64,000 bases of DNA from Veillonellaceae bacterium DNF00626. Its GTDB lineage: Bacteria; Bacillota; Negativicutes; Veillonellales; Dialisteraceae. The DNA lies in NCBI GenBank assembly GCA_001553355.1, contig KQ960818.1, forward strand, positions 29,493 to 93,492. Reading direction: 5' to 3'. How positions within the stretch are numbered: position 1 is the stretch's first letter; every line of letters starts with the position of its first letter. The notes under the pieces were generated by a model that did not search any database, was not told where the DNA came from, and saw nothing but the letters and a program-made list of their open reading frames with translations. The position numbers were made by a program, and so were the translations under genes. Positions 1 to 64,000 of this stretch are shown in pieces.

Positions 1-123
1 GATTCACCGAGTAAACATTAACACTTACCGCTTAGCCACTCATCTTTCCTATTTCCAAGAAAGATACTATAATAAGTAATATATAGTTAAAAGCTTAAAA
101 GAATTATCTAAAGGAGGCCTTTT

Positions 124-618
124 ATGAAGCGATTATTTTTGTTTTTCTTCTTATTGCTATCTATCCCATTCCATACTTCTGCCATTTCATTAGATGAACT
201 GCAAGATAATCCCCAACAATATCAAATGATCTACCAAAGTTCTGAACATGCTCTCTTCGTTGACTCCGACTCCATAGAATCCTTAAGATATTCACCTCCA
301 TACTATACTTTGAAGTGTACATCCTATTTTGTTGATTATTTATATAACGTCATTGGATCATTTACCATGAATATTAGTTATGATATATCTTATCGAGATT
401 TTAATCCCAACAAAAGAAAAATATCTGAACTTGGCATCTATAGCTCTAGATATCTTGAAGATATTTGGTCTTTAAACGGTAATTATCAACCTTCTTCTCC
501 ATCGTTTGATAATAGAAACGGTTACATTGGTTCTCCTTTCTATCACGTTGCAAACTATTTATTTTACAAAGCCTATGACGAATATTACGGCCCACGATTT
601 GGTAATACATTATATTAA
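124..618 (+). CDS. Secreted hypothetical protein with signal peptide
   Basis: I do not recognise the family. The 164-residue product starts with a clear signal peptide: Lys2-Arg3, a hydrophobic run over residues 4-16, and a likely cut after Ser-Ala at about residue 20. The mature part is rich in Tyr, Ser and Asp with no Cys pairs or catalytic motif that I can see, so a periplasmic or cell-surface location is inferred. The start is supported by an AAAGGAGG ribosome site just upstream, and a TATAAT -10 element lies at 68-73. It stands alone, facing the end of the exporter operon on the other strand. Gene call good; function unknown. Confidence 0.8.
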   Translation: MKRLFLFFFLLLSIPFHTSAISLDELQDNPQQYQMIYQSSEHALFVDSDSIESLRYSPPYYTLKCTSYFVDYLYNVIGSFTMNISYDISYRDFNPNKRKISELGIYSSRYLEDIWSLNGNYQPSSPSFDNRNGYIGSPFYHVANYLFYKAYDEYYGPRFGNTLY

Positions 619-628
619 CTAATCACTA

Positions 629-660
629 CCGGACAGATTCATACATCTGCCCGTTTTTTT
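629..660 (+). terminator. Terminator after the secreted protein
   Basis: A CGG/CCG and CAGAT/ATCTG hairpin with one unpaired A is followed by seven T. It sits 11 bases after the stop codon and reads in the gene's direction. Confidence 0.65.
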
Positions 661-722
661 ATCCAAAAAATTGTTGCAAAAGCAAAATTATATGGTATCC
701 ATAAAACAAGTACTGTCAATGC

Positions 723-761
723 AAAAATCCCTCAAGACATTTGCTTTCGAGGGATTTTTTT
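723..761 (-). terminator. Terminator of the exporter operon
   Basis: AAAAATCCCTC pairs with GAGGGATTTTT around a 15-base loop. On the minus strand it ends in a T-run. The hairpin touches the stop codon of the permease gene at 760-762. Confidence 0.8.
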
Positions 762-1974
762 ATTCGTAATGTAATGCTTCAATGGGATCTAATTTCGCCG
801 CTTTTCTGGCGGGATATACGCCAAAGATGAGGCCTAAGATGACGGAGAATAGGAATGATCCCGTAATCGGTACGGGGGATATCACTACCGAGACAGCGGA
901 AACTAAGGAAATTCCCATGGATATCAATACGCCTAAGAGAATACCCAAAACGCCACCGGCTAGGCTTACCGTAATAGATTCAATTAGAAATTGGGTGATA
1001 ATCATCCCATAGGTCGCCCCTATGGCTTTTCGTATGCCTATTTCTTTTGTTCTTTCTGTGACGGAAACGAGCATGATATTCATAATGCCGATACCGCCGA
1101 CTAAAAGGGAAATAGCGGCAATGCTGCCTAAGAAGAGCGTCAACGTTCTTGTATTGGCTTCTATGGCGGCTAATATTTCTTTGGAGTTTTGTATGGTGAA
1201 ATCGTTTTCTCGTCCGGGCAAAATGCCATGTCTGGTACGCAAAAGATTGGTCACGTCTTTTTCTACTTGCAGTAATATATCACTACTTGTGCCATTAAGT
1301 ACAATGCGACTGACGAAATTAACGCCAAGCATTCGTTCTTGCATGGTGGTAAAAGGGCAGAAAATAAAATCGTCTTGGTCAAAATAGGTGAATCCTTTTT
1401 CTTTGGTTACTCCTATGACGGTAAAGGAATTCCCCTGTATACGAATTTTTTTGCCTATGGGAGATTCATTTCTAAAGAGTGCATTTGCTACGGTATGTCC
1501 GATGACGCAAACTCTTTTTCTGTGATTATATTCTTCATCATTCCAAAAGCGACCTCGTTCTATTTTCATATTTTGCAGAATGGCATATTCCGCTGTCACG
1601 CCACTCACGGCGGTGGTCCAATTTCTATTTTTATTAACCGCTGTATAGGTGAAATTAAGTAGAGGTGTCGCATATCTGATATTGGGTAATTTTTTTATTG
1701 CTTCGTAATCTTTATAGGATAGGCTATGCGCTGCTCCGGGAGATAGTCGTATCCCCGGTTTTCTGATTCCTCCCGGCATGACGGCTATTTCATTATTGGC
1801 TAATCCTGCCATATTTTTTTCTATGTCTTTTTGTACGCCATAGCCTAAGGACATAAGGGTGATGACCGCCGCTACGCCAATAATGATGCCGAGCATGGTT
1901 AGAAGTGAGCGCATTTTATTGCTGAATAGTGATTGAAATGCCATCACGATACTTTCGATATAAATATTTGTCAT
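760..1974 (-). CDS. MacB-type ABC transporter permease (FtsX fold)
   Basis: Membrane subunit of a MacAB/YknXYZ-type exporter, 404 residues. It has one transmembrane helix at about residues 20-43 (the LLTMLGIIIGVAAV region), a large extracytoplasmic MacB core domain at about 50-260, and three C-terminal helices that form the FtsX domain, including the ERTKEIGIRKAIGA coupling motif typical of the family. The ATPase is a separate protein encoded just upstream, overlapping by 4 bases, unlike fused MacB of Proteobacteria. Family members export peptides, antibiotics or lipoproteins by mechanotransmission; the substrate here cannot be told from sequence. Confidence 0.93.
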   Translation of the reverse strand: MTNIYIESIVMAFQSLFSNKMRSLLTMLGIIIGVAAVITLMSLGYGVQKDIEKNMAGLANNEIAVMPGGIRKPGIRLSPGAAHSLSYKDYEAIKKLPNIRYATPLLNFTYTAVNKNRNWTTAVSGVTAEYAILQNMKIERGRFWNDEEYNHRKRVCVIGHTVANALFRNESPIGKKIRIQGNSFTVIGVTKEKGFTYFDQDDFIFCPFTTMQERMLGVNFVSRIVLNGTSSDILLQVEKDVTNLLRTRHGILPGRENDFTIQNSKEILAAIEANTRTLTLFLGSIAAISLLVGGIGIMNIMLVSVTERTKEIGIRKAIGATYGMIITQFLIESITVSLAGGVLGILLGVLISMGISLVSAVSVVISPVPITGSFLFSVILGLIFGVYPARKAAKLDPIEALHYE

Positions 1975-2681
1975 CGTTCTTCCCTTTCTGTATCATGACT
2001 TATTTGTCCATCTGACAGGATAATATGCCGTCTTGCGTAAAGAGCTACGTCATCTTCGTGAGTAACGAGAATAATGGTTTTCCCTATGTCGGAAAGTTCT
2101 GTAAATATGTCCATAATTTCTTTCGTTGATCCACTATCTAAATTCCCCGTGGGTTCATCTGCCATGATAATAGCCGGATTATTCACCAATGCCCGAGCTA
2201 TCGCCACTCTTTGTCTTTGTCCGCCGGACAATTCTGCCGGCATGTGATTCATCCGCTCCCCTAATCCTACGGATTTTAATATTTTTTCCGCACGTTCTCT
2301 TCTTTCTTTTTTAAATATTTTTCCATAAATCATGGGTAATATCACGTTATCTACTGCCGACAATCGAGGCAAAAGGTTAAAACTTTGAAATATAAAACCT
2401 ATTTTTTTATTTCTTGTATAAGCTAATTCATTATCGTTCAAGGTGGAAACTTCATCGCCGTCCAAAAGATAGGAACCGACGGTAGGCCGATCCAAACAGC
2501 CTAAAATATTCATTAATGTAGATTTCCCGGCGCCTGATGAGCCCATAATGGATACAAATTCTTTCTTTTTTATTTGCAGATTAATATCGCTTAATACGTC
2601 TATTTTTTCTTCGCCGATATGATAACTTTTCCCGATATGTCGCAGTTCTATAACAGGAATATTCTGTGTATTCGTTTCCAT
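1971..2681 (-). CDS. ABC transporter ATPase of the MacB/LolD/YknY group
   Basis: Cytoplasmic ATPase of the exporter, 236 residues. Walker A GSSGAGKST is at residues 47-55, the signature LSGGQRQR at about 151, and Walker B followed by the catalytic Glu in the IIMADEPTG segment at about 171, with the H-loop in LVTHEDD. The length and motif spelling fit the LolD/MacB group rather than importers. It sits between the adaptor gene (3-base gap) and the permease gene (4-base overlap), so the three subunits are probably translated from one message. Confidence 0.95.
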   Translation of the reverse strand: METNTQNIPVIELRHIGKSYHIGEEKIDVLSDINLQIKKKEFVSIMGSSGAGKSTLMNILGCLDRPTVGSYLLDGDEVSTLNDNELAYTRNKKIGFIFQSFNLLPRLSAVDNVILPMIYGKIFKKERRERAEKILKSVGLGERMNHMPAELSGGQRQRVAIARALVNNPAIIMADEPTGNLDSGSTKEIMDIFTELSDIGKTIILVTHEDDVALYARRHIILSDGQISHDTEREER

Positions 2682-2684
2682 GAA

Positions 2685-3776
2685 TTATACTCCTACCACG
2701 GCAGCGCCTTTTTTACCATGCACATGCATTTCTTCCGGCAACGTACCTCCCACTACAATTTCATCGTGTTCTTCTAAGCCGGAAAGCACTTGTACGTCTG
2801 TATCGGTAGTCATACCGGTATCAATATATACTTTGCTCAATCCTTGATCTGTATTTTTGTATACATAAGAGCCTTTAGCATCACTCCGTATAGCGCTGAC
2901 AGGTACGATAAGCGCATCGGATATTTCATTTCCCGTAATTTCTGCTCGTGCTGTCATGGACGGATAAAGTCCCTCTATTTCATCATCATTAACCAACACG
3001 TATACAGGATAGTACACCACTGATGAGTTCCCTGCTTGATTCTTTGCCGTATTTTCTTTTTTAGAAATATCAGTCACGATACCGTGATAAGTTTTCCCCG
3101 GATAGGCGTCTACAGTGAAATCCACTTTCTGTCCGATTTTCACTGCCCCGATGTCCGTTTCGTCTACGAGCAATTTTATTTTCATTGCCGATAAATCTGC
3201 TACTGACGCGATAACCATTTGACTTGCCAAGCCTTGAGAAACCGTTTCCCCACTCTTCATCGGTTCTCCGATAATCACGCCATCCATAGGCGACACAATC
3301 ACCGTATCATGAACATCGACCTTCGCTTTATCATAAGATTCTTTGGCATTTAAATACGCTAATTTCGCATCATCAAGCATTTGGAAGGAAATAGCACCTT
3401 CATCATACAAGTTAGATAATCTTTGATAATGAGATTCCTTATTCCGCAAGGTATTTTCTGCTTCTTTCATGATAGATGTCAATGACTTGGAACTGATATC
3501 GGCTAATATTTGTCCCTTATGAACTACTTCATTTTGTTTCACATAAACATGTTCCAGTGTACCTGATGCCGTCGCAGATAAATCCACCGTTTTAATAGCT
3601 TCAATCGTTCCGGTAGCATCAATCACTTTCGTCATTGTTCCTTTTTTGACTTCTCCCAAGGTGTACAAGGGCGGCGTCTCTTTTTTCCAAGGTGACCATA
3701 GAAATATACCGACTATCAATAGTAAAACCACCACAATCAGCATAAAAATTTTCTGTTTTTTCCCACTTTTTTTCAT
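2685..3776 (-). CDS. Periplasmic adaptor subunit (MacA/YknX, HlyD family)
   Basis: Membrane-fusion subunit of the exporter, 363 residues. A single N-terminal membrane anchor lies at about residues 9-28 after a Lys-rich start. Then come a lipoyl/barrel-sandwich half (GTLEHVYVKQNEVVHKGQ), a helical hairpin at about 118-150, the second lipoyl half (IVSPMDGVIIGEPMKSGE) and a beta-barrel with a C-terminal membrane-proximal domain. It is first in the operon adaptor-ATPase-permease. In diderm hosts such adaptors dock to a TolC-like channel; none is encoded in this window. Confidence 0.92.
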   Translation of the reverse strand: MKKSGKKQKIFMLIVVVLLLIVGIFLWSPWKKETPPLYTLGEVKKGTMTKVIDATGTIEAIKTVDLSATASGTLEHVYVKQNEVVHKGQILADISSKSLTSIMKEAENTLRNKESHYQRLSNLYDEGAISFQMLDDAKLAYLNAKESYDKAKVDVHDTVIVSPMDGVIIGEPMKSGETVSQGLASQMVIASVADLSAMKIKLLVDETDIGAVKIGQKVDFTVDAYPGKTYHGIVTDISKKENTAKNQAGNSSVVYYPVYVLVNDDEIEGLYPSMTARAEITGNEISDALIVPVSAIRSDAKGSYVYKNTDQGLSKVYIDTGMTTDTDVQVLSGLEEHDEIVVGGTLPEEMHVHGKKGAAVVGV

Positions 3777-3989
3777 TTTTCCACCATCAATTCTTGCACC
3801 ATTTTTATATACATTTCTTTTTCTTAATTAATTACTAAATACATGATATTACATGAAATCACTAAAAACAAGATTTCCCCGTCAATAACGACTCTCTGCC
3901 ATCGGATTCACAATTTCTTTGAGTTTTACGCTACACTATGTATCAAACAAGCTGAATGGCGAAAATGAGGGAAAACATGAGCAAAACAA
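3777..3989. other. Intergenic stretch upstream of the exporter operon
   Basis: No gene is supported here. The stretch must hold the promoter of the minus-strand exporter operon, but I could not fix a convincing -35/-10 pair. Short open frames in it lack ribosome sites. Its far end runs into the terminator and guaA remnant that mark the left edge of the island. Confidence 0.5.
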
Positions 3990-4019
3990 AAAGACCATCG
4001 TATAAAACCTATGGTCTTT
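3990..4019 (-). terminator. Displaced guaA terminator at the left island edge
   Basis: AAAGACCAT at 3990-3998 pairs perfectly with ATGGTCTTT at 4011-4019. On the minus strand the hairpin ends in a T-run. It lies 26 bases past the guaA-like stop codon remnant (4045-4047) and resembles the hairpin after the intact guaA at 12417-12441, so it is probably the original guaA terminator left behind by integration. Confidence 0.75.
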
Positions 4020-4044
4020 CTTCGTATTTCTTTCATTATTTGAA

Positions 4045-4060
4045 TTACTCCCACTCGATA
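4045..4060 (-). other. Left attachment-site remnant (copy of the guaA 3' end)
   Basis: Read on the minus strand, this stretch encodes Ile-Glu-Trp-Glu-stop, the same last residues as GuaA. Twelve bases (TCCCACTCGATA, 4049-4060) are identical to 12550-12561 at the end of intact guaA. The 3' end of guaA is a known insertion site for integrative elements, so this is most simply read as attL, with attR at the live gene. Short, but the placement next to a guaA-like terminator supports it. Confidence 0.78.
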
Positions 4061-4172
4061 TGTCCATTGATATCATTTTGTATAAATGGCGTAAAATCAG
4101 GTTTTTTATTATCGAATTTATCCTTATTATCCATTTTATTTCTGCTTCTCTGATTTTTTGCAAGCACGGATA

Positions 4173-5171
4173 TCACTCCAAAACATCAGATTTAGAACAC
4201 CAAGCTTTCATATCATTTGTCTTTACACCTGCAAATATAGAATACAACTCTGATGAAAATGATTCTTTTAACGCTTCAATTTTATCATTTATCTCCTTCT
4301 CAATTTGATTTTCAGCCATATCTTTTATATAAAACATATATACATATCCATAATCTACTAATCTCGAATCCTTAGCAAGATGAATAGCATATTTATTGAG
4401 TTGATTTATACCATCTTCAATTCTTGTAAATATATTATAGAAAGTCTTACCTTCATAATATTTTTTTTCAAACGAAAATTTTACTTCAATAATTGCACGT
4501 TGATTCCCATCATTTAAATAAATATCTACGGATTCTTCATCATTTAAATAATCAGTGCAAAATTCTACAGAAACTTCTCCTCGCATATTATTTTGTAGGT
4601 ATTTCATCAATATATTTCTAAGCTCATGCTCTCTAACCTCTTTTTTTATAACTTTGTCGTGAGAAAAACACTCATAATAATACTCTTTTTTATATCTACA
4701 ATTAATTTTAAAATGTTCAAATACTTCGTCAAGTTCAGAAACAGGATGCAATATTTTTAGCCTTTCCTGCATTTTCTTGTTTTTTTCCAAGCAGGAATCT
4801 ACTTCCTCATTTATTTTACCATCAGAATATAAAAACTCTATTCCATCATTAACGATAAAAGAATGACCTTTGTATGTTTTTAATTTTTCTTCAACAATGT
4901 TTATAATTGTCAACTGATTTATCTCTTTAGGATTACCCAATTTTTCTTCAGTACAAGTTCCATCACTATTAATAATAACCCATAAAAAATTTGATACCTT
5001 TGCTTTTTCTATTAAATCTTTGATACTTAGATAATATCTTTGAAAATATAACAAATCATCCATGCTAATAATAACAGCTTTTCCCATACTGGCAATTTGT
5101 GATAATATTTTACTTTCACTGAGAAAAGGGCTGCTTTCACTAGCCTGTTGTATGAAGCCTCTATCTCTCAT
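4173..5171 (-). CDS. Putative PD-(D/E)XK nuclease, effector of the defence module
   Basis: 332 residues, AT-rich, not matched to a named family. Near the C-terminus there is an Asp at about residue 216 in VDIYL, then IIEVKF with Glu229 and Lys231: the D...ExK layout of the restriction-endonuclease fold. A long helix precedes it (about 180-195), as in that fold. The N-terminal 150 residues are unassigned. The ATG at 5171 is chosen because AAAGGGG lies 7 bases upstream; a GTG 3 bases earlier is possible. It overlaps the previous gene by 11 bases. By position and motif it is the likely DNA-cutting effector. Fold call moderate; role inferred. Confidence 0.68.
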   Translation of the reverse strand: MRDRGFIQQASESSPFLSESKILSQIASMGKAVIISMDDLLYFQRYYLSIKDLIEKAKVSNFLWVIINSDGTCTEEKLGNPKEINQLTIINIVEEKLKTYKGHSFIVNDGIEFLYSDGKINEEVDSCLEKNKKMQERLKILHPVSELDEVFEHFKINCRYKKEYYYECFSHDKVIKKEVREHELRNILMKYLQNNMRGEVSVEFCTDYLNDEESVDIYLNDGNQRAIIEVKFSFEKKYYEGKTFYNIFTRIEDGINQLNKYAIHLAKDSRLVDYGYVYMFYIKDMAENQIEKEINDKIEALKESFSSELYSIFAGVKTNDMKAWCSKSDVLE

Positions 5172-5769
5172 CACTTTTCCCCTTTAAATACTTTTCAAAC
5201 ACATAATCTAACCAACTTGTAAAAACGTCATACTTATCTAACCTATTATTAAAGTTATTTATTGCACTATTTTCAAATTCCAAAAGCAATTCCTTTAATT
5301 TATTATTTGAGAGATTTATTGATTTTTTTCCTCTACTAATTGCATCTTCAACATTTGGCTCACTAAAAAACACAGCTAATATTACATCTTCACTATACGA
5401 AGATATTATTTCAGCGAAGTACAATATTCTATTAAGATCCTCCTTCATCTTAGAACTTGATTTATACATAGAATCTACATAATTGATTAGCTCTTCTTTG
5501 ACATATATTTCAAAAGATGCTTTTATATCAATATAATCCCGAGTATTAATCTCATTTAATGCCTCTGTCAATTCCAAAACATTATTGATTCCCAAATCCT
5601 TATCAACAATAAAATTTTCATTAATTTTTTCATAATTCCCAAGATAATCGCATACAACATCATATATGTATACATATCTAAATAATGTATATTTAGATAC
5701 CTTTTTATTCTTTAGTGCATACAAAAACAAACATATGTAATATTCTAATTTTTTTATTTGCTTATCCAT
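5161..5769 (-). CDS. Small helical protein, possible ABC-three-component middle component
   Basis: 202 residues, Lys/Asn/Tyr/Ile-rich and predicted mostly helical. Residues 1-45 could form a winged-helix-like start. No catalytic motif is visible. It lies one base after the SMC-like ATPase gene and overlaps the nuclease gene. In Lamassu and other ABC-three-component systems a protein of about this size, with no enzymatic motif, links ATPase and effector; I assign it that role from size and position only. No sequence match is claimed. Confidence 0.55.
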   Translation of the reverse strand: MDKQIKKLEYYICLFLYALKNKKVSKYTLFRYVYIYDVVCDYLGNYEKINENFIVDKDLGINNVLELTEALNEINTRDYIDIKASFEIYVKEELINYVDSMYKSSSKMKEDLNRILYFAEIISSYSEDVILAVFFSEPNVEDAISRGKKSINLSNNKLKELLLEFENSAINNFNNRLDKYDVFTSWLDYVFEKYLKGKSDER

Positions 5770-5770
5770 A

Positions 5771-7660
5771 TTATTCCTCCAAAAAACTATAAAACTCCAA
5801 CTGTTTTATTTCATCAAATTGTTTCTGTGCAAGAGTAGATTTTTCGAGTAAATTAATTAGCGCATACTCTTTTTTATATCTCTCTACAAGTAAATTTATT
5901 AATCTGCTATTTCTTGCATTAGCGGACATAAATAATGTATTTCCTGAATCGATAAAGTAGCTAAATGTTTTAACAGCATTGGTCTCAAAGAAATAATCCA
6001 ATGTGCTATCTGGTGTTTCACTAATAAAATAGGAATCCTTATGGAAAAATTCTAATGTGGCAAGTCTATATGCCATATCCACAAATATTCTTTGTGATTC
6101 TGATAATGTCATTTCTGATTCTCTCTCTGTTTCATTTAAGAAGAATTTAAAAAAAGCTTCATCTGATTTCCCAACTAATTCAAGCCTTACATTGCTATCA
6201 TTACCTAAAAATGAATATGCATATTTCTTAAATACCGTACTGTAGTCTTGAAATCTATCTAAAACATAAGCATCAATTTCTAATGCCAGCTTTTTTTCTC
6301 TTTGTTTAGTTTGCTCTAACAATTCATGATACTCTTGTTTTTTTAATTCAAGTTGTTGATATTTCGCAAAATTATCATCACTTGTTAAATCTAAAGTTTT
6401 CTTAATTTTTTGTTGTTTTTCAATTACTTTAAACAATTCTTTATTTTCTTCGCTCAATAGTTTTTTTATTTTTAAAATTTCTTTATTTATCAAAGAATAA
6501 TTATTTTGGAGATATCTCTTTTCGTTGTCTAAATTTTTTCTTTCAATTTCTAACCTATTTAAATCTATATTTTTTCTTATCTTTATTGATTTATTGCAAT
6601 AAAAGCACTTGTCTACCTCCAATATCTTATTCACATGATTTTCTCCACAAAACGGACAAACATCGGCTAATATCGATGGCACATATTTATTATATATTTT
6701 CTGATATTTATCTGGGAAGACATTGTTATACCATTGTTGTTCAATCTCCAGTAATTGTTTTCCTACACTTTCAAAATCAATCCTGTTTTGTTTGCTTTCT
6801 CTCTCTTTTTTACTAAGTTCTTGCTCATGTTTACTAATCCTTTTCTTTTTTTCAGAAATATTATTATCAATGCTTTGTAAATCTTCCAAAGAATACTGAG
6901 ATTTTATTGTGTTTTTTTTGCTCAAGTCTTCTCCTAAAAATTCTTTAATCATAGACATTTTATAAGAGGTTAAGCGCTCCTGGCTGTCATATTTTTTTAT
7001 TAATTTCTGTACTTCATCATACTCAAAGTATTTCTCTGTTGGCATAAACTTACTTAAAATTAACTTTGTCATATTCTGATTCCAAAATGATAAATCTCTA
7101 GACTCTGTAAAAAACATAATTTCAGTAAGCATTAACATAAATGCATTAATATCAGGAAAATTTGATGATTTTTCAAGATGTTTATGATATCTATCAATCA
7201 AATACCTATCTATATTTTGATCATCTTGCCCAAAATATTTTTTTTCATACGTATCATAATTTACATTTTCACCAGAAATCTCTTCATTGTTAATGAACAC
7301 TTTTTTCAGCCTATGCTCATATAAGCTATGAATAACTTCATACTTATCATTTCCTAAATAAAATATAACTCGCACTTCCGCTTTATCTGACTGTTCACGC
7401 ATTCTATTTCTAAAATAGTATTTTTCAAAAGTTGGTCTCTTTAATTTTTGCTGTTCTTTCCAATTTCTTGATTGTACCTGCCCAATATATGGTCCAATTA
7501 CAGCATATTGCATGATATTTAAAAAAGTTGTTTTTCCTAACCCATTTGTTCCAAAAACAAGATTAATTTTTTCTGAAAATGTTACATCAAAAGGACATAT
7601 ATATAAGTCATAATTATAAATATGCAATTCTTTTATCTTGGGCAAACAATAAATTTTCAT
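5771..7660 (-). CDS. SMC/Rad50-like ATPase with a four-cysteine zinc knuckle
   Basis: 629 residues. Walker A GTNGLGKTT is at 37-45. Coiled-coil arms span about 260-310 and 365-465, and between them lies a zinc-binding CPFC (Cys335, Cys338) and CFYC (Cys352, Cys355) knuckle. A signature-like TLSESQR is at 518-524. The Walker B region reads FISETPDSTLD (about 545-555): aligned on the Pro and final Asp, it has Glu-Thr where canonical ABC ATPases have Asp-Glu. It is much shorter than true SMC or SbcC, as in defence ATPases. It starts 8 bases after the methyltransferase gene and ends one base before the small helical gene, so all belong to one operon. Confidence 0.85.
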   Translation of the reverse strand: MKIYCLPKIKELHIYNYDLYICPFDVTFSEKINLVFGTNGLGKTTFLNIMQYAVIGPYIGQVQSRNWKEQQKLKRPTFEKYYFRNRMREQSDKAEVRVIFYLGNDKYEVIHSLYEHRLKKVFINNEEISGENVNYDTYEKKYFGQDDQNIDRYLIDRYHKHLEKSSNFPDINAFMLMLTEIMFFTESRDLSFWNQNMTKLILSKFMPTEKYFEYDEVQKLIKKYDSQERLTSYKMSMIKEFLGEDLSKKNTIKSQYSLEDLQSIDNNISEKKKRISKHEQELSKKERESKQNRIDFESVGKQLLEIEQQWYNNVFPDKYQKIYNKYVPSILADVCPFCGENHVNKILEVDKCFYCNKSIKIRKNIDLNRLEIERKNLDNEKRYLQNNYSLINKEILKIKKLLSEENKELFKVIEKQQKIKKTLDLTSDDNFAKYQQLELKKQEYHELLEQTKQREKKLALEIDAYVLDRFQDYSTVFKKYAYSFLGNDSNVRLELVGKSDEAFFKFFLNETERESEMTLSESQRIFVDMAYRLATLEFFHKDSYFISETPDSTLDYFFETNAVKTFSYFIDSGNTLFMSANARNSRLINLLVERYKKEYALINLLEKSTLAQKQFDEIKQLEFYSFLEE

Positions 7661-7668
7661 TTGATCAC

Positions 7669-8937
7669 CTACTTTTCCATTACAATAACGCCTTCTAGCA
7701 AATTTTCTATTTGCTCCTTTTGCTGAGGACTTGGTTTTAGTTTTCTGGCTTTTCTAATTTCAATGACTTTAAATCCCTCACTTTCGGCTATTTCAGCACA
7801 AATTTCCAGAGTATTTATCATAACATTAAAATATGCGGAATTTGAAACATTAAAATATATTCGTCCTCCAAGTTTCACCTTTTTATAGATAACATGGAAT
7901 ATTTTTTGCATATCAACAAAATACAATCTTACCATATCTAATATCGAAGAATTCCACATCTCTTGATCTCCTGAACAGTCTTTTAGCAACTTAAGCGTAC
8001 TATCTAAAGTTTTATTATTTATACTTTCATTGTCTTGCCACTTTATCTGAACATGAGATCTAAGAGTTTTCTCTCTTAGTTCTCTGACCTCTTCATAATT
8101 ATTTGTTAATCCTAGTGTTTTTAGTTCCAACATGTAAGTATCTGTATAATCACGAGAATTTAAGTAAGGTGGAGAAGTTATTACTAGATCTATACTGTTA
8201 TTTTCAACTTCCTTCTCAATTCCTACACGAGAATCTTCATTAAATAAAATATTCTGATTATTTTGTGCAGTCTTCTTGATTGATTGAATATCTTTTTTTA
8301 TCTCTTTATTTATTTTATCGTCGAATTTTTTAAAAACATCAGCTTCTGAAAGGGTTATTTCCTCCCAATTCTTCTTATATGATAAACATTTTCCATTTCT
8401 ATATAAATTACTTACATCCAAAAGAATAGACGACAAAACCACAAAAAATAAATTTTTATATTTTTCCTCTTTTATTAAGTCTATAGCCATTTTTAATTTT
8501 TGAACAGCCAGCCCAACAATTTTATCATAATTCCACTTTCTCTTATTATTCCCTTCATATAGAGTAGAAAAAGCAGTTGTAAGATCTGCATTAATAACAG
8601 CACGTTTAGTTTGTACAAAATCATGCCATGATTCTACTTTACTTAAATCATAATCATTTTCCAATTTAACTTTTGCGATAATATACATTAACGGATTGAT
8701 TTCAAATGAATAGCAAGGAATATTATTATGTTGCAACTCCAGAGAGGTCGTTCCACTTCCTGAAAAAGGCTCTAAACACACTAAATCTTTTTTATTAACT
8801 TCATCTATAATAGATTTAATGAATTCTTTTGAATAGCCTTCTACAAATGGATACCATCTATGAATAGGCTCTTTTTTGTTTTTGTTAAATTGCATAATTC
8901 TACCGTATTCTTGATAGTAATCCACATATTTGAACAT
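7669..8937 (-). CDS. DNA amino-methyltransferase (N6-adenine or N4-cytosine)
   Basis: 422 residues. The SAM-binding motif LEPFSGSGTTSLEL is near residues 55-68 (FSGSG at 58-62) and the catalytic TSPPY at 254-258 in the sequence VITSPPYLNSRDY. TSPPY marks amino-methyltransferases of the N4C/N6A type and, with motif I first, the layout is not the common beta class. About 180 residues between the motifs could hold target recognition. It is the first gene of the four-gene module, 8 bases before the ATPase. It may mark self DNA for the nuclease, but could also act alone. Enzyme class sure; specificity unknown. Confidence 0.87.
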   Translation of the reverse strand: MFKYVDYYQEYGRIMQFNKNKKEPIHRWYPFVEGYSKEFIKSIIDEVNKKDLVCLEPFSGSGTTSLELQHNNIPCYSFEINPLMYIIAKVKLENDYDLSKVESWHDFVQTKRAVINADLTTAFSTLYEGNNKRKWNYDKIVGLAVQKLKMAIDLIKEEKYKNLFFVVLSSILLDVSNLYRNGKCLSYKKNWEEITLSEADVFKKFDDKINKEIKKDIQSIKKTAQNNQNILFNEDSRVGIEKEVENNSIDLVITSPPYLNSRDYTDTYMLELKTLGLTNNYEEVRELREKTLRSHVQIKWQDNESINNKTLDSTLKLLKDCSGDQEMWNSSILDMVRLYFVDMQKIFHVIYKKVKLGGRIYFNVSNSAYFNVMINTLEICAEIAESEGFKVIEIRKARKLKPSPQQKEQIENLLEGVIVMEK

Positions 8938-8958
8938 TATTCCACCTCCCTATTATGA

Positions 8959-9387
8959 TTATATATAATTTTTTTGGTATATTGAATTCACTTTTTTTGA
9001 TAAAGCAGAGTCATCTTTCATCATCCGTTTAATTTCACATCCCCAAACCACTATCACTTTAATTCCCATACTTTCAAGCTGAGCATAATTTTTCTTGTCC
9101 CTTTCAACATTTCCCTCAAGCTTATTTTTCCAAAATTCATAATTACTCTTAGGGATAGATAAATATTTGCAGTTTTCGTGCATATGCCAGAAACATCCAT
9201 TTACAAAAATAGCCGTCTTATATTTAGGCAAATATATATCAGGGCTTCCCGGTAAATTCTTACAATTCACCCTATATCTGAACCCCTTATGCCATAAAAG
9301 TTTTCTCAAAAAAATTTCAGGCTTTGTGTTTTTGCTTTTAACTCTTGCCATGTTTTCACTTCTGGTCATAGGCTTATTTTTCTTCAT
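8959..9387 (-). CDS. vsr: Very short patch repair endonuclease (Vsr)
   Basis: 142 residues, standard for the family. It nicks next to T:G mismatches that arise when 5-methylcytosine deaminates at the partner methyltransferase's site. The family start (MTRSENMARVKSKNTKPE), the catalytic Asp in PGSPDIYLPKYK and the FVNGCFWHMH segment with its metal-site residues are all present. The ATG overlaps the stop of the upstream endonuclease as TAATG, so the two are translationally coupled. Its place after a C5-methyltransferase fits its job. Confidence 0.95.
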   Translation of the reverse strand: MKKNKPMTRSENMARVKSKNTKPEIFLRKLLWHKGFRYRVNCKNLPGSPDIYLPKYKTAIFVNGCFWHMHENCKYLSIPKSNYEFWKNKLEGNVERDKKNYAQLESMGIKVIVVWGCEIKRMMKDDSALSKKVNSIYQKNYI

Positions 9388-10472
9388 TATCTAAATCTCA
9401 CCTGCAAATTAAGTTTTATAAAATCTTCTCCGTTTTCACTATATACCTCCCCGAAATCATGCCTTGATGTGGATGCTGTCTCATATTTTGTGTTCTTCAA
9501 CAAATATTCTTCAAAGTAGTTTCTGTTATATATATGATAGGCAAGAACATTGCCTTCCTTTGTAACTACAATGTATCCTCCTGTAGCCTCATCTAAACCG
9601 TCCCAAACTGTAGCAGGCTTCATGCCCAATGCTACAGCTGTCAGGAATTTCTTGAACTTATACTTATAAGCATTTACATTACCGTAGTTCATAGGATTTT
9701 CCCGTTCAAGTTTTTCAACCATATCATCACAATTGCTGATTCCGTCTTTATAAAAGTATAAAAGAGTTTCGGCTATAATTCTGTCCATATTGCTGTCAAT
9801 CAATACTAAATTATCGCTAAAAGTCTGATTATTCATTTTCCAATATTTCAATTGTCCGTTTTCGTCAATTATTTTATCGATACGCCCTCTGACATCCGTG
9901 TGATTTTTACCTGCCGATACGATATATATTTCATTTGCTTCTCGAGCCAAGTCGGGATAACTATGACTTATTTTATAAATAAAGTTTGTAGTTTTTCCTG
10001 CATTCAACAAAGTGGGAGATGAGCCTAATTCCGATTTTATTGAAAATCCCACGGTCGGACTATATCCGGTATTTATGTCAATTATTTTTACTGTGATATC
10101 ACTTTTATCCGTTGCAGGTGCAGAAAGCTTGTAACACAGAATTTTATCCATAAAATTCTGCGTTTTTTCTACTGAAAATGCTCCTTTTGAAGCTTTACTG
10201 TTAATTTCCTTCAATAGATATTCAGATTCTGTTTCAAATTCTGTTGCAGGCAACTCTTTTACTTTTGATCCGTTAATATATATTGATATTATTTCTCCGG
10301 CGGTATATTCTTTAATTTCTCCTTTGTTCTCTTCTCTAATTATTCTAATAATAGGAAAATATACATCCTCCAATTTATTCAATTCACTGTCGGCTGCATA
10401 TATCTTTCCGTCAGCCAAAAGTCTTAACAAAACATATATTTCCGACCATTCTCCTTTATTTCCTGTAAGCAT
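9387..10472 (-). CDS. HpaII-like type II restriction endonuclease
   Basis: 361 residues from the ATG at 10472, which has GGAGG 5 bases upstream; a longer frame begins 12 bases earlier but lacks such a site. The N-terminus MLTGNKGEWSEIYVLLRLL is characteristic of the HpaII family, which cuts within CCGG. It lies between a C5-cytosine methyltransferase and vsr, the usual set for such systems. CCGG specificity is inferred from the family, not shown. Confidence 0.85.
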   Translation of the reverse strand: MLTGNKGEWSEIYVLLRLLADGKIYAADSELNKLEDVYFPIIRIIREENKGEIKEYTAGEIISIYINGSKVKELPATEFETESEYLLKEINSKASKGAFSVEKTQNFMDKILCYKLSAPATDKSDITVKIIDINTGYSPTVGFSIKSELGSSPTLLNAGKTTNFIYKISHSYPDLAREANEIYIVSAGKNHTDVRGRIDKIIDENGQLKYWKMNNQTFSDNLVLIDSNMDRIIAETLLYFYKDGISNCDDMVEKLERENPMNYGNVNAYKYKFKKFLTAVALGMKPATVWDGLDEATGGYIVVTKEGNVLAYHIYNRNYFEEYLLKNTKYETASTSRHDFGEVYSENGEDFIKLNLQVRFR

Positions 10473-10495
10473 AATTACCTCCATACAACAGCAGT

Positions 10496-11515
10496 CTATT
10501 CAAATATTTCTTCTCTTTTTATTGTTTCCTTCTTTCCCTTCTCAAGTTGTGATTTTATCTTTTCGGCAATTTCACGTATAACCGGCACTGTAACGGAATT
10601 CCCGAATTGTTTATACAAATGTGTATCAGCAACTACCAACTTAAAATCATTTGGGAATCCCTGAAGTCTTGCCCATTCTCTCGGAGTCATCTTTCGAATA
10701 TATTCTCTATTAACCTCTCCTTTTATATGAGTAACAGGTGTAAAATCAATTAAACGTTCATCAATTATAAGATTTCTTTCTCTTCCCATACCTCCGCAAA
10801 CAATAGCACCTGCCACGGAATCAAGTTCTCTAATTTCATATCCGAAACCGTTTCCTTTTGAAACATGCCTCTCTTTGTGTCTTTTTAACGATGCCAGATA
10901 AGCTGTAGATAAATAATATTTTGAAGACACTTCCTTTTCTTCAACAATATCTTTTATAACTTTTGTATCATCGGTTTTTTGAGGGAATACAAAATCCGAA
11001 GGTGCTATATCATTCCTGAATGCTACAATATATATCCTTTCTCTGTTTTGTGGAACTCCGAAATTCTTACTGTTCAAAACTTGATAAAATACCGCATATC
11101 CCAATTCTTTCAAAATATTTCTAATCACCTGAAATGTACGCCCTCTATCATGGTTGACAAGGTTTTTGACATTCTCACAAAATACAATTTTCGGTTTATG
11201 TTCCTTTATAATTCTTGCAACATCAAAAAACAATGTCCCTCTCGCATCCTCAAACCCTCTTTTATGTCCTGCAAGAGAAAACGCCTGACAAGGGAAGCCG
11301 GCAAGTAATATATCGTGATCCGGAATATCTTTTTCATCAACTTTAGTAATATCCCCAGCTACATCTAAACCGTCATTAAAATTTGCTTTATAAGTTTCTA
11401 CCGCTTTTTCATCCCATTCACTTATAAAAACGGTCTTGATATTTTTTCCGAATGCCTGTTCAAATCCAAGCCTGATCCCTCCGATACCGGCAAACAAATC
11501 AATTGATTTATACAT
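10496..11515 (-). CDS. DNA (cytosine-5-)-methyltransferase of the HpaII-like system
   Basis: 339 residues. Motif I DLFAGIGG (6-13), motif IV GFPCQAF with catalytic Cys76, motif VI ENV (114-116), motif VIII QNRERIYIVAF, then a variable target-recognition region and motif X KQFGNSVTVPVI close to the end. It makes 5-methylcytosine that protects host DNA from the partner nuclease. The ATG at 11515 follows GAGG at good spacing and overlaps the end of the small regulator gene by 8 bases; longer frames (11551, 11533) run into that gene. Order regulator-methyltransferase-endonuclease-vsr ensures protection is made first. Confidence 0.95.
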   Translation of the reverse strand: MYKSIDLFAGIGGIRLGFEQAFGKNIKTVFISEWDEKAVETYKANFNDGLDVAGDITKVDEKDIPDHDILLAGFPCQAFSLAGHKRGFEDARGTLFFDVARIIKEHKPKIVFCENVKNLVNHDRGRTFQVIRNILKELGYAVFYQVLNSKNFGVPQNRERIYIVAFRNDIAPSDFVFPQKTDDTKVIKDIVEEKEVSSKYYLSTAYLASLKRHKERHVSKGNGFGYEIRELDSVAGAIVCGGMGRERNLIIDERLIDFTPVTHIKGEVNREYIRKMTPREWARLQGFPNDFKLVVADTHLYKQFGNSVTVPVIREIAEKIKSQLEKGKKETIKREEIFE

Positions 11516-11723
11516 CTTGTTTTCCTCTTTCATACTCAATGATATCTTCAATGTTACAATTCAGTCTCTCACATATTCTTCCTAAGATTTCAAGTCTTAC
11601 GGATTCGTTTCGCCCCATTCTTGAAATGGTGGACGGACCGGTTTCTATTAATTTCTGCAAATCGCCTTTATTCATATTTCTGTCAATTAACAACTTCCAT
11701 AACTTGTTATATGAGAATTTCAT
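11508..11723 (-). CDS. Small XRE/Cro-type helix-turn-helix regulator
   Basis: 71 residues, almost entirely one Cro/CI-like helix-turn-helix domain: a KGDLQKLIETGPSTISRMGRNE recognition region, then a helical end (LGRICERLNCNIEDII). It overlaps the methyltransferase start by 8 bases. Proteins of this size and position in restriction-modification operons often act as controllers of methyltransferase or nuclease expression; that role is inferred. Confidence 0.85.
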   Translation of the reverse strand: MKFSYNKLWKLLIDRNMNKGDLQKLIETGPSTISRMGRNESVRLEILGRICERLNCNIEDIIEYERGKQDV

Positions 11724-11803
11724 AATACTCCTCTTCTCTATTCATTCGCATAGAATTTCTATGTTTTATTATAACATTTTTTATAAAAAATGAAATCCCG
11801 ATT

Positions 11804-12369
11804 TTATCTTTCAATACCTCGATTTTTAGGTGACTTTCTTTCCCGATCTTCTTCCTCGATTTCTTTAATTTGTTTCAAGATGCTTTCCCTCAGCTTTTTC
11901 TCTATCCTTTGTTCTCTGTCCGGAGAATCATCCATATTATTCTTAAAGTGTCTAAGCTCGGTAAACTCCTCCATTAAAGAATCATGCTGTTTCGCTATCC
12001 TTTCTTGTTTTAATCCTAAATCCTTCGAATGCTCATTCAGCTTTTTGAACAAATTTTTACTTGATTTTGTCTTTAACTCTCCTGCTACAACATGTCTCAA
12101 ATGCGGAAATTGCTTCAGAAAAATATCTATTTCTTCATATCTCTATTTGAAAGTAAGAAATTACCCATTTTAACAAATGCATCCATAATTTTAATACTAA
12201 CATCTACTACAATGTCGCTTTTAAGCACAGCTGAAAGCATAGCTATTCCTTGTTCGGTAAAAACATATGGCATATAACGTCTACCACCGTGCGTACTGTC
12301 GTTTTCTCTTGAGGTCACAAATTGTGACCTCAAGTTTTTTAAATTCTGATTCTGTTAAATCTATTTTAA
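11804..12369 (-). pseudogene. Broken ORF6N-domain (phage antirepressor-like) gene
   Basis: Read on the minus strand, the N-terminal half of an ORF6N domain is recognisable (LTESEFKNLRSQFVTS, GGRRYMPYVFTEQGIAMLSAVL). The frame then hits a stop at about 12127, while the next frame continues smoothly (RYEEIDIFLKQFPHLRHVV) into a helical, charged tail ending at 11804. A stop codon just upstream of the domain (near 12370) and no start with a ribosome site show the 5' end is missing as well. So the gene is both truncated and frameshifted. ORF6N proteins are typical phage or mobile-element cargo. A one-base sequencing error cannot be excluded for the frameshift. Confidence 0.8.
12308..12334. repeat. 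Perfect 13-base palindrome inside the ORF6N remnant
   Basis: CTTGAGGTCACAA and TTGTGACCTCAAG flank a single A. It overlaps the codons for the conserved LRSQFVTS segment, so part of its symmetry may come from protein conservation. It could also be an operator. Confidence 0.85.
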
Positions 12370-12411
12370 GTTATTTTTTTATTTCTTATTAATAAATAGA
12401 TAATTTATACT

Positions 12412-12441
12412 ATAAAAGACCATAGTTCAAAACTACGGTCT
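12412..12441 (-). terminator. Terminator downstream of intact guaA
   Basis: AGACC at 12417-12421 pairs with GGTCT at 12437-12441, extended inward on the minus strand by G-T and TAG/CTA pairs; a short T-run follows on that strand. It closely resembles the hairpin at 3990-4019. Confidence 0.65.
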
Positions 12442-12545
12442 AATTTTTTGTCCTCATGTAAACCACTTGGAACTATTATTTAGTTTATTCTTTTTTACTT
12501 CCGGTACCATTTGAATACCGGTAGCCATTTTAGAAAATTTTGCTA

Positions 12546-12561
12546 TTATTCCCACTCGATA
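12546..12561 (-). other. Right attachment site, 3' end of guaA
   Basis: The last codons and stop of guaA. TCCCACTCGATA (12550-12561) is repeated at 4049-4060. Integration here keeps the gene intact. A nearby CCGGTA/TACCGG inverted repeat (12501-12521) could be an arm site, which is speculative. Confidence 0.75.
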
Positions 12562-14084
12562 GTCGCCGGGGGTTTTGAGGTAATATCGTAGACAACGCGA
12601 TTGATTCCTTTAACTTCGTTGCATATGCGACGACTCATTTCGTCTAATATTTCCCAAGGGAATCGATAGTAATCCGCTGTCATGCCATCGGCTCCGGTAA
12701 CAGCGCGGATGCCTACGGTATAGTCATAGGTTCTTTCGTCTCCCATGACTCCTACACTACGAATGGCTGCCGGTAGTACAGCAAAGGCTTGCCAGATGGC
12801 GCTGTCTAAGTTGTGTTGGTGTATAATTTCTCTCACAATGGCATCGGCTTTACGCAATATGTCTAATCGTTCTTTTGTGATGTCACCAATAATGCGGATA
12901 GCCAGTCCCGGGCCGGGGAAGGGTTGGCGACTGATTATTTCTTCGGGCAGTCCCAGTTCACGTCCTAATTGTCTGACTTCGTCTTTGAATAGTTCACGCA
13001 GTGGTTCAATGAGGGAGAATTTCATGTCTTTCGGTAATCCCCCTACGTTATGATGTGATTTAATGGTGGCTGCTGTGGCTGTACCGCTTTCTACCACATC
13101 GGGATAGAGTGTTCCTTGTACCAAAAATTTCACATCTTCTATTTTGTCTGCTTCTTCTTGAAAGGTGTGTATAAATTCTGCCCCAATAATTTTCCGTTTC
13201 TTTTCAGGTTCAGTAATTCCATTTAATAGGTGTAAGAATCGTTCTGAAGCGTCAATGTGTTTTAGTTTGATATTGAATTTATTGGTAAATGTATCTACTA
13301 CTTGTTTTGCTTCGTTGAGTCGCAGGAATCCGTGATCAACGAATACGCAGGTCAGTTGATCTCCTATGGCTTTGTGTACGAGTACGGCAGCAACGGATGA
13401 GTCAACTCCTCCGGAAAGGGCGCAAATAACGTTATGGTTTCCTACTTTTTCTTTGATATTTTTTATGGCTATATTAATATAGTTTCCCATGGACCAATCG
13501 CCTTTGCATTCACAGATGGCAAAAAGGAAATTCTTAAGCATGGTCATGCCTTCAGGCGTGTGTACGACTTCGGGATGAAATTGAACGGCATAGAGTCGTC
13601 TTGCTTCATCTGCCATAGCTGCAGTAGGCGTCAGTGCGGTATGTCCGATGAGTCCAAATCCTGCAGGCATATCTACCACTGCATCACCGTGGCTCATCCA
13701 TACCGCTGTTTTTTCTGATACATCAGCAAAAAGAGGAGAGCTTCCATCACGATAAAATTCCGTATGTCCGTATTCATGTTTTTCGGGACTTTCAACTTCT
13801 CCGCCCAATGTTTTTGCCATGAGTTGCATGCCGTAGCAGATACCGAAAATCGGTATACCGGCCTTGAATATTTCTTCGTTTATTTTCGGTGCATTGTCGA
13901 TATTAACGCTCGAAGGCCCACCTGAAAAGATAATGCCTTTAGGATCATGGGATAAAATGTCTGCGACTGTGGCTGTATATGGCAAAATTTCGCAATATAC
14001 GCCGCATTCGCGAACACGGCGTGCAATAAGTTGCGCGTATTGTCCGCCAAAGTCTAAAATAATTACTGTTTCTTGATGTTCCAT
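12546..14084 (-). CDS. guaA: GMP synthase (glutamine-hydrolysing)
   Basis: Converts XMP to GMP with glutamine and ATP in the cytosol. 512 residues: a class I glutamine amidotransferase half with the nucleophile in GICYGMQ and the His-Glu pair in VQFHPEV, then an ATP-pyrophosphatase domain with the P-loop SGGVDSSV, and the C-terminal dimer domain ending TIEWE. The ATG at 14084 is chosen over an upstream frame because GGAG lies at correct spacing and GuaA proteins begin near here. The 3' end is the attachment site of the adjacent island. No purine riboswitch was seen upstream. Confidence 0.97.
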
Positions 14085-14216
14085 CTTTATTCTCCTATAT
14101 GAAATATTTGTATTCCCTTTCATTATTATACTATATAAATATTTCCCCTTATTCGCAAGTGTTAAGTTTCCGTTGTATCACATAGTGCCTATATTTGGGG
14201 TGTAAATGTAATAGTA

Positions 14217-14247
14217 AACCGGCTATGCTTTGTCTTGCACGCCGGTT
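14217..14247. terminator. Hairpin downstream of clpX
   Basis: AACCGGC pairs with GCCGGTT, 5 bases past the clpX stop. The T-rich tail is better on the plus strand than on the minus strand, so its role as the clpX terminator is uncertain. Confidence 0.4.
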
Positions 14248-14251
14248 CTTT

Positions 14252-15529
14252 TTATTTCTTGTTTTTTGTTTTCATTTCTTTTTCGTCTTTTTCGTCATTT
14301 CCTTTAATCAGTATCGGTTCTTTTTCTTTCAATACGGTTTCTTCAGTGACGATACAACGTTTCACATCTTTCATTTCAGGAATCTCATACATGACTTTTG
14401 TCATGATTTTCTCGATAATAGCGCGAAGCCCACGAGCGCCGGTGCATCTTTCGATGGCTTTTTTAGCAATGGCACGGATGGCTTTATCCTCAAAGGTAAG
14501 TTCGACTTGATCCATTTTCAGTAATTTTTGGTATTGCCTGATCAGTGCATTTTTCGGCTCGGTAAGTATGCGCACAAGAGCATCTTCTTTTAAAGGATGC
14601 AAAGAAACTATAACGGGCAGTCGTCCGATAAATTCCGGAATAAGCCCAAATTTGAGCAGATCTTCGGGTTCTACTTCTTTTAGAATTTCCGCCATATCTT
14701 TTTCTTCTGACTTTTTGATATCTGCTCCAAATCCCATTGTTCTCTTGGCTAATCGGCGATTAATGACTTTATCCATACCGGCAAAAGCACCACCGCAGAT
14801 GAATAAAATATTTGACGTGTTTACGCGAATCATTTCCTGGTTCGGATGTTTTCGCCCGCCTTGGGGCGGAACGCTGGCGATTGTGCCTTCTAATATTTTT
14901 AGTAAAGCTTGTTGTACGCCTTCCCCTGATACATCACGAGTGATGGACGGATTTTCTGATTTTTTCGCTATTTTATCTATTTCATCAATATAAATAATGC
15001 CTCGTTCTGCTCTTTCGATGTCATAATCTGCGGCTTGTATCAAACGTAGTAAAATATTTTCTACGTCTTCACCTACGTAACCGGCTTCTGTCAGTGTGGT
15101 GGCATCGGAAATCGCAAAGGGAACGTCTAAAAAGCGTGCCAGTGTTTGTGCCAGTAGTGTTTTTCCGCTACCGGTAGGTCCTAACATGATGATATTAGAT
15201 TTCTGCAATTCGACGTCGTCTTTATCTTCTTTTTCGTATTGTATTCTTTTATAGTGATTGTATACGGCTACCGCTAAGGCGATTTTCGCTTCATCTTGTT
15301 CAATCACATATTGATCCATGTATTTCTTTATTTCGACCGGTGTGGGTAATTTAATTCCCGAAGGTTTTTTCCGCTTTATTTCTTTCATTTCTTCGGCAAT
15401 AATGTCTTTGCAAACTTCTATACATTCGTTGCAAATATAGACACCCGGACCGGCTACTAATTTTTCTACTTCGTCACCGGAGCGGCCGCAAAAGCTGCAA
15501 ACCGGTACTTGTCCATTTCTTCTACCCAA
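14252..15529 (-). CDS. clpX: ClpX, ATP-dependent unfoldase of the ClpXP protease
   Basis: Unfolds tagged proteins and feeds them into ClpP. 425 residues: N-terminal zinc-binding domain with Cys11, Cys14, Cys33 and Cys36, AAA+ Walker A GPTGSGKT at about 116, Walker B in [10 protein letters not shown], and the IGF-type ClpP-docking loop as IGRLP in the expected C-terminal half. The tail is very Lys/Glu-rich. It follows clpP by 9 bases, so the protease and its unfoldase are co-transcribed, with trigger factor upstream in the same orientation. Confidence 0.97.
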
Positions 15530-15538
15530 TGGTCCTCC

Positions 15539-16144
15539 TTATTTTTTTACTAATTCGTGTAATTCATTGCGAGTAAGTATACGGTCAATAAGCCCATAGG
15601 ATAATGCCATATCCGCTGTCATAAAATTATCTCTTTCGGTATCTTTCATTATCTTTTTTAATGCCTGACCGCTATGATTAGCAATAATTTCGTTCAATTC
15701 GGTGCGGAGTCTGATAATTTCTTTAGCATGTATTTCTATATCTGTCGCTTGTCCTTGTGCGCCGCCTAATGGTTGGTGAATCATAATACTGGAATGCGGC
15801 AGGGCATAACGCTTGCCTTTGGCTCCTGCAGTAAGTAATACCGCCGCCATGGACGCGCAAGACCCGATGCAAATGGTGGATACGTCCGGACGAATGTATT
15901 GCATGGTATCGTAAATAGCAAGTCCGGCTGTAACTACTCCTCCGGGGCTATTGATATATAAATGAATATCTTTATCCGGATCTTCTGCTTCCAAAAAGAG
16001 AAGTTGCGCAATAATCACATTGGCTAAGTGATCCTCTACTTGTCCATCAAGGAAAATGATGCGGTCTTTTAATAACCGCGAATAAATGTCATAAGAACGT
16101 TCTCCATTGGATGTTTGTTCTACTACTATCGGAACGTATGCCAT
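15539..16144 (-). CDS. clpP: ClpP, serine protease subunit
   Basis: Forms the tetradecameric proteolytic chamber of ClpXP. 201 residues, standard length. The nucleophile Ser98 is in GSCASMAAV, the catalytic His123 in MIHQPLGG, and the Asp follows at about 172. The upstream hairpin at 16221-16256 separates it from tig, so clpP-clpX probably has its own promoter. Confidence 0.97.
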
Positions 16145-16220
16145 AATAAATTCCTTTCTCTGATTACTTATTTATCATCATATCAATTATTGTAACATAT
16201 TTTTGTCTGTCTTTTGAAAA

Positions 16221-16256
16221 AAAGAGACGCTTGAACCCAGCATCTCTTTTTTGTGT
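16221..16256 (-). terminator. Terminator after tig
   Basis: AAAAAAGAGA pairs with TCTCTTTTTT, extended by one inner G-C pair. Both strands end in T-runs. It stands between tig and clpP. Confidence 0.75.
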
Positions 16257-16279
16257 ACTACATGTATAACTGCTATTTT

Positions 16280-17788
16280 TTATTTCTTGCTTTCTGCTGC
16301 TTCAATAGCTTCAATAATTTCTGCTTTTTTCGCCCGTGAATCTATTGTAATTCCCTTTTCTTCTGCATAGGCTTTCAGTTCTTTCACTGTTTTTGATGCT
16401 AAGGAGCTTTTAGCCGGTTCAGCTTTCTTTGTTTCTTTTTTGCTTACTTCTTTATCCGCTTTTTTGGCTTTTTTCTCCCCATTTTCTTGCGCTTTTTCTT
16501 CTTTCACTGCAGCGCCATAAATGAAAGCTGCTGCTTTTTTGCGAAGAACGGATTGATAAAGCATATTGGCTCTTCCTTCTTCTTTGATGATCTTAACAAC
16601 GTCTTTCGGGTCTGCATTGAATTGACGCGCCATGCTGTAAATTTCTAAGTTCACGTCTTGATTGGTGACGTTCAAATTTTCTTTTTTGGCAATTTCTGCT
16701 AAAATTAAGCCTTCACGCACTTGGTCTTCCGCAATCTTGTCATAGGTTTTACGGAAATCTGCTTCTGTCTTGCCCATGTTTTTCAAGTAAGTCGGGAAGT
16801 TCATTTCTTGCGCTTCCAAGTTTAATTTGACTTCTTCTACAATTTCATCAATGCGTTTGTCGATCATTTCTCTCGGAATGTCAACAGATGCATTTTTCAC
16901 TGCTTGTTCAATCAGTGCTTTATGAAATTTTTCTTCTGCGCCTTGAAGGGCTTGAAGTTGCATTTGCTGTTTAATATTTTTCTTTAATTCGTCAACTGTT
17001 TCGTATTGGCTGACGGATTTAACGAAAGCATCGTCAATCGCAGGAATCACTTTATGTTTCACGGAATTGATGTGAACAGAGAATTCTGCTGCCTTCCCTG
17101 CCAATTCTTTCACGCCATAGGCTTCCGGGAAGTTTACTTTCACCAGTACATCATCACCGGCTTTGTGTCCTTTTAATTGGTCTTCAAATCCCGGGATAAA
17201 GCTCTGTGAACCGATTTCGAGAGGATAAGTTTTCCCTTCTCCCCCTTCAAATGCTTTTCCGTCAATGGAGCCTTTGAAATCAATAACGGCAATATCGCCT
17301 TTTGCCAAGACGGTATCGTCAGCTGCTTTTTCTAAGCGAGCGCTTTGTTCTGCTGCTCTCTTCAGCTGTTCCATCACCATTTCATCGGTAATTTCCGGGT
17401 TTTCATGAGCCGCTTTTAATCCTTTATATTCACCTAAAGTCACTTCCGGTTCTTTCACGAAAGTAGCTGTATAAGAAGTACCTTCCGTTTCAGAAAAATA
17501 TTTCTTTTCTACATTCGGCGTAGTGACAGGAACCAATTTTTCTTGAGTTACCGCATCATTTAATGTGCGATTGATAACAATGTCTTCCGCTTCCTGCACG
17601 ATAGCTTCTTTGCCAAAACGCATTTCCAAAATTTTACGCGGTGCTTTTCCGGGACGGAATCCCTGTATTTTTACCTGATTAGAAATACGTGCCACTGCTT
17701 CCTTAAAACCTTTGACTACAACATCAGCCGGTACTTCAATGGTAAGTTGTACTTTGTGCTGATCCAGTGCCTTTACCTTTACGTTCAT
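16280..17788 (-). CDS. tig: Trigger factor with an extra C-terminal SAP-like domain
   Basis: Ribosome-bound chaperone and prolyl isomerase for nascent chains. From the ATG at 17788 (AAGGAGG upstream) it has 502 residues against about 430 in most bacteria. Order: ribosome-binding domain with the GFRPGKAPRK signature near residue 45, FKBP-type isomerase domain (about 155-245), helical chaperone domain to about 425, then a Lys/Glu/Ala-rich linker and a compact end of about 40 residues (SLASKTVKELKAYAEEKGI... AEIIEAIE) resembling a SAP/HeH or Rho-N-like helix-extended-helix domain. The extension is in frame and ends at a clean stop. Confidence 0.95.
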   Translation of the reverse strand: MNVKVKALDQHKVQLTIEVPADVVVKGFKEAVARISNQVKIQGFRPGKAPRKILEMRFGKEAIVQEAEDIVINRTLNDAVTQEKLVPVTTPNVEKKYFSETEGTSYTATFVKEPEVTLGEYKGLKAAHENPEITDEMVMEQLKRAAEQSARLEKAADDTVLAKGDIAVIDFKGSIDGKAFEGGEGKTYPLEIGSQSFIPGFEDQLKGHKAGDDVLVKVNFPEAYGVKELAGKAAEFSVHINSVKHKVIPAIDDAFVKSVSQYETVDELKKNIKQQMQLQALQGAEEKFHKALIEQAVKNASVDIPREMIDKRIDEIVEEVKLNLEAQEMNFPTYLKNMGKTEADFRKTYDKIAEDQVREGLILAEIAKKENLNVTNQDVNLEIYSMARQFNADPKDVVKIIKEEGRANMLYQSVLRKKAAAFIYGAAVKEEKAQENGEKKAKKADKEVSKKETKKAEPAKSSLASKTVKELKAYAEEKGITIDSRAKKAEIIEAIEAAESKK

Positions 17789-18180
17789 AAAAAATAATCC
17801 TCCTTGAACCGGTGAATCCGGCAAAATGTTACTGATTTTTTTAGAATAAATCGCAACACATATTATACTACAGCTTTTAACAAATCTCAAATATCAATTA
17901 TTTTATTTCGTGCATATAGTATTTTTAAATATTTTAGTATATTTGATTTTGTTTTTCAATCCTTGTTTACAGCTTATTTGTATTCTCACGATTAGTATCA
18001 TCGCTTTCCCGTTTTTAGTTGCTCTGAGAATGCTGACGGATAGAACAAGTGATTACCATGTGCGTAACAAAAAACATTCAATAAGCTGATACAAACAACG
18101 CAGATACTATGTACATTTTGAAAATTTTTAGAGAACTAACTGTAAAGCGCCCCATCGTTATTATTTCTTTAAGAAATAGA
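17789..18180. other. Intergenic stretch between tig and tRNA-Leu
   Basis: About 390 bases, AT-rich, with no gene that has a ribosome site. It should carry the tig promoter on the minus strand, which I could not fix. A frame reading back over the tRNA is an artefact. Confidence 0.5.
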
Positions 18181-18209
18181 TTGACTGATAGTCTTGTATA
18201 TGATAGAAT
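18181..18209 (+). promoter_or_regulatory. Promoter of tRNA-Leu
   Basis: TTGACT at 18181-18186 and TAGAAT at 18204-18209 are separated by exactly 17 bases, 21 bases before the mature tRNA end. Confidence 0.8.
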
Positions 18210-18230
18210 AACTTTCGTCAATATGAATAT

Positions 18231-18316
18231 GCCGGAGTGGCGGAATGGCAGACGCATCAGACTCAAAATCTGACGATAGCAATATCGTGTGGGTTCAAGT
18301 CCCACCTCCGGCACCA
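18231..18316 (+). tRNA. tRNA-Leu (anticodon CAA)
   Basis: The 7-bp acceptor stem GCCGGAG/CTCCGGC is followed by a discriminator A and an encoded CCA. The anticodon stem CAGA/TCTG encloses CTCAAAA, giving anticodon CAA. A long variable arm (stem ACGATA/TATCGT) shows a type II tRNA, and the T-arm carries GGTTCAAGTCC. All parts pair; 86 bases. Confidence 0.97.
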
Positions 18317-18322
18317 CTTTTT

Positions 18323-18350
18323 TCTCCACATTCTCGTGGAGATTTTTATT
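18323..18350 (+). terminator. Terminator of tRNA-Leu
   Basis: TCTCCAC (18323-18329) pairs with GTGGAGA (18336-18342), followed by a T-rich tail, 6 bases after the CCA end. Confidence 0.85.
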
Positions 18351-18631
18351 TTACTTTTGTTTCATGTGTATTTCTTTATCGCTCGGCAGAAAATTTTCAT
18401 TCATTGTTTTATATTTCTTTTCTACCGCAATGAATGCCCTTTACCAGCCTGAAAATGGACAGATGAAAAATAATCATTTCTGTTTTATAATAAGTATTAA
18501 GAATTAAAAATGTCATCAGGAATAGATGAACGTGCTTGCGGCGCTGTTCTGCTATTTCTTATATTTATTTCAGTTATTTGCTATTGCCTTGTGGTTTTAT
18601 AGCATCATATCTGATTCCATAAGGATGTCTC
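18351..18631. other. Intergenic stretch before the TVP38 gene
   Basis: About 280 bases with no supported gene, tRNA or riboswitch. I looked for a cobalamin riboswitch because cobO lies downstream and saw no B12-box. Confidence 0.5.
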
Positions 18632-19327
18632 ATGATTGATTCACATAGAAAATTCATTGGAATAATTATTTTGGTCTTTTCGGCGATTATTTGTTTTTTT
18701 CTTGTACGGGAGTATCAGCCGGAATTTTATCGCGTGGTGAAAAATTTAATTTTAGCCGGCGATGTACAGACGCTCTCTAATTATATTTCTTCATTTGGAT
18801 ATTGGGCTTTTATTATCAGTATTCTTCTTCTTATTTTCTGTAATATTTTCGGTATTCCTACTATACCGTTTTTAACAATCAATGGAGCTTTATTTGGTCT
18901 TATCCCGGGATTTATCATTTCTTGGATTGGTGAGGTAATCGGTATCGAGTGCAGTTTTCATATCGGACGTATCTTCCTTCGCGATGAAGCTCGACGATTG
19001 ATTGAGCAGAAAAATATGTTGCAAAAATTGGATAAGTACAGTTCTGTTTATGCTATGATTGTGGCTCGTGCTATTCCTTATTCTCCTAATATTTTGTGCA
19101 CGGCTATCGCTGTTTTGACGAAATTATCGACACGTCAACATCTTCGTGCTTCTCTTATAGGCAAGATTCCCTCTGTGGCTGTGGAAGTACTTTTAGGGCA
19201 TGATTTAATTCATTTCTCGGAACATGGTCTGCGGTTCATCATTATTTTGCTGATTACATTAGGCGGATTTTTTGCTCATCATCGTTACAGAAAGTATCGT
19301 CTATCAAGAAAAGAATATGACTTGTAA
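18632..19327 (+). CDS. TVP38/TMEM64 (DedA-superfamily) membrane protein
   Basis: Polytopic inner-membrane protein of 231 residues. Helices lie at about 9-26, 48-75, 85-105 and near the C-terminus. The VTT core is visible: GEVIGIECSFHIGRIFLRDEA, then the re-entrant part ARAIPYSPNILCTAIAVLT and a conserved Gly (GKIPSVAVEVLLGH). Family members are linked to lipid flipping and envelope stability; the substrate is not known here. It lies 30 bases before cobO, with no clear functional link. Confidence 0.85.
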   Translation: MIDSHRKFIGIIILVFSAIICFFLVREYQPEFYRVVKNLILAGDVQTLSNYISSFGYWAFIISILLLIFCNIFGIPTIPFLTINGALFGLIPGFIISWIGEVIGIECSFHIGRIFLRDEARRLIEQKNMLQKLDKYSSVYAMIVARAIPYSPNILCTAIAVLTKLSTRQHLRASLIGKIPSVAVEVLLGHDLIHFSEHGLRFIIILLITLGGFFAHHRYRKYRLSRKEYDL

Positions 19328-19357
19328 AAGCCTCTATCTTCGTAAGGGGGTTTTATC

Positions 19358-19939
19358 ATGCAAAAGGGTTTTATTCAAGTTTATACCGGTGACGGTAAAG
19401 GAAAAACAACAGCCGCTATCGGACTTGCTATTCGTTCGATTGGCGCCGGTCACAAGGTTTGTATTATTCAATTCATGAAGTCATTGGCATATTCGGAACA
19501 AAAGATTTTAAAATCTCTTCCGGGTATCACGCTTATTACTACCGGAAAGCCTTATTTCATTGTAAAAGAAGGCATGTTATCGGATGAGGAATTGAAGCAG
19601 TGGGGTTCGTCTATCAAAGTGTATCCTGCCGGTCATCCGCCGGAGGAATATCGAAAAATGACGTTAGATGGTATTCATAAAGCCATAGAAGCTGTATCAA
19701 GCGGTGAGTATCAATTGGTCATTTTAGATGAATATAATATGGCCAGGTGGTATGATTTAGCAACGGAAGAAGATACTAAGCGCATTTTGTCCGCTCGCCG
19801 TCCGGATGTGGAATTGGTTATCACCGGAAGAAAGGCACCTAAGGAAATATTAGATGCTGCTGATTTGATTACGGAAATGAAAAAAATACGCCATTACTAT
19901 GATAAGGGCGTACAAGGTCGGTTGGGTATCGAGAATTAA
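19358..19939 (+). CDS. cobO: Cob(I)yrinic acid a,c-diamide adenosyltransferase (CobO/BtuR)
   Basis: Adds the 5'-deoxyadenosyl group to corrinoids, giving coenzyme B12 forms. 193 residues with the diagnostic N-terminus GFIQVYTGDGKGKTTAAIGLA, an ATP-binding P-loop read in the reverse direction in this family, and the VILDEYNMA segment. It is isolated: no other cobalamin gene is in the window, which suggests salvage rather than local synthesis. AAGGGGG precedes the start. A strong hairpin follows. Confidence 0.93.
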   Translation: MQKGFIQVYTGDGKGKTTAAIGLAIRSIGAGHKVCIIQFMKSLAYSEQKILKSLPGITLITTGKPYFIVKEGMLSDEELKQWGSSIKVYPAGHPPEEYRKMTLDGIHKAIEAVSSGEYQLVILDEYNMARWYDLATEEDTKRILSARRPDVELVITGRKAPKEILDAADLITEMKKIRHYYDKGVQGRLGIEN

Positions 19940-19942
19940 ATA

Positions 19943-19984
19943 AAAGGACTTTCATCTTATTTTTGTTGATGAGAGTCCTTTTTG
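19943..19984. terminator. Bidirectional terminator between cobO and the thioesterase
   Basis: AAAAGGACT and TCATC pair with GATGA and AGTCCTTTT around an 11-base loop, with T-runs in both directions. The two flanking genes are convergent. Confidence 0.85.
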
Positions 19985-19985
19985 T

Positions 19986-20435
19986 TTACCATTCATTAGG
20001 TATTTCTTCAAAACGTTCTACAATCCACATAGTCGCTAAGCTATCGGCAATGATTTTTCCGTTTTCGTCAATTAATTTCATTTCCATAACGTAAGAGGAT
20101 CTACCGCGGTGTACTGTATGACTTTTAACGGTTAGTCGTGATCCCGGTCGAGCGTTGGCAATAAAGTTTGTAGACAAACTGGCTGTCGCTACTTTTACGC
20201 CCATAGATGCACCGGTGACACCGGTAACAGAATCGATAAGGGCTAAGAATAATCCCCCATGAAGAATGCCTCGATGATTCGTATGAAGTGCCGGATCGGT
20301 TTGAAAACTGATGGTAACTTCACCGCATTTTATTTCTTCTATGTCAATAGGACATAGTTTGGTCATAAACGGGTTATTTGAATAAATTTCTCTGATATGT
20401 GATTGAATCGCACCGGGTTCACTTAGTTTTTCCAT
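19986..20435 (-). CDS. PaaI-family hotdog thioesterase
   Basis: 149 residues with the single hotdog fold of acyl-CoA thioesterases. HTNHRGILHGGLFLALIDSVTG contains the conserved HGG motif before the central helix, and the C-terminal strand is VATASLSTNFIANARPGSRL. Such enzymes cleave acyl- or aryl-CoA esters; the substrate is not predictable. It lies directly downstream of rnc and the fatty-acid operon, 42 bases away, so it could be co-transcribed with them. Confidence 0.85.
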   Translation of the reverse strand: MEKLSEPGAIQSHIREIYSNNPFMTKLCPIDIEEIKCGEVTISFQTDPALHTNHRGILHGGLFLALIDSVTGVTGASMGVKVATASLSTNFIANARPGSRLTVKSHTVHRGRSSYVMEMKLIDENGKIIADSLATMWIVERFEEIPNEW

Positions 20436-20477
20436 TTGATTTCTCCTTGATGGAAAATTTATTATTATTTTTACATT

Positions 20478-21221
20478 TTATGATTTTATGGATTTCTTTT
20501 TCTCTATAACGGCAATAGCTTCTTTTGCTGCGCCTTGAGCGGCTTCTTTCTTATTTTTCCCTACGCCGGATCCATAGACTACACCATTGATTTCTACGTT
20601 CATCCAAATGGTTTTGTCGTGATCCGGGCCTTCATCACGAGTCACAACATATTTAATTTCTACATCCCCGTGTTTTTGTACTAATTCTTGCAAATCTGTT
20701 TTATAGTCGTGATCATATTGTCCTACGTCTACTAAATGCAGGAATTTTTTCATGTGTCCTAAAATAAAACGAGACGCTACTTCGTAATTATTATCTAAGT
20801 AAATAGCTCCAATGATCGCTTCAAAGGCGTCACCTAAGATGGATTGCCTTGTCCGTCCACCGCTCATTTCTTCGCCTTTTCCGAGAAGCATATAATCTCC
20901 TACGTGAAATTTAGCGGCACATTCAGCACAGGACGGTTTGCATACCACACTGGCTTTAGCTCGTGTCAAATCCCCTTCTTGCCATGTAGGAAATCGGAGA
21001 AATAGGTATTCGCCTACTACTAAGTCTAATACCGCATCTCCTAAGAATTCTAATCGCTCGTTATCATGAATAACTTCTCCTTTGTGTTCATTCGCATAAG
21101 AGGTATGTGTCAGTGCCACATTGAGGAGTTCTAAGTTTTGCATGGGAATGTCATTATCGGTAACGAATTCTTTGATATGCTCTAATCGACATTTTTTCTT
21201 TTCTGCATATTTCTTCATCAT
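20478..21221 (-). CDS. rnc: Ribonuclease III
   Basis: Cuts double-stranded RNA in rRNA and mRNA processing. 247 residues: catalytic domain with the signature ERLEFLGDAVLDL at about 54-66 and acidic metal ligands, then a double-stranded RNA-binding domain (DYKTDLQELVQKHG... AAQGAAKEAIAVI). The ATG overlaps the fabF stop by 4 bases, so it is the last gene of the fapR-fab operon. This is a common arrangement in Firmicutes (fabF or acpP next to rnc). Confidence 0.97.
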   Translation of the reverse strand: MMKKYAEKKKCRLEHIKEFVTDNDIPMQNLELLNVALTHTSYANEHKGEVIHDNERLEFLGDAVLDLVVGEYLFLRFPTWQEGDLTRAKASVVCKPSCAECAAKFHVGDYMLLGKGEEMSGGRTRQSILGDAFEAIIGAIYLDNNYEVASRFILGHMKKFLHLVDVGQYDHDYKTDLQELVQKHGDVEIKYVVTRDEGPDHDKTIWMNVEINGVVYGSGVGKNKKEAAQGAAKEAIAVIEKKKSIKS

Positions 21222-22459
21222 TCTACCTTCCTCATGACAATAACTGCATTATGCCCGCCAAAGCCAAAGGAATTGGACATAGCTACTCGCACATTGACGT
21301 CTCGAGCACCTTCTGCCACATAATCTAAATCGCAATCTGTATCTTTTTCTTTTTGGTTAATGGTGGGATGTACTTTATTATTTTCAATAGATAATGCACA
21401 GACAACGGCTTCTATACCACCGGCTGCTCCCAATAAATGCCCCGTCATTGATTTGGTGGAATTGACCGGTATTTCATAAGCATGTTTCCCTAAAAGTTCT
21501 TTGATCGCTTTCGTTTCATTGGCGTCATTTAGATGGGTAGATGTACCATGTGCATTAATATAGTCTACTTCTTCCGGTTTTATATCGGCATCTTTCAGCG
21601 CTAATTCCATGCATCGATGTGCCATATCTCCGCCGGGACGAGGTGCTGTGATGTGATAAGCATCACCATTGGATCCGTAGCCGGCTAATTCTGCATAAAT
21701 ATGTGCCCCGCGTTTTTTCGCATGTTCGTATTCTTCCAATACCAAGATACCGCTTCCTTCACCTAAAACGAATCCATCACGTCTGGCGTCAAAGGGACAA
21801 GATGCTTCTTCCGGTGGGCATTCTCTTGAAGATAATGCTTTCATAGCAGCAAATCCTGCCATAGGTGCCGGACACACAGCGGCTTCCGTACCTCCGGCAA
21901 TCATAATATCCGCATCACCATATTTTATTAATCTTTGTGCTAATCCTATGGCATTTGTTCCTGAGGCGCATGCGGTAACGTCTGTCAGTACCGGGCCTTC
22001 TAATCCGCATAAGATAGATATTTGTCCGGATGCCATATTGGCAATCATCATCGGTACGGCAAAGGGATTCACCTTTCCGGGACCTCTTCTTTCTATCCGA
22101 AGCACGGTGTCTTCCATCGTTCCAATTCCGCCTATACCGGTGCCAATAACTGTGCCTGCACGTGCTGCATCTTCTTTTGTCATATCTAATTTAGCATCGG
22201 CCATAGCCATTTTGGCAGCTGCTACGGCAAATTGGGCATTTCTGTCCATATGTCTTACGGTTTTCCTATCACCTACTAATGTTTCTGCGTCAAAATTTTT
22301 TACTTCACCGGCAATTTTTACAGGAAATTCGGAGGCGTCAAATTCTGTGATAAAACCTACGCCGGATACACCTTTTAATAAATTTCCCCAGAATGTTGAT
22401 ACACCAATTCCCACCGGTGATACCACTCCTAATCCGGTTACTACAACTCGTCTTGTCAT
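21218..22459 (-). CDS. fabF: Beta-ketoacyl-ACP synthase II (FabF)
   Basis: Condenses acyl-ACP with malonyl-ACP during fatty-acid elongation. 413 residues with the thiolase fold and the Cys-His-His triad: Cys164 in TACASGTNAI, His304 in NAHGTSTHL and His341 in SMTGHLLGAAGG. It is separated from acpP by a 188-base gap with two hairpins, unusual in an operon where other genes overlap. Confidence 0.97.
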   Translation of the reverse strand: MTRRVVVTGLGVVSPVGIGVSTFWGNLLKGVSGVGFITEFDASEFPVKIAGEVKNFDAETLVGDRKTVRHMDRNAQFAVAAAKMAMADAKLDMTKEDAARAGTVIGTGIGGIGTMEDTVLRIERRGPGKVNPFAVPMMIANMASGQISILCGLEGPVLTDVTACASGTNAIGLAQRLIKYGDADIMIAGGTEAAVCPAPMAGFAAMKALSSRECPPEEASCPFDARRDGFVLGEGSGILVLEEYEHAKKRGAHIYAELAGYGSNGDAYHITAPRPGGDMAHRCMELALKDADIKPEEVDYINAHGTSTHLNDANETKAIKELLGKHAYEIPVNSTKSMTGHLLGAAGGIEAVVCALSIENNKVHPTINQKEKDTDCDLDYVAEGARDVNVRVAMSNSFGFGGHNAVIVMRKVE

Positions 22460-22531
22460 TTTTTTGCCCCTCTCTATTCTCTATTTCATAATTACTATTT
22501 TTATCAATTATTTGATTCATCCTTATAGGAT

Positions 22532-22589
22532 AAAACCTCAAAAAAACGGATCACAAAACAAAACGGCATCCGCTTTTTTGAGGTTTTAT
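22532..22589 (-). terminator. Long hairpin with T-run between acpP and fabF
   Basis: AACCTC plus an A-run plus CGGAT pairs with ATCCG, a T-run and GAGGTT, around a 16-base loop. It looks like an intrinsic terminator inside the fab operon, which could let acyl carrier protein be made in excess of the genes below it. Partial read-through or a second promoter would be needed for fabF and rnc. Confidence 0.6.
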
Positions 22590-22603
22590 TTCCATATCGG
22601 TCA

Positions 22604-22623
22604 GTCAGGGGTTATCCCCTGAC
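22604..22623. other. Perfect 8-bp hairpin after acpP
   Basis: GTCAGGGG and CCCCTGAC enclose TTAT. It lies 24 bases after the acpP stop, with no T-run, so it may shield the acpP transcript 3' end. Confidence 0.75.
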
Positions 22624-22647
22624 GCCTTTATGGTTTCATACCAATTA

Positions 22648-22881
22648 TTATTTCTGCTTTTCAATATAGTCAACTGCATCTTTAACTGTCTTAATCTTTT
22701 CAGCAGCATCATCAGGAATTTCGATTTCAAATTCTTCTTCGAAAGCCATAATCAATTCGACAATATCAAGGGAGTCTGCGCCCAAATCATCAATAAATGT
22801 AGAGTCGATTTGTACGTCGGCTTCATTGACACTCAACTGATCAGCTACAATTTTCTTTACTTTGTTAAAAATTTCGTCCAT
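22648..22881 (-). CDS. acpP: Acyl carrier protein
   Basis: Carries growing acyl chains on phosphopantetheine. From the ATG at 22881 (AAGGGTGG 8 bases upstream) it has 77 residues, the normal size; a longer frame from 22917 adds 12 unlikely residues. The attachment Ser is in [10 protein letters not shown] near residue 37. The protein is very acidic, as usual. It follows fabG by 44 bases. Confidence 0.97.
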
Positions 22882-22925
22882 GTATTTCACCACCCTTCTA
22901 TTGCTTTCAGTTATCATAAATTATA

Positions 22926-23669
22926 TTACATAACCATTCCGCCGTCTACTTTTAAAACTTGCCCGGTGATATATGATGCATCATCGGATACAAGAAAGGC
23001 TACTGCCTTGGCGATATCTTCTCCTTGTCCCATACGTCCAAGGGGAATGGAATGGATCATGTCTTCTTTGATACCTTCCGGTATTTTGTCGGTCATATCG
23101 GTTTTGATAAATCCCGGTGCAACAGCATTGACGCGGATGCCTCTTCCTGCCAATTCTTTTGCAGCGGTTTTTGTCATTCCGATAACTCCGGCTTTGGCGG
23201 CTGAATAGTTCAGCTGTCCTATATTTCCTGTAATTCCTACAACAGAAGCAATATTAATAATCACGCCTTTTTTCTTGCGTATCATCATAGCTGCTGCTTC
23301 TTTGATGGTTAGGTAATTGCTTTTTAGATTTGTCGCTAATACTTCATCCCATTGATTTTCTTTCATGCGAAGAAGTAAGGTGTCTCGTGTAATTCCTGCA
23401 TTATTTACTAATACATCTATTCTGCCGTATTTTTCTTTTAAGTTTTTAAAAAGATTTTCTACGGCTTCTTTTTGTGATACGTCACAATGCACGGCTTCTG
23501 CTTGTCCGCCCTCGTTTGCGATTTGTGTCACAACTTCTTCTGCTAAGATTTGATTCCCGGCATAGTTTACAATCACTATGTATCCTCGCCGTCCTAATTC
23601 CAAAGCGATGGCGCGGCCTATTCCTCGGGATGCGCCGGTGACTAATGCCACTGGTGTTTCTACTTCCAT
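22926..23669 (-). CDS. fabG: 3-oxoacyl-ACP reductase (FabG)
   Basis: NADPH-dependent reductase of the fatty-acid cycle. 247 residues from the ATG at 23669, which has AAAGGAG 7 bases upstream; this makes it overlap fabD by 10 bases. Rossmann motif TGASRGIG is at about 11-18, NNAG follows, and the catalytic Ser-Tyr-Lys is in the SVVGITGNIGQLNYSAAKAG region. The end (YITGQVLKVDGGMVM) is typical. Confidence 0.97.
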   Translation of the reverse strand: MEVETPVALVTGASRGIGRAIALELGRRGYIVIVNYAGNQILAEEVVTQIANEGGQAEAVHCDVSQKEAVENLFKNLKEKYGRIDVLVNNAGITRDTLLLRMKENQWDEVLATNLKSNYLTIKEAAAMMIRKKKGVIINIASVVGITGNIGQLNYSAAKAGVIGMTKTAAKELAGRGIRVNAVAPGFIKTDMTDKIPEGIKEDMIHSIPLGRMGQGEDIAKAVAFLVSDDASYITGQVLKVDGGMVM

Positions 23670-24610
23670 GTGTCGTCTCCTTTCCACACATTCACTATAT
23701 TGTCAATACTTTCTATATCTTCTCCATGATAGGAGGAAATATTTTTATTAATTTTCCGCATAAATCCTGATAATACTGTACCCGGCCCGCATTCTACCGT
23801 TCGACCGCAACCTAACGCAATCAAATTCCGCACTGATGCCTCCCAATGAACTGCATGAGCGGCTTGATTAACCAAATTGTTGCGAATGTCTTCAGCTTTC
23901 ATTTCCTCTTTCGCATTGTAATTGGCAATAACAGGAATCTTTGCGTCTTTTATTTCTTTTTTGTCCAATATTTCTTTCAGTCGCAAAGCGGCCGGTTCCA
24001 TCAGTATCGAATGGAAAGGCGCACTGACTTTTAGCATAATAGCTCGTTTAGCACCTGCTTCTCTTAACGCAACACAAGCTTTTTCTACCGCTTTCGTTTC
24101 TCCGGCAATAACAGTTTGCCCCGGGCAATTAAAATTCACTGCTTCTACCGGCGCTTCTCTCGTTGACACGGATATGCAAACGGCTGTAATGGTTTCGGGA
24201 TCGGATCCAATCACCGCCGCCATGCCCCCTTTTCCTAAGGGGACAGCTTCTTGCATAAATTTCCCTCTTTTATGAACGATGTATACGGCATCTTCAAATG
24301 ATAATGACCCGGCCGCTACTAAAGCGGAATATTCTCCTAAACTATGCCCGGCTACCATATCCGGTTCGATGCCTTTTTCTTTTAATATTTCCAAACAACA
24401 CACACTCGCAGTCAAGATGGCAGGCTGGGTAAATTCCGTTTTCATCAGTTCTGTGTCCGGCCCTTCAAACATGAGTTTCGAGATGGAAAATCCCAGAGTC
24501 TCATCCGCTTGTTTGATAATCTTTTTGACTACATCATAGGTTTCGTATAAGTCATGGCTCATTCCCACTTTTTGTGAGCCTTGTCCGGGAAATAGAAATG
24601 CTGTTTTCAA
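23660..24610 (-). CDS. fabD: Malonyl-CoA:ACP transacylase (FabD)
   Basis: Loads malonyl units on ACP. 316 residues with the nucleophile Ser90 in GHSLGEYSALVAAG, FLFPGQGSQ at the start, and a conserved His in SAPFHS. The start codon is TTG at 24610, supported by GAGGTGAT just upstream; no ATG is better placed. It overlaps fabG. Confidence 0.96.
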   Translation of the reverse strand: MKTAFLFPGQGSQKVGMSHDLYETYDVVKKIIKQADETLGFSISKLMFEGPDTELMKTEFTQPAILTASVCCLEILKEKGIEPDMVAGHSLGEYSALVAAGSLSFEDAVYIVHKRGKFMQEAVPLGKGGMAAVIGSDPETITAVCISVSTREAPVEAVNFNCPGQTVIAGETKAVEKACVALREAGAKRAIMLKVSAPFHSILMEPAALRLKEILDKKEIKDAKIPVIANYNAKEEMKAEDIRNNLVNQAAHAVHWEASVRNLIALGCGRTVECGPGTVLSGFMRKINKNISSYHGEDIESIDNIVNVWKGDDTWK

Positions 24611-24627
24611 AATATCACCTCATTTTA

Positions 24628-25623
24628 TTAATAATTCCATTTCAATACATCACAGCCCCATGTAAGACCTGATCCGAAAGCACTCAAAACGACAATATCA
24701 CCTCGTTTGATTCTTCCTTTCCTTACAGCTTCGTCTAAAGCAATGCCTACTGAAGCAGCTGATGTATTTCCATAACGATTCACATTGACGTACATTTTAT
24801 CCTCAGGTACTTTTAGTCTTTTGGCTACCGCTTGGATAATTCGATCATTGGCTTGATGTGCAATAAACATGTCTACGTCTTTTCCGGACAGTCCTGCTTT
24901 TTCTAAAGCTGCCACAGTAGTTTTCCCCATATGCCGTACCGCTGCTTTAAACACTTCTTGTCCTTCCATATGCACATAGGCACGACCGGAATCAATAGAT
25001 TCTTGTGTAATTCGTTCCGCTGTACCGCCGGCAGGAATGGATAAGATACTTCCTAATGAGCCGTCTGCCCCTAAATCAGAGGATAAAAGTCCATATCCTT
25101 CATCCGTAGGCCCCACCACGGCAGCCCCGGCACCGTCACCAAATAGAATACACGTGGATCGATCTTTCCAATTGACTAAGCGGGATAATATTTCCGCGCC
25201 AACAATTAAAATATGCTCATACATACCACTCTTTACCATTTGAGATGCCACGGCTAAAGCATATACATAACCGGAACAAGCAGCTGTTAAGTCCATAGCC
25301 CCTACATGAGAAATCCCTAATTTATTTTGCAACATACAAGCGGTAGACGGCACGATATAATCCGGAGACGTAGTGGCAACGATAACAAAATCAATATCTT
25401 GTGCTGTCAAATGAGCTGCTTCCAAAGCTTTTTCCACCGCCTTCACGCATAAATCCGATGTATTTTCATCATCGGCTGCAATATGCCTTGTTTCTATGCC
25501 TGTCCGTGTACGAATCCATTCATCGTTGGTATCTACGATTTTTTCTAAATCCTCATTAGTTAAAATTTTTTCCGGTGCGTAATGACCGGTTCCCAAAATA
25601 CCTGCACTTCGCAATATACTCAT
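24628..25623 (-). CDS. fabH: Beta-ketoacyl-ACP synthase III (FabH)
   Basis: Starts fatty-acid synthesis from an acyl-CoA and malonyl-ACP. 331 residues; Cys116 in TAACSGYVYAL, His256 in FIAHQAND and Asn286 in RYGNTSAAS complete the catalytic triad. The ATG overlaps the plsX stop by 4 bases. The plsX-fabH pairing is conserved in many bacteria. Confidence 0.97.
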   Translation of the reverse strand: MSILRSAGILGTGHYAPEKILTNEDLEKIVDTNDEWIRTRTGIETRHIAADDENTSDLCVKAVEKALEAAHLTAQDIDFVIVATTSPDYIVPSTACMLQNKLGISHVGAMDLTAACSGYVYALAVASQMVKSGMYEHILIVGAEILSRLVNWKDRSTCILFGDGAGAAVVGPTDEGYGLLSSDLGADGSLGSILSIPAGGTAERITQESIDSGRAYVHMEGQEVFKAAVRHMGKTTVAALEKAGLSGKDVDMFIAHQANDRIIQAVAKRLKVPEDKMYVNVNRYGNTSAASVGIALDEAVRKGRIKRGDIVVLSAFGSGLTWGCDVLKWNY

Positions 25624-26675
25624 TTGTCATCTGACTCAGTTTTCCTTTTCGCTGAATCAGTTCCTCCTTCTATTTTAAGTAAAGTTTCCATGACGGTTTG
25701 AGGTACCGCTCCATCACAATAATTTTTTGCCATGCGAATCGCATTACGAATAGCCCAAGCTTTCGATGCTCCATGACAAATCATAAGTCCTCCGCGAATG
25801 CCCATGAGCGGCGCACCACCGTATTCGGAATAATCCAATCTTTTAACGAAATATTTCTTCAAAAATGGTTTTAATAATAACGCACCAATTTTAGCTCGTA
25901 GTCCACCCTTAGTTACAGCATCTTTCAAAAGTTTGCGAAATAGATTGACTGCGCCTTCGCCAAATTTTAGTACGACATTACCGGTAAATCCGTCTGTGAC
26001 AATGACATCAAATTTTCCGCTCATAATATCACGACCTTCCGCGTTACCGGCAAAAGGAATAACATCTTGGTTTGATAATTTTTCAAAAGCCTCAGTCACC
26101 ACGGCGCTTCCCTTCGTGTCCTCTGTTCCGATATTAAGCAGCCCTATTTTCGGGCATTCCATATGATAGACTTGCTTTGCGTAAATATATCCTAAAATAG
26201 CATTCTGCCATAAAGTTTCTACTTTCGGTACGGTACTGGCTCCTGAATCAATAAGAAAGGTATATCCCCCTTTCTCATTCGGTATGGGCGTCAAAATAGC
26301 AGGCCTTGCAATACCGGAAATGCGCCCGATACCAAGAAGCCCCGCCGTCACAGCTGCACCGGTGGATCCCGGCGCCACCAATGCGCCGCACTCTCCGGAT
26401 TTTACAAGCCTTGCGCCAACAGATACGGATGCATCCCGTTTTTTACGGAAAGCCATGCTCGGATGCTCTCCCATCTCAATCACTTCTGAAGCATGATGCA
26501 CTTCAATTAATGGATGATTCTCCATATTTTCTTCTTTAAGAATAGGATGAATTTGTGCTTCATCCCCTACCAGAACAACCGGAATTTGAAGTTCACGAAC
26601 CGCCAAAATAGCGCCCTTCACTATTTCCACAGGAGCATAATCTCCTCCCATGACATCTACGGCAATTTTATTCAC
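25620..26675 (-). CDS. plsX: Phosphate acyltransferase PlsX
   Basis: Makes acyl-phosphate from acyl-ACP for phospholipid synthesis. 351 residues with the family start IAVDVMGGDYAPVEIV and the conserved GFTGNVVLKFGEG. It begins with GTG at 26675, which overlaps the end of fapR by 8 bases, and overlaps fabH by 4. It links the regulator gene to the fatty-acid enzymes. Confidence 0.96.
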   Translation of the reverse strand: MNKIAVDVMGGDYAPVEIVKGAILAVRELQIPVVLVGDEAQIHPILKEENMENHPLIEVHHASEVIEMGEHPSMAFRKKRDASVSVGARLVKSGECGALVAPGSTGAAVTAGLLGIGRISGIARPAILTPIPNEKGGYTFLIDSGASTVPKVETLWQNAILGYIYAKQVYHMECPKIGLLNIGTEDTKGSAVVTEAFEKLSNQDVIPFAGNAEGRDIMSGKFDVIVTDGFTGNVVLKFGEGAVNLFRKLLKDAVTKGGLRAKIGALLLKPFLKKYFVKRLDYSEYGGAPLMGIRGGLMICHGASKAWAIRNAIRMAKNYCDGAVPQTVMETLLKIEGGTDSAKRKTESDDK

Positions 26676-27234
26676 AAGGCACCTCCTGCATTCCGTCCCA
26701 TACTTTCATGATAAATTTGGCACGGAACACTTCCATTTCCTTTCGATAAAAACTTAAATAAATATATTTCTTATTTCCCTTCATCAAGGCTACTTTGCCT
26801 TTTAAAATCAGCTGTTCCCCGGCCGTCACCAATTTTTTATACTTAATATTTCCTACTTGCAGCGGAGAAAATATTTCTCCTGTAAGAATTTGCGCAAACC
26901 CGGCAGCTACGCCATAAAGACAATCTGCCGATACCACGCCGGCGGCATTAAGCATAGCGGCCGTAGTTTCAAAAAGGGCTACTCCCTTTTCCCCTTCATC
27001 CACATCAAGCACTTGCAGCTCATCACGAAAAGCGATGGGCTTTCGATTGGCCACTTTCGCTATACGCTCACGCATTTGAGGAATTCCTAACGCTTGACGA
27101 TCCAAGCGAATAGTCGCCACAGATACAGAAAAACGTTCTGCCAATTCTTCATCAGTCAAGCAAGGATCCTCATGAATCACATCAGCTATTTGCTCCCGCC
27201 GTATCTCTTTATTCAATTCATGTCTTCTCTTCAT
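26668..27234 (-). CDS. fapR: Fatty-acid and phospholipid regulator FapR
   Basis: Repressor of fatty-acid genes that is released by malonyl-CoA in Firmicutes. From the ATG at 27234 it has 188 residues, the usual size; a GTG-started longer frame is unlikely. A DeoR-like helix-turn-helix (LTDEELAERFSVSVATIRLDRQ) is followed by a hotdog effector domain containing NAAGVVSADCLYG. It is the first gene of the operon it should control. Malonyl-CoA sensing is family knowledge. Confidence 0.93.
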   Translation of the reverse strand: MKRRHELNKEIRREQIADVIHEDPCLTDEELAERFSVSVATIRLDRQALGIPQMRERIAKVANRKPIAFRDELQVLDVDEGEKGVALFETTAAMLNAAGVVSADCLYGVAAGFAQILTGEIFSPLQVGNIKYKKLVTAGEQLILKGKVALMKGNKKYIYLSFYRKEMEVFRAKFIMKVWDGMQEVPCE

Positions 27235-27313
27235 ATTTATCACCTGCTCATAGTACCACACATCTGATGAGAAGCAAAACACAAACCCAATGAACTAAGC
27301 ATTTTGTGAGAAA

Positions 27314-27319
27314 ATTATA
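27314..27319 (-). promoter_or_regulatory. Candidate -10 element of the fapR operon
   Basis: TATAAT on the minus strand, 80 bases before the fapR ATG. Just upstream is ATAC-CTAAA-GTAT, a small inverted repeat overlapping the -10 that might be a FapR operator; the match is not strong enough to call. The -35 is not clear. Confidence 0.4.
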
Positions 27320-27500
27320 CTTTAGGTATCTTTCCTTCATCTCAAATAAAAAAGTATCTTTATATTCATTTTATCACCAGATACTAAAATTTGGCAACAA
27401 AAAATTTTCCTACCCCTATTTTTCTTTTTTGAGAATATGAATTTCACTTTTATAAAACACTTTAGCATATATTTTTTATTTTTGCAAAGCGAAAGTAAAT

Positions 27501-27529
27501 TTGACTTGTCTATTTTAATGAAGTAAACT
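27501..27529 (+). promoter_or_regulatory. Promoter of the flavoprotein gene
   Basis: TTGACT at 27501-27506 and TAAACT at 27524-27529 with a 17-base spacer. The rest of the 27.24-27.60 kb gap holds nothing else I can support. Confidence 0.6.
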
Positions 27530-27601
27530 ACATATACCAAGAAGATAAAACATGTCTGTTTGTAAAACAATATAATTATTTCGTTTAACAGAGGAGTTAC
27601 C

Positions 27602-28657
27602 ATGACATTACCGTCACTACATATAGGAAATCTCATCGCTACCATTCCTATCATTCAAGGAGGTATGGGGATTGGCATCAGTCTTTCCGGTCTTGCCGGA
27701 GCTGTTGCCAAGGAAGGCGGCATCGGCGTTATTTCTGCCGCACAACCGGGGTTCAATGAACCTGATTTTCGTACACACACCATGGACGCCAATCTTCGTG
27801 CATTGGCTTTTCATCTTCAAAAGGCGCGCGAAACAGCGCCCAAGGGCATTATCGGTGTCAATATCATGACGAAAGGACAAAATTATGCCGCTTACGCTAA
27901 ATGCGCTGTGGAAAATAATGCAGATATTATTTTTTCCGGTGCCGGATTACCTGCTGATTTGCCCACTTTCACCATGGGAACAAAAACGAAAATCGCTCCT
28001 ATCATCAGCACCGCCAAGGCTTGCCGAGTCATGCTTAAGCTTTGGGATCGTCATCATCATGTAACGGCTGATATGGTCGTCATCGAAGGGCCTAAAGCCG
28101 GCGGCCATTTGGGTTATACTCGAGAAGAAGTAAAAATTCATGAGCATGACGGTTATGAAAATGAAATCCTTCACATCGTCGATGTGGTTCGTGAATTTGA
28201 AGAGAAATATAAGAAAAAAATTCCTGTCGTGTTCGGAGGCGGCATTTTTGATAAATCGGATATTGAGCATTATTTATCTTTAGGTCTTGACGGTGTACAA
28301 ATGGCGACACGTTTTGTAGCAACAAAAGAATGTGACGCCGCTGAATCATTCAAGAAAATGTATGTCAAAGCCAAAAAAGAAGATATTACTATCGTGCAAA
28401 GTCCCACAAAAATGCCCGGTCGTGCGCTCATCAATCCTTTTGTAGAGCGTATTCGCCAATGCAGGCAACAAGTAAATAATTGTTTTCACTGCTTAAAAAC
28501 CTGTGATCCTCGTACCACACCGTACTGTATCACCATGGCACTCATTCGCGCGGTGAGGGGCGATGTAGATAATGCATTAATCTTTTGCGGTGCTAATGCT
28601 TATCGCATCAAAGAAATTACTACGGTTCAACGGTTAATGACGGAGTTATCCACTTAA
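27602..28657 (+). CDS. Nitronate monooxygenase / FabK-like FMN protein
   Basis: 351-residue TIM-barrel flavoprotein of the nitronate monooxygenase (2-nitropropane dioxygenase) family. The start IIQGGMGIGISLSGLAGAVA, the GVNIM segment, the GPKAGGHLGY phosphate-binding loop and FGGGIFD are present. The C-terminus carries a CFHCLKTCDPRTTPYC cluster of cysteines seen in clostridial-type members. The family also includes FabK enoyl-ACP reductases. The gene is divergent from the fapR operon, which lacks an enoyl reductase, so that role deserves a test; nitronate oxidation is the default call. Confidence 0.82.
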   Translation: MTLPSLHIGNLIATIPIIQGGMGIGISLSGLAGAVAKEGGIGVISAAQPGFNEPDFRTHTMDANLRALAFHLQKARETAPKGIIGVNIMTKGQNYAAYAKCAVENNADIIFSGAGLPADLPTFTMGTKTKIAPIISTAKACRVMLKLWDRHHHVTADMVVIEGPKAGGHLGYTREEVKIHEHDGYENEILHIVDVVREFEEKYKKKIPVVFGGGIFDKSDIEHYLSLGLDGVQMATRFVATKECDAAESFKKMYVKAKKEDITIVQSPTKMPGRALINPFVERIRQCRQQVNNCFHCLKTCDPRTTPYCITMALIRAVRGDVDNALIFCGANAYRIKEITTVQRLMTELST

Positions 28658-28666
28658 ATTTCAACC

Positions 28667-28705
28667 ACAAAAAAATCGTTTGTCTTTTACGGCAAACGAT
28701 TTTTT
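28667..28705. terminator. Bidirectional terminator between the flavoprotein and pyrE
   Basis: AAAAAAATCGTTTG pairs with CAAACGATTTTTT around a 10-base loop, with T-runs on both strands. It serves two convergent genes. Confidence 0.85.
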
Positions 28706-28709
28706 ATTA

Positions 28710-29297
28710 TTATTTTTTCAAATGATGGCTTCCTCTTTCAGTGATAGGCACGCCCTCTTTACAAAGGGGACAATCATCCGGCGAATAGGTCGGAACGGTA
28801 AGTCTCACTAAAGGAAATACGATGTTTCCCGGAACACCGTAGTCAGCATGTCCGCCCGAACGATCAACGAAAAGCCCGATACCTCTAATGTCTCCTCCGG
28901 CTGCTTTGACTACATCTACCACTTCACGGATAGATCCGCCGGTGGTCACGATATCTTCTACAATAAGGACTTTTTCACCGGGTGTAATGCGAAAACCCCG
29001 GCGGAGTGTCATTTTTCCATTTTCTCTTTCGGTAAAAATAGAGCGTGTTCCTAAAATTCGTGCTGTCACTTGAGATAATATAATTCCCCCGGTTGCCGGC
29101 CCGATAACCGTTTCTACTCCTTCATCTTTAAAATGATTAGCTATCATCTCGCATAATTTTTCCGTATATTCCGGATGTTGAAGAACATTAAATTTCTCTA
29201 CGTAAAGACGGCTATGAAGTCCACTGGTCAGGAGAAAATGTCCTTCTAAGATAGCGCCTGTTTCTCTCAGTAATTCCTCTGCTGTTTGTCCGTTCAT
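28710..29297 (-). CDS. pyrE: Orotate phosphoribosyltransferase
   Basis: Makes OMP from orotate and PRPP in pyrimidine synthesis. 195 residues with the PRPP-binding loop VLIVEDIVTTGGS at about 115-127 and GPATGGIILSQV. A C-terminal CPLCKEG pair of cysteines is present, which is common in one branch of the family. It overlaps pyrF by 4 bases. Confidence 0.95.
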   Translation of the reverse strand: MNGQTAEELLRETGAILEGHFLLTSGLHSRLYVEKFNVLQHPEYTEKLCEMIANHFKDEGVETVIGPATGGIILSQVTARILGTRSIFTERENGKMTLRRGFRITPGEKVLIVEDIVTTGGSIREVVDVVKAAGGDIRGIGLFVDRSGGHADYGVPGNIVFPLVRLTVPTYSPDDCPLCKEGVPITERGSHHLKK

Positions 29298-30025
29298 TGT
29301 CCTTGCTCCTTTATTTCTTTTATGATTTTATCTACTGCTTCTACGGGATTTTTTGCCTGTGTAACCGGTCGTCCGATGACAAGTCCGGTAGCACCGCATC
29401 GCAAAGCTTCCGCCGGCGTCACAATGCGTGCTTGGTCTTGAGCCGCTGCCCATATCGGTCGTATACCGGGCGTGACAATTTCAAAATCATCGCCGCACAA
29501 GTTCCTTATCATTTTCGCTTCTTTGGCTGACGCCACGACACCGTCAACGCCTGCTTCCTGCGCCAATTCGGACAGCCGTCGCACATCATCTTCAATGGCA
29601 TTTGACCGTCCCGTTTCTTTCCATCCATTTTCATCAAAAGATGTAAGCACTGTAACAGCTAATATTTTCGGACGTTTTCCATATTTTTCTTCGTGCTGTT
29701 TAGCTCCTTCTACGGCGGCTTCCATCATTTTTCTGCCGCCGCTGCTGTGAATAGTAATCAAATCCACTCCCTTGGCGGAAAGCGAACGCACACCTTCTCT
29801 TACGGTATTTGGAATGTCATGTAATTTGAGATCAAGAAATATATTTTTTTCTTGCTGACGTAACCACGAAACTACGTCATCACCCAGAGTATAATAAAGT
29901 TCCATTCCCACTTTATAAAAATTCACTCGTTCTCCCAACGTAGTAACTAAATATTTCATTTGTTCCATCGTCGGTACATCCAGTGCAATGATAAGCTTAT
30001 CTTTCGCTGTCAGTGTCACAATCAT
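29294..30025 (-). CDS. pyrF: Orotidine 5'-phosphate decarboxylase
   Basis: Final step to UMP. 243 residues with the catalytic DLKLHDIPNTV (Lys and Asp tetrad) at about 67-77 and the phosphate loop IVTPGIRP. The ATG at 30025 is very close to AAAGGGG; the GTG 6 bases later has better spacing and may be the true start. It precedes pyrE in a two-gene unit. Confidence 0.95.
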   Translation of the reverse strand: MIVTLTAKDKLIIALDVPTMEQMKYLVTTLGERVNFYKVGMELYYTLGDDVVSWLRQQEKNIFLDLKLHDIPNTVREGVRSLSAKGVDLITIHSSGGRKMMEAAVEGAKQHEEKYGKRPKILAVTVLTSFDENGWKETGRSNAIEDDVRRLSELAQEAGVDGVVASAKEAKMIRNLCGDDFEIVTPGIRPIWAAAQDQARIVTPAEALRCGATGLVIGRPVTQAKNPVEAVDKIIKEIKEQGQ

Positions 30026-30104
30026 ACCCCTTTCTTTCTTTATTTCATTATAGCAAATTCATTTTCATCAGACATAAAAATATCAGGGATACCCCCGAAT
30101 ATTT

Positions 30105-31046
30105 TTATTTTTTATCTTCTTCAAAATCTTTGGCTGCTTCTTCTATCATATGCATGGTGACACTGTTATATTCCACCGGTGTTTCTAAATGTTTCACTTC
30201 TTCAAATCCCACACGTAATTTCCCTGTATAGTAACCGGTTACTTCATTTCTTCCATTCACTTTTACGGCATAAATAACTTTATTCTTGCCTACGCCGATA
30301 AGACGATATCTGCCGGGAGGAGAAATAACACGCCAACTACTATTATCACCGTCAAAGAGATATATAATTCCTCTTTCTGTATCATCATAAAAGAATTTAT
30401 CTTCATCATAGAAAACCGCGATTTTCCCTATATGTGATGTTTGCACGTAAATACGACGAGTATCATAATTGGCATCCGTACGATAAATACGGTAAAATCC
30501 TTTGGCTACTTCCATTTTCATATACACCGCATTAGTAGCCGTCGAATACGCTACATCCACAATTTTGGAATATTTCGGCAAATCTTTAATAGGTGCATCT
30601 GATTCATGGGTAGTCCCTTCCGGATTATATCGTGCCAATGTGACATCCCAACGTCCGCCACGCCAAGGATTCGGATATAGTGCCATAAGCGCCAAATTGC
30701 GATCCGGCATCCATTCAAAAAATGATACACCTTTCCCTTTTAGGTCAACTTTTTGCGGTGAGTCTAATTGCCCTGATTTGTAAATAGTCACTGAATCGGC
30801 TGTCACATCAGCCATATACTGATAATCATGAGAATAATGGGCTTTCCCTTTCAGTTTTACTTTAGCAAAATGGCTTCGTCCGGCTTTATCCAAGGCTTCA
30901 TTATTTTTTGATTTTATGTCTGACAGGTCATAATCCTCTGCTGAGAGAGGAGCAAAAAGTACCTGATCCAAATAAATATATCCCGCCACCTGTGCGCCAA
31001 AACCAATGAGGCAACAGGCAACAAAAGATGTCATTTTTTTATTCAT
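30105..31046 (-). CDS. Secreted or anchored protein with a propeller-like repeat pattern
   Basis: 313 residues; I do not recognise the family. A hydrophobic N-terminal segment (about residues 6-28) is an uncleaved anchor or signal. The rest alternates short strands and turns with Asp/Gly/Tyr/Arg-rich motifs (VYMKMEV, FYRIYRTD, GIIYLFDG), which suggests a beta-propeller, but no catalytic motif is seen. It lies 8 bases after a phosphodiester glycosidase gene and follows a polysaccharide deacetylase gene, so it may serve the same envelope polysaccharide task. Confidence 0.75.
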   Translation of the reverse strand: MNKKMTSFVACCLIGFGAQVAGYIYLDQVLFAPLSAEDYDLSDIKSKNNEALDKAGRSHFAKVKLKGKAHYSHDYQYMADVTADSVTIYKSGQLDSPQKVDLKGKGVSFFEWMPDRNLALMALYPNPWRGGRWDVTLARYNPEGTTHESDAPIKDLPKYSKIVDVAYSTATNAVYMKMEVAKGFYRIYRTDANYDTRRIYVQTSHIGKIAVFYDEDKFFYDDTERGIIYLFDGDNSSWRVISPPGRYRLIGVGKNKVIYAVKVNGRNEVTGYYTGKLRVGFEEVKHLETPVEYNSVTMHMIEEAAKDFEEDKK

Positions 31047-31054
31047 GCCGCCTC

Positions 31055-32002
31055 CTATTTAACAATAAACGCAGTAGGAATCATCCGTTCACCTAAGAGG
31101 TCTGCCGGTTTATTCACTACATTTCCATTGTAATAAAGAGTAGTACTTGATCCGCCGTCCAAATTCGCAGCGATATACGCACCCTTTTCGTACATAATAT
31201 TTTGTACATCTACTAAAGTAGCTCCAATGCTGTATCCCGGCTGTCTGCCATCTATCACAAGGAACATCATCGTACCATCTTTTTTCTGCCCGATGCACGA
31301 CCGAGGGCTGATGCCCCAACCGCCATCGCCACTCTTAATGACTTTTTTCCCGTTCATAATAAGAGGCGGCCCAAAGGTCAATCCTTCCACGGCGCCTAAA
31401 TCTTTCAATTCTTTTTTATTATACTTTCCGGCGATAAGATTCCCTGATTTTGTCATGCCGACAAATTCTACCCGTTCACGGTCATCGACCTGATCGCCCA
31501 ATAAATATTTTCCTTTATGAATAATAAATCCATAAGGCAAACGCCCGGTACCGGTACCGTTCGGATCATAAAATCCGCCGCCGTTAATAGCCGCCACCGC
31601 CTGATTTATTTTCGCAATATGACTGGTCGTATCGCCTTTTTCTTTGATATCTTCTGCCGTTGCCACTTCTACACGACGCGGATCCGGTATTTCCAAAAGA
31701 TATCCCACAAAGCGTGTAGTTTCAATTTTTTGTAATGTTAATGTAGAGTCAGTGCGCGGCTTAAAGGAAAACATGCGCATTTCTTCCGTAGTTTTTACAA
31801 CGCCTAAAATGTCGTTCAATTCTTCCGGCGTATAAAGCCAGGTGATGTACTGCGGATGTCTGGAACGCATGATAGCGCCAACTACCGCCCGTTTCAAATT
31901 TCCAAAAGGTCCAAAGAGAACAATAATCGGTGATGTAATGATAAAGAATATGAAAGTCATCACCAAAAACTTAAAAATAAAACTGTGAAAAATCTTTTTC
32001 AT
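31055..32002 (-). CDS. Phosphodiester glycosidase (NAGPA-like) family protein
   Basis: 315 residues. An N-terminal membrane anchor (about residues 8-30) is followed by an extracytoplasmic domain with INGGGFYDPNGTG, RSCIGQKKDGTMMFLVIDGRQPG and NLDGGSSTTLYYNG, the hallmark motifs of the NAGPA/exopolysaccharide family. These enzymes remove or modify phosphodiester-linked sugars on glycans. It is the middle gene of three with tight spacing; substrate is inferred only as an envelope glycan. Confidence 0.88.
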   Translation of the reverse strand: MKKIFHSFIFKFLVMTFIFFIITSPIIVLFGPFGNLKRAVVGAIMRSRHPQYITWLYTPEELNDILGVVKTTEEMRMFSFKPRTDSTLTLQKIETTRFVGYLLEIPDPRRVEVATAEDIKEKGDTTSHIAKINQAVAAINGGGFYDPNGTGTGRLPYGFIIHKGKYLLGDQVDDRERVEFVGMTKSGNLIAGKYNKKELKDLGAVEGLTFGPPLIMNGKKVIKSGDGGWGISPRSCIGQKKDGTMMFLVIDGRQPGYSIGATLVDVQNIMYEKGAYIAANLDGGSSTTLYYNGNVVNKPADLLGERMIPTAFIVK

Positions 32003-32013
32003 TAGTACTCCTA

Positions 32014-32889
32014 TTATACAGGTGAATAATTATCTTTATTCAATCGTTCAACAAAACGTGCCATGGATATATCATTGCCGATATACACTCGCTTCAATTC
32101 GTAAGGATAACTCCCTACATGAACACGACCGGCATCGGTAGTCACTGCCATTTTAATTCCTGCTTTTTTACAAATATCAATCACTTCATCATCATAATCG
32201 CCATAAGGATAGGCCAACCAAGCTGTATCAATCCCCAAGCGATATTTCAATGCTTTCGACGCGCCGATAATTTCATTTTCTTTCTCTTCCCGCGTCTTTA
32301 AATTGTGAAGTTTCGGATGACTCAATGTATGATTCGCAATCGTTACATCTCCGCTTTCTGCCATTTCTTTTAATTGATCCCACGTCATTCTTTGATAGGA
32401 TTTTTCTACATCATCAGTGATAAGGAAAAGCGTCCACGGGAAATTATATTTCTTCATCATCGGATACACGATGGTATAAGTATCAATATACCCGTCATCA
32501 AAGGTAATGCATACAGGTTTATCAGGCAACGGATCCCCATTCGCCACATAGCCGTACAATTCTTCTATGGTAATGGGATGATAATCATGATCTTTCAAAT
32601 ATTTCATTTGCCGTTCTAAATTTTCTTTTGTCATCACGGCCGCATTATTTTTCATATCTCCAATCATATGATACATCAGAATGGAAACACCTTGCGGCAC
32701 GCTGTATTTCACATCAGGACTCCGACGCGGAATCGCCACACCCGGCACTTTCGCCTTTGTTTCTGTCCCTTGCGGCTTATCCGTCGTTGAAGATGTTCCC
32801 ATCGAACATCCGCCGCAACATAGCCCCAATCCTAATACAACCGCCAATATAGACGAAAAGAAATATTTTGTTCCTATATGTCTAAACAT
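32014..32889 (-). CDS. Polysaccharide deacetylase (NodB fold), membrane or lipoprotein
   Basis: 291 residues from the ATG at 32889, which has a GAGG site; a frame from 32964 is less likely. The N-terminus is a signal with a CCGGC cluster that may be a lipid-attachment site, though the residues before the Cys are not ideal. The catalytic domain has ITFDDGYIDTY (base and zinc Asp) and NHTLSHPKL (zinc His pair), and later LAYPYGDYDD. It probably N-deacetylates a cell-surface polysaccharide. First gene of the three-gene group. Confidence 0.9.
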   Translation of the reverse strand: MFRHIGTKYFFSSILAVVLGLGLCCGGCSMGTSSTTDKPQGTETKAKVPGVAIPRRSPDVKYSVPQGVSILMYHMIGDMKNNAAVMTKENLERQMKYLKDHDYHPITIEELYGYVANGDPLPDKPVCITFDDGYIDTYTIVYPMMKKYNFPWTLFLITDDVEKSYQRMTWDQLKEMAESGDVTIANHTLSHPKLHNLKTREEKENEIIGASKALKYRLGIDTAWLAYPYGDYDDEVIDICKKAGIKMAVTTDAGRVHVGSYPYELKRVYIGNDISMARFVERLNKDNYSPV

Positions 32890-33060
32890 AACTAACCTCA
32901 CTCTTGCTATTATCGCAAAGAAACATACATACTTTATTTTACTACACTTTCCCCTCTCTGTCATGAGCTTTGCTGTGGCATCACCGAACCGGAGAAATTT
33001 ATCTTTAATTATTTCCTTGGTTTATAGTATAATAGAACAGATTTATGTATGAGGTGTAAC

Positions 33061-34659
33061 ATGACGAATTTAGAAGAAATACAAAGACGACGCACTTTTG
33101 CGATTATCTCTCACCCGGACGCCGGTAAAACGACGCTCACGGAAAAACTCTTACTCTACGGCGGCGCCATTCACTTAGCCGGCTCTGTTAAAGCGCGTAA
33201 AACATCACGCTATGCCGTTTCAGATTGGATGGAAATAGAAAAACAACGTGGCATTTCTGTCACCAGTTCCGTTCTTCAATTTGATTACAATCATTTTCAC
33301 ATTAATATTTTGGATACTCCCGGGCATGCGGATTTCTCTGAAGATACCTATCGTACTCTCATGGCAGTAGACAGTGCTGTCATGGTTATTGACGTGGCAA
33401 AAGGAGTCGAAGCACAAACACAAAAACTATTCAAAGTATGCTCCGATCGCGGCATTCCTATTTTCACTTTTATTAATAAAATTGATCATTTCGGTAAAGA
33501 CCCTTTCGACCTTATGGCGGACATTGAAGATGTTTTAGGCATACGGTCATGTCCAATGAATTGGCCCATCGGAATTAACGGTGACTATACAGGTATTTAC
33601 GATAGAGAAAAGAAAATTTGTCACCTTTTCGTGAAAGACAATGCCCACGGCATAAAGAAATTAGATGTCATTTCCGGCGCCATAGATGACCCTGCCATTC
33701 AATCTCATGTATCTCCGGAAATTATTGACGCACTGAAAAATGATTTAGAATTATTAAATGAAGCCGGCGATCCTTTCGATAGAGAAAAAGTAGCACACGG
33801 TGAATTGACACCTCTCTTCTTTGGCTCTGCTATGACAAATTTCGGCGTACAAACTTTTTTGGAGAAATATTTAGAATTAGCCCCTCCGCCGGAAAACCGC
33901 AAAACCGTAGAAGGTACCGTTTCTCCGACAGACCCTAATTTCTCTGCTTTCGTTTTTAAAGTACAAGCCAATATGGATCCGCATCACCATGACCGTATCG
34001 CCTTTCTACGTATTTGCTCAGGAATTTTCGAAAAAGGCGCGTCTGTCTTACATCGCCAAAGCGGTAAAATGATTCGCCTTTCTCAACCGCAACAATTTTT
34101 AGCTACTGAAAGGCAAATCGTTGAAAAAGCCTATCCGGGAGATATTATCGGCATTTTCGACTCCGGTGAATTAGGCGTAGGCGATACCGTATGTGATAAA
34201 AAATCACCCCTTACCTTTAGCGATTTCCCGGTATTCCCACCGGAATTATTCGCTCGTCTTTCACCGGACAGCAGCATGAAACGAAAACAATTCTTAAACG
34301 GTGTCAATCAATTAGCCCGAGAAGGCGCTATCCAAATTTACCGCCGACCGTACATCATGGAATCCTTCATCATCGGCGCAGTGGGACAACTCCAATTTGA
34401 AGTGCTGAAATACCGCTTAGAGAAAGAATATAACGTCACCGTGCGCATTGAACCATTAGAATATACTTGTGCCAGATGGACGAAAGGAAATATTTCTCCT
34501 GACAAACTCATCGGTACAGATAATGTGATGGTTGTCTATGACATGAAAGAACAACCGGTTTACCTCTTGCCCAACGCATGGCAAGCCGGCTGGTTCGCTC
34601 AAAGAAATGAAGATGTCACTTTCCTTGATACACCGCCGGTAACAACGGTAGATGAATAA
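33061..34659 (+). CDS. prfC: Peptide chain release factor 3
   Basis: GTPase that recycles class I release factors from the ribosome. 532 residues: G-domain with SHPDAGKTT at 17-25, DTPGHADFSEDTYR (G3) and NKIDH (G4), then the domain II and RF3-specific C-terminal domains. The ATG at 33061 is preceded by GAGGTG within the earlier in-frame ATG at 33049. TATAAT at 33028-33033 is a likely -10. Confidence 0.96.
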   Translation: MTNLEEIQRRRTFAIISHPDAGKTTLTEKLLLYGGAIHLAGSVKARKTSRYAVSDWMEIEKQRGISVTSSVLQFDYNHFHINILDTPGHADFSEDTYRTLMAVDSAVMVIDVAKGVEAQTQKLFKVCSDRGIPIFTFINKIDHFGKDPFDLMADIEDVLGIRSCPMNWPIGINGDYTGIYDREKKICHLFVKDNAHGIKKLDVISGAIDDPAIQSHVSPEIIDALKNDLELLNEAGDPFDREKVAHGELTPLFFGSAMTNFGVQTFLEKYLELAPPPENRKTVEGTVSPTDPNFSAFVFKVQANMDPHHHDRIAFLRICSGIFEKGASVLHRQSGKMIRLSQPQQFLATERQIVEKAYPGDIIGIFDSGELGVGDTVCDKKSPLTFSDFPVFPPELFARLSPDSSMKRKQFLNGVNQLAREGAIQIYRRPYIMESFIIGAVGQLQFEVLKYRLEKEYNVTVRIEPLEYTCARWTKGNISPDKLIGTDNVMVVYDMKEQPVYLLPNAWQAGWFAQRNEDVTFLDTPPVTTVDE

Positions 34660-34687
34660 AAATACTTTCATTATTTTACAACGCAAC

Positions 34688-34722
34688 AAAAAAGACCGTT
34701 CAACGATATGAATGGTCTTTTC
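34688..34722. terminator. Bidirectional terminator after prfC
   Basis: AAAAGACC (34690-34697) pairs with GGTCTTTT (34714-34721), extended by A/T pairs. It separates convergent prfC and the cyclodeaminase gene. Confidence 0.8.
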
Positions 34723-34728
34723 TATTTT

Positions 34729-35334
34729 CTATAACGTCACTTGATAAGTAAGCACCGCTTCAATGGCAGAAATGGCATGCTCCCACTCTTCCATAGATTC
34801 TTCCGTTTCATGAATGTAAATATCATCCTTGATATACTTCGTATTGATTTTCACATTCAGTTCTGCCCCACGAATAGCCGATACGGCTTGCTCGGCAGCA
34901 AGCACGGCATCCGTAAGCAAAAGTTTTGGCGCATGATGAATTAATTCTGTAAATGCCGGAAGTAAATCAGTCATAGCTGAGCCCATTTGCCATGGTGCCT
35001 CCGCCGATTTCTTAAAGGCTTCTTCCATAACCGCCTTCGGTGTATCTTTTTTCTTCCACAAATCCATAAGCGCTTTGAAATTAGCGGCATCATCATCCAT
35101 TAAATCTAAAAAGATAGCACGTGCCATAACGAAAACATCGACATAAGACTCTGCTTTATCACGAAAATCACCGACAGATTCATGATGAGATACCAAGCGG
35201 CACACCATTTCTCCTAAAGCGCAAGCTTCTGCTGCCACGAATGCTGCTGCCGCACCGCCACCCGGTGCCGGTTTTGTCGATCCCAACAGAGATAAATATT
35301 CGTTTAACGTCATATCCTGAAACTTTTTATTCAT
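34729..35334 (-). CDS. Formimidoyltetrahydrofolate cyclodeaminase/cyclohydrolase family protein
   Basis: 201 residues, all helical, of the FTCD_C/FchA family acting on one-carbon tetrahydrofolates. The N-terminal TKPAPGGGAAAAFVAAEACAL loop binds the folate and is highly conserved. As a stand-alone protein it could be a 5-formimino-THF cyclodeaminase or methenyl-THF cyclohydrolase. No histidine-degradation or glycine genes are nearby, so the substrate is open. Confidence 0.87.
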   Translation of the reverse strand: MNKKFQDMTLNEYLSLLGSTKPAPGGGAAAAFVAAEACALGEMVCRLVSHHESVGDFRDKAESYVDVFVMARAIFLDLMDDDAANFKALMDLWKKKDTPKAVMEEAFKKSAEAPWQMGSAMTDLLPAFTELIHHAPKLLLTDAVLAAEQAVSAIRGAELNVKINTKYIKDDIYIHETEESMEEWEHAISAIEAVLTYQVTL

Positions 35335-35394
35335 TATTCCTCTCCTTCAAAAAACATATTCTCATTATATAAAAATCATCTGTTCTTGTCACGA

Positions 35395-35441
35395 CAAAAA
35401 AGGTATCATTCAGCTCTCCCTACTTGGCGCTAAATGATACC
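35395..35441 (-). terminator. Terminator of the alcohol dehydrogenase gene
   Basis: GGTATCATT (35402-35410) pairs with AATGATACC (35433-35441), and the minus strand ends in a T-run. It lies 11 bases past the stop. Confidence 0.8.
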
Positions 35442-35451
35442 CTCTCATTAA

Positions 35452-36513
35452 TTATTTTTCTAAAACGACTACCGGCTTAATCAAATCTTTCGGCTTTTCC
35501 TTCATGATTTCCAAAGCTTTAGGCAATTCATCCCAACCTTCAAACACATGAGTAGCCATGAGGCTCACATCTAAGTGTCCTCTTGCCACCAAAGAACCTA
35601 ATTTCTCCATACGGAGACGTCCGCCGGGCATAAGTCCGCCGCAGATATTTTTATGTCCCATACCGACACCCCATTCTACACGGGGAATTTTGATATAATC
35701 ACCGCTACCTAAATAATTAACCGATCCGATTCTTCCACCGGGCTTCAATGCTCGCACAGCAGAAGCAAAAGTATCCACCGTACCGCCGGCGATAACTACT
35801 TTATCTACGCCTTTTCCATCCGTTAATTTCATTACCTGATCTTCAATGGTTCCATTTTTATAATTAATAAAATCCGATGCCCCATATTTCTTTGCCGCTT
35901 CGATACAAACAGGACGAGTTCCTACCGCAATAATACGCGCTGCTCCGCGCAAATTTGCCCCTGCCACTGACATAAGTCCTACCGGCCCTATACCGATGAC
36001 AAGCACAACATCACCAAATTGTACATCTGCCAATTCTACACCATGAAAACCTGTCGGCACCATATCGGACAACATGCACGCATCAACGACATTAATTTCC
36101 TTCGGCAAATGCGCCAAATTTCCATCTGCATCATTAACATGGAAAAATTCAGAAAAAACACCATCTTTAAAATTAGAAAATTTCCATCCGGCAAGCATTC
36201 CATGAGAATGCATAGAAAATCCTGCTTGCGCTTCCAAAGAATTCCAATCGGGAGTAATAGCCGGTACCAATACTCGATCGCCCGGTTTAAAATCCTTCAC
36301 ACACTCCCCGACTTCCACAACTTCGGCACAACATTCATGCCCTAAAATCATATCATGCCGATCACCCACTGCACCTTCCCACACGGTATGAACATCCGAT
36401 GTGCAGATAGCAATTGCCAAAGGCTTACAAATAGCATCAAGAGGCCCGCAAGCCGGTCTGTCTTTCTCAATCCAACCCACTTCTCCGATTTTTAACATAG
36501 CATAGCCTTTCAT
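35452..36513 (-). CDS. NADP-type secondary alcohol dehydrogenase, zinc dependent
   Basis: 353 residues, very close in motif order to the secondary (isopropanol) alcohol dehydrogenases of Thermoanaerobacter and Clostridium beijerinckii. Catalytic zinc ligands are Cys37 (TSD context), His59-Glu60 in ILGHECCAEV and Asp150 in LSDMVPTGFHG. The family's long conserved run with HSHGMLAGWKFSNFKDG is present, and VIGIGPVGLM is the nucleotide-binding glycine motif. It would interconvert ketones such as acetone or butanone and secondary alcohols with NADP(H). Confidence 0.92.
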   Translation of the reverse strand: MKGYAMLKIGEVGWIEKDRPACGPLDAICKPLAIAICTSDVHTVWEGAVGDRHDMILGHECCAEVVEVGECVKDFKPGDRVLVPAITPDWNSLEAQAGFSMHSHGMLAGWKFSNFKDGVFSEFFHVNDADGNLAHLPKEINVVDACMLSDMVPTGFHGVELADVQFGDVVLVIGIGPVGLMSVAGANLRGAARIIAVGTRPVCIEAAKKYGASDFINYKNGTIEDQVMKLTDGKGVDKVVIAGGTVDTFASAVRALKPGGRIGSVNYLGSGDYIKIPRVEWGVGMGHKNICGGLMPGGRLRMEKLGSLVARGHLDVSLMATHVFEGWDELPKALEIMKEKPKDLIKPVVVLEK

Positions 36514-36727
36514 TCTTTTTGCCTCCTCTATCCCATTTCATGCGTACATTCCTTCATACATAAGTAGAGTGAATGCAAACATGATTTGTATTCATACACT
36601 ATTATATAAAAAAGCGCCTACCATGACAATAGATAAAAAATATTTTCACCTGAAAAAACAAGAAGAAATAAAGTGCATATTTCCACTTCAAGGAGTATAC
36701 TGTATAAAATATAAAGGAGGCCATAAC

Positions 36728-37681
36728 ATGTCAATTAAAACAAGAAAAATAGGAATCATCGGTGCCGGAAATGTAGGCACACACTTAGCTCTTCAATTCG
36801 CCACGCAAGGTCTTGCCGACGAAGTAGTTTTCTATGATATTAAACAAGAAAAAGCCGAAGGAGAAACATTGGATATAGCCGATGCCATAAGCTATCTTCC
36901 GCATCACTTTGATATATATGCCGGTACGATAGCTGATATGCGTGACGCAGACGTACTCATAAACGCTTCAGGCAATCCGAGAAAACCGGGACAAACCCGA
37001 TTGGATCTTTTGGACGACGCTATTGCCACATCAAAAATGCTACTTCCGGAAATTGAAAAATCCGGCTTTGACGGCTTTATTATTTCCATTTCCAATCCCT
37101 GTGATGTCGTAGCAGCCTATTGGCAACACATCCTCTCATGGGACAAGAAAAAAATCTTCGGCTCAGGCACAGCGCTTGACTCTGCACGCCTTCAAATGCA
37201 ATTATCCGAACAATTGCATATAAATCGCCGCTCCCTCACAGCTTACCTCTTAGGCGAACATGGCGATAGTTCCATGATTCCATGGAGTCACGTCACCGTA
37301 GCAGGAAAACCCTTAGATGAAATACTTTCAGAAAAACCGGACCTTTACCACATGGACGATAAAGAAACCATTTTAAAAAAAGTTCACGATCAAGGAAATA
37401 TCGAAAACACAAAAAAAGGTTGCACGGAATTTGGTGTCACATCCGCTACCGCCGAACTTATTCGTGCTATTTTCCACAATGAACATAAAATCCTACCATG
37501 CTCCGTCTACTTAAACGGGCCTTATGGCATCAAAGACAGCTTTGCTTCCGTACCGGTAAAAATCGGCAAAGACGGCGTAGAAGATATTTTAGAATTGCAT
37601 TTAACAGAAGAAGAAATGAAAGCCTTCCATGCCTCTATTGATATACTCAAAACCCATTTCCAAAAAGCATTAAAATTGTAG
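36728..37681 (+). CDS. Lactate/malate dehydrogenase family protein, malate-type specificity residue
   Basis: 317 residues from the ATG at 36728 (AAAGGAGG 7 bases upstream). NAD-binding GIIGAGNVGTHLA, catalytic His178 in GEHGDSS and the substrate Arg154 in DSARLQ are typical of both LDH and MDH. In the mobile loop SGNPRKPGQTR, the position that is Gln in lactate dehydrogenases is Arg85, as in malate dehydrogenases. The rest of the loop and the GSGTALDSARL segment are LDH-like. I favour malate/oxaloacetate or a related 2-oxoacid, but annotation as L-lactate dehydrogenase is also possible. Confidence 0.85.
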   Translation: MSIKTRKIGIIGAGNVGTHLALQFATQGLADEVVFYDIKQEKAEGETLDIADAISYLPHHFDIYAGTIADMRDADVLINASGNPRKPGQTRLDLLDDAIATSKMLLPEIEKSGFDGFIISISNPCDVVAAYWQHILSWDKKKIFGSGTALDSARLQMQLSEQLHINRRSLTAYLLGEHGDSSMIPWSHVTVAGKPLDEILSEKPDLYHMDDKETILKKVHDQGNIENTKKGCTEFGVTSATAELIRAIFHNEHKILPCSVYLNGPYGIKDSFASVPVKIGKDGVEDILELHLTEEEMKAFHASIDILKTHFQKALKL

Positions 37682-37802
37682 TTTTTCATGCCTTTAAATC
37701 ATAACGGTCAATAATTTTTTGATTTTTTATCATTTATAAATGGAATTTTAGACAAAGTTGTATTATAATATAAAGTACACAAAACGGAAAGGAGGGAATG
37801 AC

Positions 37803-38324
37803 ATGAAAAAATTACCGTTAGGTTTATGTACCGCTCTCATATGTGCCGGTGCATCTTTCCTACCTATGTCTACGAACGCTATGTTGCCGCTTATGCAAGC
37901 TGATGCCGGATACAATTACAACACAGCTAAAGATGGCCTTCATAGCGCGCATATTGAAATTGCACCGTGGAAAAAATTCGTCGTCGGCGCAGAATATCGC
38001 CATTGGAATAACAACGGCAATGAAGCGGATATTTACGCAAAGTATCGAATCGGTCATGTTTATGTCGGTCTTGGAAATAGAAACTACATCAATGATCAAT
38101 CAAAAGTTTATGGCCTCATTGAAGGAAAAACAAAATTAGTTGGTCCTTTAGGCGCTTATGCCGGCGTTAAATTATCCGAACGAGAACGAGAATATAAAGT
38201 AGGTCTTCAATTAGATCTCATTCCCTCTTCCTTTGATCTTGATTTTAACTACACTTATTTCGATAAAAAAGATAACGAAAAAAATCCAAAAGGTTTCGGA
38301 TTCGGTTTAAATTACAGTTTCTAA
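37803..38324 (+). CDS. Small outer-membrane beta-barrel protein
   Basis: 173 residues. A signal peptide spans about residues 1-21 (MKKLPLGLCTALICAGASF, Ala-rich end). The mature part alternates short amphipathic strands with aromatic girdle residues (GYNYNT, EIAPWKKFVVGAEYRHW, GHVYVGLGNRNY, DLDFNYTYF) and ends in FGFGLNYSF; a terminal Phe is the outer-membrane insertion signal. The ATG at 37803 follows AAAGGAGGG. Function unknown; it shows that the host has an outer membrane. Confidence 0.85.
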   Translation: MKKLPLGLCTALICAGASFLPMSTNAMLPLMQADAGYNYNTAKDGLHSAHIEIAPWKKFVVGAEYRHWNNNGNEADIYAKYRIGHVYVGLGNRNYINDQSKVYGLIEGKTKLVGPLGAYAGVKLSEREREYKVGLQLDLIPSSFDLDFNYTYFDKKDNEKNPKGFGFGLNYSF

Positions 38325-38336
38325 ACATACGCATTT

Positions 38337-38364
38337 AAAAGACGGTTTCCTACCGTCTTTTTTA
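38337..38364 (+). terminator. Terminator after the beta-barrel gene
   Basis: AAAAGACGG pairs with CCGTCTTTT around TTTCCTA, followed by more T. Confidence 0.85.
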
Positions 38365-38432
38365 TTTTCATTAAACACGATGAATGAGATGATTTAAATT
38401 TCATAAAACTATTCTAATTCTTCCAAAAAGTA

Positions 38433-38461
38433 TTGACAAACAAAAATTTCCTTTGTACAAT
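38433..38461 (+). promoter_or_regulatory. Promoter of the ilvD T-box transcript
   Basis: TTGACA (38433-38438) and TACAAT (38456-38461) with a 17-base spacer, giving a transcript start near 38468. Confidence 0.85.
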
Positions 38462-38467
38462 AGCGTA

Positions 38468-38760
38468 AATACTTTTTGAAGCAACATGCTAAAAGTATAC
38501 TAAACAATCTGATGATGGGAACGAGTAATGAACCGGAACATTCACAGAGAGCCGACGGTCGGTGTAAGTCGGTAATGAAAGGTTGATGAAAATCCTCCCT
38601 GAAGAGAAGTGCTGAACTGATTAAGCACTTACGATTTTTCCACGTTATAGGAAACGCGTATGTTGGTACGTTGTAGAGAGCTTTTATCAGTAATGGTAAA
38701 AGAATCAGGGTGGTAACGCGGAATTCTCCGTCCCTCTTTTGAGGGATGGAGTTTTTTTAT
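38468..38760 (+). promoter_or_regulatory. T-box riboswitch controlling ilvD
   Basis: The leader holds the T-box consensus AGGGTGGTAACGCG (38707-38720), then a terminator (CTCCGTCCCTC pairing with GAGGGATGGAG, followed by a T-run near 38752-38758). Stem I carries AGAGA and GGTGTAAGTCGGTAATG-like conserved parts. The likely specifier is ATC (Ile) in the GAAAATCCTCC segment, with CTC (Leu) the next candidate. Uncharged tRNA would allow read-through into ilvD, matching need for branched-chain amino acids. Confidence 0.93.
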
Positions 38761-38866
38761 TTCTCCATTTTGACTATCTATACGCCCCATACGAATCAAG
38801 ACGGTAAAGGAAACTTTACCCGTGATTATTTTATATTAGCCTACGGGCAAAAAGGAGTGAAAAATA

Positions 38867-40519
38867 ATGCGTAGTGATGTAGTAAAGAAGGGAATAACCC
38901 GTACAGCCCATCGAACTTTGTTCCATGCTATGGGTTATTCCGATGATGACTTGAGTAAACCTTTAATCGGTGTAGTGGATGCATTCAATGAGATTATTCC
39001 CGGGCATATCCATTTACGGGATATTGCACAAGCAGTAAAATTGGGAGTTTCTGCTGCCGGTGGAACGCCTATTGAATTTCCGGCCATCGGAATTTGTGAC
39101 GGTATTGCTATGGGACATAGCGGAATGAGATATCCTTTAGCCAGTCGAGAACTTATTTGTGATTCCATTGAAGCCGTAGCCAATGCCCACGCTTTTGACG
39201 GTCTTGTCTTGATTCCAAATTGCGATAAGATTGTTCCGGGCATGTTAATGGCTGCCGGCAGATTGAATATTCCTGCCGTAGTCGTAAGTGGCGGCCCCAT
39301 GCTTGCCGGACGTTATAAAGGAAAAGACATCAGTGTAAGTACAATGTTTGAAGCAGCAGGCAAAGTGGAAAGCGGCCAAATGGACGAAAGTGAATTAGCA
39401 CGAATGGAATGCCTTGCCTGTCCCGGCTGCGGTTCATGTTCCGGTTTATTTACTGCCAATACCATGAACTGCCTTACAGAAGTTTTAGGCATGGGCCTTC
39501 CGGGAAATGGTACCATTCCGGCAGCTTACACAGGCGCTCGCCGCATCTTAGCGAAAAAAGCCGGTGCTGCTATCATGACTCTTGTTAAGAAAGATATAAA
39601 ACCTCGTGACATCATGACCATGAAAGCTTTTGAAAATGCCATTGCCGTAGATATGGCTATCGGCGGTTCTACAAATACCGTACTCCATTTACCTGCTATT
39701 GCTCATGAAGCCGGTCTTGATCTTCCCTTGGACTTATTTGACGAAATCAGTAAAAAAGCAGCATACATCTGTAAACTGAGCCCGGGCGGTTCCTATCATA
39801 TCCAAGATTTGAATGAAGCCGGCGGTATGAATGCCGTCATGAAAGAATTAACAAAGCTCCATTTGATTCACGAAGACGCAATTACCATCAACGGCACCGT
39901 CGCCGACCGCGTAGCCGAAGGAGAAAATGAACGGCCGGAAGTTCTTCATACAGTAGAAAATGCTTATATGAATAAAGGCGGCATCGCTATTCTGAAAGGA
40001 AATTTAGCCCCCTTAGGTTCAGTCATCAAAGAAAGTGCCGTAGATCCTGATTTATTAACCTATACCGGAACAGCTAAATGCTTCAACTCCGAAGAAGATG
40101 CCATCAAAGCCATCATGGACGGAGAAATCAAAGAAGGCCATGTAGTCGTTATTCGCTATGAAGGCCCAAAAGGTGGCCCGGGCATGAGAGAAATGCTCAA
40201 CCCCACAGCAGTCATCACCGGCATGGGACTTAAAGTAGCCCTTCTCACAGACGGTCGCTTCAGTGGTGCCAGCCGCGGCGCTTGTGTAGGTCATATTTCA
40301 CCGGAAGCCATGGAAGGCGGCCCCATCGCTTTAGTACACGATGGCGACCTTATCACCGTCGACGTACCAAACCGCAAATTGGAACTTCACGTCAGTGACG
40401 AAGAATTAGCCAAACGAAAATCATTATGGACTCCGCCGGAACCAAAAGTAAAAACCGGGTATTTATCCAGATATGCTCGTCTTGTAACTTCTGCCAATAC
40501 CGGTGCCGTATTGAAATAA
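38867..40519 (+). CDS. ilvD: Dihydroxy-acid dehydratase
   Basis: Makes 2-ketoisovalerate and 2-keto-3-methylvalerate in valine, isoleucine and pantothenate synthesis. 550 residues. Iron-sulfur Cys residues are in PNCDKIVPG and [11 protein letters not shown], and the [10 protein letters not shown]-like [11 protein letters not shown] and [11 protein letters not shown] segments are diagnostic. It is preceded by a T-box leader and GGAGTG. A 22-residue reading frame and a PanS-like transporter follow, and the pantothenate genes are next. Confidence 0.97.
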
Positions 40520-40561
40520 ATTGCATTAGCAAAGAAATATAAAACGACAAGGAGATTTATC

Positions 40562-40630
40562 ATGAACTATCAAAAAAATTCAACCTACACGAAAATGACA
40601 CCATGCACAAACGGAGGTGAATACAAATGA
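40562..40630 (+). CDS. Possible 22-residue leader peptide upstream of the first PanS-like gene
   Basis: ATG at 40562 follows AAGGAG at good spacing and the frame encodes 22 residues, Asn/Thr/Tyr/Lys-rich with one Cys, ending in a TGA that overlaps the next ATG as ATGA. The ribosome site of the downstream transporter (GGAGGTG) lies inside this frame, so translation of one could control the other. There is no homology evidence; the overlap and the strong ribosome site are the only support. Confidence 0.45.
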   Translation: MNYQKNSTYTKMTPCTNGGEYK

Positions 40631-41598
40631 CCGCCAATGTTCTTCAAAGTGTATCTCAATTTTTCACAAAATATTTATCCGTCATGGTTTTATTAGCCGG
40701 CGTACTCGGCATCTTAGCGCCGAAATATTTCCAAGTCCTCGCCCCCACCGTACCATGGATGCTTGGCATCATCATGTTCGGCATGGGACTCACACTGACA
40801 TTCAAAGACTTCAGACAAGTCTTTCGCCATCCCAAAGCCGTCTTTTTAGGTATGCTCTTCCAATTTATGATCATGCCCTCAGTCGCTCTGGCTCTTATTT
40901 CCCTATTTCCCGTACCCCCGGAAGTAGCCGTAGGTGTCATCTTAGTAGGATGCTGCCCCGGTGGCACGGCCTCTAATGTCATCAGTTATATTGCCAAAGC
41001 CGATGTGGCACTGTCCGTATCCATGACTATGGTAAATACCGTTTTATCACCTTTCGTCACACCCTTCCTCGTATGGCTCTGCGCCGGTGCTGAAGTAAAT
41101 ATGAGTTACACCGCCATGATGATGTCCATCATGAAAATGGTACTCCTTCCTATCCTGGCAGGTGTCACATGCAATTACTTCTTCCCCAAAACCGTGGCGA
41201 AAATTTCAAACGTTATGCCATCACTCTCTGCGATGGTCATCGTCTTAGTCGCCGCATGTGTCGTATCACTGAGCTATAAAACCATACTCACCAGTGGTCT
41301 TGTCATCGTCACCGTCGTAATACTTCACAATCTTTTCGGACTTTCCTTAGGAAACCTCTTTGCTCGCCTTGCGAAACTAAACGAAGCCCAAGTCCGTGCC
41401 ATGACAGTTGAAGTAGGCATGCAAAACTCCGCCTTGGCATCCACCTTGGCGCTCATGTTCTTCACCCCGGTAGGCGGACTCGCAGGCGCCGTATTCAGCG
41501 TATGCCACAATGTCACCGGCTCACTCTTTGCCTCTTACTGCGTAGCAAAAGACGAAAAGAAAACCGATCGCTTAGTCCTTAGTCCGGAACACTCATAA
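40627..41598 (+). CDS. Bile acid:sodium symporter family transporter, PanS-like (copy 1)
   Basis: 323 residues with about nine to ten transmembrane helices of the BASS family. The conserved [29 protein letters not shown] and EVGMQNSALASTLAL segments form the crossing substrate site. Salmonella PanS, a BASS member, imports ketopantoate, and this gene and a paralogue flank panC-panD, so ketopantoate or a related pantothenate precursor is the best guess. Many third codon positions are C, unlike copy 2, whose protein is nonetheless closely similar. Confidence 0.85.
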   Translation: MTANVLQSVSQFFTKYLSVMVLLAGVLGILAPKYFQVLAPTVPWMLGIIMFGMGLTLTFKDFRQVFRHPKAVFLGMLFQFMIMPSVALALISLFPVPPEVAVGVILVGCCPGGTASNVISYIAKADVALSVSMTMVNTVLSPFVTPFLVWLCAGAEVNMSYTAMMMSIMKMVLLPILAGVTCNYFFPKTVAKISNVMPSLSAMVIVLVAACVVSLSYKTILTSGLVIVTVVILHNLFGLSLGNLFARLAKLNEAQVRAMTVEVGMQNSALASTLALMFFTPVGGLAGAVFSVCHNVTGSLFASYCVAKDEKKTDRLVLSPEHS

Positions 41599-41605
41599 AA
41601 CACCA

Positions 41606-41638
41606 AAAGAAATAGCCGCCATAAAGACGGCTTTTTTC
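41606..41638 (+). terminator. Terminator after the first PanS-like gene
   Basis: AGCCG and CGGCT pair around GCCATAAAGA, followed by a T-run. Confidence 0.75.
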
Positions 41639-41737
41639 TATTGGCATACACATCATGCCATCACAAGAAATATTCACTTTTTAAGAGGATATTTCTTTTT
41701 TATATGTCTTTTAACATAACGATATATCTCTATTTCC

Positions 41738-41766
41738 TTGACAAAATCAATCTTCCATTGTATATT
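41738..41766 (+). promoter_or_regulatory. Promoter of the panC-panD-transporter unit
   Basis: TTGACA (41738-41743), 17 bases, TATATT (41761-41766): a near-consensus promoter, 210 bases before the panC start. Confidence 0.85.
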
Positions 41767-41772
41767 GACACA

Positions 41773-41975
41773 CGAAGGTTTTTCTATCGAAGTATCCTGT
41801 GTGAACTTCAGATAACTAAAGAAATAAGCTTTCAAATTTTATATCGCTTGGATTGCCATAACCGAGACGAATGCAGATAATTCAGTCATACTTGATATTT
41901 TTTAACGCATTTCGTTTTGAAATGTGTTTTTTTATTATCTGTCCTACAGCCTCTCTATGGAGAAAGGAAGAAATC
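41773..41975 (+). promoter_or_regulatory. Long panC leader with an internal terminator hairpin
   Basis: About 200 untranslated bases. A hairpin ACGCATTTC (41905-41913) with GAAATGTGT (41919-41927) plus seven T forms an intrinsic terminator 43 bases before panC. So transcripts may stop at about 41933 unless read through. It could be an attenuator or unknown riboswitch for pantothenate genes, or else a stand-alone small RNA of about 160 bases. I recognise no known riboswitch class. Confidence 0.6.
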
Positions 41976-42827
41976 GTGAAAATTATAAGAACTGTCGCCG
42001 ACATTCGGGAGTATGTACGGTGCTGCAAGAGTGAAGGAAAGAGTATCGGACTTGTGCCTACCATGGGTGCTTTGCATGAAGGTCATGCCTCTTTAATTGA
42101 GGCGGCGCGAAAGGAAAATGATGTAGTCATTGTAAGTGTTTTTGTGAATCCTACGCAATTCGGCCCTACGGAAGATTTTGATGCTTATCCGCGTCAGTTG
42201 GATGCTGATGCACAAAGGGCTGAGCAGGCAGGTGCAGATGTTATTTTTGCTCCGACGCCTAAGGAAATGTATCCTTCAGTTGATATGACTTGGGTGGAGG
42301 TGACCGGTGATATTACGAAAGTGCTTTGCGGCAGGAGTCGCCCTATTCATTTTCGCGGCGTCACTACGGTGGTAGCGAAGTTATTTCATTTAGCACAGCC
42401 AAATCGAGCTTATTTCGGTCTGAAGGATGCACAGCAAACCGAGGTGCTTCGCCGGATGGTCACTGATTTGTTTTTCGATGTGGAATTACGCATTATGCCA
42501 ATCATTCGTGAGGCAGATGGTCTTGCCAAAAGTTCCCGGAATGTTTATTTATCTCCGGCGGAACGAACAGCAGCACTCATTTTGTCAAAAACTTTACGAG
42601 AAGCAAAGGAAAAATTTGTCGGCGGTCTTCATGATGCCGCAGCGCTCGTTGATTTCGTACGTACAAATATTTCTTCTGAGCCTTTGGCGGATATTGATTA
42701 TGTGGAAATATACCAGCTCCCCGGGCTTTTACCGGTAAAGAGTTCTCTCAAGGGAAAATATTTATTAGCCGTAGCGGTTCGTTTCGGCACAACTCGTCTT
42801 ATTGATAATGTCATTTTGGAGGATTAA
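41976..42827 (+). CDS. panC: Pantothenate synthetase
   Basis: Joins pantoate and beta-alanine with ATP. 283 residues from a GTG at 41976 with GGAAG upstream; this gives the usual family length, while upstream in-frame codons add an unlikely hydrophobic stretch. [16 protein letters not shown] (HIGH-like), the FGLKDAQQ segment and KSSRNVYLS (KMSKS-like) are seen. panD follows 2 bases later. panB is not encoded in the window. Confidence 0.96.
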
Positions 42828-42829
42828 TC

Positions 42830-43213
42830 ATGTTGTACAATATGTTTCATGGTAAAATTCATCGCGCAACGGTAACGGAAGCGAATTTGAATTATATGGG
42901 AAGTATCACCATTGATGAAGAGCTGATGGAGTTGGCAGGTATTCTTCCGGGTGAACGGGTGCAGATTGTAAATAATAATAATGGCGCGCGATTGGAAACG
43001 TACACGATCCCCGGTGAGCGTGGCAGTGGCGTGATTTGTCTTAATGGTGCCGCCGCCCGTTTGACGGCTATCGGTGATACAGTTATTATCATCGCTTACT
43101 CTATGATGGATGAAAAGGAGGCACGGACATTTTCTCCTAAGGTGGTTATGGTAGATGAAAAAAATCATCCGCTGAAAGTACGGGGACATGAAAAGGCCGG
43201 TGAAATAGGATGA
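42830..43213 (+). CDS. panD: Aspartate 1-decarboxylase (proenzyme)
   Basis: Makes beta-alanine from aspartate. 127 residues; the self-cleavage point Gly24-Ser25 in NYMGSITID yields the pyruvoyl group. It overlaps the next transporter gene by 4 bases. Together with panC it supplies the last two steps to pantothenate. Confidence 0.97.
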
Positions 43214-44184
43214 GTCTTAAGCGCTGTGTACAATTTTGCACGAAATATATGTCCTTAGGTGTTGTTCTTGCCGGATTTGCCGGTGTTTTTGTTCCTCAGT
43301 TATTTCAATCTTTAGCGCCGAAAATTCCCTGGATGTTGGGCATTATCATGTTCGGCATGGGTATGAGTCTTAGTATTAACGATTTCAAACAGGTTTTTCA
43401 TCATCCGACAGCAGTGCTTTTGGGTATTTTATTTCAATTTATCATTATGCCCGTGGCGGCTATGTTTCTCGTTTTTCTATTTCCCTTGCCGCCTGAAATA
43501 GCAATCGGTGTCATCTTGGTAGGTTGCTGCCCCGGTGGTACGGCGTCTAATGTGATTAGTTATATTTCCAATGCCGATGTGGCATTATCTGTGTCAATGA
43601 CTATGGTGAATACGATTTTATCGCCTTTCATCACACCTTTTCTTATTTGGCAAACCGCCGGCACTTGGATAGAGATGAGTTATACGGCCATGATGTTTTC
43701 TATCATGCAAATGGTTTTATTACCGCTTATTTTGGGCGTTGGGCTAAATTATTTCTTCCCCAAACCCATTGCAAAAATTTCCGGTATTATGCCCATGCTG
43801 TCTGCTTTGGTTGTCATATTAACAGTGGCTTGCGTGGTATCTCTTAGTCATGAAGCCATCATCACCAGTGGTCTTCTCATTCTCACGGTAGTCATTTTGC
43901 ATAATTTCTTCGGTCTGACTTTAGGATATACTTTCGCTCGTCTTTTCCGATTAAGCGAAAGACAAACCCGTGCCATGACTATCGAAGTGGGTATGCAAAA
44001 TTCCGGCCTTGCCTCTACTTTGGCACTGATGTATTTCACTGCTGCCGGTGGTATCGCCGGTGCTATCTTCAGTGTATGGCACAATGTGACCGGTTCCCTT
44101 TTTGCCTCTTACTGCGTGACAAAAGATGAACGAGCCAAAGAAACATTTTCTCTATCTGCCGTTCAATCGGTCGATCATAATTAA
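43210..44184 (+). CDS. Bile acid:sodium symporter family transporter, PanS-like (copy 2)
   Basis: 324 residues, strongly similar over its whole length to the copy at 40627-41598 (shared [50 protein letters not shown]). The overlap with panD shows direct coupling to pantothenate synthesis, so it is the stronger candidate of the two for a pantothenate-precursor importer. Substrate remains an inference. Confidence 0.87.
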
Positions 44185-44282
44185 AAAAGAAAAACTACAA
44201 GTACGAATTGATATGTACCCTGTTGACTGACTAAGCTTCAGCCCGGTACATATCAATTTTTTTACCCGTAGTTTTTTCTTTT
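44183..44282. terminator. Large two-tier hairpin, bidirectional terminator
   Basis: An inner perfect 13-bp stem (ATTGATATGTACC at 44207-44219 with GGTACATATCAAT at 44245-44257, 25-base loop) lies inside an outer stem (AAAGAAAAACTAC with GTAGTTTTTTCTTT, one bulge). A T-run follows the inner stem at once on the plus strand, and the outer stem gives runs in both directions. The genes on either side are convergent. Confidence 0.75.
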
Positions 44283-44291
44283 CTCATATAT

Positions 44292-47282
44292 TTAAACGGC
44301 CGGTGTAATTTTTCCTCGTTTCAAATCGAAAAATGCACCGCGATGTTGTTCTCTCCCTACTTCTTCTGCTAATTCCATCGTTCTTTTATGGCAGGTAAAT
44401 AGGAATATTTGCTGTACTCTCCCTAACTGTAAAAGAAATTTTAATGTTTCTTTTTGTCGTCTTTCGTCAAAGCGCACAAAAATATCGTCTAATACAATGG
44501 GCAGCGCTTCTATTTGCTTCCCAAAGGAAAGTGCCATGGAAAGGCGCAAGGCTAAGTACACTTGATCGCCTGTACCGGATGACCAGAGTGATGAGGATTT
44601 TTCTACATGATAGTCATCAATGATGCGTATGTCTTTTCCGCTTTCGTCAATGGTCAGTGCATATTTGCCCCCAGTCATTTCTTTGAGAAACTCATTGGCT
44701 TTTTGGACAATTTCCGGTTGCTTTCCTGATTCGTAACAACCACCTACTTTTGCTAATATTTTTTCTACCAATAATTCCGTCAGCCAATCTTCCATATTTT
44801 CTTCTAATTCCGTTTCGATTTCTTTTTTCTTTTGTAAAAGTTTCGTCATGGTGTCATCACTCGCAAGGCGCATGATTTCATTTCCGATAGCGCCTTGTTT
44901 TTGTTTTAAATCGCCTATGTCTTTGGTCAGGGTATTTATTTCTTTTTCTACATGGTCTTGCTTGGCATCCCAAATGACATAATCCCCTTTTTCTAAGTCA
45001 TTCCACAGCTTAGCAAATGTTTCCTCATCCCCTGCATACGCGCGAATATCGCTTTGTACTTGCTGCCATGCGTTCAGCAAATTATCATGATTTTCGTAAG
45101 CATTCACTTTTTCTACAAATTCATCGGCATCTGCTGCATCGACTAAGGCAAACAGGGCTTCTAAATCTTTTTCTGCTGTCTTCCATTTCGTATCCCATTC
45201 TGCTAATTCTTGTTTGTACATGTCATGCTGATGATTTTTTTCCGCCACTCGCTCCCATTCTAAGTTCCGGTTTTTATTTTCTTCGTAAAGTTCCGCAATT
45301 CGTTCCGGCGTCACTTGATCATAGCTACCGACAGTGCGAATAATCTTTTCTGCCCGATCGTAAAAATCTTGATATTCCTTTTCTACATTTTGCAAGCGAA
45401 CATTCCATATCTTCCCTTTCGCTTCCGCGGCAGAAATTTTTTGCCATTGTTCTTGCAATGTAAGTAATTTGTCTGCTGAAACTTCCGGTAAATGATTCTT
45501 CTTTAGCCATTCTTTCCATTGATTTTCTAAGGCTTGCCATCTTTGATGCAATGCATTTCCTTCTTCTACCCATTCATCATGCGCTTTTTCTTGTTTTTTG
45601 ACGGTTTCTTTGCGCCATGCCAAAGCTTGCTCTTCTGCTCGGTAACGGTAGAATTCACTCCGTTTTTCCTGCATCACATTATGGAACGCAGATAAATCCG
45701 TTTCATTGTGCGGAGAATTTTCCCCTAATATGTCATTTAATTTCTTTTTTTCTTCCGTCACTTGTCTTAATGTCTCTTCTACGGTGACGATTTTTTTATT
45801 TCTTCGACGGAAACTGTAACGATTCACCATCGCAAAGAGAAACGCACCGCCACCACAGGCAACAGCCAAGTACAGTGCTTCATACCCCCACAGCGAGAGA
45901 TAAAACAGTGCCAAACTCCCAAGAGAAGCGGCTAAAAATACTATCGCTACCCAAAACCATAACGTATAATTACTTTTCTTTTTCTCGGCTAATTTTTTAT
46001 ATTCTTCCGTTAAAAGGGCTTCTTTGTGAATCAGTATTTCTAAATTTTCCCCTTTTGATTCGTAATCACGCCATTCTTCTTCCGTAGAAATATCAGGTTT
46101 CTCGGTATTTTTTTCTTCGATGACCTCTACTTTCGGTTCCCGTTTTTCTCTAAAGTGAAGTTCATTCTCACACACCGTGGCGCTTTGAGCCAGTTGCCTG
46201 CCTTCTTCCCAGTCTATATCCATCACCGTTTCATCTATGGACAAAGGGCGATCCCACAAAGGCAAACTATATCCTAAGGAAATGAAATTCTTGCGCCAAA
46301 GTTCTTTTTCTTCTTTCAACTGATGCAAGTCTTCGATTATTTTTTTCCATTGCCCTAATTCCGCATAGATATTTTCCAATTCTTCCGCTTGATTCAACCA
46401 TGGAATGATTTCACTCTTGCTTTTCGGTTCATAGGCACTGATTTTTTCTTGCAAAATTTTCCGCTGATCATCAATGACTTTCATTTCATTGATAATTTCA
46501 TTCCATCGCTCTTTTCCATGGGAAGGAAATGTTTTTACTTGTCGGCTGATTTCCAACTGTTTCTTGATATCAATACCACGTTTATAATATTCGCGCGCGC
46601 CATTTAATTTTTCGATATATTTATTTTCTTTTTCTGCCTTTTTTAATTCCTGTTCTTTTTCGTGAAGTACCTGTTTTACTTTTTCCTGCTCTTTTTGCAA
46701 ATGAGCAAAATTCGTTTCTTCTTTTCCTAATTCATCTATTTCTTTTTGTGTCTCCGAATAGTTTTCCAACAGTTGATTGATTTTCCGTTTTCCCATAGAT
46801 GAGGAGATGAAAAGTTTTTCTTTTTCTTTCGCCACGGCATTTTTCGCCTCTATAATTTTTCCGCCCCCTTGAAGCATGAAAAATTGGCTCTGCACAGAAT
46901 CGTTAAAGAAAAAAGATGATCCTTGCAAATCTTCTAAGCCCACAGCAAATATTTTTTCATACAGGTTCCTCGTTAATCCGTTCCACCACAAATCTGCCGG
47001 TTCTTCTTCGTGACGGAGTCCTTTTTCTCCATCAATCCAATGGTTTTTTTCTCGCCGGTGAATACGATAAATCGCATCGCCTCGAAGTATTTCCATATTC
47101 CCAAAATTTCCTTGCCACCGGCCCCGTTCATAGCCAAACAGCATCTGACGAATGAAAGAAAGCATCGTGGTTTTTCCGCTTTCGTTTTCTCCCATAACCA
47201 CATTCAATTCCGAGAGAGACGGCCTCCATGTTTCTTCCTGATAAATACCGTAACGTTCTAATTGCAGTTCTTTTATTTTCAT
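44292..47282 (-). CDS. yhaN: YhaN-like Rad50/SbcC-type ATPase
   Basis: 996 residues from the ATG at 47282 (GGGAGG upstream, ATGA overlap with yhaO). Walker A GENESGKTT lies near residue 36. Two long charged coiled-coil arms follow, and a pair of membrane-like hydrophobic runs (near YTLWFWVAIVFLAASLG and ALYLAVACGGGAF) lies in the middle, which is typical of YhaN. Near the C-terminus come SGTGDQVYLALRLS (signature) and LPIVLDDIFVRFD (Walker B). With YhaO it should form a Mre11-Rad50-like DNA-end processing complex, possibly membrane-linked. Confidence 0.9.
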   Translation of the reverse strand: MKIKELQLERYGIYQEETWRPSLSELNVVMGENESGKTTMLSFIRQMLFGYERGRWQGNFGNMEILRGDAIYRIHRREKNHWIDGEKGLRHEEEPADLWWNGLTRNLYEKIFAVGLEDLQGSSFFFNDSVQSQFFMLQGGGKIIEAKNAVAKEKEKLFISSSMGKRKINQLLENYSETQKEIDELGKEETNFAHLQKEQEKVKQVLHEKEQELKKAEKENKYIEKLNGAREYYKRGIDIKKQLEISRQVKTFPSHGKERWNEIINEMKVIDDQRKILQEKISAYEPKSKSEIIPWLNQAEELENIYAELGQWKKIIEDLHQLKEEKELWRKNFISLGYSLPLWDRPLSIDETVMDIDWEEGRQLAQSATVCENELHFREKREPKVEVIEEKNTEKPDISTEEEWRDYESKGENLEILIHKEALLTEEYKKLAEKKKSNYTLWFWVAIVFLAASLGSLALFYLSLWGYEALYLAVACGGGAFLFAMVNRYSFRRRNKKIVTVEETLRQVTEEKKKLNDILGENSPHNETDLSAFHNVMQEKRSEFYRYRAEEQALAWRKETVKKQEKAHDEWVEEGNALHQRWQALENQWKEWLKKNHLPEVSADKLLTLQEQWQKISAAEAKGKIWNVRLQNVEKEYQDFYDRAEKIIRTVGSYDQVTPERIAELYEENKNRNLEWERVAEKNHQHDMYKQELAEWDTKWKTAEKDLEALFALVDAADADEFVEKVNAYENHDNLLNAWQQVQSDIRAYAGDEETFAKLWNDLEKGDYVIWDAKQDHVEKEINTLTKDIGDLKQKQGAIGNEIMRLASDDTMTKLLQKKKEIETELEENMEDWLTELLVEKILAKVGGCYESGKQPEIVQKANEFLKEMTGGKYALTIDESGKDIRIIDDYHVEKSSSLWSSGTGDQVYLALRLSMALSFGKQIEALPIVLDDIFVRFDERRQKETLKFLLQLGRVQQIFLFTCHKRTMELAEEVGREQHRGAFFDLKRGKITPAV

Positions 47283-48547
47283 TGATCCGCCTCCCATAAC
47301 CGCTCTACGCCCGACAATTTCGCCTTTTTAAAAGCACGCAGAAGCATCTCATCGGATAGGCGATGTCTGATTTCGTTATATTTCAAGAGTTCCGGTTCTT
47401 TTTCTATCATTTCTTTGATTTTCTTGATTTTTTGCCCTTCCGATAAATTTTCGACAGATTCGTAGGTTTTCAAATAAGTCCCTATTTCATCGGGCAAATT
47501 TTTCCGTTTCTCAAAATCAATAAAAGGCTCTGTACGGTCTTTGATTTCAGCGAAATAGCAAAAGTTATGATGGAATTTTTCTTTATCGTTCAATGTGGCA
47601 AGAATGTATTCCATGCCTTCCGGTGATGTGATGCCGTGGGCGATGGGACTTCTCCCGGTGAAAATAAGTCTTACAATCATGGAATGCCCTACTTTCCCTC
47701 GCAAAAGTGAGCGTTTCTTATTCAGATATTGCCAAAGGTCTTCCACCTGTGCAAAGGAACTGATATCAATACTCCAATCCACCCAACGCATCATATCGGT
47801 TTCTATAAATTCCATCTCCACTGTACCGTATTCCCCTACATTAACCAGGTAGCACCCTCGCGGGCCTGTTTCTGACTTATCCAGTCCCTGTATATTTCCG
47901 GGATAAACAATGTACGGCTCTGTGGAAATAATTTGCCTTGTGTGAATATGTCCTAAGGCCCAATAGTCCATACCTGCCACTCTCAAATCTTCTATGGTGC
48001 ATGGAGCATAAGGGCTTTCACTCACTCCCACTTCCGTATGAAGCATGCCGATAGAGAATAATTTATCATCTTTTTTATGAAAACGACGAACCAAATTTTC
48101 CGTCACATGATTTGTCTTATAACTCATCCCATAAACCATTGCCACCGTTTCATTTTTTACATGAATAGGCACTCCTTCTACATCGTCGGCGGAAAATACA
48201 TGCACTGACGGCACCATGGGAATTTCTGCATTCCATCCGGATTCCAACGGGTCATGATTTCCATGAACAATAAATATTTCTATATGCGCCAAAGCGGCAC
48301 GATAAAGTTCGCGCGCAAAAGCAATTTGCGCAGCCAAGCTATGATTTTCACTATTATATACATCGCCGGCAATAAGAAGCGCATTCACTTTCCGATCAAT
48401 GGCGATATTCACCACATTTTCAAAAGCTTTATTCCCTGCTTCTCGAAGTGCCTCTGCCCACGGTCCGCCACTACCGTCACGAAGTCCGGAAAGAGGTTCT
48501 CCTAAATGAAGATCCGCACAATGTATGAATGAAAATGGTTTTCCCAT
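47279..48547 (-). CDS. yhaO: YhaO-like metallophosphoesterase (Mre11/SbcD-type nuclease)
   Basis: 422 residues. Metal-site motifs in order: CADLHLGEPL, IAGDVYN, VHGNHDP and ALGHIH, as in SbcD/Mre11 exonucleases. The C-terminal half would contact the ATPase. AAGGAGG precedes the start. It is translated just before yhaN, with ATGA overlap, which matches the conserved yhaO-yhaN pair of Bacillus. Role in DNA double-strand-end processing is family-based. Confidence 0.9.
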   Translation of the reverse strand: MGKPFSFIHCADLHLGEPLSGLRDGSGGPWAEALREAGNKAFENVVNIAIDRKVNALLIAGDVYNSENHSLAAQIAFARELYRAALAHIEIFIVHGNHDPLESGWNAEIPMVPSVHVFSADDVEGVPIHVKNETVAMVYGMSYKTNHVTENLVRRFHKKDDKLFSIGMLHTEVGVSESPYAPCTIEDLRVAGMDYWALGHIHTRQIISTEPYIVYPGNIQGLDKSETGPRGCYLVNVGEYGTVEMEFIETDMMRWVDWSIDISSFAQVEDLWQYLNKKRSLLRGKVGHSMIVRLIFTGRSPIAHGITSPEGMEYILATLNDKEKFHHNFCYFAEIKDRTEPFIDFEKRKNLPDEIGTYLKTYESVENLSEGQKIKKIKEMIEKEPELLKYNEIRHRLSDEMLLRAFKKAKLSGVERLWEADQ

Positions 48548-48678
48548 AAAGCCTCCTTATGTATCTGTTCTACTATCTTCTCCATTATACAAAGTTTCCC
48601 ATGATAACGCACATATTTCCTTATTTCCATCAAAAATTTCCACAAAAAAATGTGACGGATAATCCATCACATCCTTGT

Positions 48679-48939
48679 CTACATCTCATTGTAAATCGCC
48701 GCCACCGCATCATATTCTTCATCTGTCGGCGGAACGTATTCTTCTTCCCCTTTATCATCTATGTCGATGCGTGATAAAAGAATTTCCGGTTCTTCTTCGT
48801 CATCTTCCGTTTCAGGAATGGATACCAACACCGCAAATTGCTTCCCGGCAAAAGGAATCACTTCATCTTGTACATAATCTTTTACTGTACCGTCAGGGCT
48901 TTCTATACCGACAATAATCGGTTCGTCTTTCATGTCCAT
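48679..48939 (-). CDS. DUF1292 family protein (YrzB-like)
   Basis: 86 residues, very acidic. The pattern is typical of DUF1292: GKQFAVLVSIPETEDDEEE in the middle and a charged EEEYVPPTDEEYDAVAAIY end. Function unknown. It is the last gene of alaS-ireB-ruvX-DUF1292, the usual Firmicutes order, which supports the call. Confidence 0.9.
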   Translation of the reverse strand: MDMKDEPIIVGIESPDGTVKDYVQDEVIPFAGKQFAVLVSIPETEDDEEEPEILLSRIDIDDKGEEEYVPPTDEEYDAVAAIYNEM

Positions 48940-48947
48940 AATAACCT

Positions 48948-49373
48948 CTATTTCTTTTGATTGGATAAATATTGTAAATAACCTTCTAAAATAACCACTG
49001 CCGCCATTTTGTCAATCACTTTTTTTCTCTTCTTACGACTGACATCTGCTGCAATCAACTGTTTTTGCGCCATTACCGTGGTCAAGCGTTCATCCCAAAA
49101 CCGATAGGGAATCTGCGGAAACGCTTCTTCCAATTCTTTGGCAAAAAGCTCTGTCTGCTCTGCGCGTTTCCCTTTTGTTCCATTCATATGAAGAGGCATA
49201 CCTATGACAAATTCTTCCACTTCATATTGATCAACCAATTCTTGCAGACGGGCAAAATCTTTTTCTCTTGTCGTATGGCGAATCGTTTCTACCCCTTGCG
49301 CTGTCCAGCCAAGCAAATCACTGACTGCCACGCCGATAGTCACTGATCCCACATCAAGACTCATAATTCTCAT
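48948..49373 (-). CDS. ruvX: RuvX/YqgF Holliday-junction-resolvase-like protein
   Basis: 141 residues of RNase H fold: [15 protein letters not shown] with the first acidic residue, [15 protein letters not shown], and the [14 protein letters not shown] segment. The family takes part in pre-16S rRNA 5' maturation, and is also annotated as a putative resolvase. It sits 1 base after ireB. Confidence 0.95.
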
Positions 49374-49374
49374 C

Positions 49375-49641
49375 TTAAAGTCCTTTGTGTTTCACATAGA
49401 AGCGTACCAATTCTTCTACCAATTCATCACGTTCCATTCCGGCAATAAGCTTCCGCGCATCATGTTTGCTCGTGATATAAGTAGGCTCACCGGACACAAG
49501 ATACCCTACCAACTGCACAGTCGGATTATGACCTGCGTCTTTCAATGCGCCATAAACCTCATTCAAAATCATGACTGCTTGGGTATTTTCCCCTTCGTCT
49601 ACATTTCGATTCACTAAAATCGTTTTATCTGATACTGCCAT
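49375..49641 (-). CDS. ireB: IreB-family regulatory phosphoprotein (UPF0297)
   Basis: 88 residues from the ATG at 49641, which has AGGAGG 7 bases upstream; a GTG 6 bases earlier is too close to that site. The family motif [33 protein letters not shown]-like region is obvious (here [11 protein letters not shown]). In Enterococcus it is a substrate of the Ser/Thr kinase IreK, with phosphorylated N-terminal Thr; several Ser/Thr occur at the N-terminus here too. No kinase gene is in the window. Confidence 0.93.
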
Positions 49642-49653
49642 ATTCACGCCTCC

Positions 49654-52263
49654 TTATTGTAATAGCGATTCTATCAGCTTTATCCCTTCTTCTATGGCTT
49701 CATTCACTTTAGAAATATCTTTTCCGCCGGCTTGTGCAACTTGCGGTTTTCCGCCACCGCCGCCGTCACATACTTTGGCAGCACCCGAAATAACTTTTCC
49801 CATATGAACACCGGCTTTTACCGCCTCATCTGTTGCCATACCGACCAAATTTACCTTATCGCCGGTAATCGCCCCTAAGAGGAATGCGCTATTGGGAAGT
49901 TTCGTCTTGACTAAATCTGCCGCTTGCCGAAGTTCATTCATATTTTCAGCAGAAATAACAGCGCCGAAGTAGGAAATACCATTTTTCTCCTTTACCTTCT
50001 TGAGTAAATCTGCCATTTCATTTTTCACTTGATCTCTCTTAAGCTTCTCTATTTCCCGCTCCGAATCTTTCAAAGCAGTCAATGTCTTTTCTACCTTACC
50101 GGGAATATCATGGACTTTCGTCTTTAAAAGTTCAGCCACATGATTCATCATATCCCGATCTGCCACCATAGATTCATAAGCAGCCTGTCCGGTGATAGCT
50201 TCGATACGACGCAAACCGGATCCGATACCGCTTTCACTGATGATACGGAATAATCCTATTTCTCCCGTATTATGCACATGCGAGCCGCCGCATAATTCCA
50301 TACTGAAATCACTAATTTGCACCACTCGCACTTTTTTCTCATATTTTTCGCCAAATAATGCGATCGCACCTTTTTTCTTTGCGTCTTCTATGGGCATTTC
50401 TTCGATATGAAGAGGAATGGCTTTCCATACTTGTTCATTCACCAAACGCTCCACTTTGCCCAACTGTTCCGCCGTCAAAGCTTCATGCCATGTGAAATCA
50501 AAACGCAAACGATCCGGAAGAACTAAAGAACCCGCTTGATTGACTTCGTTCCCCAATACCTGCTTCAAGGCAGCATGTAATAAATGCGTGCCTGTATGAT
50601 TCCGCGCGGTATGTTCCCGACGAATGCGATCCGGCAAAGCTTGTACAACCTCACCTGCACTGATCATTCCTTCTTTTACCGTGCCGATACAGTAAACGAT
50701 ACCGTCAGGCAATTTTTTCGTATTTTCCACAAAAATACTACCGCTATTTCCTATAATACGTCCTGTATCTCCGATTTGTCCGCCGCCTTCAGCATGGAAA
50801 GGATTATTTTTCAATATCACAGTGACCATCTCACCGTCCGCGGCACTGTCTACCGCCTTTCCTTCTTTGCCCAACAAAAGAATCTCCGTCTCACCATCTT
50901 CATCTTTCACTGTCATTGACGCTGTATCAAGACTCGTGGTATCCGGTGTTATCACCTTAGCCGACACTTTTCCTCGTGCCGCTCTGGCTCTTTCCTTTTG
51001 TTCCGCCATAGACGCATCAAAAGCATCCTTATCTATATCAAGCCCTTGCTCCTTAGCTATTTCCTCCGTCAACTCCCACGGGAAACCGTAAGTATCATAA
51101 AGCTTAAATACCTGCTCACCGGAAAGAACTTTTTGCTGCTTTTTCTTATGATCTTCTATCATTTCAGACAACAAATCCGTACCGGCATGAAGTGTCGCTT
51201 GGAAACGTTCCTCCTCAATGCCGGCTGTTTTCTTAATGAAATCCTTTTTCTCCAACAATTCCGGATATGCCACATCTACCATATCAATAACGGTATCAAT
51301 CATTTGTCCCATGAAAGGTCCTTCAATACCGATTAACTTCCCATAACGTACAGCACGACGCAAAATACGGCGCAGCACATAACCGCGACCTTCATTAGAC
51401 GGTAAAATGCCATCAGAAATCATGAACGCAATCGCACGCGTATGATCTGAAATAACCTTCAACGCTACATCGCCGGCATCACTTTGACCGTAAGACACAC
51501 CGGAAAGCCCGGACGCTTTTTCAATAATAGGGAAAAACAAATCCGTCTCAAAATTATTTTTCTTTCCCTGCAACACAGCCGACAAACGTTCAAGACCTGC
51601 CCCGGTATCAATATTCTTCTTCGCCAACGGCAAATAAGAACCATCCTTTTGACGATCAAATTGACTAAATACCAAATTCCATATTTCCAAAAAGCGATCA
51701 CCATCGCCGCCCATTTGATTCTCCGGGTCAGTTCCAAACTCTTCCCCTTGGTCATAAAATATTTCCGAATCAGGCCCGCAAGGCCCTTCGCCTATTTCCC
51801 AAAAATTATCATCCAAGCGATAAATATGACCATCTTCCACGCCGGCGATTTTATTCCAATATTCATAAGCTTCCTTATCATCCGGATAAATCGTCACATA
51901 AAGACGTTCCTTATCTAAATGAATCACTTCCGTCAAAAATTCCCACGCCCAAGTGATGGCTTCTTTTTTGAAATAATCACCAAAAGAGAAATTGCCCAAC
52001 ATTTCAAAAAAAGTATGATGCCGTGCCGTATGTCCGACATTTTCAATATCCCCTGTACGAATACATTTCTGACTGGTGGTAATGCGATGACAAGGCGGCT
52101 CTACCTTCCCTGTGAAATAAGGTTTCAATGGTGCCATACCGGCGCCGATAAGCAAAAGACTGGGATCGTCTTTCGGTATAAGCGGAAAACTTTTCAACCG
52201 CAAATGATTTTTCTTTGTTTCAAAAAATGATAAATATGCTTCACGAATATCGTTGCCCTTCAT
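49654..52263 (-). CDS. alaS: Alanyl-tRNA synthetase
   Basis: 869 residues, complete. The class II catalytic core has the FGDYFKKEAI and GAGLERL segments; the editing domain has zinc ligands in RNHTGTHLLHAAL (HxxxH) and MELCGGSHVHNTGEIG (CxxxH). The C-terminal coiled coil and the Gly-rich CDGGGGGKPQVAQAGG C-Ala motif are present. Upstream a TATAAT lies at 52302-52307 (minus strand), and no T-box sequence is seen. Confidence 0.97.
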   Translation of the reverse strand: MKGNDIREAYLSFFETKKNHLRLKSFPLIPKDDPSLLLIGAGMAPLKPYFTGKVEPPCHRITTSQKCIRTGDIENVGHTARHHTFFEMLGNFSFGDYFKKEAITWAWEFLTEVIHLDKERLYVTIYPDDKEAYEYWNKIAGVEDGHIYRLDDNFWEIGEGPCGPDSEIFYDQGEEFGTDPENQMGGDGDRFLEIWNLVFSQFDRQKDGSYLPLAKKNIDTGAGLERLSAVLQGKKNNFETDLFFPIIEKASGLSGVSYGQSDAGDVALKVISDHTRAIAFMISDGILPSNEGRGYVLRRILRRAVRYGKLIGIEGPFMGQMIDTVIDMVDVAYPELLEKKDFIKKTAGIEEERFQATLHAGTDLLSEMIEDHKKKQQKVLSGEQVFKLYDTYGFPWELTEEIAKEQGLDIDKDAFDASMAEQKERARAARGKVSAKVITPDTTSLDTASMTVKDEDGETEILLLGKEGKAVDSAADGEMVTVILKNNPFHAEGGGQIGDTGRIIGNSGSIFVENTKKLPDGIVYCIGTVKEGMISAGEVVQALPDRIRREHTARNHTGTHLLHAALKQVLGNEVNQAGSLVLPDRLRFDFTWHEALTAEQLGKVERLVNEQVWKAIPLHIEEMPIEDAKKKGAIALFGEKYEKKVRVVQISDFSMELCGGSHVHNTGEIGLFRIISESGIGSGLRRIEAITGQAAYESMVADRDMMNHVAELLKTKVHDIPGKVEKTLTALKDSEREIEKLKRDQVKNEMADLLKKVKEKNGISYFGAVISAENMNELRQAADLVKTKLPNSAFLLGAITGDKVNLVGMATDEAVKAGVHMGKVISGAAKVCDGGGGGKPQVAQAGGKDISKVNEAIEEGIKLIESLLQ

Positions 52264-52477
52264 GATAAGCCCCCTTAGGTCTGTTATTACTTTATCTAAT
52301 TATTATACCATATGAAAAAATAGATAAAAGGAGAAATTTCAAAAAGTATAGATAATATCGCATTTTACAGACTTTTATTTTTTAACCCTTTTATCAAATT
52401 TATAGCAACCAATATTTCCATCTTCTTACCGTTTCATGCCATTCATATCGGTAACAACACCTCATTTTGTTGAAATA

Positions 52478-52505
52478 AAAAGCCCGTGGCATTGCCTCAG
52501 GCTTT
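52478..52505 (-). terminator. Terminator of the small coiled protein gene
   Basis: AAAGCC and GGCTTT pair around a 16-base loop; the minus strand ends in a T-run. It lies about 45 bases past the stop codon. Confidence 0.65.
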
Positions 52506-52551
52506 GGTCTTTCATTATTCTTTTCTTTTGTAATTTCGATTTCTTCTTTAT

Positions 52552-53004
52552 CTACACTTTCAGACGATTTTCCAGTCTGTTTCTTTCCAGTTCCTCTTTC
52601 ATTTCCAGAAGTCCGTCCCACGCTTTCTGCGCTTCCGTTTCCGTATCTGGAATCTTCACAGGTAGTGTCATTTCTTCTTCTGACGGTGTTTCGTGTAAAT
52701 CCACTATCGTTACATCTTCATTCACGTAATCACAGCTCACTGCCGGATCGATATGGCTGTACCTTATCTTCGCCAGTTCCCTTTCCACGCGCCATATCGT
52801 CTGGATAGCTTTGGCATACCTCATCGTCATTTTGATTTTCTCCAAAGCATAATACAGAGGCTCATTCGATGTCTCCCACATATTTGCTATCCACTCTCCG
52901 TCCTGCTCCGGTATCGCTCCGCCCTTATTCTTGAGTTCTTGCAGCTCTCTTTCCGCCCATTCTTCTTTAGATTCCACTGCTTCTTTCAAATCTTCCAGTG
53001 TCAT
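52552..53004 (-). CDS. Hypothetical charged helical protein
   Basis: 150 residues, not matched to a family. It is Glu/Lys-rich and mostly helical, with a repeated Trp pattern (EEWAERE, GEWIANMWE, TIWRVERE, KAWDGLLE). No signal peptide or membrane segment is seen. AAAGGAG lies 9 bases before the ATG and a terminator follows the stop, so it is a real gene. It looks like accessory or phage-derived material, and lies next to the RNA repeat array. Function unknown. Confidence 0.7.
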   Translation of the reverse strand: MTLEDLKEAVESKEEWAERELQELKNKGGAIPEQDGEWIANMWETSNEPLYYALEKIKMTMRYAKAIQTIWRVERELAKIRYSHIDPAVSCDYVNEDVTIVDLHETPSEEEMTLPVKIPDTETEAQKAWDGLLEMKEELERNRLENRLKV

Positions 53005-53214
53005 TTTCTTCAGCTCCTTTCATAATTGAATCAATAACTACCTTGTTGTCTTCATTATTCCTTTTTAGTTCTTACCTGTCAACGTTTCCTTGTCCCTCTT
53101 TTGGTACATTTATTTTTCATCATAAACACCGTCTTTAGATGTATTTTTCATAACTCCAAATAACCATTAAAATCTCCTTTACACTCCTTTGCATATCTTT
53201 GCATAGTATCCGAC

Positions 53215-53243
53215 TTGACAATATTGTCTTTATTTGTTATATT
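53215..53243 (+). promoter_or_regulatory. Promoter of array RNA 1
   Basis: TTGACA, 17 bases, TATATT. The same consensus elements occur at 53534-53562 (copy 2) and 53862-53890 (copy 3), each preceded by the shared upstream block. Confidence 0.9.
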
Positions 53244-53249
53244 GCGATT

Positions 53250-53361
53250 AGATAAAGAAAGAGATGTTCGCACGGACTCCGCTGATTCACTCAGTGGTAA
53301 AGAGGCTGCAACGGTAAGATTGGTTGCGGCCGCCTATGACGTATCTCTTTCTTCGTTTTTT
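53250..53361 (+). ncRNA. Candidate small RNA, copy 1
   Basis: Predicted from the promoter to a U-run. An 11-bp outer stem (AAGAAAGAGAT 53255-53265 with ATCTCTTTCTT 53343-53353) precedes TTTTTT (53356-53361). Inside are hairpin I (CCGCTGA/TCAGTGG, loop TTCAC) and hairpin II (GGCTGCAA 53304-53311 with TTGCGGCC 53324-53331) with the loop CGGTAAGATTGG (53312-53323). The outer stem plus U-run is also the terminator. I know no RNA family with this loop. Start site inferred. Confidence 0.75.
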
Positions 53362-53372
53362 ATACTGTGGTC

Positions 53373-53447
53373 AGATAAAGAATGAATTGCATCCTGCCGT
53401 CTGGACGATTAATTACCGTGTGGCGTAGGGATGAGGTTCATTTTTTT
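53373..53447 (+). ncRNA. Second hairpin element of unit 1, possible RNA or second terminator
   Basis: Follows TATACT at 53361-53366, which with TGACGT 18 bases upstream could be a weak promoter. It starts GTGGTCAGATAAAGAA, resembling the start of RNAs 1 and 3. AATGAA/TTCATT, CATCC/GGATG and GCC/GGC form a broken stem ending in seven T (53441-53447). It may be a separate short RNA or a backup terminator. Confidence 0.45.
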
Positions 53448-53533
53448 ATTATAAACACCGTCTTTAGATGTATTTTTCATAACTCCAAATAACCATTAAA
53501 ATCTCCTTTACACTTCTTTGCATGGTATTCGAC

Positions 53534-53562
53534 TTGACAATATTATCTTTATTTGTTATATT
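53534..53562 (+). promoter_or_regulatory. Promoter of array RNA 2
   Basis: TTGACA at 53534-53539 and TATATT at 53557-53562, 17-base spacer with one base change from copy 1. Confidence 0.9.
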
Positions 53563-53568
53563 GCGATT

Positions 53569-53680
53569 AGATAAAGAAAGAGATGTTCGCACGGACTCCG
53601 CTGATTCACTCAGTGGTAAAGAGGCTGCAACGGTAAGATTGGTTGCGGCCGCCTATGACGTATCTCTTTCTTCGTTTTTT
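53569..53680 (+). ncRNA. Candidate small RNA, copy 2
   Basis: Sequence identical to copy 1 over the predicted RNA. The loop CGGTAAGATTGG is at 53631-53642. Identity of the RNA while the upstream part has changed suggests recent duplication, gene conversion or strong constraint. Confidence 0.75.
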
Positions 53681-53691
53681 ATACTGTGGTC

Positions 53692-53766
53692 AGATAAAGA
53701 ATGAATTGCATCCTGCCGTCTGGACGATTAATTACCGTGTGGCGTAGGGATGAGGTTCATTTTTTT
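53692..53766 (+). ncRNA. Second hairpin element of unit 2
   Basis: Identical to the element at 53373-53447; same weak promoter and T-run, and the same doubts about being a separate transcript. Confidence 0.45.
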
Positions 53767-53861
53767 ATTATAAACACCGTCTTTAGATGCATTTTTCATA
53801 ACTCCAAATAACCATTAAAATATCCTTTACACTTCTTTGCATATCTTTGCATGGTATCCAC

Positions 53862-53890
53862 TTGACAATATTGTCTTCGTTTGTTATATT
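53862..53890 (+). promoter_or_regulatory. Promoter of array RNA 3
   Basis: TTGACA at 53862-53867 and TATATT at 53885-53890 with a 17-base spacer. Confidence 0.9.
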
Positions 53891-53896
53891 GTGGTC

Positions 53897-53971
53897 AGAT
53901 AAAAAGATATCTACGCTATCGTTGCCAGCGGTAAGATTGGCTGGCGAAGTAGCGTTAGATATCTCTTTTTT
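53897..53971 (+). ncRNA. Candidate small RNA, diverged copy 3
   Basis: A different sequence that folds alike: outer stem GATATCTACGCTA (53906-53918) with TAGCGT, one bulged T and AGATATC (53950-53963), then a U-run. One hairpin, TTGCCAG (53922-53928) with CTGGCGA (53941-53947), presents exactly the loop CGGTAAGATTGG (53929-53940). Both stems differ in sequence from copies 1 and 2 but keep pairing, while the loop is unchanged. Hairpin I is absent. Confidence 0.75.
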
Positions 53972-54173
53972 CGTGCTATTACTGCAAAAATTCTCTCCCT
54001 TTATCCATTCACGGAAAATTCTATTCTCCGCCTCCTTTATTTTCATTATCATATGACAAATAAAACCGATTTATATATTTGTCTTTTTCCTCTTTGATAA
54101 TCCATCATTTGTGCAGAAAAAATTTTTGTGTATAATAATAGTAAATTTCTTTCATTATCATAAAGGAGGACTT

Positions 54174-54473
54174 ATGAAAGGCGGCGACGCGGACGAATTT
54201 ATTGATTACATCACAGAGTATGATGCCTGTGTCCGTCACAAAGGATATGTGTATCGTTTTTTTACCTCTTTCCATCCCGGACGGCAAACATATCGAGTGA
54301 GCATAGAGAAATATCGCTGGACAGAAGAGGCTTTTCATGATTTTGTCGAATTGGTTTATACGTACGAATCTGATGACTTGGAAGACTGTCTGAATCATGT
54401 GACGGAAGATATTCTCTGGGACGGTCGTTCGTTTTATGAATTGGAAAAATCTCTCACGTGGATTGATTGGTAA
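54174..54473 (+). CDS. Hypothetical acidic protein
   Basis: 99 residues, Asp/Glu/Tyr-rich, with no signal peptide or known motif; I do not recognise it. The ATG at 54174 has AAAGGAGG 5 bases upstream, while an earlier in-frame ATG lacks one. A promoter TTGTGC-16-TATAAT (54109-54136) precedes it. The sequence (YVYRFFTSFHPGRQTYRVSIEKYRW) suggests a small alpha/beta fold. It directly follows the RNA array in the same direction but has its own promoter. Confidence 0.75.
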   Translation: MKGGDADEFIDYITEYDACVRHKGYVYRFFTSFHPGRQTYRVSIEKYRWTEEAFHDFVELVYTYESDDLEDCLNHVTEDILWDGRSFYELEKSLTWIDW

Positions 54474-54621
54474 GTGAAGATAAAACCATTGCACCCATAA
54501 TACATTTCAGAAACCGTTATTAGTGCAAGTAATCATATCAAAAATATAACCTGTCGTTCCAATGCGCGTGATGAAAAACATTGTACGCCATTCTCCTACC
54601 TTCAATTCAATTGAAATGGCT
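54474..54621. other. Gene-free stretch with nested inverted repeats
   Basis: No gene is supported. TTCAATT-C-AATTGAA (54601-54615) is nested in GCCATT/AATGGC (54587-54620), directly before a terminator. It may be the structured 3' end of the 54174 transcript, or a small RNA with a weak TATAAC -10 near 54545. Confidence 0.4.
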
Positions 54622-54650
54622 ACCTTCTCCATGCACGGAGAAGGTTTTTA
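54622..54650 (+). terminator. Strong terminator
   Basis: ACCTTCTCC (54622-54630) pairs perfectly with GGAGAAGGT (54637-54645), followed by five T. It ends transcription from 54174 or from an RNA in the gap. Confidence 0.85.
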
Positions 54651-54843
54651 CTTGTAATGATGTTTCATAAAATAGCTACCAAAATGGTCAATAAATGAAC
54701 GGGAAATGCAATAATTATGTACATTTGAAATTTTTAGCAAACAAACCGGGGGAAATTCCCGTTTTTAGCACATTCAAAAAAACGTAGAAATCAAATTGAT
54801 CACTTTTTAATCGAAATTAGTTCTCAAAATCAAATAAATATGC

Positions 54844-54849
54844 TATAAT
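54844..54849 (+). promoter_or_regulatory. TATAAT element upstream of a candidate RNA
   Basis: TATAAT with TG just ahead (an extended -10) and a weak TTCTCA 17 bases upstream. Confidence 0.55.
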
Positions 54850-54855
54850 CTTACT

Positions 54856-54991
54856 AAAGGTAAATCTTGGTGTACGGATCAAGACTACCTTTTGCCGGGA
54901 AAAAGCACTCCCAAGCTATTTTCCCGACTCCTTTCCAACTTCCTTTATTTTTTATACTCCTATAAAAAGAGTGGCTTAGCTACTCTTTTTT
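54856..54991 (+). ncRNA. Candidate stand-alone structured RNA
   Basis: Three hairpins in a row without any reading frame. First, AAAGGTA (54856-54862) with TACCTTT (54886-54892), inner CTTG/CAAG. Second, CGGGAAAA (54896-54903) with TTTTCCCG (54919-54926), a perfect 8-bp stem. Third, a terminator AAAAAGAGT/ACTCTTTTT (54964-54990) with T-run. An extended -10 lies upstream. The next gene is convergent, so this is not a leader. No known RNA class recognised; tmRNA, SRP RNA and 6S RNA do not fit. Confidence 0.6.
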
Positions 54992-55010
54992 ATTTTGATT
55001 TTTTCCACTA

Positions 55011-55033
55011 AAAAACGGGGTCTCCCCCGTTTC
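55011..55033 (-). terminator. Terminator of skp
   Basis: AAACGGGG pairs with CCCCGTTT around a short loop; the minus strand ends in a T-run, 10 bases past the skp stop. Confidence 0.8.
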
Positions 55034-55042
55034 TTTTATTTC

Positions 55043-55456
55043 TTATTTCAATTTAGCAATAACATCATTAGTGACATCGCTGCCGCCATCAATTACTGCA
55101 CCTTGTTCTAAAATCACATCAAGGCCTTTGTCCTTACGAACTTGTTGAATGGCTTTGAGTACATCTTGTTGGATAGGTTGAAGAATGCCTCTTACTTTGA
55201 GTGCAAGTTCTCTTTGTACTTCCTGGTAAGCTTTTTGCTGTTCTGCTTCACTCTTACCTTCGGCTTTCTTTTTAAATTCTTCCTGTGCTTTCTGTTCAGC
55301 ACTCTTCATATCTAATTGTGCTTTTTCCGATTTCGGATGTGATTGCATTACTACTGCTGTATTTACATATCCAATACCTGCGGCAGATGCAGAAAACATA
55401 GCGCCAAAAGTCAAAAGCCCTGCAGCAACAACCGCAGCCATTTTATTTGCTTTCAT
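55043..55456 (-). CDS. Skp/OmpH-family periplasmic chaperone
   Basis: 137 residues. A signal peptide with Ala-rich end is at 1-26 (VAAGLLTFGAMFSASA). The family's VNTAVVMQSHPKSEKAQLDM segment is followed by a Lys/Glu/Gln-rich coiled coil and a VILEQGAVIDGGSDVTNDVI end, which is the trimeric tentacle design of Skp. Such proteins carry unfolded outer-membrane proteins. AAAGGAGG precedes the ATG. Its presence marks a diderm cell. Confidence 0.9.
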   Translation of the reverse strand: MKANKMAAVVAAGLLTFGAMFSASAAGIGYVNTAVVMQSHPKSEKAQLDMKSAEQKAQEEFKKKAEGKSEAEQQKAYQEVQRELALKVRGILQPIQQDVLKAIQQVRKDKGLDVILEQGAVIDGGSDVTNDVIAKLK

Positions 55457-55516
55457 TTGATTTCCTCCTTTAATACAGTCCCGATAGGGACTTAAGTTGC
55501 CCTAATCATAATATAA

Positions 55517-55972
55517 TCAAGCCCGGCTGTCAATGGATGATGTTTTTGATTCGTCCTTAGTATTTTGTATACTTTCTTCCATCCGTGCCTTTTCTTCTTC
55601 CTCTTCAATGGCTTTCTTGGCTTCTTTCAATGCCGCTTCTCGTATTTCTTCTTTCTTTGCCTTTTTATCGGAGAAATGTGACATCACCTCAGGAATAAAA
55701 TTCAATAGTCTATCCACGGTGTTATTGGCCGATGCGTTTTTAATGGAGAAAAGCTCTACTCGCTCGCCTTTCATAATAAGCACTGCCGTCGGATGAAGTC
55801 TACCGCCGCCACCGATTTTTCCGCCTGTTTCTCCTTCGCCAAAACCGAAAGTAACGTCAATGAAAGGAATAATGACTGTGTCGCCGATGTACATTGCTTC
55901 ACCAACCACTGTTTCCGTTTTGATCATATCCTTAAATTCTTCAAATACGCGTTTTTTCTTTTCGTCTGCCAT
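55517..55972 (-). CDS. GerW/YtfJ family protein
   Basis: 151 residues. The conserved core GDTVIIPFIDVTFGFGEGE plus GGKIGGGGRLHPTAVLIMKGERVEL is diagnostic of the GerW (YtfJ) family, which is needed for spore germination in Bacillus but is widespread in non-spore-formers. The C-terminal 50 residues are a charged helix rich in Glu and Lys. It overlaps the DUF2953 gene by 32 bases, the order found in Bacillus ytfI-ytfJ. Confidence 0.9.
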   Translation of the reverse strand: MADEKKKRVFEEFKDMIKTETVVGEAMYIGDTVIIPFIDVTFGFGEGETGGKIGGGGRLHPTAVLIMKGERVELFSIKNASANNTVDRLLNFIPEVMSHFSDKKAKKEEIREAALKEAKKAIEEEEEKARMEESIQNTKDESKTSSIDSRA

Positions 55973-56558
55973 GATATTTTCCCTTTCTATACTGAATAAA
56001 TTTCCACACCGACGAGGATACTGTAAATCGAATCATAATCCACAAAAGATAAAAAGGAACTACACGCCCTTTTATCATGCCGTGAATATCATTTTTTCTT
56101 TCCGTATATATCCATATCATATCACGGGTAATATGTGAAAGAAAAGCATGGCACCATCCGCCAATCATTCCGGTAAGAGCCGGATCACCGGTGCCGAATG
56201 TACCGGCTATTGCCCCATCTCGTGGCTTGCTATGCGCCCACAAACGGCCAAACGCTTTCCCTATTTCCCTAAAAACACCGACCCGATAAGCATAAACAAG
56301 CTGATTCACCCATGAAGGATGCTCCGTTTCCTTCACCGCTTCCGCCGTATCCTCAGCATATTCCCCTATTTCTATATCATCACTACCCACTTCATCATCT
56401 TCCAAAAAATTCCATCGCTTTTCTTTCTTATACCACCCAAAGAAATAGCGAATCGTCAGCGTCAATTCCCAACTTTTTAAAAAAATAGCATAAGTCACCG
56501 GAATGACAAGAAGAAATAGAAGCACCAAAAGAAGCACTATCAATAAATACATCATCAT
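55941..56558 (-). CDS. DUF2953 (YtfI-like) membrane-associated protein
   Basis: 205 residues with an N-terminal hydrophobic helix (about residues 3-30) and a mostly soluble domain with a Trp-rich start (SWELTLTIRYFFGWYKKEKRW). The position directly before gerW and the general layout agree with DUF2953. Function unknown. It overlaps the WYL regulator gene by 4 bases, so all three should be co-transcribed. Confidence 0.8.
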   Translation of the reverse strand: MMMYLLIVLLLVLLFLLVIPVTYAIFLKSWELTLTIRYFFGWYKKEKRWNFLEDDEVGSDDIEIGEYAEDTAEAVKETEHPSWVNQLVYAYRVGVFREIGKAFGRLWAHSKPRDGAIAGTFGTGDPALTGMIGGWCHAFLSHITRDMIWIYTERKNDIHGMIKGRVVPFYLLWIMIRFTVSSSVWKFIQYRKGKYHGRRKEKTRI

Positions 56559-57598
56559 TTATCACCATAAAGTTTTGTGAGATTCATTGCTGCATCACGA
56601 ACAGATTGCACCAAAGTGATGGGAGCTACCACCTTCACATACGGCGCATTTTTTAATGCCCATGCACGAACCGCCGCCAAAGGAGCTGTCACCTTCACAT
56701 CCACCCAGCCCTGAGTCGCCGAAAGAAGATACGCATCCTTGCCGAAATCCGTCACAATATCTGTCATCAGATGCCAATTCGCTTTGAATATACATTCTTC
56801 CGCCCTACCTGTATACGTACGATTGAAAGGCATAAAATAATCAGATGTACGTATCACCGACTCCACATCACGAACACTTTTAGGCGGCCGTGCCTCTATA
56901 TCCGTTTTCTCCACATCAGCCATAAGCTCTACGGAAAAAGTGGTAATATTTTCCTCGCCCTCTTTATTTCCTAAAAAGAAATAACGCTGATCCGATGCCG
57001 CCACAACATACGGATTAACCACATATCGAATTTCCTTATTTCCAAACCCACGATTATGATGACGTTTTCCATCCGCTTCATAATGGTCATAAAAGAAAGT
57101 CACTTGCTTTTTCTCACTAATAGCAGACGAAAGAATCTCCACAATATCATCAGGATAATTCATTTTTTGACTATTCGGGATATTCTTCACCATATCCTTC
57201 CCATCTTTGAAATACCGGGAATATAACCCCCTCAACTTCTCGGACAACTGCTTCACCTGCGCCGTAGGGAGATGAGAAAAATAAAGCAAATCCACAAGCG
57301 TTTGTAAATCATCTTTATCAAATGAATGATCCCAATACCAATCAAGAGACAGATGCGCCGCATGCCCTTGAATCATCCGATCCGCCTCACGGCACACCAC
57401 CGGGAACCCCGCCTCTTTCAAAAACTCCAAATTACGCCTGACAGATTTCCTTTCCATCGAAAGATCATATTGCTCCTTCAATATTTCTATGATATTCTGC
57501 TGCGACAACGGATGATCCCTATCCGACTCACGCTGAAGAATTTGCATAATATAAACAATGGAGATCTTTCGTCCCATGCTTTTTCCTTCCTCTGCCAT
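56555..57598 (-). CDS. WYL-domain transcriptional regulator
   Basis: 347 residues. An N-terminal winged helix (about 1-70, QQNIIEILKEQYDLSMERKSVRRNLEFL) is followed by the WYL domain (EKKQVTFFYDHY... YVVNPYVVAASDQRYFFLGN) and a C-terminal WCX-like extension. WYL regulators sense nucleic acids or nucleotides and often control defence or DNA-repair genes; a target here is not known. GGAGG precedes the ATG. It is first of the operon with DUF2953 and gerW. Confidence 0.88.
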   Translation of the reverse strand: MAEEGKSMGRKISIVYIMQILQRESDRDHPLSQQNIIEILKEQYDLSMERKSVRRNLEFLKEAGFPVVCREADRMIQGHAAHLSLDWYWDHSFDKDDLQTLVDLLYFSHLPTAQVKQLSEKLRGLYSRYFKDGKDMVKNIPNSQKMNYPDDIVEILSSAISEKKQVTFFYDHYEADGKRHHNRGFGNKEIRYVVNPYVVAASDQRYFFLGNKEGEENITTFSVELMADVEKTDIEARPPKSVRDVESVIRTSDYFMPFNRTYTGRAEECIFKANWHLMTDIVTDFGKDAYLLSATQGWVDVKVTAPLAAVRAWALKNAPYVKVVAPITLVQSVRDAAMNLTKLYGDK

Positions 57599-57610
57599 TC
57601 AATCCTCCCT

Positions 57611-58186
57611 TCATTTCCTAAAAATTTTATCACTAATAAACGAAAATAACACCGTCAAAGGCACTACTACCGGCGTATAAAAAAAACGATAAACCAACCG
57701 ATGAATACCAAACGCAATCACCCAACCGCCGATAATATCCGTGACATAATGAACCCCTGTATAGACCCTTGAAAATGCCAAAAGGACTGCCCACACTGCC
57801 AAAAAAAATCGTCCCGGTGCCTTTCCATGAAACAAACTCAAAACGATAGCCAAACTATTCATCCCATGATTACTGGGAAATGACGGTGTCGCCTTATGCG
57901 AAATCAATGGCTTCACTGAACGCTCCACCAAAAAAGGACGCTTCCTTTGCCAACACCGACCAATAAGGAAAGAAATAAACGACGCCATGACCACAGACAA
58001 AAGAGATGCCACACAAAGCCGTCGATACTTCACCCTCCGCGTGCCGGAGAAAAACCACAAAAACACCGCATAAAGCAAAAACGCCCCATGCCCATAGGAA
58101 GCCACCGCTTTCATCACACCATTAAAACCACGATGACGCGCAGAAAAACGATGTATCTTTTTCACTAAAAAACTATCAAAATTCAT
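57611..58186 (-). CDS. PAP2-family membrane phosphatase
   Basis: 191 residues from the ATG at 58186 (AGGAG upstream); an earlier ATG at 58201 overlaps that site. Six helices and the three PAP2 motifs: RCWQRKRPF (KxxxxxxRP-like), PSFPSNHGMNSL (PSGH-like) and SRVYTGVHYVTDIIGG (SRxxxxxHxxxD). It would remove phosphate from undecaprenyl pyrophosphate or a phospholipid. Ends 12 bases before the WYL gene, so it may be in the same operon. Confidence 0.9.
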   Translation of the reverse strand: MNFDSFLVKKIHRFSARHRGFNGVMKAVASYGHGAFLLYAVFLWFFSGTRRVKYRRLCVASLLSVVMASFISFLIGRCWQRKRPFLVERSVKPLISHKATPSFPSNHGMNSLAIVLSLFHGKAPGRFFLAVWAVLLAFSRVYTGVHYVTDIIGGWVIAFGIHRLVYRFFYTPVVVPLTVLFSFISDKIFRK

Positions 58187-58275
58187 AAGAACTCCTATCA
58201 CCTATTCTATCTGAATTTTAGCACAACTACAAAAGTAAGCAAAATAAAACAGCATCAGAGATGCCGCTTCATCCA

Positions 58276-58464
58276 TTATTTTCCTTCCCCTTTTCTCTTA
58301 CGCCCTTTCCGATCATCAACACGACGAATAATCGTAGAAATAATCGCCACGACGATACAAAGCAAAATGAACAAATTCACCGCAGTCAATCCATCCACAT
58401 AAGCCATTTTATATCCTACATACCCCAAAACAACCAATAAAAGGAAATCACTTGCTTTAAACAT
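58276..58464 (-). CDS. Small two-helix membrane protein
   Basis: 62 residues. Two hydrophobic segments (about 7-24 and 29-46) are followed by a basic tail RRVDDRKGRKRKGEGK. GTGAGGG precedes the ATG. No family is recognised. The positive tail predicts a cytoplasmic C-terminus. Confidence 0.65.
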   Translation of the reverse strand: MFKASDFLLLVVLGYVGYKMAYVDGLTAVNLFILLCIVVAIISTIIRRVDDRKGRKRKGEGK

Positions 58465-58561
58465 ACGCCCTCACCATCATTCAAAATCATACTATTTTCT
58501 TTACCCATTATAAAATATATTCACCCGTCAAACAACTCATGCCATTAATGAAACAGATAAC

Positions 58562-58597
58562 GCAAAAAAGACAACGTTTACACGCTGCCTTTTTTAT
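58562..58597. terminator. Terminator after the small membrane-pair gene
   Basis: AAAAAAG and CTTTTTT with inner CA/TG and CGT/ACG pairs, two mismatches, and T-runs on both strands. Confidence 0.6.
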
Positions 58598-58616
58598 TTC
58601 TTTATTTCTTATCTGC

Positions 58617-59063
58617 TTAAATTTGCCCCATCGAACTAAGAATGAATTGCGCGATAATCGCTGAGCAAATATAGGTGCCGATAAATACGCTCACACTGAT
58701 GAAAACGATACGCCAACTACTTTTAGCAAATACGTCTAAGTCTTTGCAAATAGCAATGCCGGCATAGGCCAGAATCGGTGTGCAGAGTTGCAAAAAGCCT
58801 ACATGTTTCACAACGCTATTGATGTATTCCGCACCGGGAAAAGCCGGATATGTAACTATACATCCTAATGTAACAATGTATGCTGCTCCGGGAATATGTC
58901 CGGGAAGAATGCGTCCAAGCCACATGCCGGCGGCAGCAATCAGAATGAGAATAGCCATTCCGGGAAAAGCTAATACTAAATCGTTATGTGTTCCTACGGC
59001 ATTACATACAAGTGACATCGCACCGGTGATGAGGAGTACTTGAAATATTTCAATCATTTTCAT
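58617..59063 (-). CDS. Small integral membrane protein, partner of the DUF3100 protein
   Basis: 148 residues with four to five helices and no soluble domain (ALAFPGMAILILIAAAGMWLGRILPGH, GIAICKDLDVFAKSSWRIVFISVSVF). It starts 1 base after the DUF3100 gene, so both are translated together. The two could form a heteromeric transporter. I do not recognise a named family. GAGGAAG precedes the ATG. Confidence 0.75.
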   Translation of the reverse strand: MKMIEIFQVLLITGAMSLVCNAVGTHNDLVLAFPGMAILILIAAAGMWLGRILPGHIPGAAYIVTLGCIVTYPAFPGAEYINSVVKHVGFLQLCTPILAYAGIAICKDLDVFAKSSWRIVFISVSVFIGTYICSAIIAQFILSSMGQI

Positions 59064-59064
59064 G

Positions 59065-59883
59065 TTAAGCTTCCTCCTCTTTCTTTTCTTCTTTCACTTC
59101 TTCGGGTGGATATTCACCGTATTTCAGCCGATAACAATAGCGATACATCCATTCTGACAAGGGAAGTGCCAACCAAAGACTCATGTAAATCCCATCTAAT
59201 CCGGAGAGCATGTTACTTGCAGCACCAAAAGCTACCAATTGATCTGCCAAATCCGGATACATCGCAGAGAGTGTACCGACGGAAGCCGTCATCATACTGG
59301 CTGATCCTACGCCACTTGCCATGGCTAATGCAATCGGATGCAACGGCAGATAGGATACCGCAATGCTCGCCCTCAGTCCAAAGAAGATGGTACCAATGAC
59401 TGTTCCGCAAATATACACCCCCATGACGCCACGTCCTTCGGCAGAGTCAAGGCCAAATTTTTCACCTATAAGGGCAATATTCGGTTCACGCGCAATGGAG
59501 TGTGCTGCTCCGATAGCTTCTCTTTTGAGTCCGATAAATACGGCTAAGGGAATTCCTATGAACGCTGTCCCTATATTCCCTAATTCTTGCAAAATGAGTG
59601 CCGGTGAAGCGGCCAATATTTTCGGAAGTGTAGGCCCTACCAGAGTACCGTATCGTGCCATCAAGAGCATCAGTGTGATTCCTAAAAGACCACTGGCTAC
59701 ATGTATTTCTTTATCGCTTGAAATTTTGGTAAAACGTGGAGCTGTCAGTACTCCCATAATGAGTGCATACATCATGGGTAGTAGCACGATCTTACCGATT
59801 CCGACGCTGATGGAAATATTTCCTATATACTCGGATATAACGATAATGATCAGCACGATGAGGTGCAGTTTGAGATTTTTCAT
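59065..59883 (-). CDS. DUF3100 membrane protein, putative transporter
   Basis: 272 residues, seven to eight helices, ending in a charged Lys/Glu tail. Conserved parts include GVGSASMMTASVGTLSAMYPDLADQL and AEGRGVMGVYICGTVIGTIFFGLR, which fit DUF3100. The proteins are linked in databases with amidohydrolases, as here: the gene follows the M20 hydrolase by 15 bases. I infer uptake of the substrate for that hydrolase. Confidence 0.82.
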   Translation of the reverse strand: MKNLKLHLIVLIIIVISEYIGNISISVGIGKIVLLPMMYALIMGVLTAPRFTKISSDKEIHVASGLLGITLMLLMARYGTLVGPTLPKILAASPALILQELGNIGTAFIGIPLAVFIGLKREAIGAAHSIAREPNIALIGEKFGLDSAEGRGVMGVYICGTVIGTIFFGLRASIAVSYLPLHPIALAMASGVGSASMMTASVGTLSAMYPDLADQLVAFGAASNMLSGLDGIYMSLWLALPLSEWMYRYCYRLKYGEYPPEEVKEEKKEEEA

Positions 59884-59898
59884 AGTCTCTTTCCTTCC

Positions 59899-61209
59899 TT
59901 ATTTTTGGAAATATGAGTTAAGTTTCGCTAAATATTCTTCTTTCGTGAGAAGGGGTTTTTCTGTGGCTAAGATGTCTTTTGCCACTTCTGCTTCTCCGTA
60001 AAGCAAGTCAATAATGTTCATCGCAAAGGCTTTGCCCGGTAAAAGTGAGGCAGCTTCGAAATCTGTGCAATGGAAGTCTTTTGTGTGAAGTCCTCCATCT
60101 GCCCCACCGATAAAAGGATGAATAGCAGGCATCAAGTGGGAAATATCTCCCATATCCGTGGATGCGGTAAAGTGTCCTGCTTCTTTGATTTCTGTTTCCG
60201 GTGATTCAGCCTTAATATTTTCAACAAAAATCCGATTCAATTTTTCACTGCAAGCCAAGGGGAACATGCCCGGCAAGGTTTCTACAATGGTGGTAGCTCC
60301 TACGGCATCTCCACCGGCTTTCAACGCTGCATCTACTCGTTTATGTTGCTTATCAATGGCGTCCATTGTTTTGGCGCGTACGTATAGTTCCATACGAACG
60401 TCCGCCGGAACGCAATTGACTAAATCACCGCCTTTGGTGATGATGGGATGCACGCGAATCATATCTTCTTCTCTAAAGGTTTCTCGAAGTGCATTGATAC
60501 CCATAAGCCCTAAACAAGCTGCATTCAAAGCATTAATTCCTTCATAGGGCGCATTAGCTGCATGAGCCTGTTTCCCTATGTAACGCACTGTTTTCCCTAC
60601 AAAGCCATTACTGGATTTCCCTATATATACTTCTTTTCCGGGTGCATTTCCTTGGGAGTGCATCATCATGGAAATATCAATATCGTCAAAATAGCCTTGA
60701 TAAACCAATTCTGATTTACCGCCTAAGAAATGAAGTTTCCCTTCTTCTACCATGCGTTTTCTGTAATCAATTTCTACATATTCTTCTGCCGGTACAGCAA
60801 AGAAAACTACATTGCCGCAAAGTTCTTTCATTACGCCGGATTTTACAATACCGGTGGCAGCTGCCAACATAGAACCCATTTGCAGGAAGTGTCCGCAAGT
60901 CTGTGCTGCCCCTGTGAGTGGATCTGCCTTCGGACTATCCGGAGTACCGACTGCATCCAATTCCGCGATAACAGCTACTGTCGGCCCATCCTTTTTCCCT
61001 TTCACCTTCGTCTTGATTCCGGTAATCGCCAGTCCTGTTTCTAAAGTAAGCCCCAACCCGCGAAGATATTTTTCTACCTTCTCTGCCGTTTTTACTTCTT
61101 TAAATCCTAATTCCGGCTCACTTTCAATTTTAAATGCTACATCACGAATATCACGAGCTGCCTCATCAATAGCTTGACAGACAGCTCGTTTCATTTCTTC
61201 CTTCGTCAT
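59899..61209 (-). CDS. M20-family amidohydrolase, aminobenzoyl-glutamate/peptide type
   Basis: 436 residues, cytoplasmic. Metal-site motifs of the M20D group: AVIAELDAVGTPDSP, TCGHFLQMGSMLAAA, VPAEEYVEIDYRKRM with the catalytic Glu, and GHFTASTDMGDISHLMP. The dimerisation domain follows NGFVGKTVRYIGKQAHAANAPYEG. Closest in motif style to p-aminobenzoyl-glutamate hydrolase B and amidohydrolases. It heads the operon with the two membrane genes and has AAGGAGG upstream, so it likely degrades a compound the pair brings in. Confidence 0.88.
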   Translation of the reverse strand: MTKEEMKRAVCQAIDEAARDIRDVAFKIESEPELGFKEVKTAEKVEKYLRGLGLTLETGLAITGIKTKVKGKKDGPTVAVIAELDAVGTPDSPKADPLTGAAQTCGHFLQMGSMLAAATGIVKSGVMKELCGNVVFFAVPAEEYVEIDYRKRMVEEGKLHFLGGKSELVYQGYFDDIDISMMMHSQGNAPGKEVYIGKSSNGFVGKTVRYIGKQAHAANAPYEGINALNAACLGLMGINALRETFREEDMIRVHPIITKGGDLVNCVPADVRMELYVRAKTMDAIDKQHKRVDAALKAGGDAVGATTIVETLPGMFPLACSEKLNRIFVENIKAESPETEIKEAGHFTASTDMGDISHLMPAIHPFIGGADGGLHTKDFHCTDFEAASLLPGKAFAMNIIDLLYGEAEVAKDILATEKPLLTKEEYLAKLNSYFQK

Positions 61210-61467
61210 GTTACCGCCTCCTTATGCGTTTTATGTATCATATTATACATGAAATAACTAATCATAAACAAGGTTTTTTACCGTTTTGTTGTATATCGTT
61301 TTTGCATAAAAGCACGTAAAAACTAATACTTATAAATGATAATTTGACCGAAAACAGGTACACAAAAAATAACCGTAACCAAAAAGCCCCGACATAAAAG
61401 TCACGACCCAAAAGTCTTATAGTTCGTTTTTGAAAAAGTCTCAGTCTATAAAAAGAATTCCACAAAA

Positions 61468-61500
61468 AAACAAGGGAACATATCAATTCCCTTGTCTTTT
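61468..61500 (-). terminator. Terminator of the copper ATPase gene
   Basis: CAAGGGAA (61471-61478) pairs with TTCCCTTG (61487-61494), and T-runs follow on both strands. It separates copA from the M20 operon. Confidence 0.8.
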
Positions 61501-61502
61501 TA

Positions 61503-61712
61503 TTATTTTATTCCTTTGTACTGATACCCTTTTTCTTCAATGACTTTTCGTAAAATGTCTTCCGGTATTTCTTTTGATATTACCAGTGTAACTTGTTTCG
61601 TTTCGTGAGAGGCCTCTGCTTTTTCAATCCCGTCTATTTCTTCTAACGCCTTTTTCACGGTATTTTCGCAGTGTTCGCAAGTCATGCCTTCTACTGAAAT
61701 AATTTTTTTCAT
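61503..61712 (-). CDS. Possible internal start giving a free CopZ-like copper chaperone
   Basis: The C-terminal HMA domain of copA begins at an in-frame ATG (61712) preceded by AGAAGGA at about 8 bases. Starting there would make a 69-residue protein with the GMTCEHCENTVKKAL motif, just the size of CopZ chaperones. The linker codons are Lys/Arg/Glu-rich and look like a former intergenic region. This is an alternative product, not shown. Confidence 0.45.
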   Translation of the reverse strand: MKKIISVEGMTCEHCENTVKKALEEIDGIEKAEASHETKQVTLVISKEIPEDILRKVIEEKGYQYKGIK

Positions 61713-63995
61713 TCTTTTTTCCTTCTTTCGTTCTTTTTTTAATTTCGTCGAATTTTCATTTTCTATACAGCAATTCATTCGATTGAGCCGCAATGCATTG
61801 AAGCATACGGTGACACTGGAGAGTGCCATCGCTGCCGCCGCCCACATGGGGGAAACGGTTAACCCCGAGTAGAGTCCCATGGCCATGGGAATGAGGAAAA
61901 TATTATAAGCAAATGCCCAGAATAAATTTTGATGAATGACTGTAAGTGTTTTACGGCTGATATAAATCGCTTTCGCTACATCGGTCAGTCTTGATTTCAT
62001 GAGTACCACATCAGAGGAGTCAATGGCTATATCGCTTCCGCTCCCGATGGCAATACCGATATCTGCTCTTGCCATGGCCGGCGCATCATTGATTCCATCG
62101 CCCACCATAGCGACAGGGCCTTGTTCTTGATATATTTTTACTTTTTCTTCTTTTTCATGTGGAAGGACTTCCGCCATAATTTGTGTGATTCCTGCAATTT
62201 TCCCTATTTCTTTGGCTGTCCGTTCATTATCTCCTGTAAGCATGACTACATGCAATCCCAATTGATGAAGATCCGCCACCGCTTTCACGGAATCGCCTTT
62301 GATCACATCTGCGACTGACATCATTCCCAAGAGTTCTCCGCTCTTTTCAAAGTAAATAACGGTTTTACCGGCTTTACTCCATGCCTTTTCTTTTTCTTTT
62401 AGCGCCTCGGGTATGCGTGCGAATTGTCCGATATAGCGACTGCTACCGCCATGAATGATAAAGGGCCCTCTGACACCTTCAAGACCGTATCCCACCACAG
62501 CTTTAAATTTTTGAATGGGATAAGCAGAAATACGACGATTTTCACATTCTGCCACAATGGCAACCGCCATCGGATGCTCGGATAATTTTTCTAAGCCATA
62601 GGCATAACGGAAAAATTCTACTTCCACTTCCGGTGATGCCGGACAAATATCAATAACTTGAGGTTTACCTGCTGTAATTGTCCCCGTTTTGTCCAATAAA
62701 ACAGTCTTCAATTTTCCGCATATTTCCAAAGCAGCTCCATTTTTGAATAATATGCCTTTGCGTGCCGCTATGCCGCTCCCTGCCATGATGGCCACCGGTG
62801 TCGCCAAGCCTAAAGCGCAGGGACAGGAAATAACAAGCACAGAAATAGCATGTTCTAAGGCTATTTCTGTCATGACGCCTTTACACAGCCAACCAATAAA
62901 TGTACCTATGGAAAGTACGATAATAGCAGGCACAAAGATGGACGACACTTTATCCGCCAAGCGTGATACCGGCGCTTTACCTACGGATGCCGCCATAACT
63001 AAATCTACCATTTGTGCAAAAGCTGTCTGTTCACCCACATGATCAGCCATCACGCGAATCATACCAAATTGATTCACTGTCGCGGCTCGCACCGTATCAC
63101 CGATAGTTTTATCTGCCGGCATGGATTCACCGGTCAGTGTCGATTCATCAATAGTCGTATTTCCTTCTATCACATGACCGTCCGCCGGAATAATTTCTCC
63201 GGGACGAACAATAAATACATCTCCGATATTTACTTCTTCTGCCGATACCACTATTTCTTTTCCATCTTTTTCAATAGTGGCACGCCGAGGTGACAACTCC
63301 ATCAGATACCGCAAGGAATCTGTGGCGCGCCCTTTCGTATAAGCTTCCAATAATTTACCGATGGTAATCAAAGCCGGAATCATCGCTGCTGACTCGAAGT
63401 ATAGACTATGTCGATAAAAATGCCACATTTCTTCAGCACTCCACACTGACCCTGTCATACCCGTCATTTTCGCTAAAATGAAACACGACCAGAAAAAAGA
63501 AACCCCGGATCCCAAAGCCACAAGCGTATCCATATTGGGCATGGCGGAAGAAAGCGCCCGTATCCCCGATGTGATAAATTTCCTATTCACCGCTAAAACG
63601 GCCAAAGCGAGTACCATCTGAATTCGACCAAGGATAAGATATTTTCCCTCCAACAACGCCGGAAGGGGAAGATCCAACATAGTATATCCCATGGACAGAT
63701 ACATCAATAAAACGAGAAACACGACAGACCAAAGAAATCTCTTCTTAAGCCCGGCTATTTCCTCTTCATTCGATAATACCGATACCATTTCATCTTTTTC
63801 AAACAGCTTCGCCTGATACCCTGCCTCTTCCACCGCCTTAATGATGGCTTTATCAGATGCCGATCCTTCCACCGTCATGGACTTCGCCAAGAGCGACACG
63901 GAAACGACGTCCACGCCCGATACATTTCTCACGGCTTTTTCTATATGCTGCCGGCACATATCACAAGTCATGCCGGTGATCTCATATTTTTTCAT
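61503..63995 (-). CDS. copA: Copper-exporting P1B-type ATPase with N- and C-terminal metal domains
   Basis: 830 residues. The N-terminal HMA domain has CxxC Cys11/Cys14. Transmembrane metal motif CPC is at 391-393, TGES at 288-291, DKTGT (phosphorylation Asp435) and GDGINDAPAM downstream. The SEHPMA His-Pro pair is present. CPC points to Cu(I). After the last helices a second HMA domain (residues 762-830, Cys773/Cys776) is fused by a Lys/Arg/Glu-rich linker. The upstream flank is outside the window. Confidence 0.95.
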   Translation of the reverse strand: MKKYEITGMTCDMCRQHIEKAVRNVSGVDVVSVSLLAKSMTVEGSASDKAIIKAVEEAGYQAKLFEKDEMVSVLSNEEEIAGLKKRFLWSVVFLVLLMYLSMGYTMLDLPLPALLEGKYLILGRIQMVLALAVLAVNRKFITSGIRALSSAMPNMDTLVALGSGVSFFWSCFILAKMTGMTGSVWSAEEMWHFYRHSLYFESAAMIPALITIGKLLEAYTKGRATDSLRYLMELSPRRATIEKDGKEIVVSAEEVNIGDVFIVRPGEIIPADGHVIEGNTTIDESTLTGESMPADKTIGDTVRAATVNQFGMIRVMADHVGEQTAFAQMVDLVMAASVGKAPVSRLADKVSSIFVPAIIVLSIGTFIGWLCKGVMTEIALEHAISVLVISCPCALGLATPVAIMAGSGIAARKGILFKNGAALEICGKLKTVLLDKTGTITAGKPQVIDICPASPEVEVEFFRYAYGLEKLSEHPMAVAIVAECENRRISAYPIQKFKAVVGYGLEGVRGPFIIHGGSSRYIGQFARIPEALKEKEKAWSKAGKTVIYFEKSGELLGMMSVADVIKGDSVKAVADLHQLGLHVVMLTGDNERTAKEIGKIAGITQIMAEVLPHEKEEKVKIYQEQGPVAMVGDGINDAPAMARADIGIAIGSGSDIAIDSSDVVLMKSRLTDVAKAIYISRKTLTVIHQNLFWAFAYNIFLIPMAMGLYSGLTVSPMWAAAAMALSSVTVCFNALRLNRMNCCIENENSTKLKKERKKEKRMKKIISVEGMTCEHCENTVKKALEEIDGIEKAEASHETKQVTLVISKEIPEDILRKVIEEKGYQYKGIK

Positions 63996-64000
63996 AGACT

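Follow-up and report, generated by a model that had tools for sequence, protein, structure and literature searches.

What are the three closely spaced promoter and hairpin units that lie just beyond 53 kb in this window (the whole stretch of 64,000 nucleotides that was analysed), and what might they do for the genome that carries them? The original prediction described a TTGACA-17-TATATT promoter in each unit, followed by a hairpin RNA with a common loop, CGGTAAGATTGG, and all of these elements are present. Each promoter matches the consensus at 11 of 12 positions, with TG preceding the second hexamer, and TTGACA-17-TATAAT with at most one mismatch occurs at 10 sites in the whole window against 0.72 expected. 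Judged on sequence features only, this is a multicopy family in which every copy has a promoter and a terminator of its own. The parts are arranged as follows.

53215..53243, plus strand: promoter of unit 1, TTGACA-17-TATATT with an extended -10
53250..53364, plus strand: RNA A copy 1, a three-way junction with outer stem and U-run, its start placed from the -10
53312..53323, plus strand: loop CGGTAAGATTGG of copy 1
53372..53452, plus strand: hairpin B copy 1, a fold with a U-run and the leader TATACTGTGGTCAGATAAAG before it
53534..53562, plus strand: promoter of unit 2, TTGACA-17-TATATT
53569..53683, plus strand: RNA A copy 2, identical to copy 1
53691..53771, plus strand: hairpin B copy 2
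53862..53890, plus strand: promoter of unit 3, TTGACA-17-TATATT
53897..53972, plus strand: RNA C (copy 3), one long hairpin with its loop at 53929-53940 and the U-run TTTTTT

The identity of copies 1 and 2 over the RNA was borne out. The 300-nt units that begin at 53184 and 53503 are 98% identical with a period of 319, so the tandem duplication is recent; copies 1 and 3 share 94% identity in the sequence that precedes them. The loop starts at 53312, 53631 and 53929. The predicted folds are stable, at -41.9 kcal/mol (z -4.1) for RNA A in copies 1 and 2 and -38.8 kcal/mol (z -6.1) for RNA C, but the architecture differs, copies 1 and 2 forming a three-way junction and copy 3 a single long hairpin.

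The view that the units belong to no known family also held, as no Rfam covariance model matched them at the gathering threshold and the matches at a relaxed threshold were at chance level. Elsewhere in the window there are a T-box leader (RF00230; 38503-38738, plus strand), a pan motif (RF01749; 41786-41874, plus strand) and, at 12422-12553 on the minus strand, a match of 94 bits to SpR18_sRNA (RF02446), a family named from Streptococcus. This last match immediately follows the stop codon of a guaA-like gene, with a C5-methyltransferase-like gene (10496-11551) next in line; it could be the sign of an island acquired horizontally at the guaA 3' end. On each strand the strongest fold anywhere in the window is an AT-rich terminator-like palindrome (TAAAACCTCAAAAAA...TTTTTTGAGGTTTTA; 22540-22590), located upstream of a ketoacyl-ACP synthase-like gene on the minus strand.

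The origin of the units is revealed by contig C31 of the same genome, where copies of A and C lie next to each other at 62297-62555 on the plus strand. Together with a further unit, D, they are antisense within an intact ORF of 4599 aa (a 13.8-kb gene), the A and C units being placed in frame in the linker after a MuF_C-like domain. The MuF_C match is just under the Pfam cut-off, and neighbouring genes match holin, tail and virion families; taken together, these features identify the ORF as a prophage gene of the polyvalent kind, a class of proteins of phages and conjugative elements (PMC5512222). In a folding scan of this gene the two strongest peaks on the antisense strand are the A/C linker and the linker that holds unit D. 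Another genome of the same order, G018, has one homologue at 46% identity (gene at 5832 on its contig C10), in which the linker is ~50 aa shorter, with no exact boundary visible. A scan of genomes and viral contigs with the polyvalent-protein alignment matched only this G018 contig and an IMG/VR prophage that is 100% identical over 6.5 kb and is probably from the same strain.

The array in the window proves to be embedded in debris of the same gene. Three minus-strand features define it.

52552..53004, minus strand: 150-aa ORF, a prophage-remnant gene whose C-terminal third matches G018:C10:40-174 (58% over 45 aa)
53079..53110, minus strand: short stretch of 32 bases that matches a different part of the polyvalent gene (87.5%)
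53113..54052, minus strand: linker region of the polyvalent gene in degraded copies, the frame interrupted by stops

The minus strand encodes the same protein segment as the prophage gene, interrupted by stop codons, and the hairpins have phage-gene sequence to either side. A flank peptide reads KGENFCS in the window, KGENLYS in the prophage and KGESLFS in G018, and the YAKECKGDFNGYL segment has travelled along as well. The G018 sequence to which the 150-aa ORF is akin lies upstream of the homologous polyvalent gene on the same contig. This kinship, the match at 53079-53110 and the broken frame mark 52.5-54.05 kb as a scrambled prophage remnant, of phage-gene origin and with its coding capacity lost, and the units themselves very probably originate from the phage gene. 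Hairpin B (-26.7 kcal/mol, z -4.2), which lies after RNA A in each of units 1 and 2 and had been missed earlier, occurs in the genome in these two copies only, and no counterpart was found in the prophage. Its leader TATACTGTGGTCAGATAAAG is as at the promoters, so B may be a further, degenerate unit.

Downstream of the array, at 54144-54473 on the plus strand, is a 109-aa ORF without Pfam or PHROG match. It is conserved in every other genome sampled from the genus and family except one; in the stretches read from related genomes alaS does not adjoin it. A type III toxin-antitoxin system was considered and rejected because genomes throughout the family have this ORF although no array was found in them. 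A short coding ORF in RNA A (MFARTPLIHSVVKRLQR) was likewise rejected, being absent from RNA C and having a purine-rich stretch too close to its start.

Unit D extends the family beyond the A and C types.

~C31:66604-66750, antisense in the 4599-aa gene: unit D, in the second linker, with TTGTAA-17-TATACT, the leader ATGTACAGATGAAG, a long hairpin and a U-run

A stand-alone copy of D, recovered by the promoter and leader model R1 (E 1.1e-5), lies in an intergenic region of contig C9. R1 also gave many weak chance matches, and the remaining weak ones in this genome failed a closer look. The C9 copy is 88% identical to D of the prophage; its homology to the phage gene is limited to 151 bp, and an additional T in the U-run, read from the alignment, shifts the frame. 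A different site, locus L239 (G000:C15:199840-199930, minus strand), has no -35 but contains TATTGTGGTTAGATAAA and, after it, a terminator, AAAAAGAGAT...ATCTCTTTTTT, similar to the outer stem in RNAs A and C. It may be a unit in decay or simply an ordinary terminator.

These copies change the meaning of the loop. Identical in the three window copies, it had been called invariant, but in the prophage C copy it reads CATTAAGATTGG, with the core TAAGATTGG kept, and so is not strictly invariant. The loop of D is unrelated to CGGTAAGATTGG, although the hairpins of D and of the prophage C copy are just as strong, and CGGTAAGATTGG is accordingly a feature of A and C rather than of the whole family. 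Nor do the differing stems around a fixed loop represent covariation in place, as had been supposed, because the paralogy of A and C is older: the two stand side by side already in the prophage gene. As a general caution, a fixed loop with differing stems among tandem copies can mean old paralogues and not covariation.

What has been constrained is better seen by comparing prophage and window, bearing in mind that each comparison is of two sequences (prophage A with window unit 1, prophage C with window C, and the D pair). Between prophage A and window unit 1 the gene flank has changed at 17 of 59 positions and the promoter spacer at 8 of 17, while the hexamers are unaltered (0/12) and RNA A has changed at only 5 of 106 (p 2.5e-5 against the flank). 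Over the two independent pairs, A and D, none of 24 hexamer positions has changed as opposed to 13 of 34 in the spacers (one-sided p 0.0003). Read as codons, prophage and window copy 1 differ by 21 nonsynonymous and 2 synonymous changes with no bias to the third position, so it is not protein coding that accounts for the conservation of RNA A. The five changes in RNA A, all at codon positions 1 or 2 and yet structure-neutral, comprise one compensatory pair, two hairpin-loop bases and one unpaired base, and no pair is broken. Between the two copies of RNA C, 9 of 26 pairs have changed, four by compensation and five on one side, again with none broken. The expectation of structure-preserving change is thereby supported, and the substitutions fit a constraint on promoter and fold. 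The covariation score of RNA C was equalled in 39 of 500 shuffles. The hairpins of palindromes can change symmetrically through templated (quasi-palindrome) mutation in the absence of selection, which mimics compensation. On balance the comparisons favour a constraint on the plus-strand promoter and fold and not on the protein, a constraint that may have acted in the phage rather than in the chromosome if the window copies were captured recently.

Our tentative reading is that these are antisense RNA genes of prophage origin that the chromosome has retained and multiplied, and that their RNAs would pair with the polyvalent mRNA. The array would be the chromosomal remnant of a polyvalent gene in which the antisense units, each made up of a sigma-70 promoter, the leader TGGTCAGATAAAG, a strong hairpin and a U-run, were kept and tandemly multiplied. 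Each promoter would direct a short, stable hairpin RNA able to pair with the polyvalent mRNA at its complementary linker, by the loop first and then along its length, blocking or destabilizing that mRNA and reducing the amount of the protein made by a related phage, whether resident or incoming. Contiguous complementarity to the prophage mRNA reaches 44 bases for RNA A and 22 for D. Outside the family the 12-mer loop complement does not occur in the genome; CCAATCTTA, searched as an exact 9-mer, occurs eight times, five of them within the family, and the three sites outside it (one antisense to an EF-G-like gene, one within a long ORF and one not in a sense ORF) include none near a start codon in sense. 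With the loop complement confined to the family and no outside site at a start codon, antisense pairing with the phage mRNA is the most economical function to propose. The steps differ in their standing: RNA is probably produced from the promoters, and silencing of the phage gene by these RNAs is possible but distinctly more conjectural. The prophage gene itself carries the same antisense units, which is a counterpoint to silencing by extra copies.

Relatives of the family were sought widely. Covariance models R2 and R3, run with strict filters on 200 genomes, gave no credible match in the 199 related genomes outside its own, and a scan of 120 genomes for the CGGTAAGATTGG pattern gave outside matches that, where the surroundings were read, had no hairpin. 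Among viral contigs, the CGGTAAGATTGGYTG matches inspected were without a hairpin except for the identical IMG/VR prophage, and none of the 11 other matches to the leader pattern had matching hairpins. Searches of phage and plasmid collections with the array (blastn) and of phages with the polyvalent segment (tblastn) returned nothing. The units are thus found in one genome, plus the 100%-identical IMG/VR prophage.

This restriction to one genome bears on the strongest of the alternatives, that the units are decaying fragments of a prophage gene, duplicated by chance and neutral, whose promoters and hairpins seem intact merely through recent capture, hairpin-bearing linkers being a feature of the phage gene. 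Their surroundings are indeed a prophage remnant, with the 150-aa ORF akin to phage sequence and scrambled pieces of the gene, and the near-identity of copies 1 and 2 speaks for a recent event. Against this, no hexamer base has changed although flank and spacer have changed by 29-47%, units of the gene have been kept at two unlinked chromosomal loci, and it is the promoter and hairpin unit that has been tandemly multiplied. Neutral decay is somewhat unlikely, though a serious contender.

A mobile palindromic element, similar to the Rickettsia palindromic elements or to a MITE and inserting in frame into phage-gene linkers as well as into intergenic DNA, would explain why the palindromes are in frame within the prophage gene, why the linker there is longer than in G018 and why the C9 copy is a lone block of 151 bp. 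An element of this sort should stand by itself, but the window copies are accompanied by phage-gene flanks and the copies are few, so that this explanation is improbable. Weaker still, and very unlikely, is the original suggestion of Qrr- or LhrC-like regulators acting in trans, with the exposed loop as a seed for several host mRNAs: the loops of A and C are the same despite differing stems, and the C copy of the prophage still has the core TAAGATTGG, but the search for exact 9-mer targets near start codons went against it, the loop of D is unrelated and no credible relative of the family appeared in the 199 related genomes. Of the original interpretation, the plus-strand, promoter-driven, structured RNAs in several copies and outside Rfam stand as a prediction, while covariation in place and host regulation in trans do not.

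To return to prophage-derived antisense RNAs, the chromosomal copies could serve the host, serve a resident prophage or be passive relics. A giant protein of the polyvalent kind is predicted to enter the cell with the injected phage DNA. A bolder version, which we consider unlikely, is that the phage hides antisense RNA genes in the linkers of this gene and the host keeps multiplied copies of them at loci that are not linked, as an RNA-based, sequence-specific immunity to the injected protein. If the units are transcribed, they would constitute an antisense RNA gene family lying inside the gene for a giant phage effector, in the linkers between its domains, and duplicated into intergenic DNA of the host. 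The RNA features would then have outlived the coding sequence, linking prophage decay to the birth of new small RNA genes, and would suggest a simple, protein-free route to phage resistance.

Several known systems share some of these characteristics. The Rickettsia palindromic elements also lie in frame inside protein genes and in intergenic DNA, but the units described here have a promoter, a U-run and few copies, and those in the window have phage-gene flanks. LhrC and Qrr likewise comprise several near-identical promoter-RNA-terminator units, some in tandem; here the units are antisense to a phage gene, no trans targets were found, and D has another loop. The C4 antisense RNA of phages P1 and P7 is a short, structured phage antisense RNA, but its target and structure differ and no Rfam match was obtained at either threshold. 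The polyvalent proteins (PMC5512222) provide the likeness for the gene harbouring the prophage units, which is giant and multidomain with a MuF_C-like match; a term search of that paper found no mention of antisense or linker RNAs. STnc6030 of the Salmonella prophage BTP1 is antisense to late genes, one of them a putative DNA-injection gene, and mediates superinfection exclusion (PMC7067206). It resembles the units in being a prophage-derived antisense RNA, with the effect proposed here likewise directed at the same phage. STnc6030 is about 500-786 nt long, cis-encoded in an intact prophage and experimentally shown (PMC7067206), whereas the units are short hairpin RNAs in linkers, with extra copies from a decayed gene in the chromosome, and are known from sequence alone. 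Its characteristic trait of being encoded antisense inside a phage gene is nevertheless found in all three units on C31, A, C and D.
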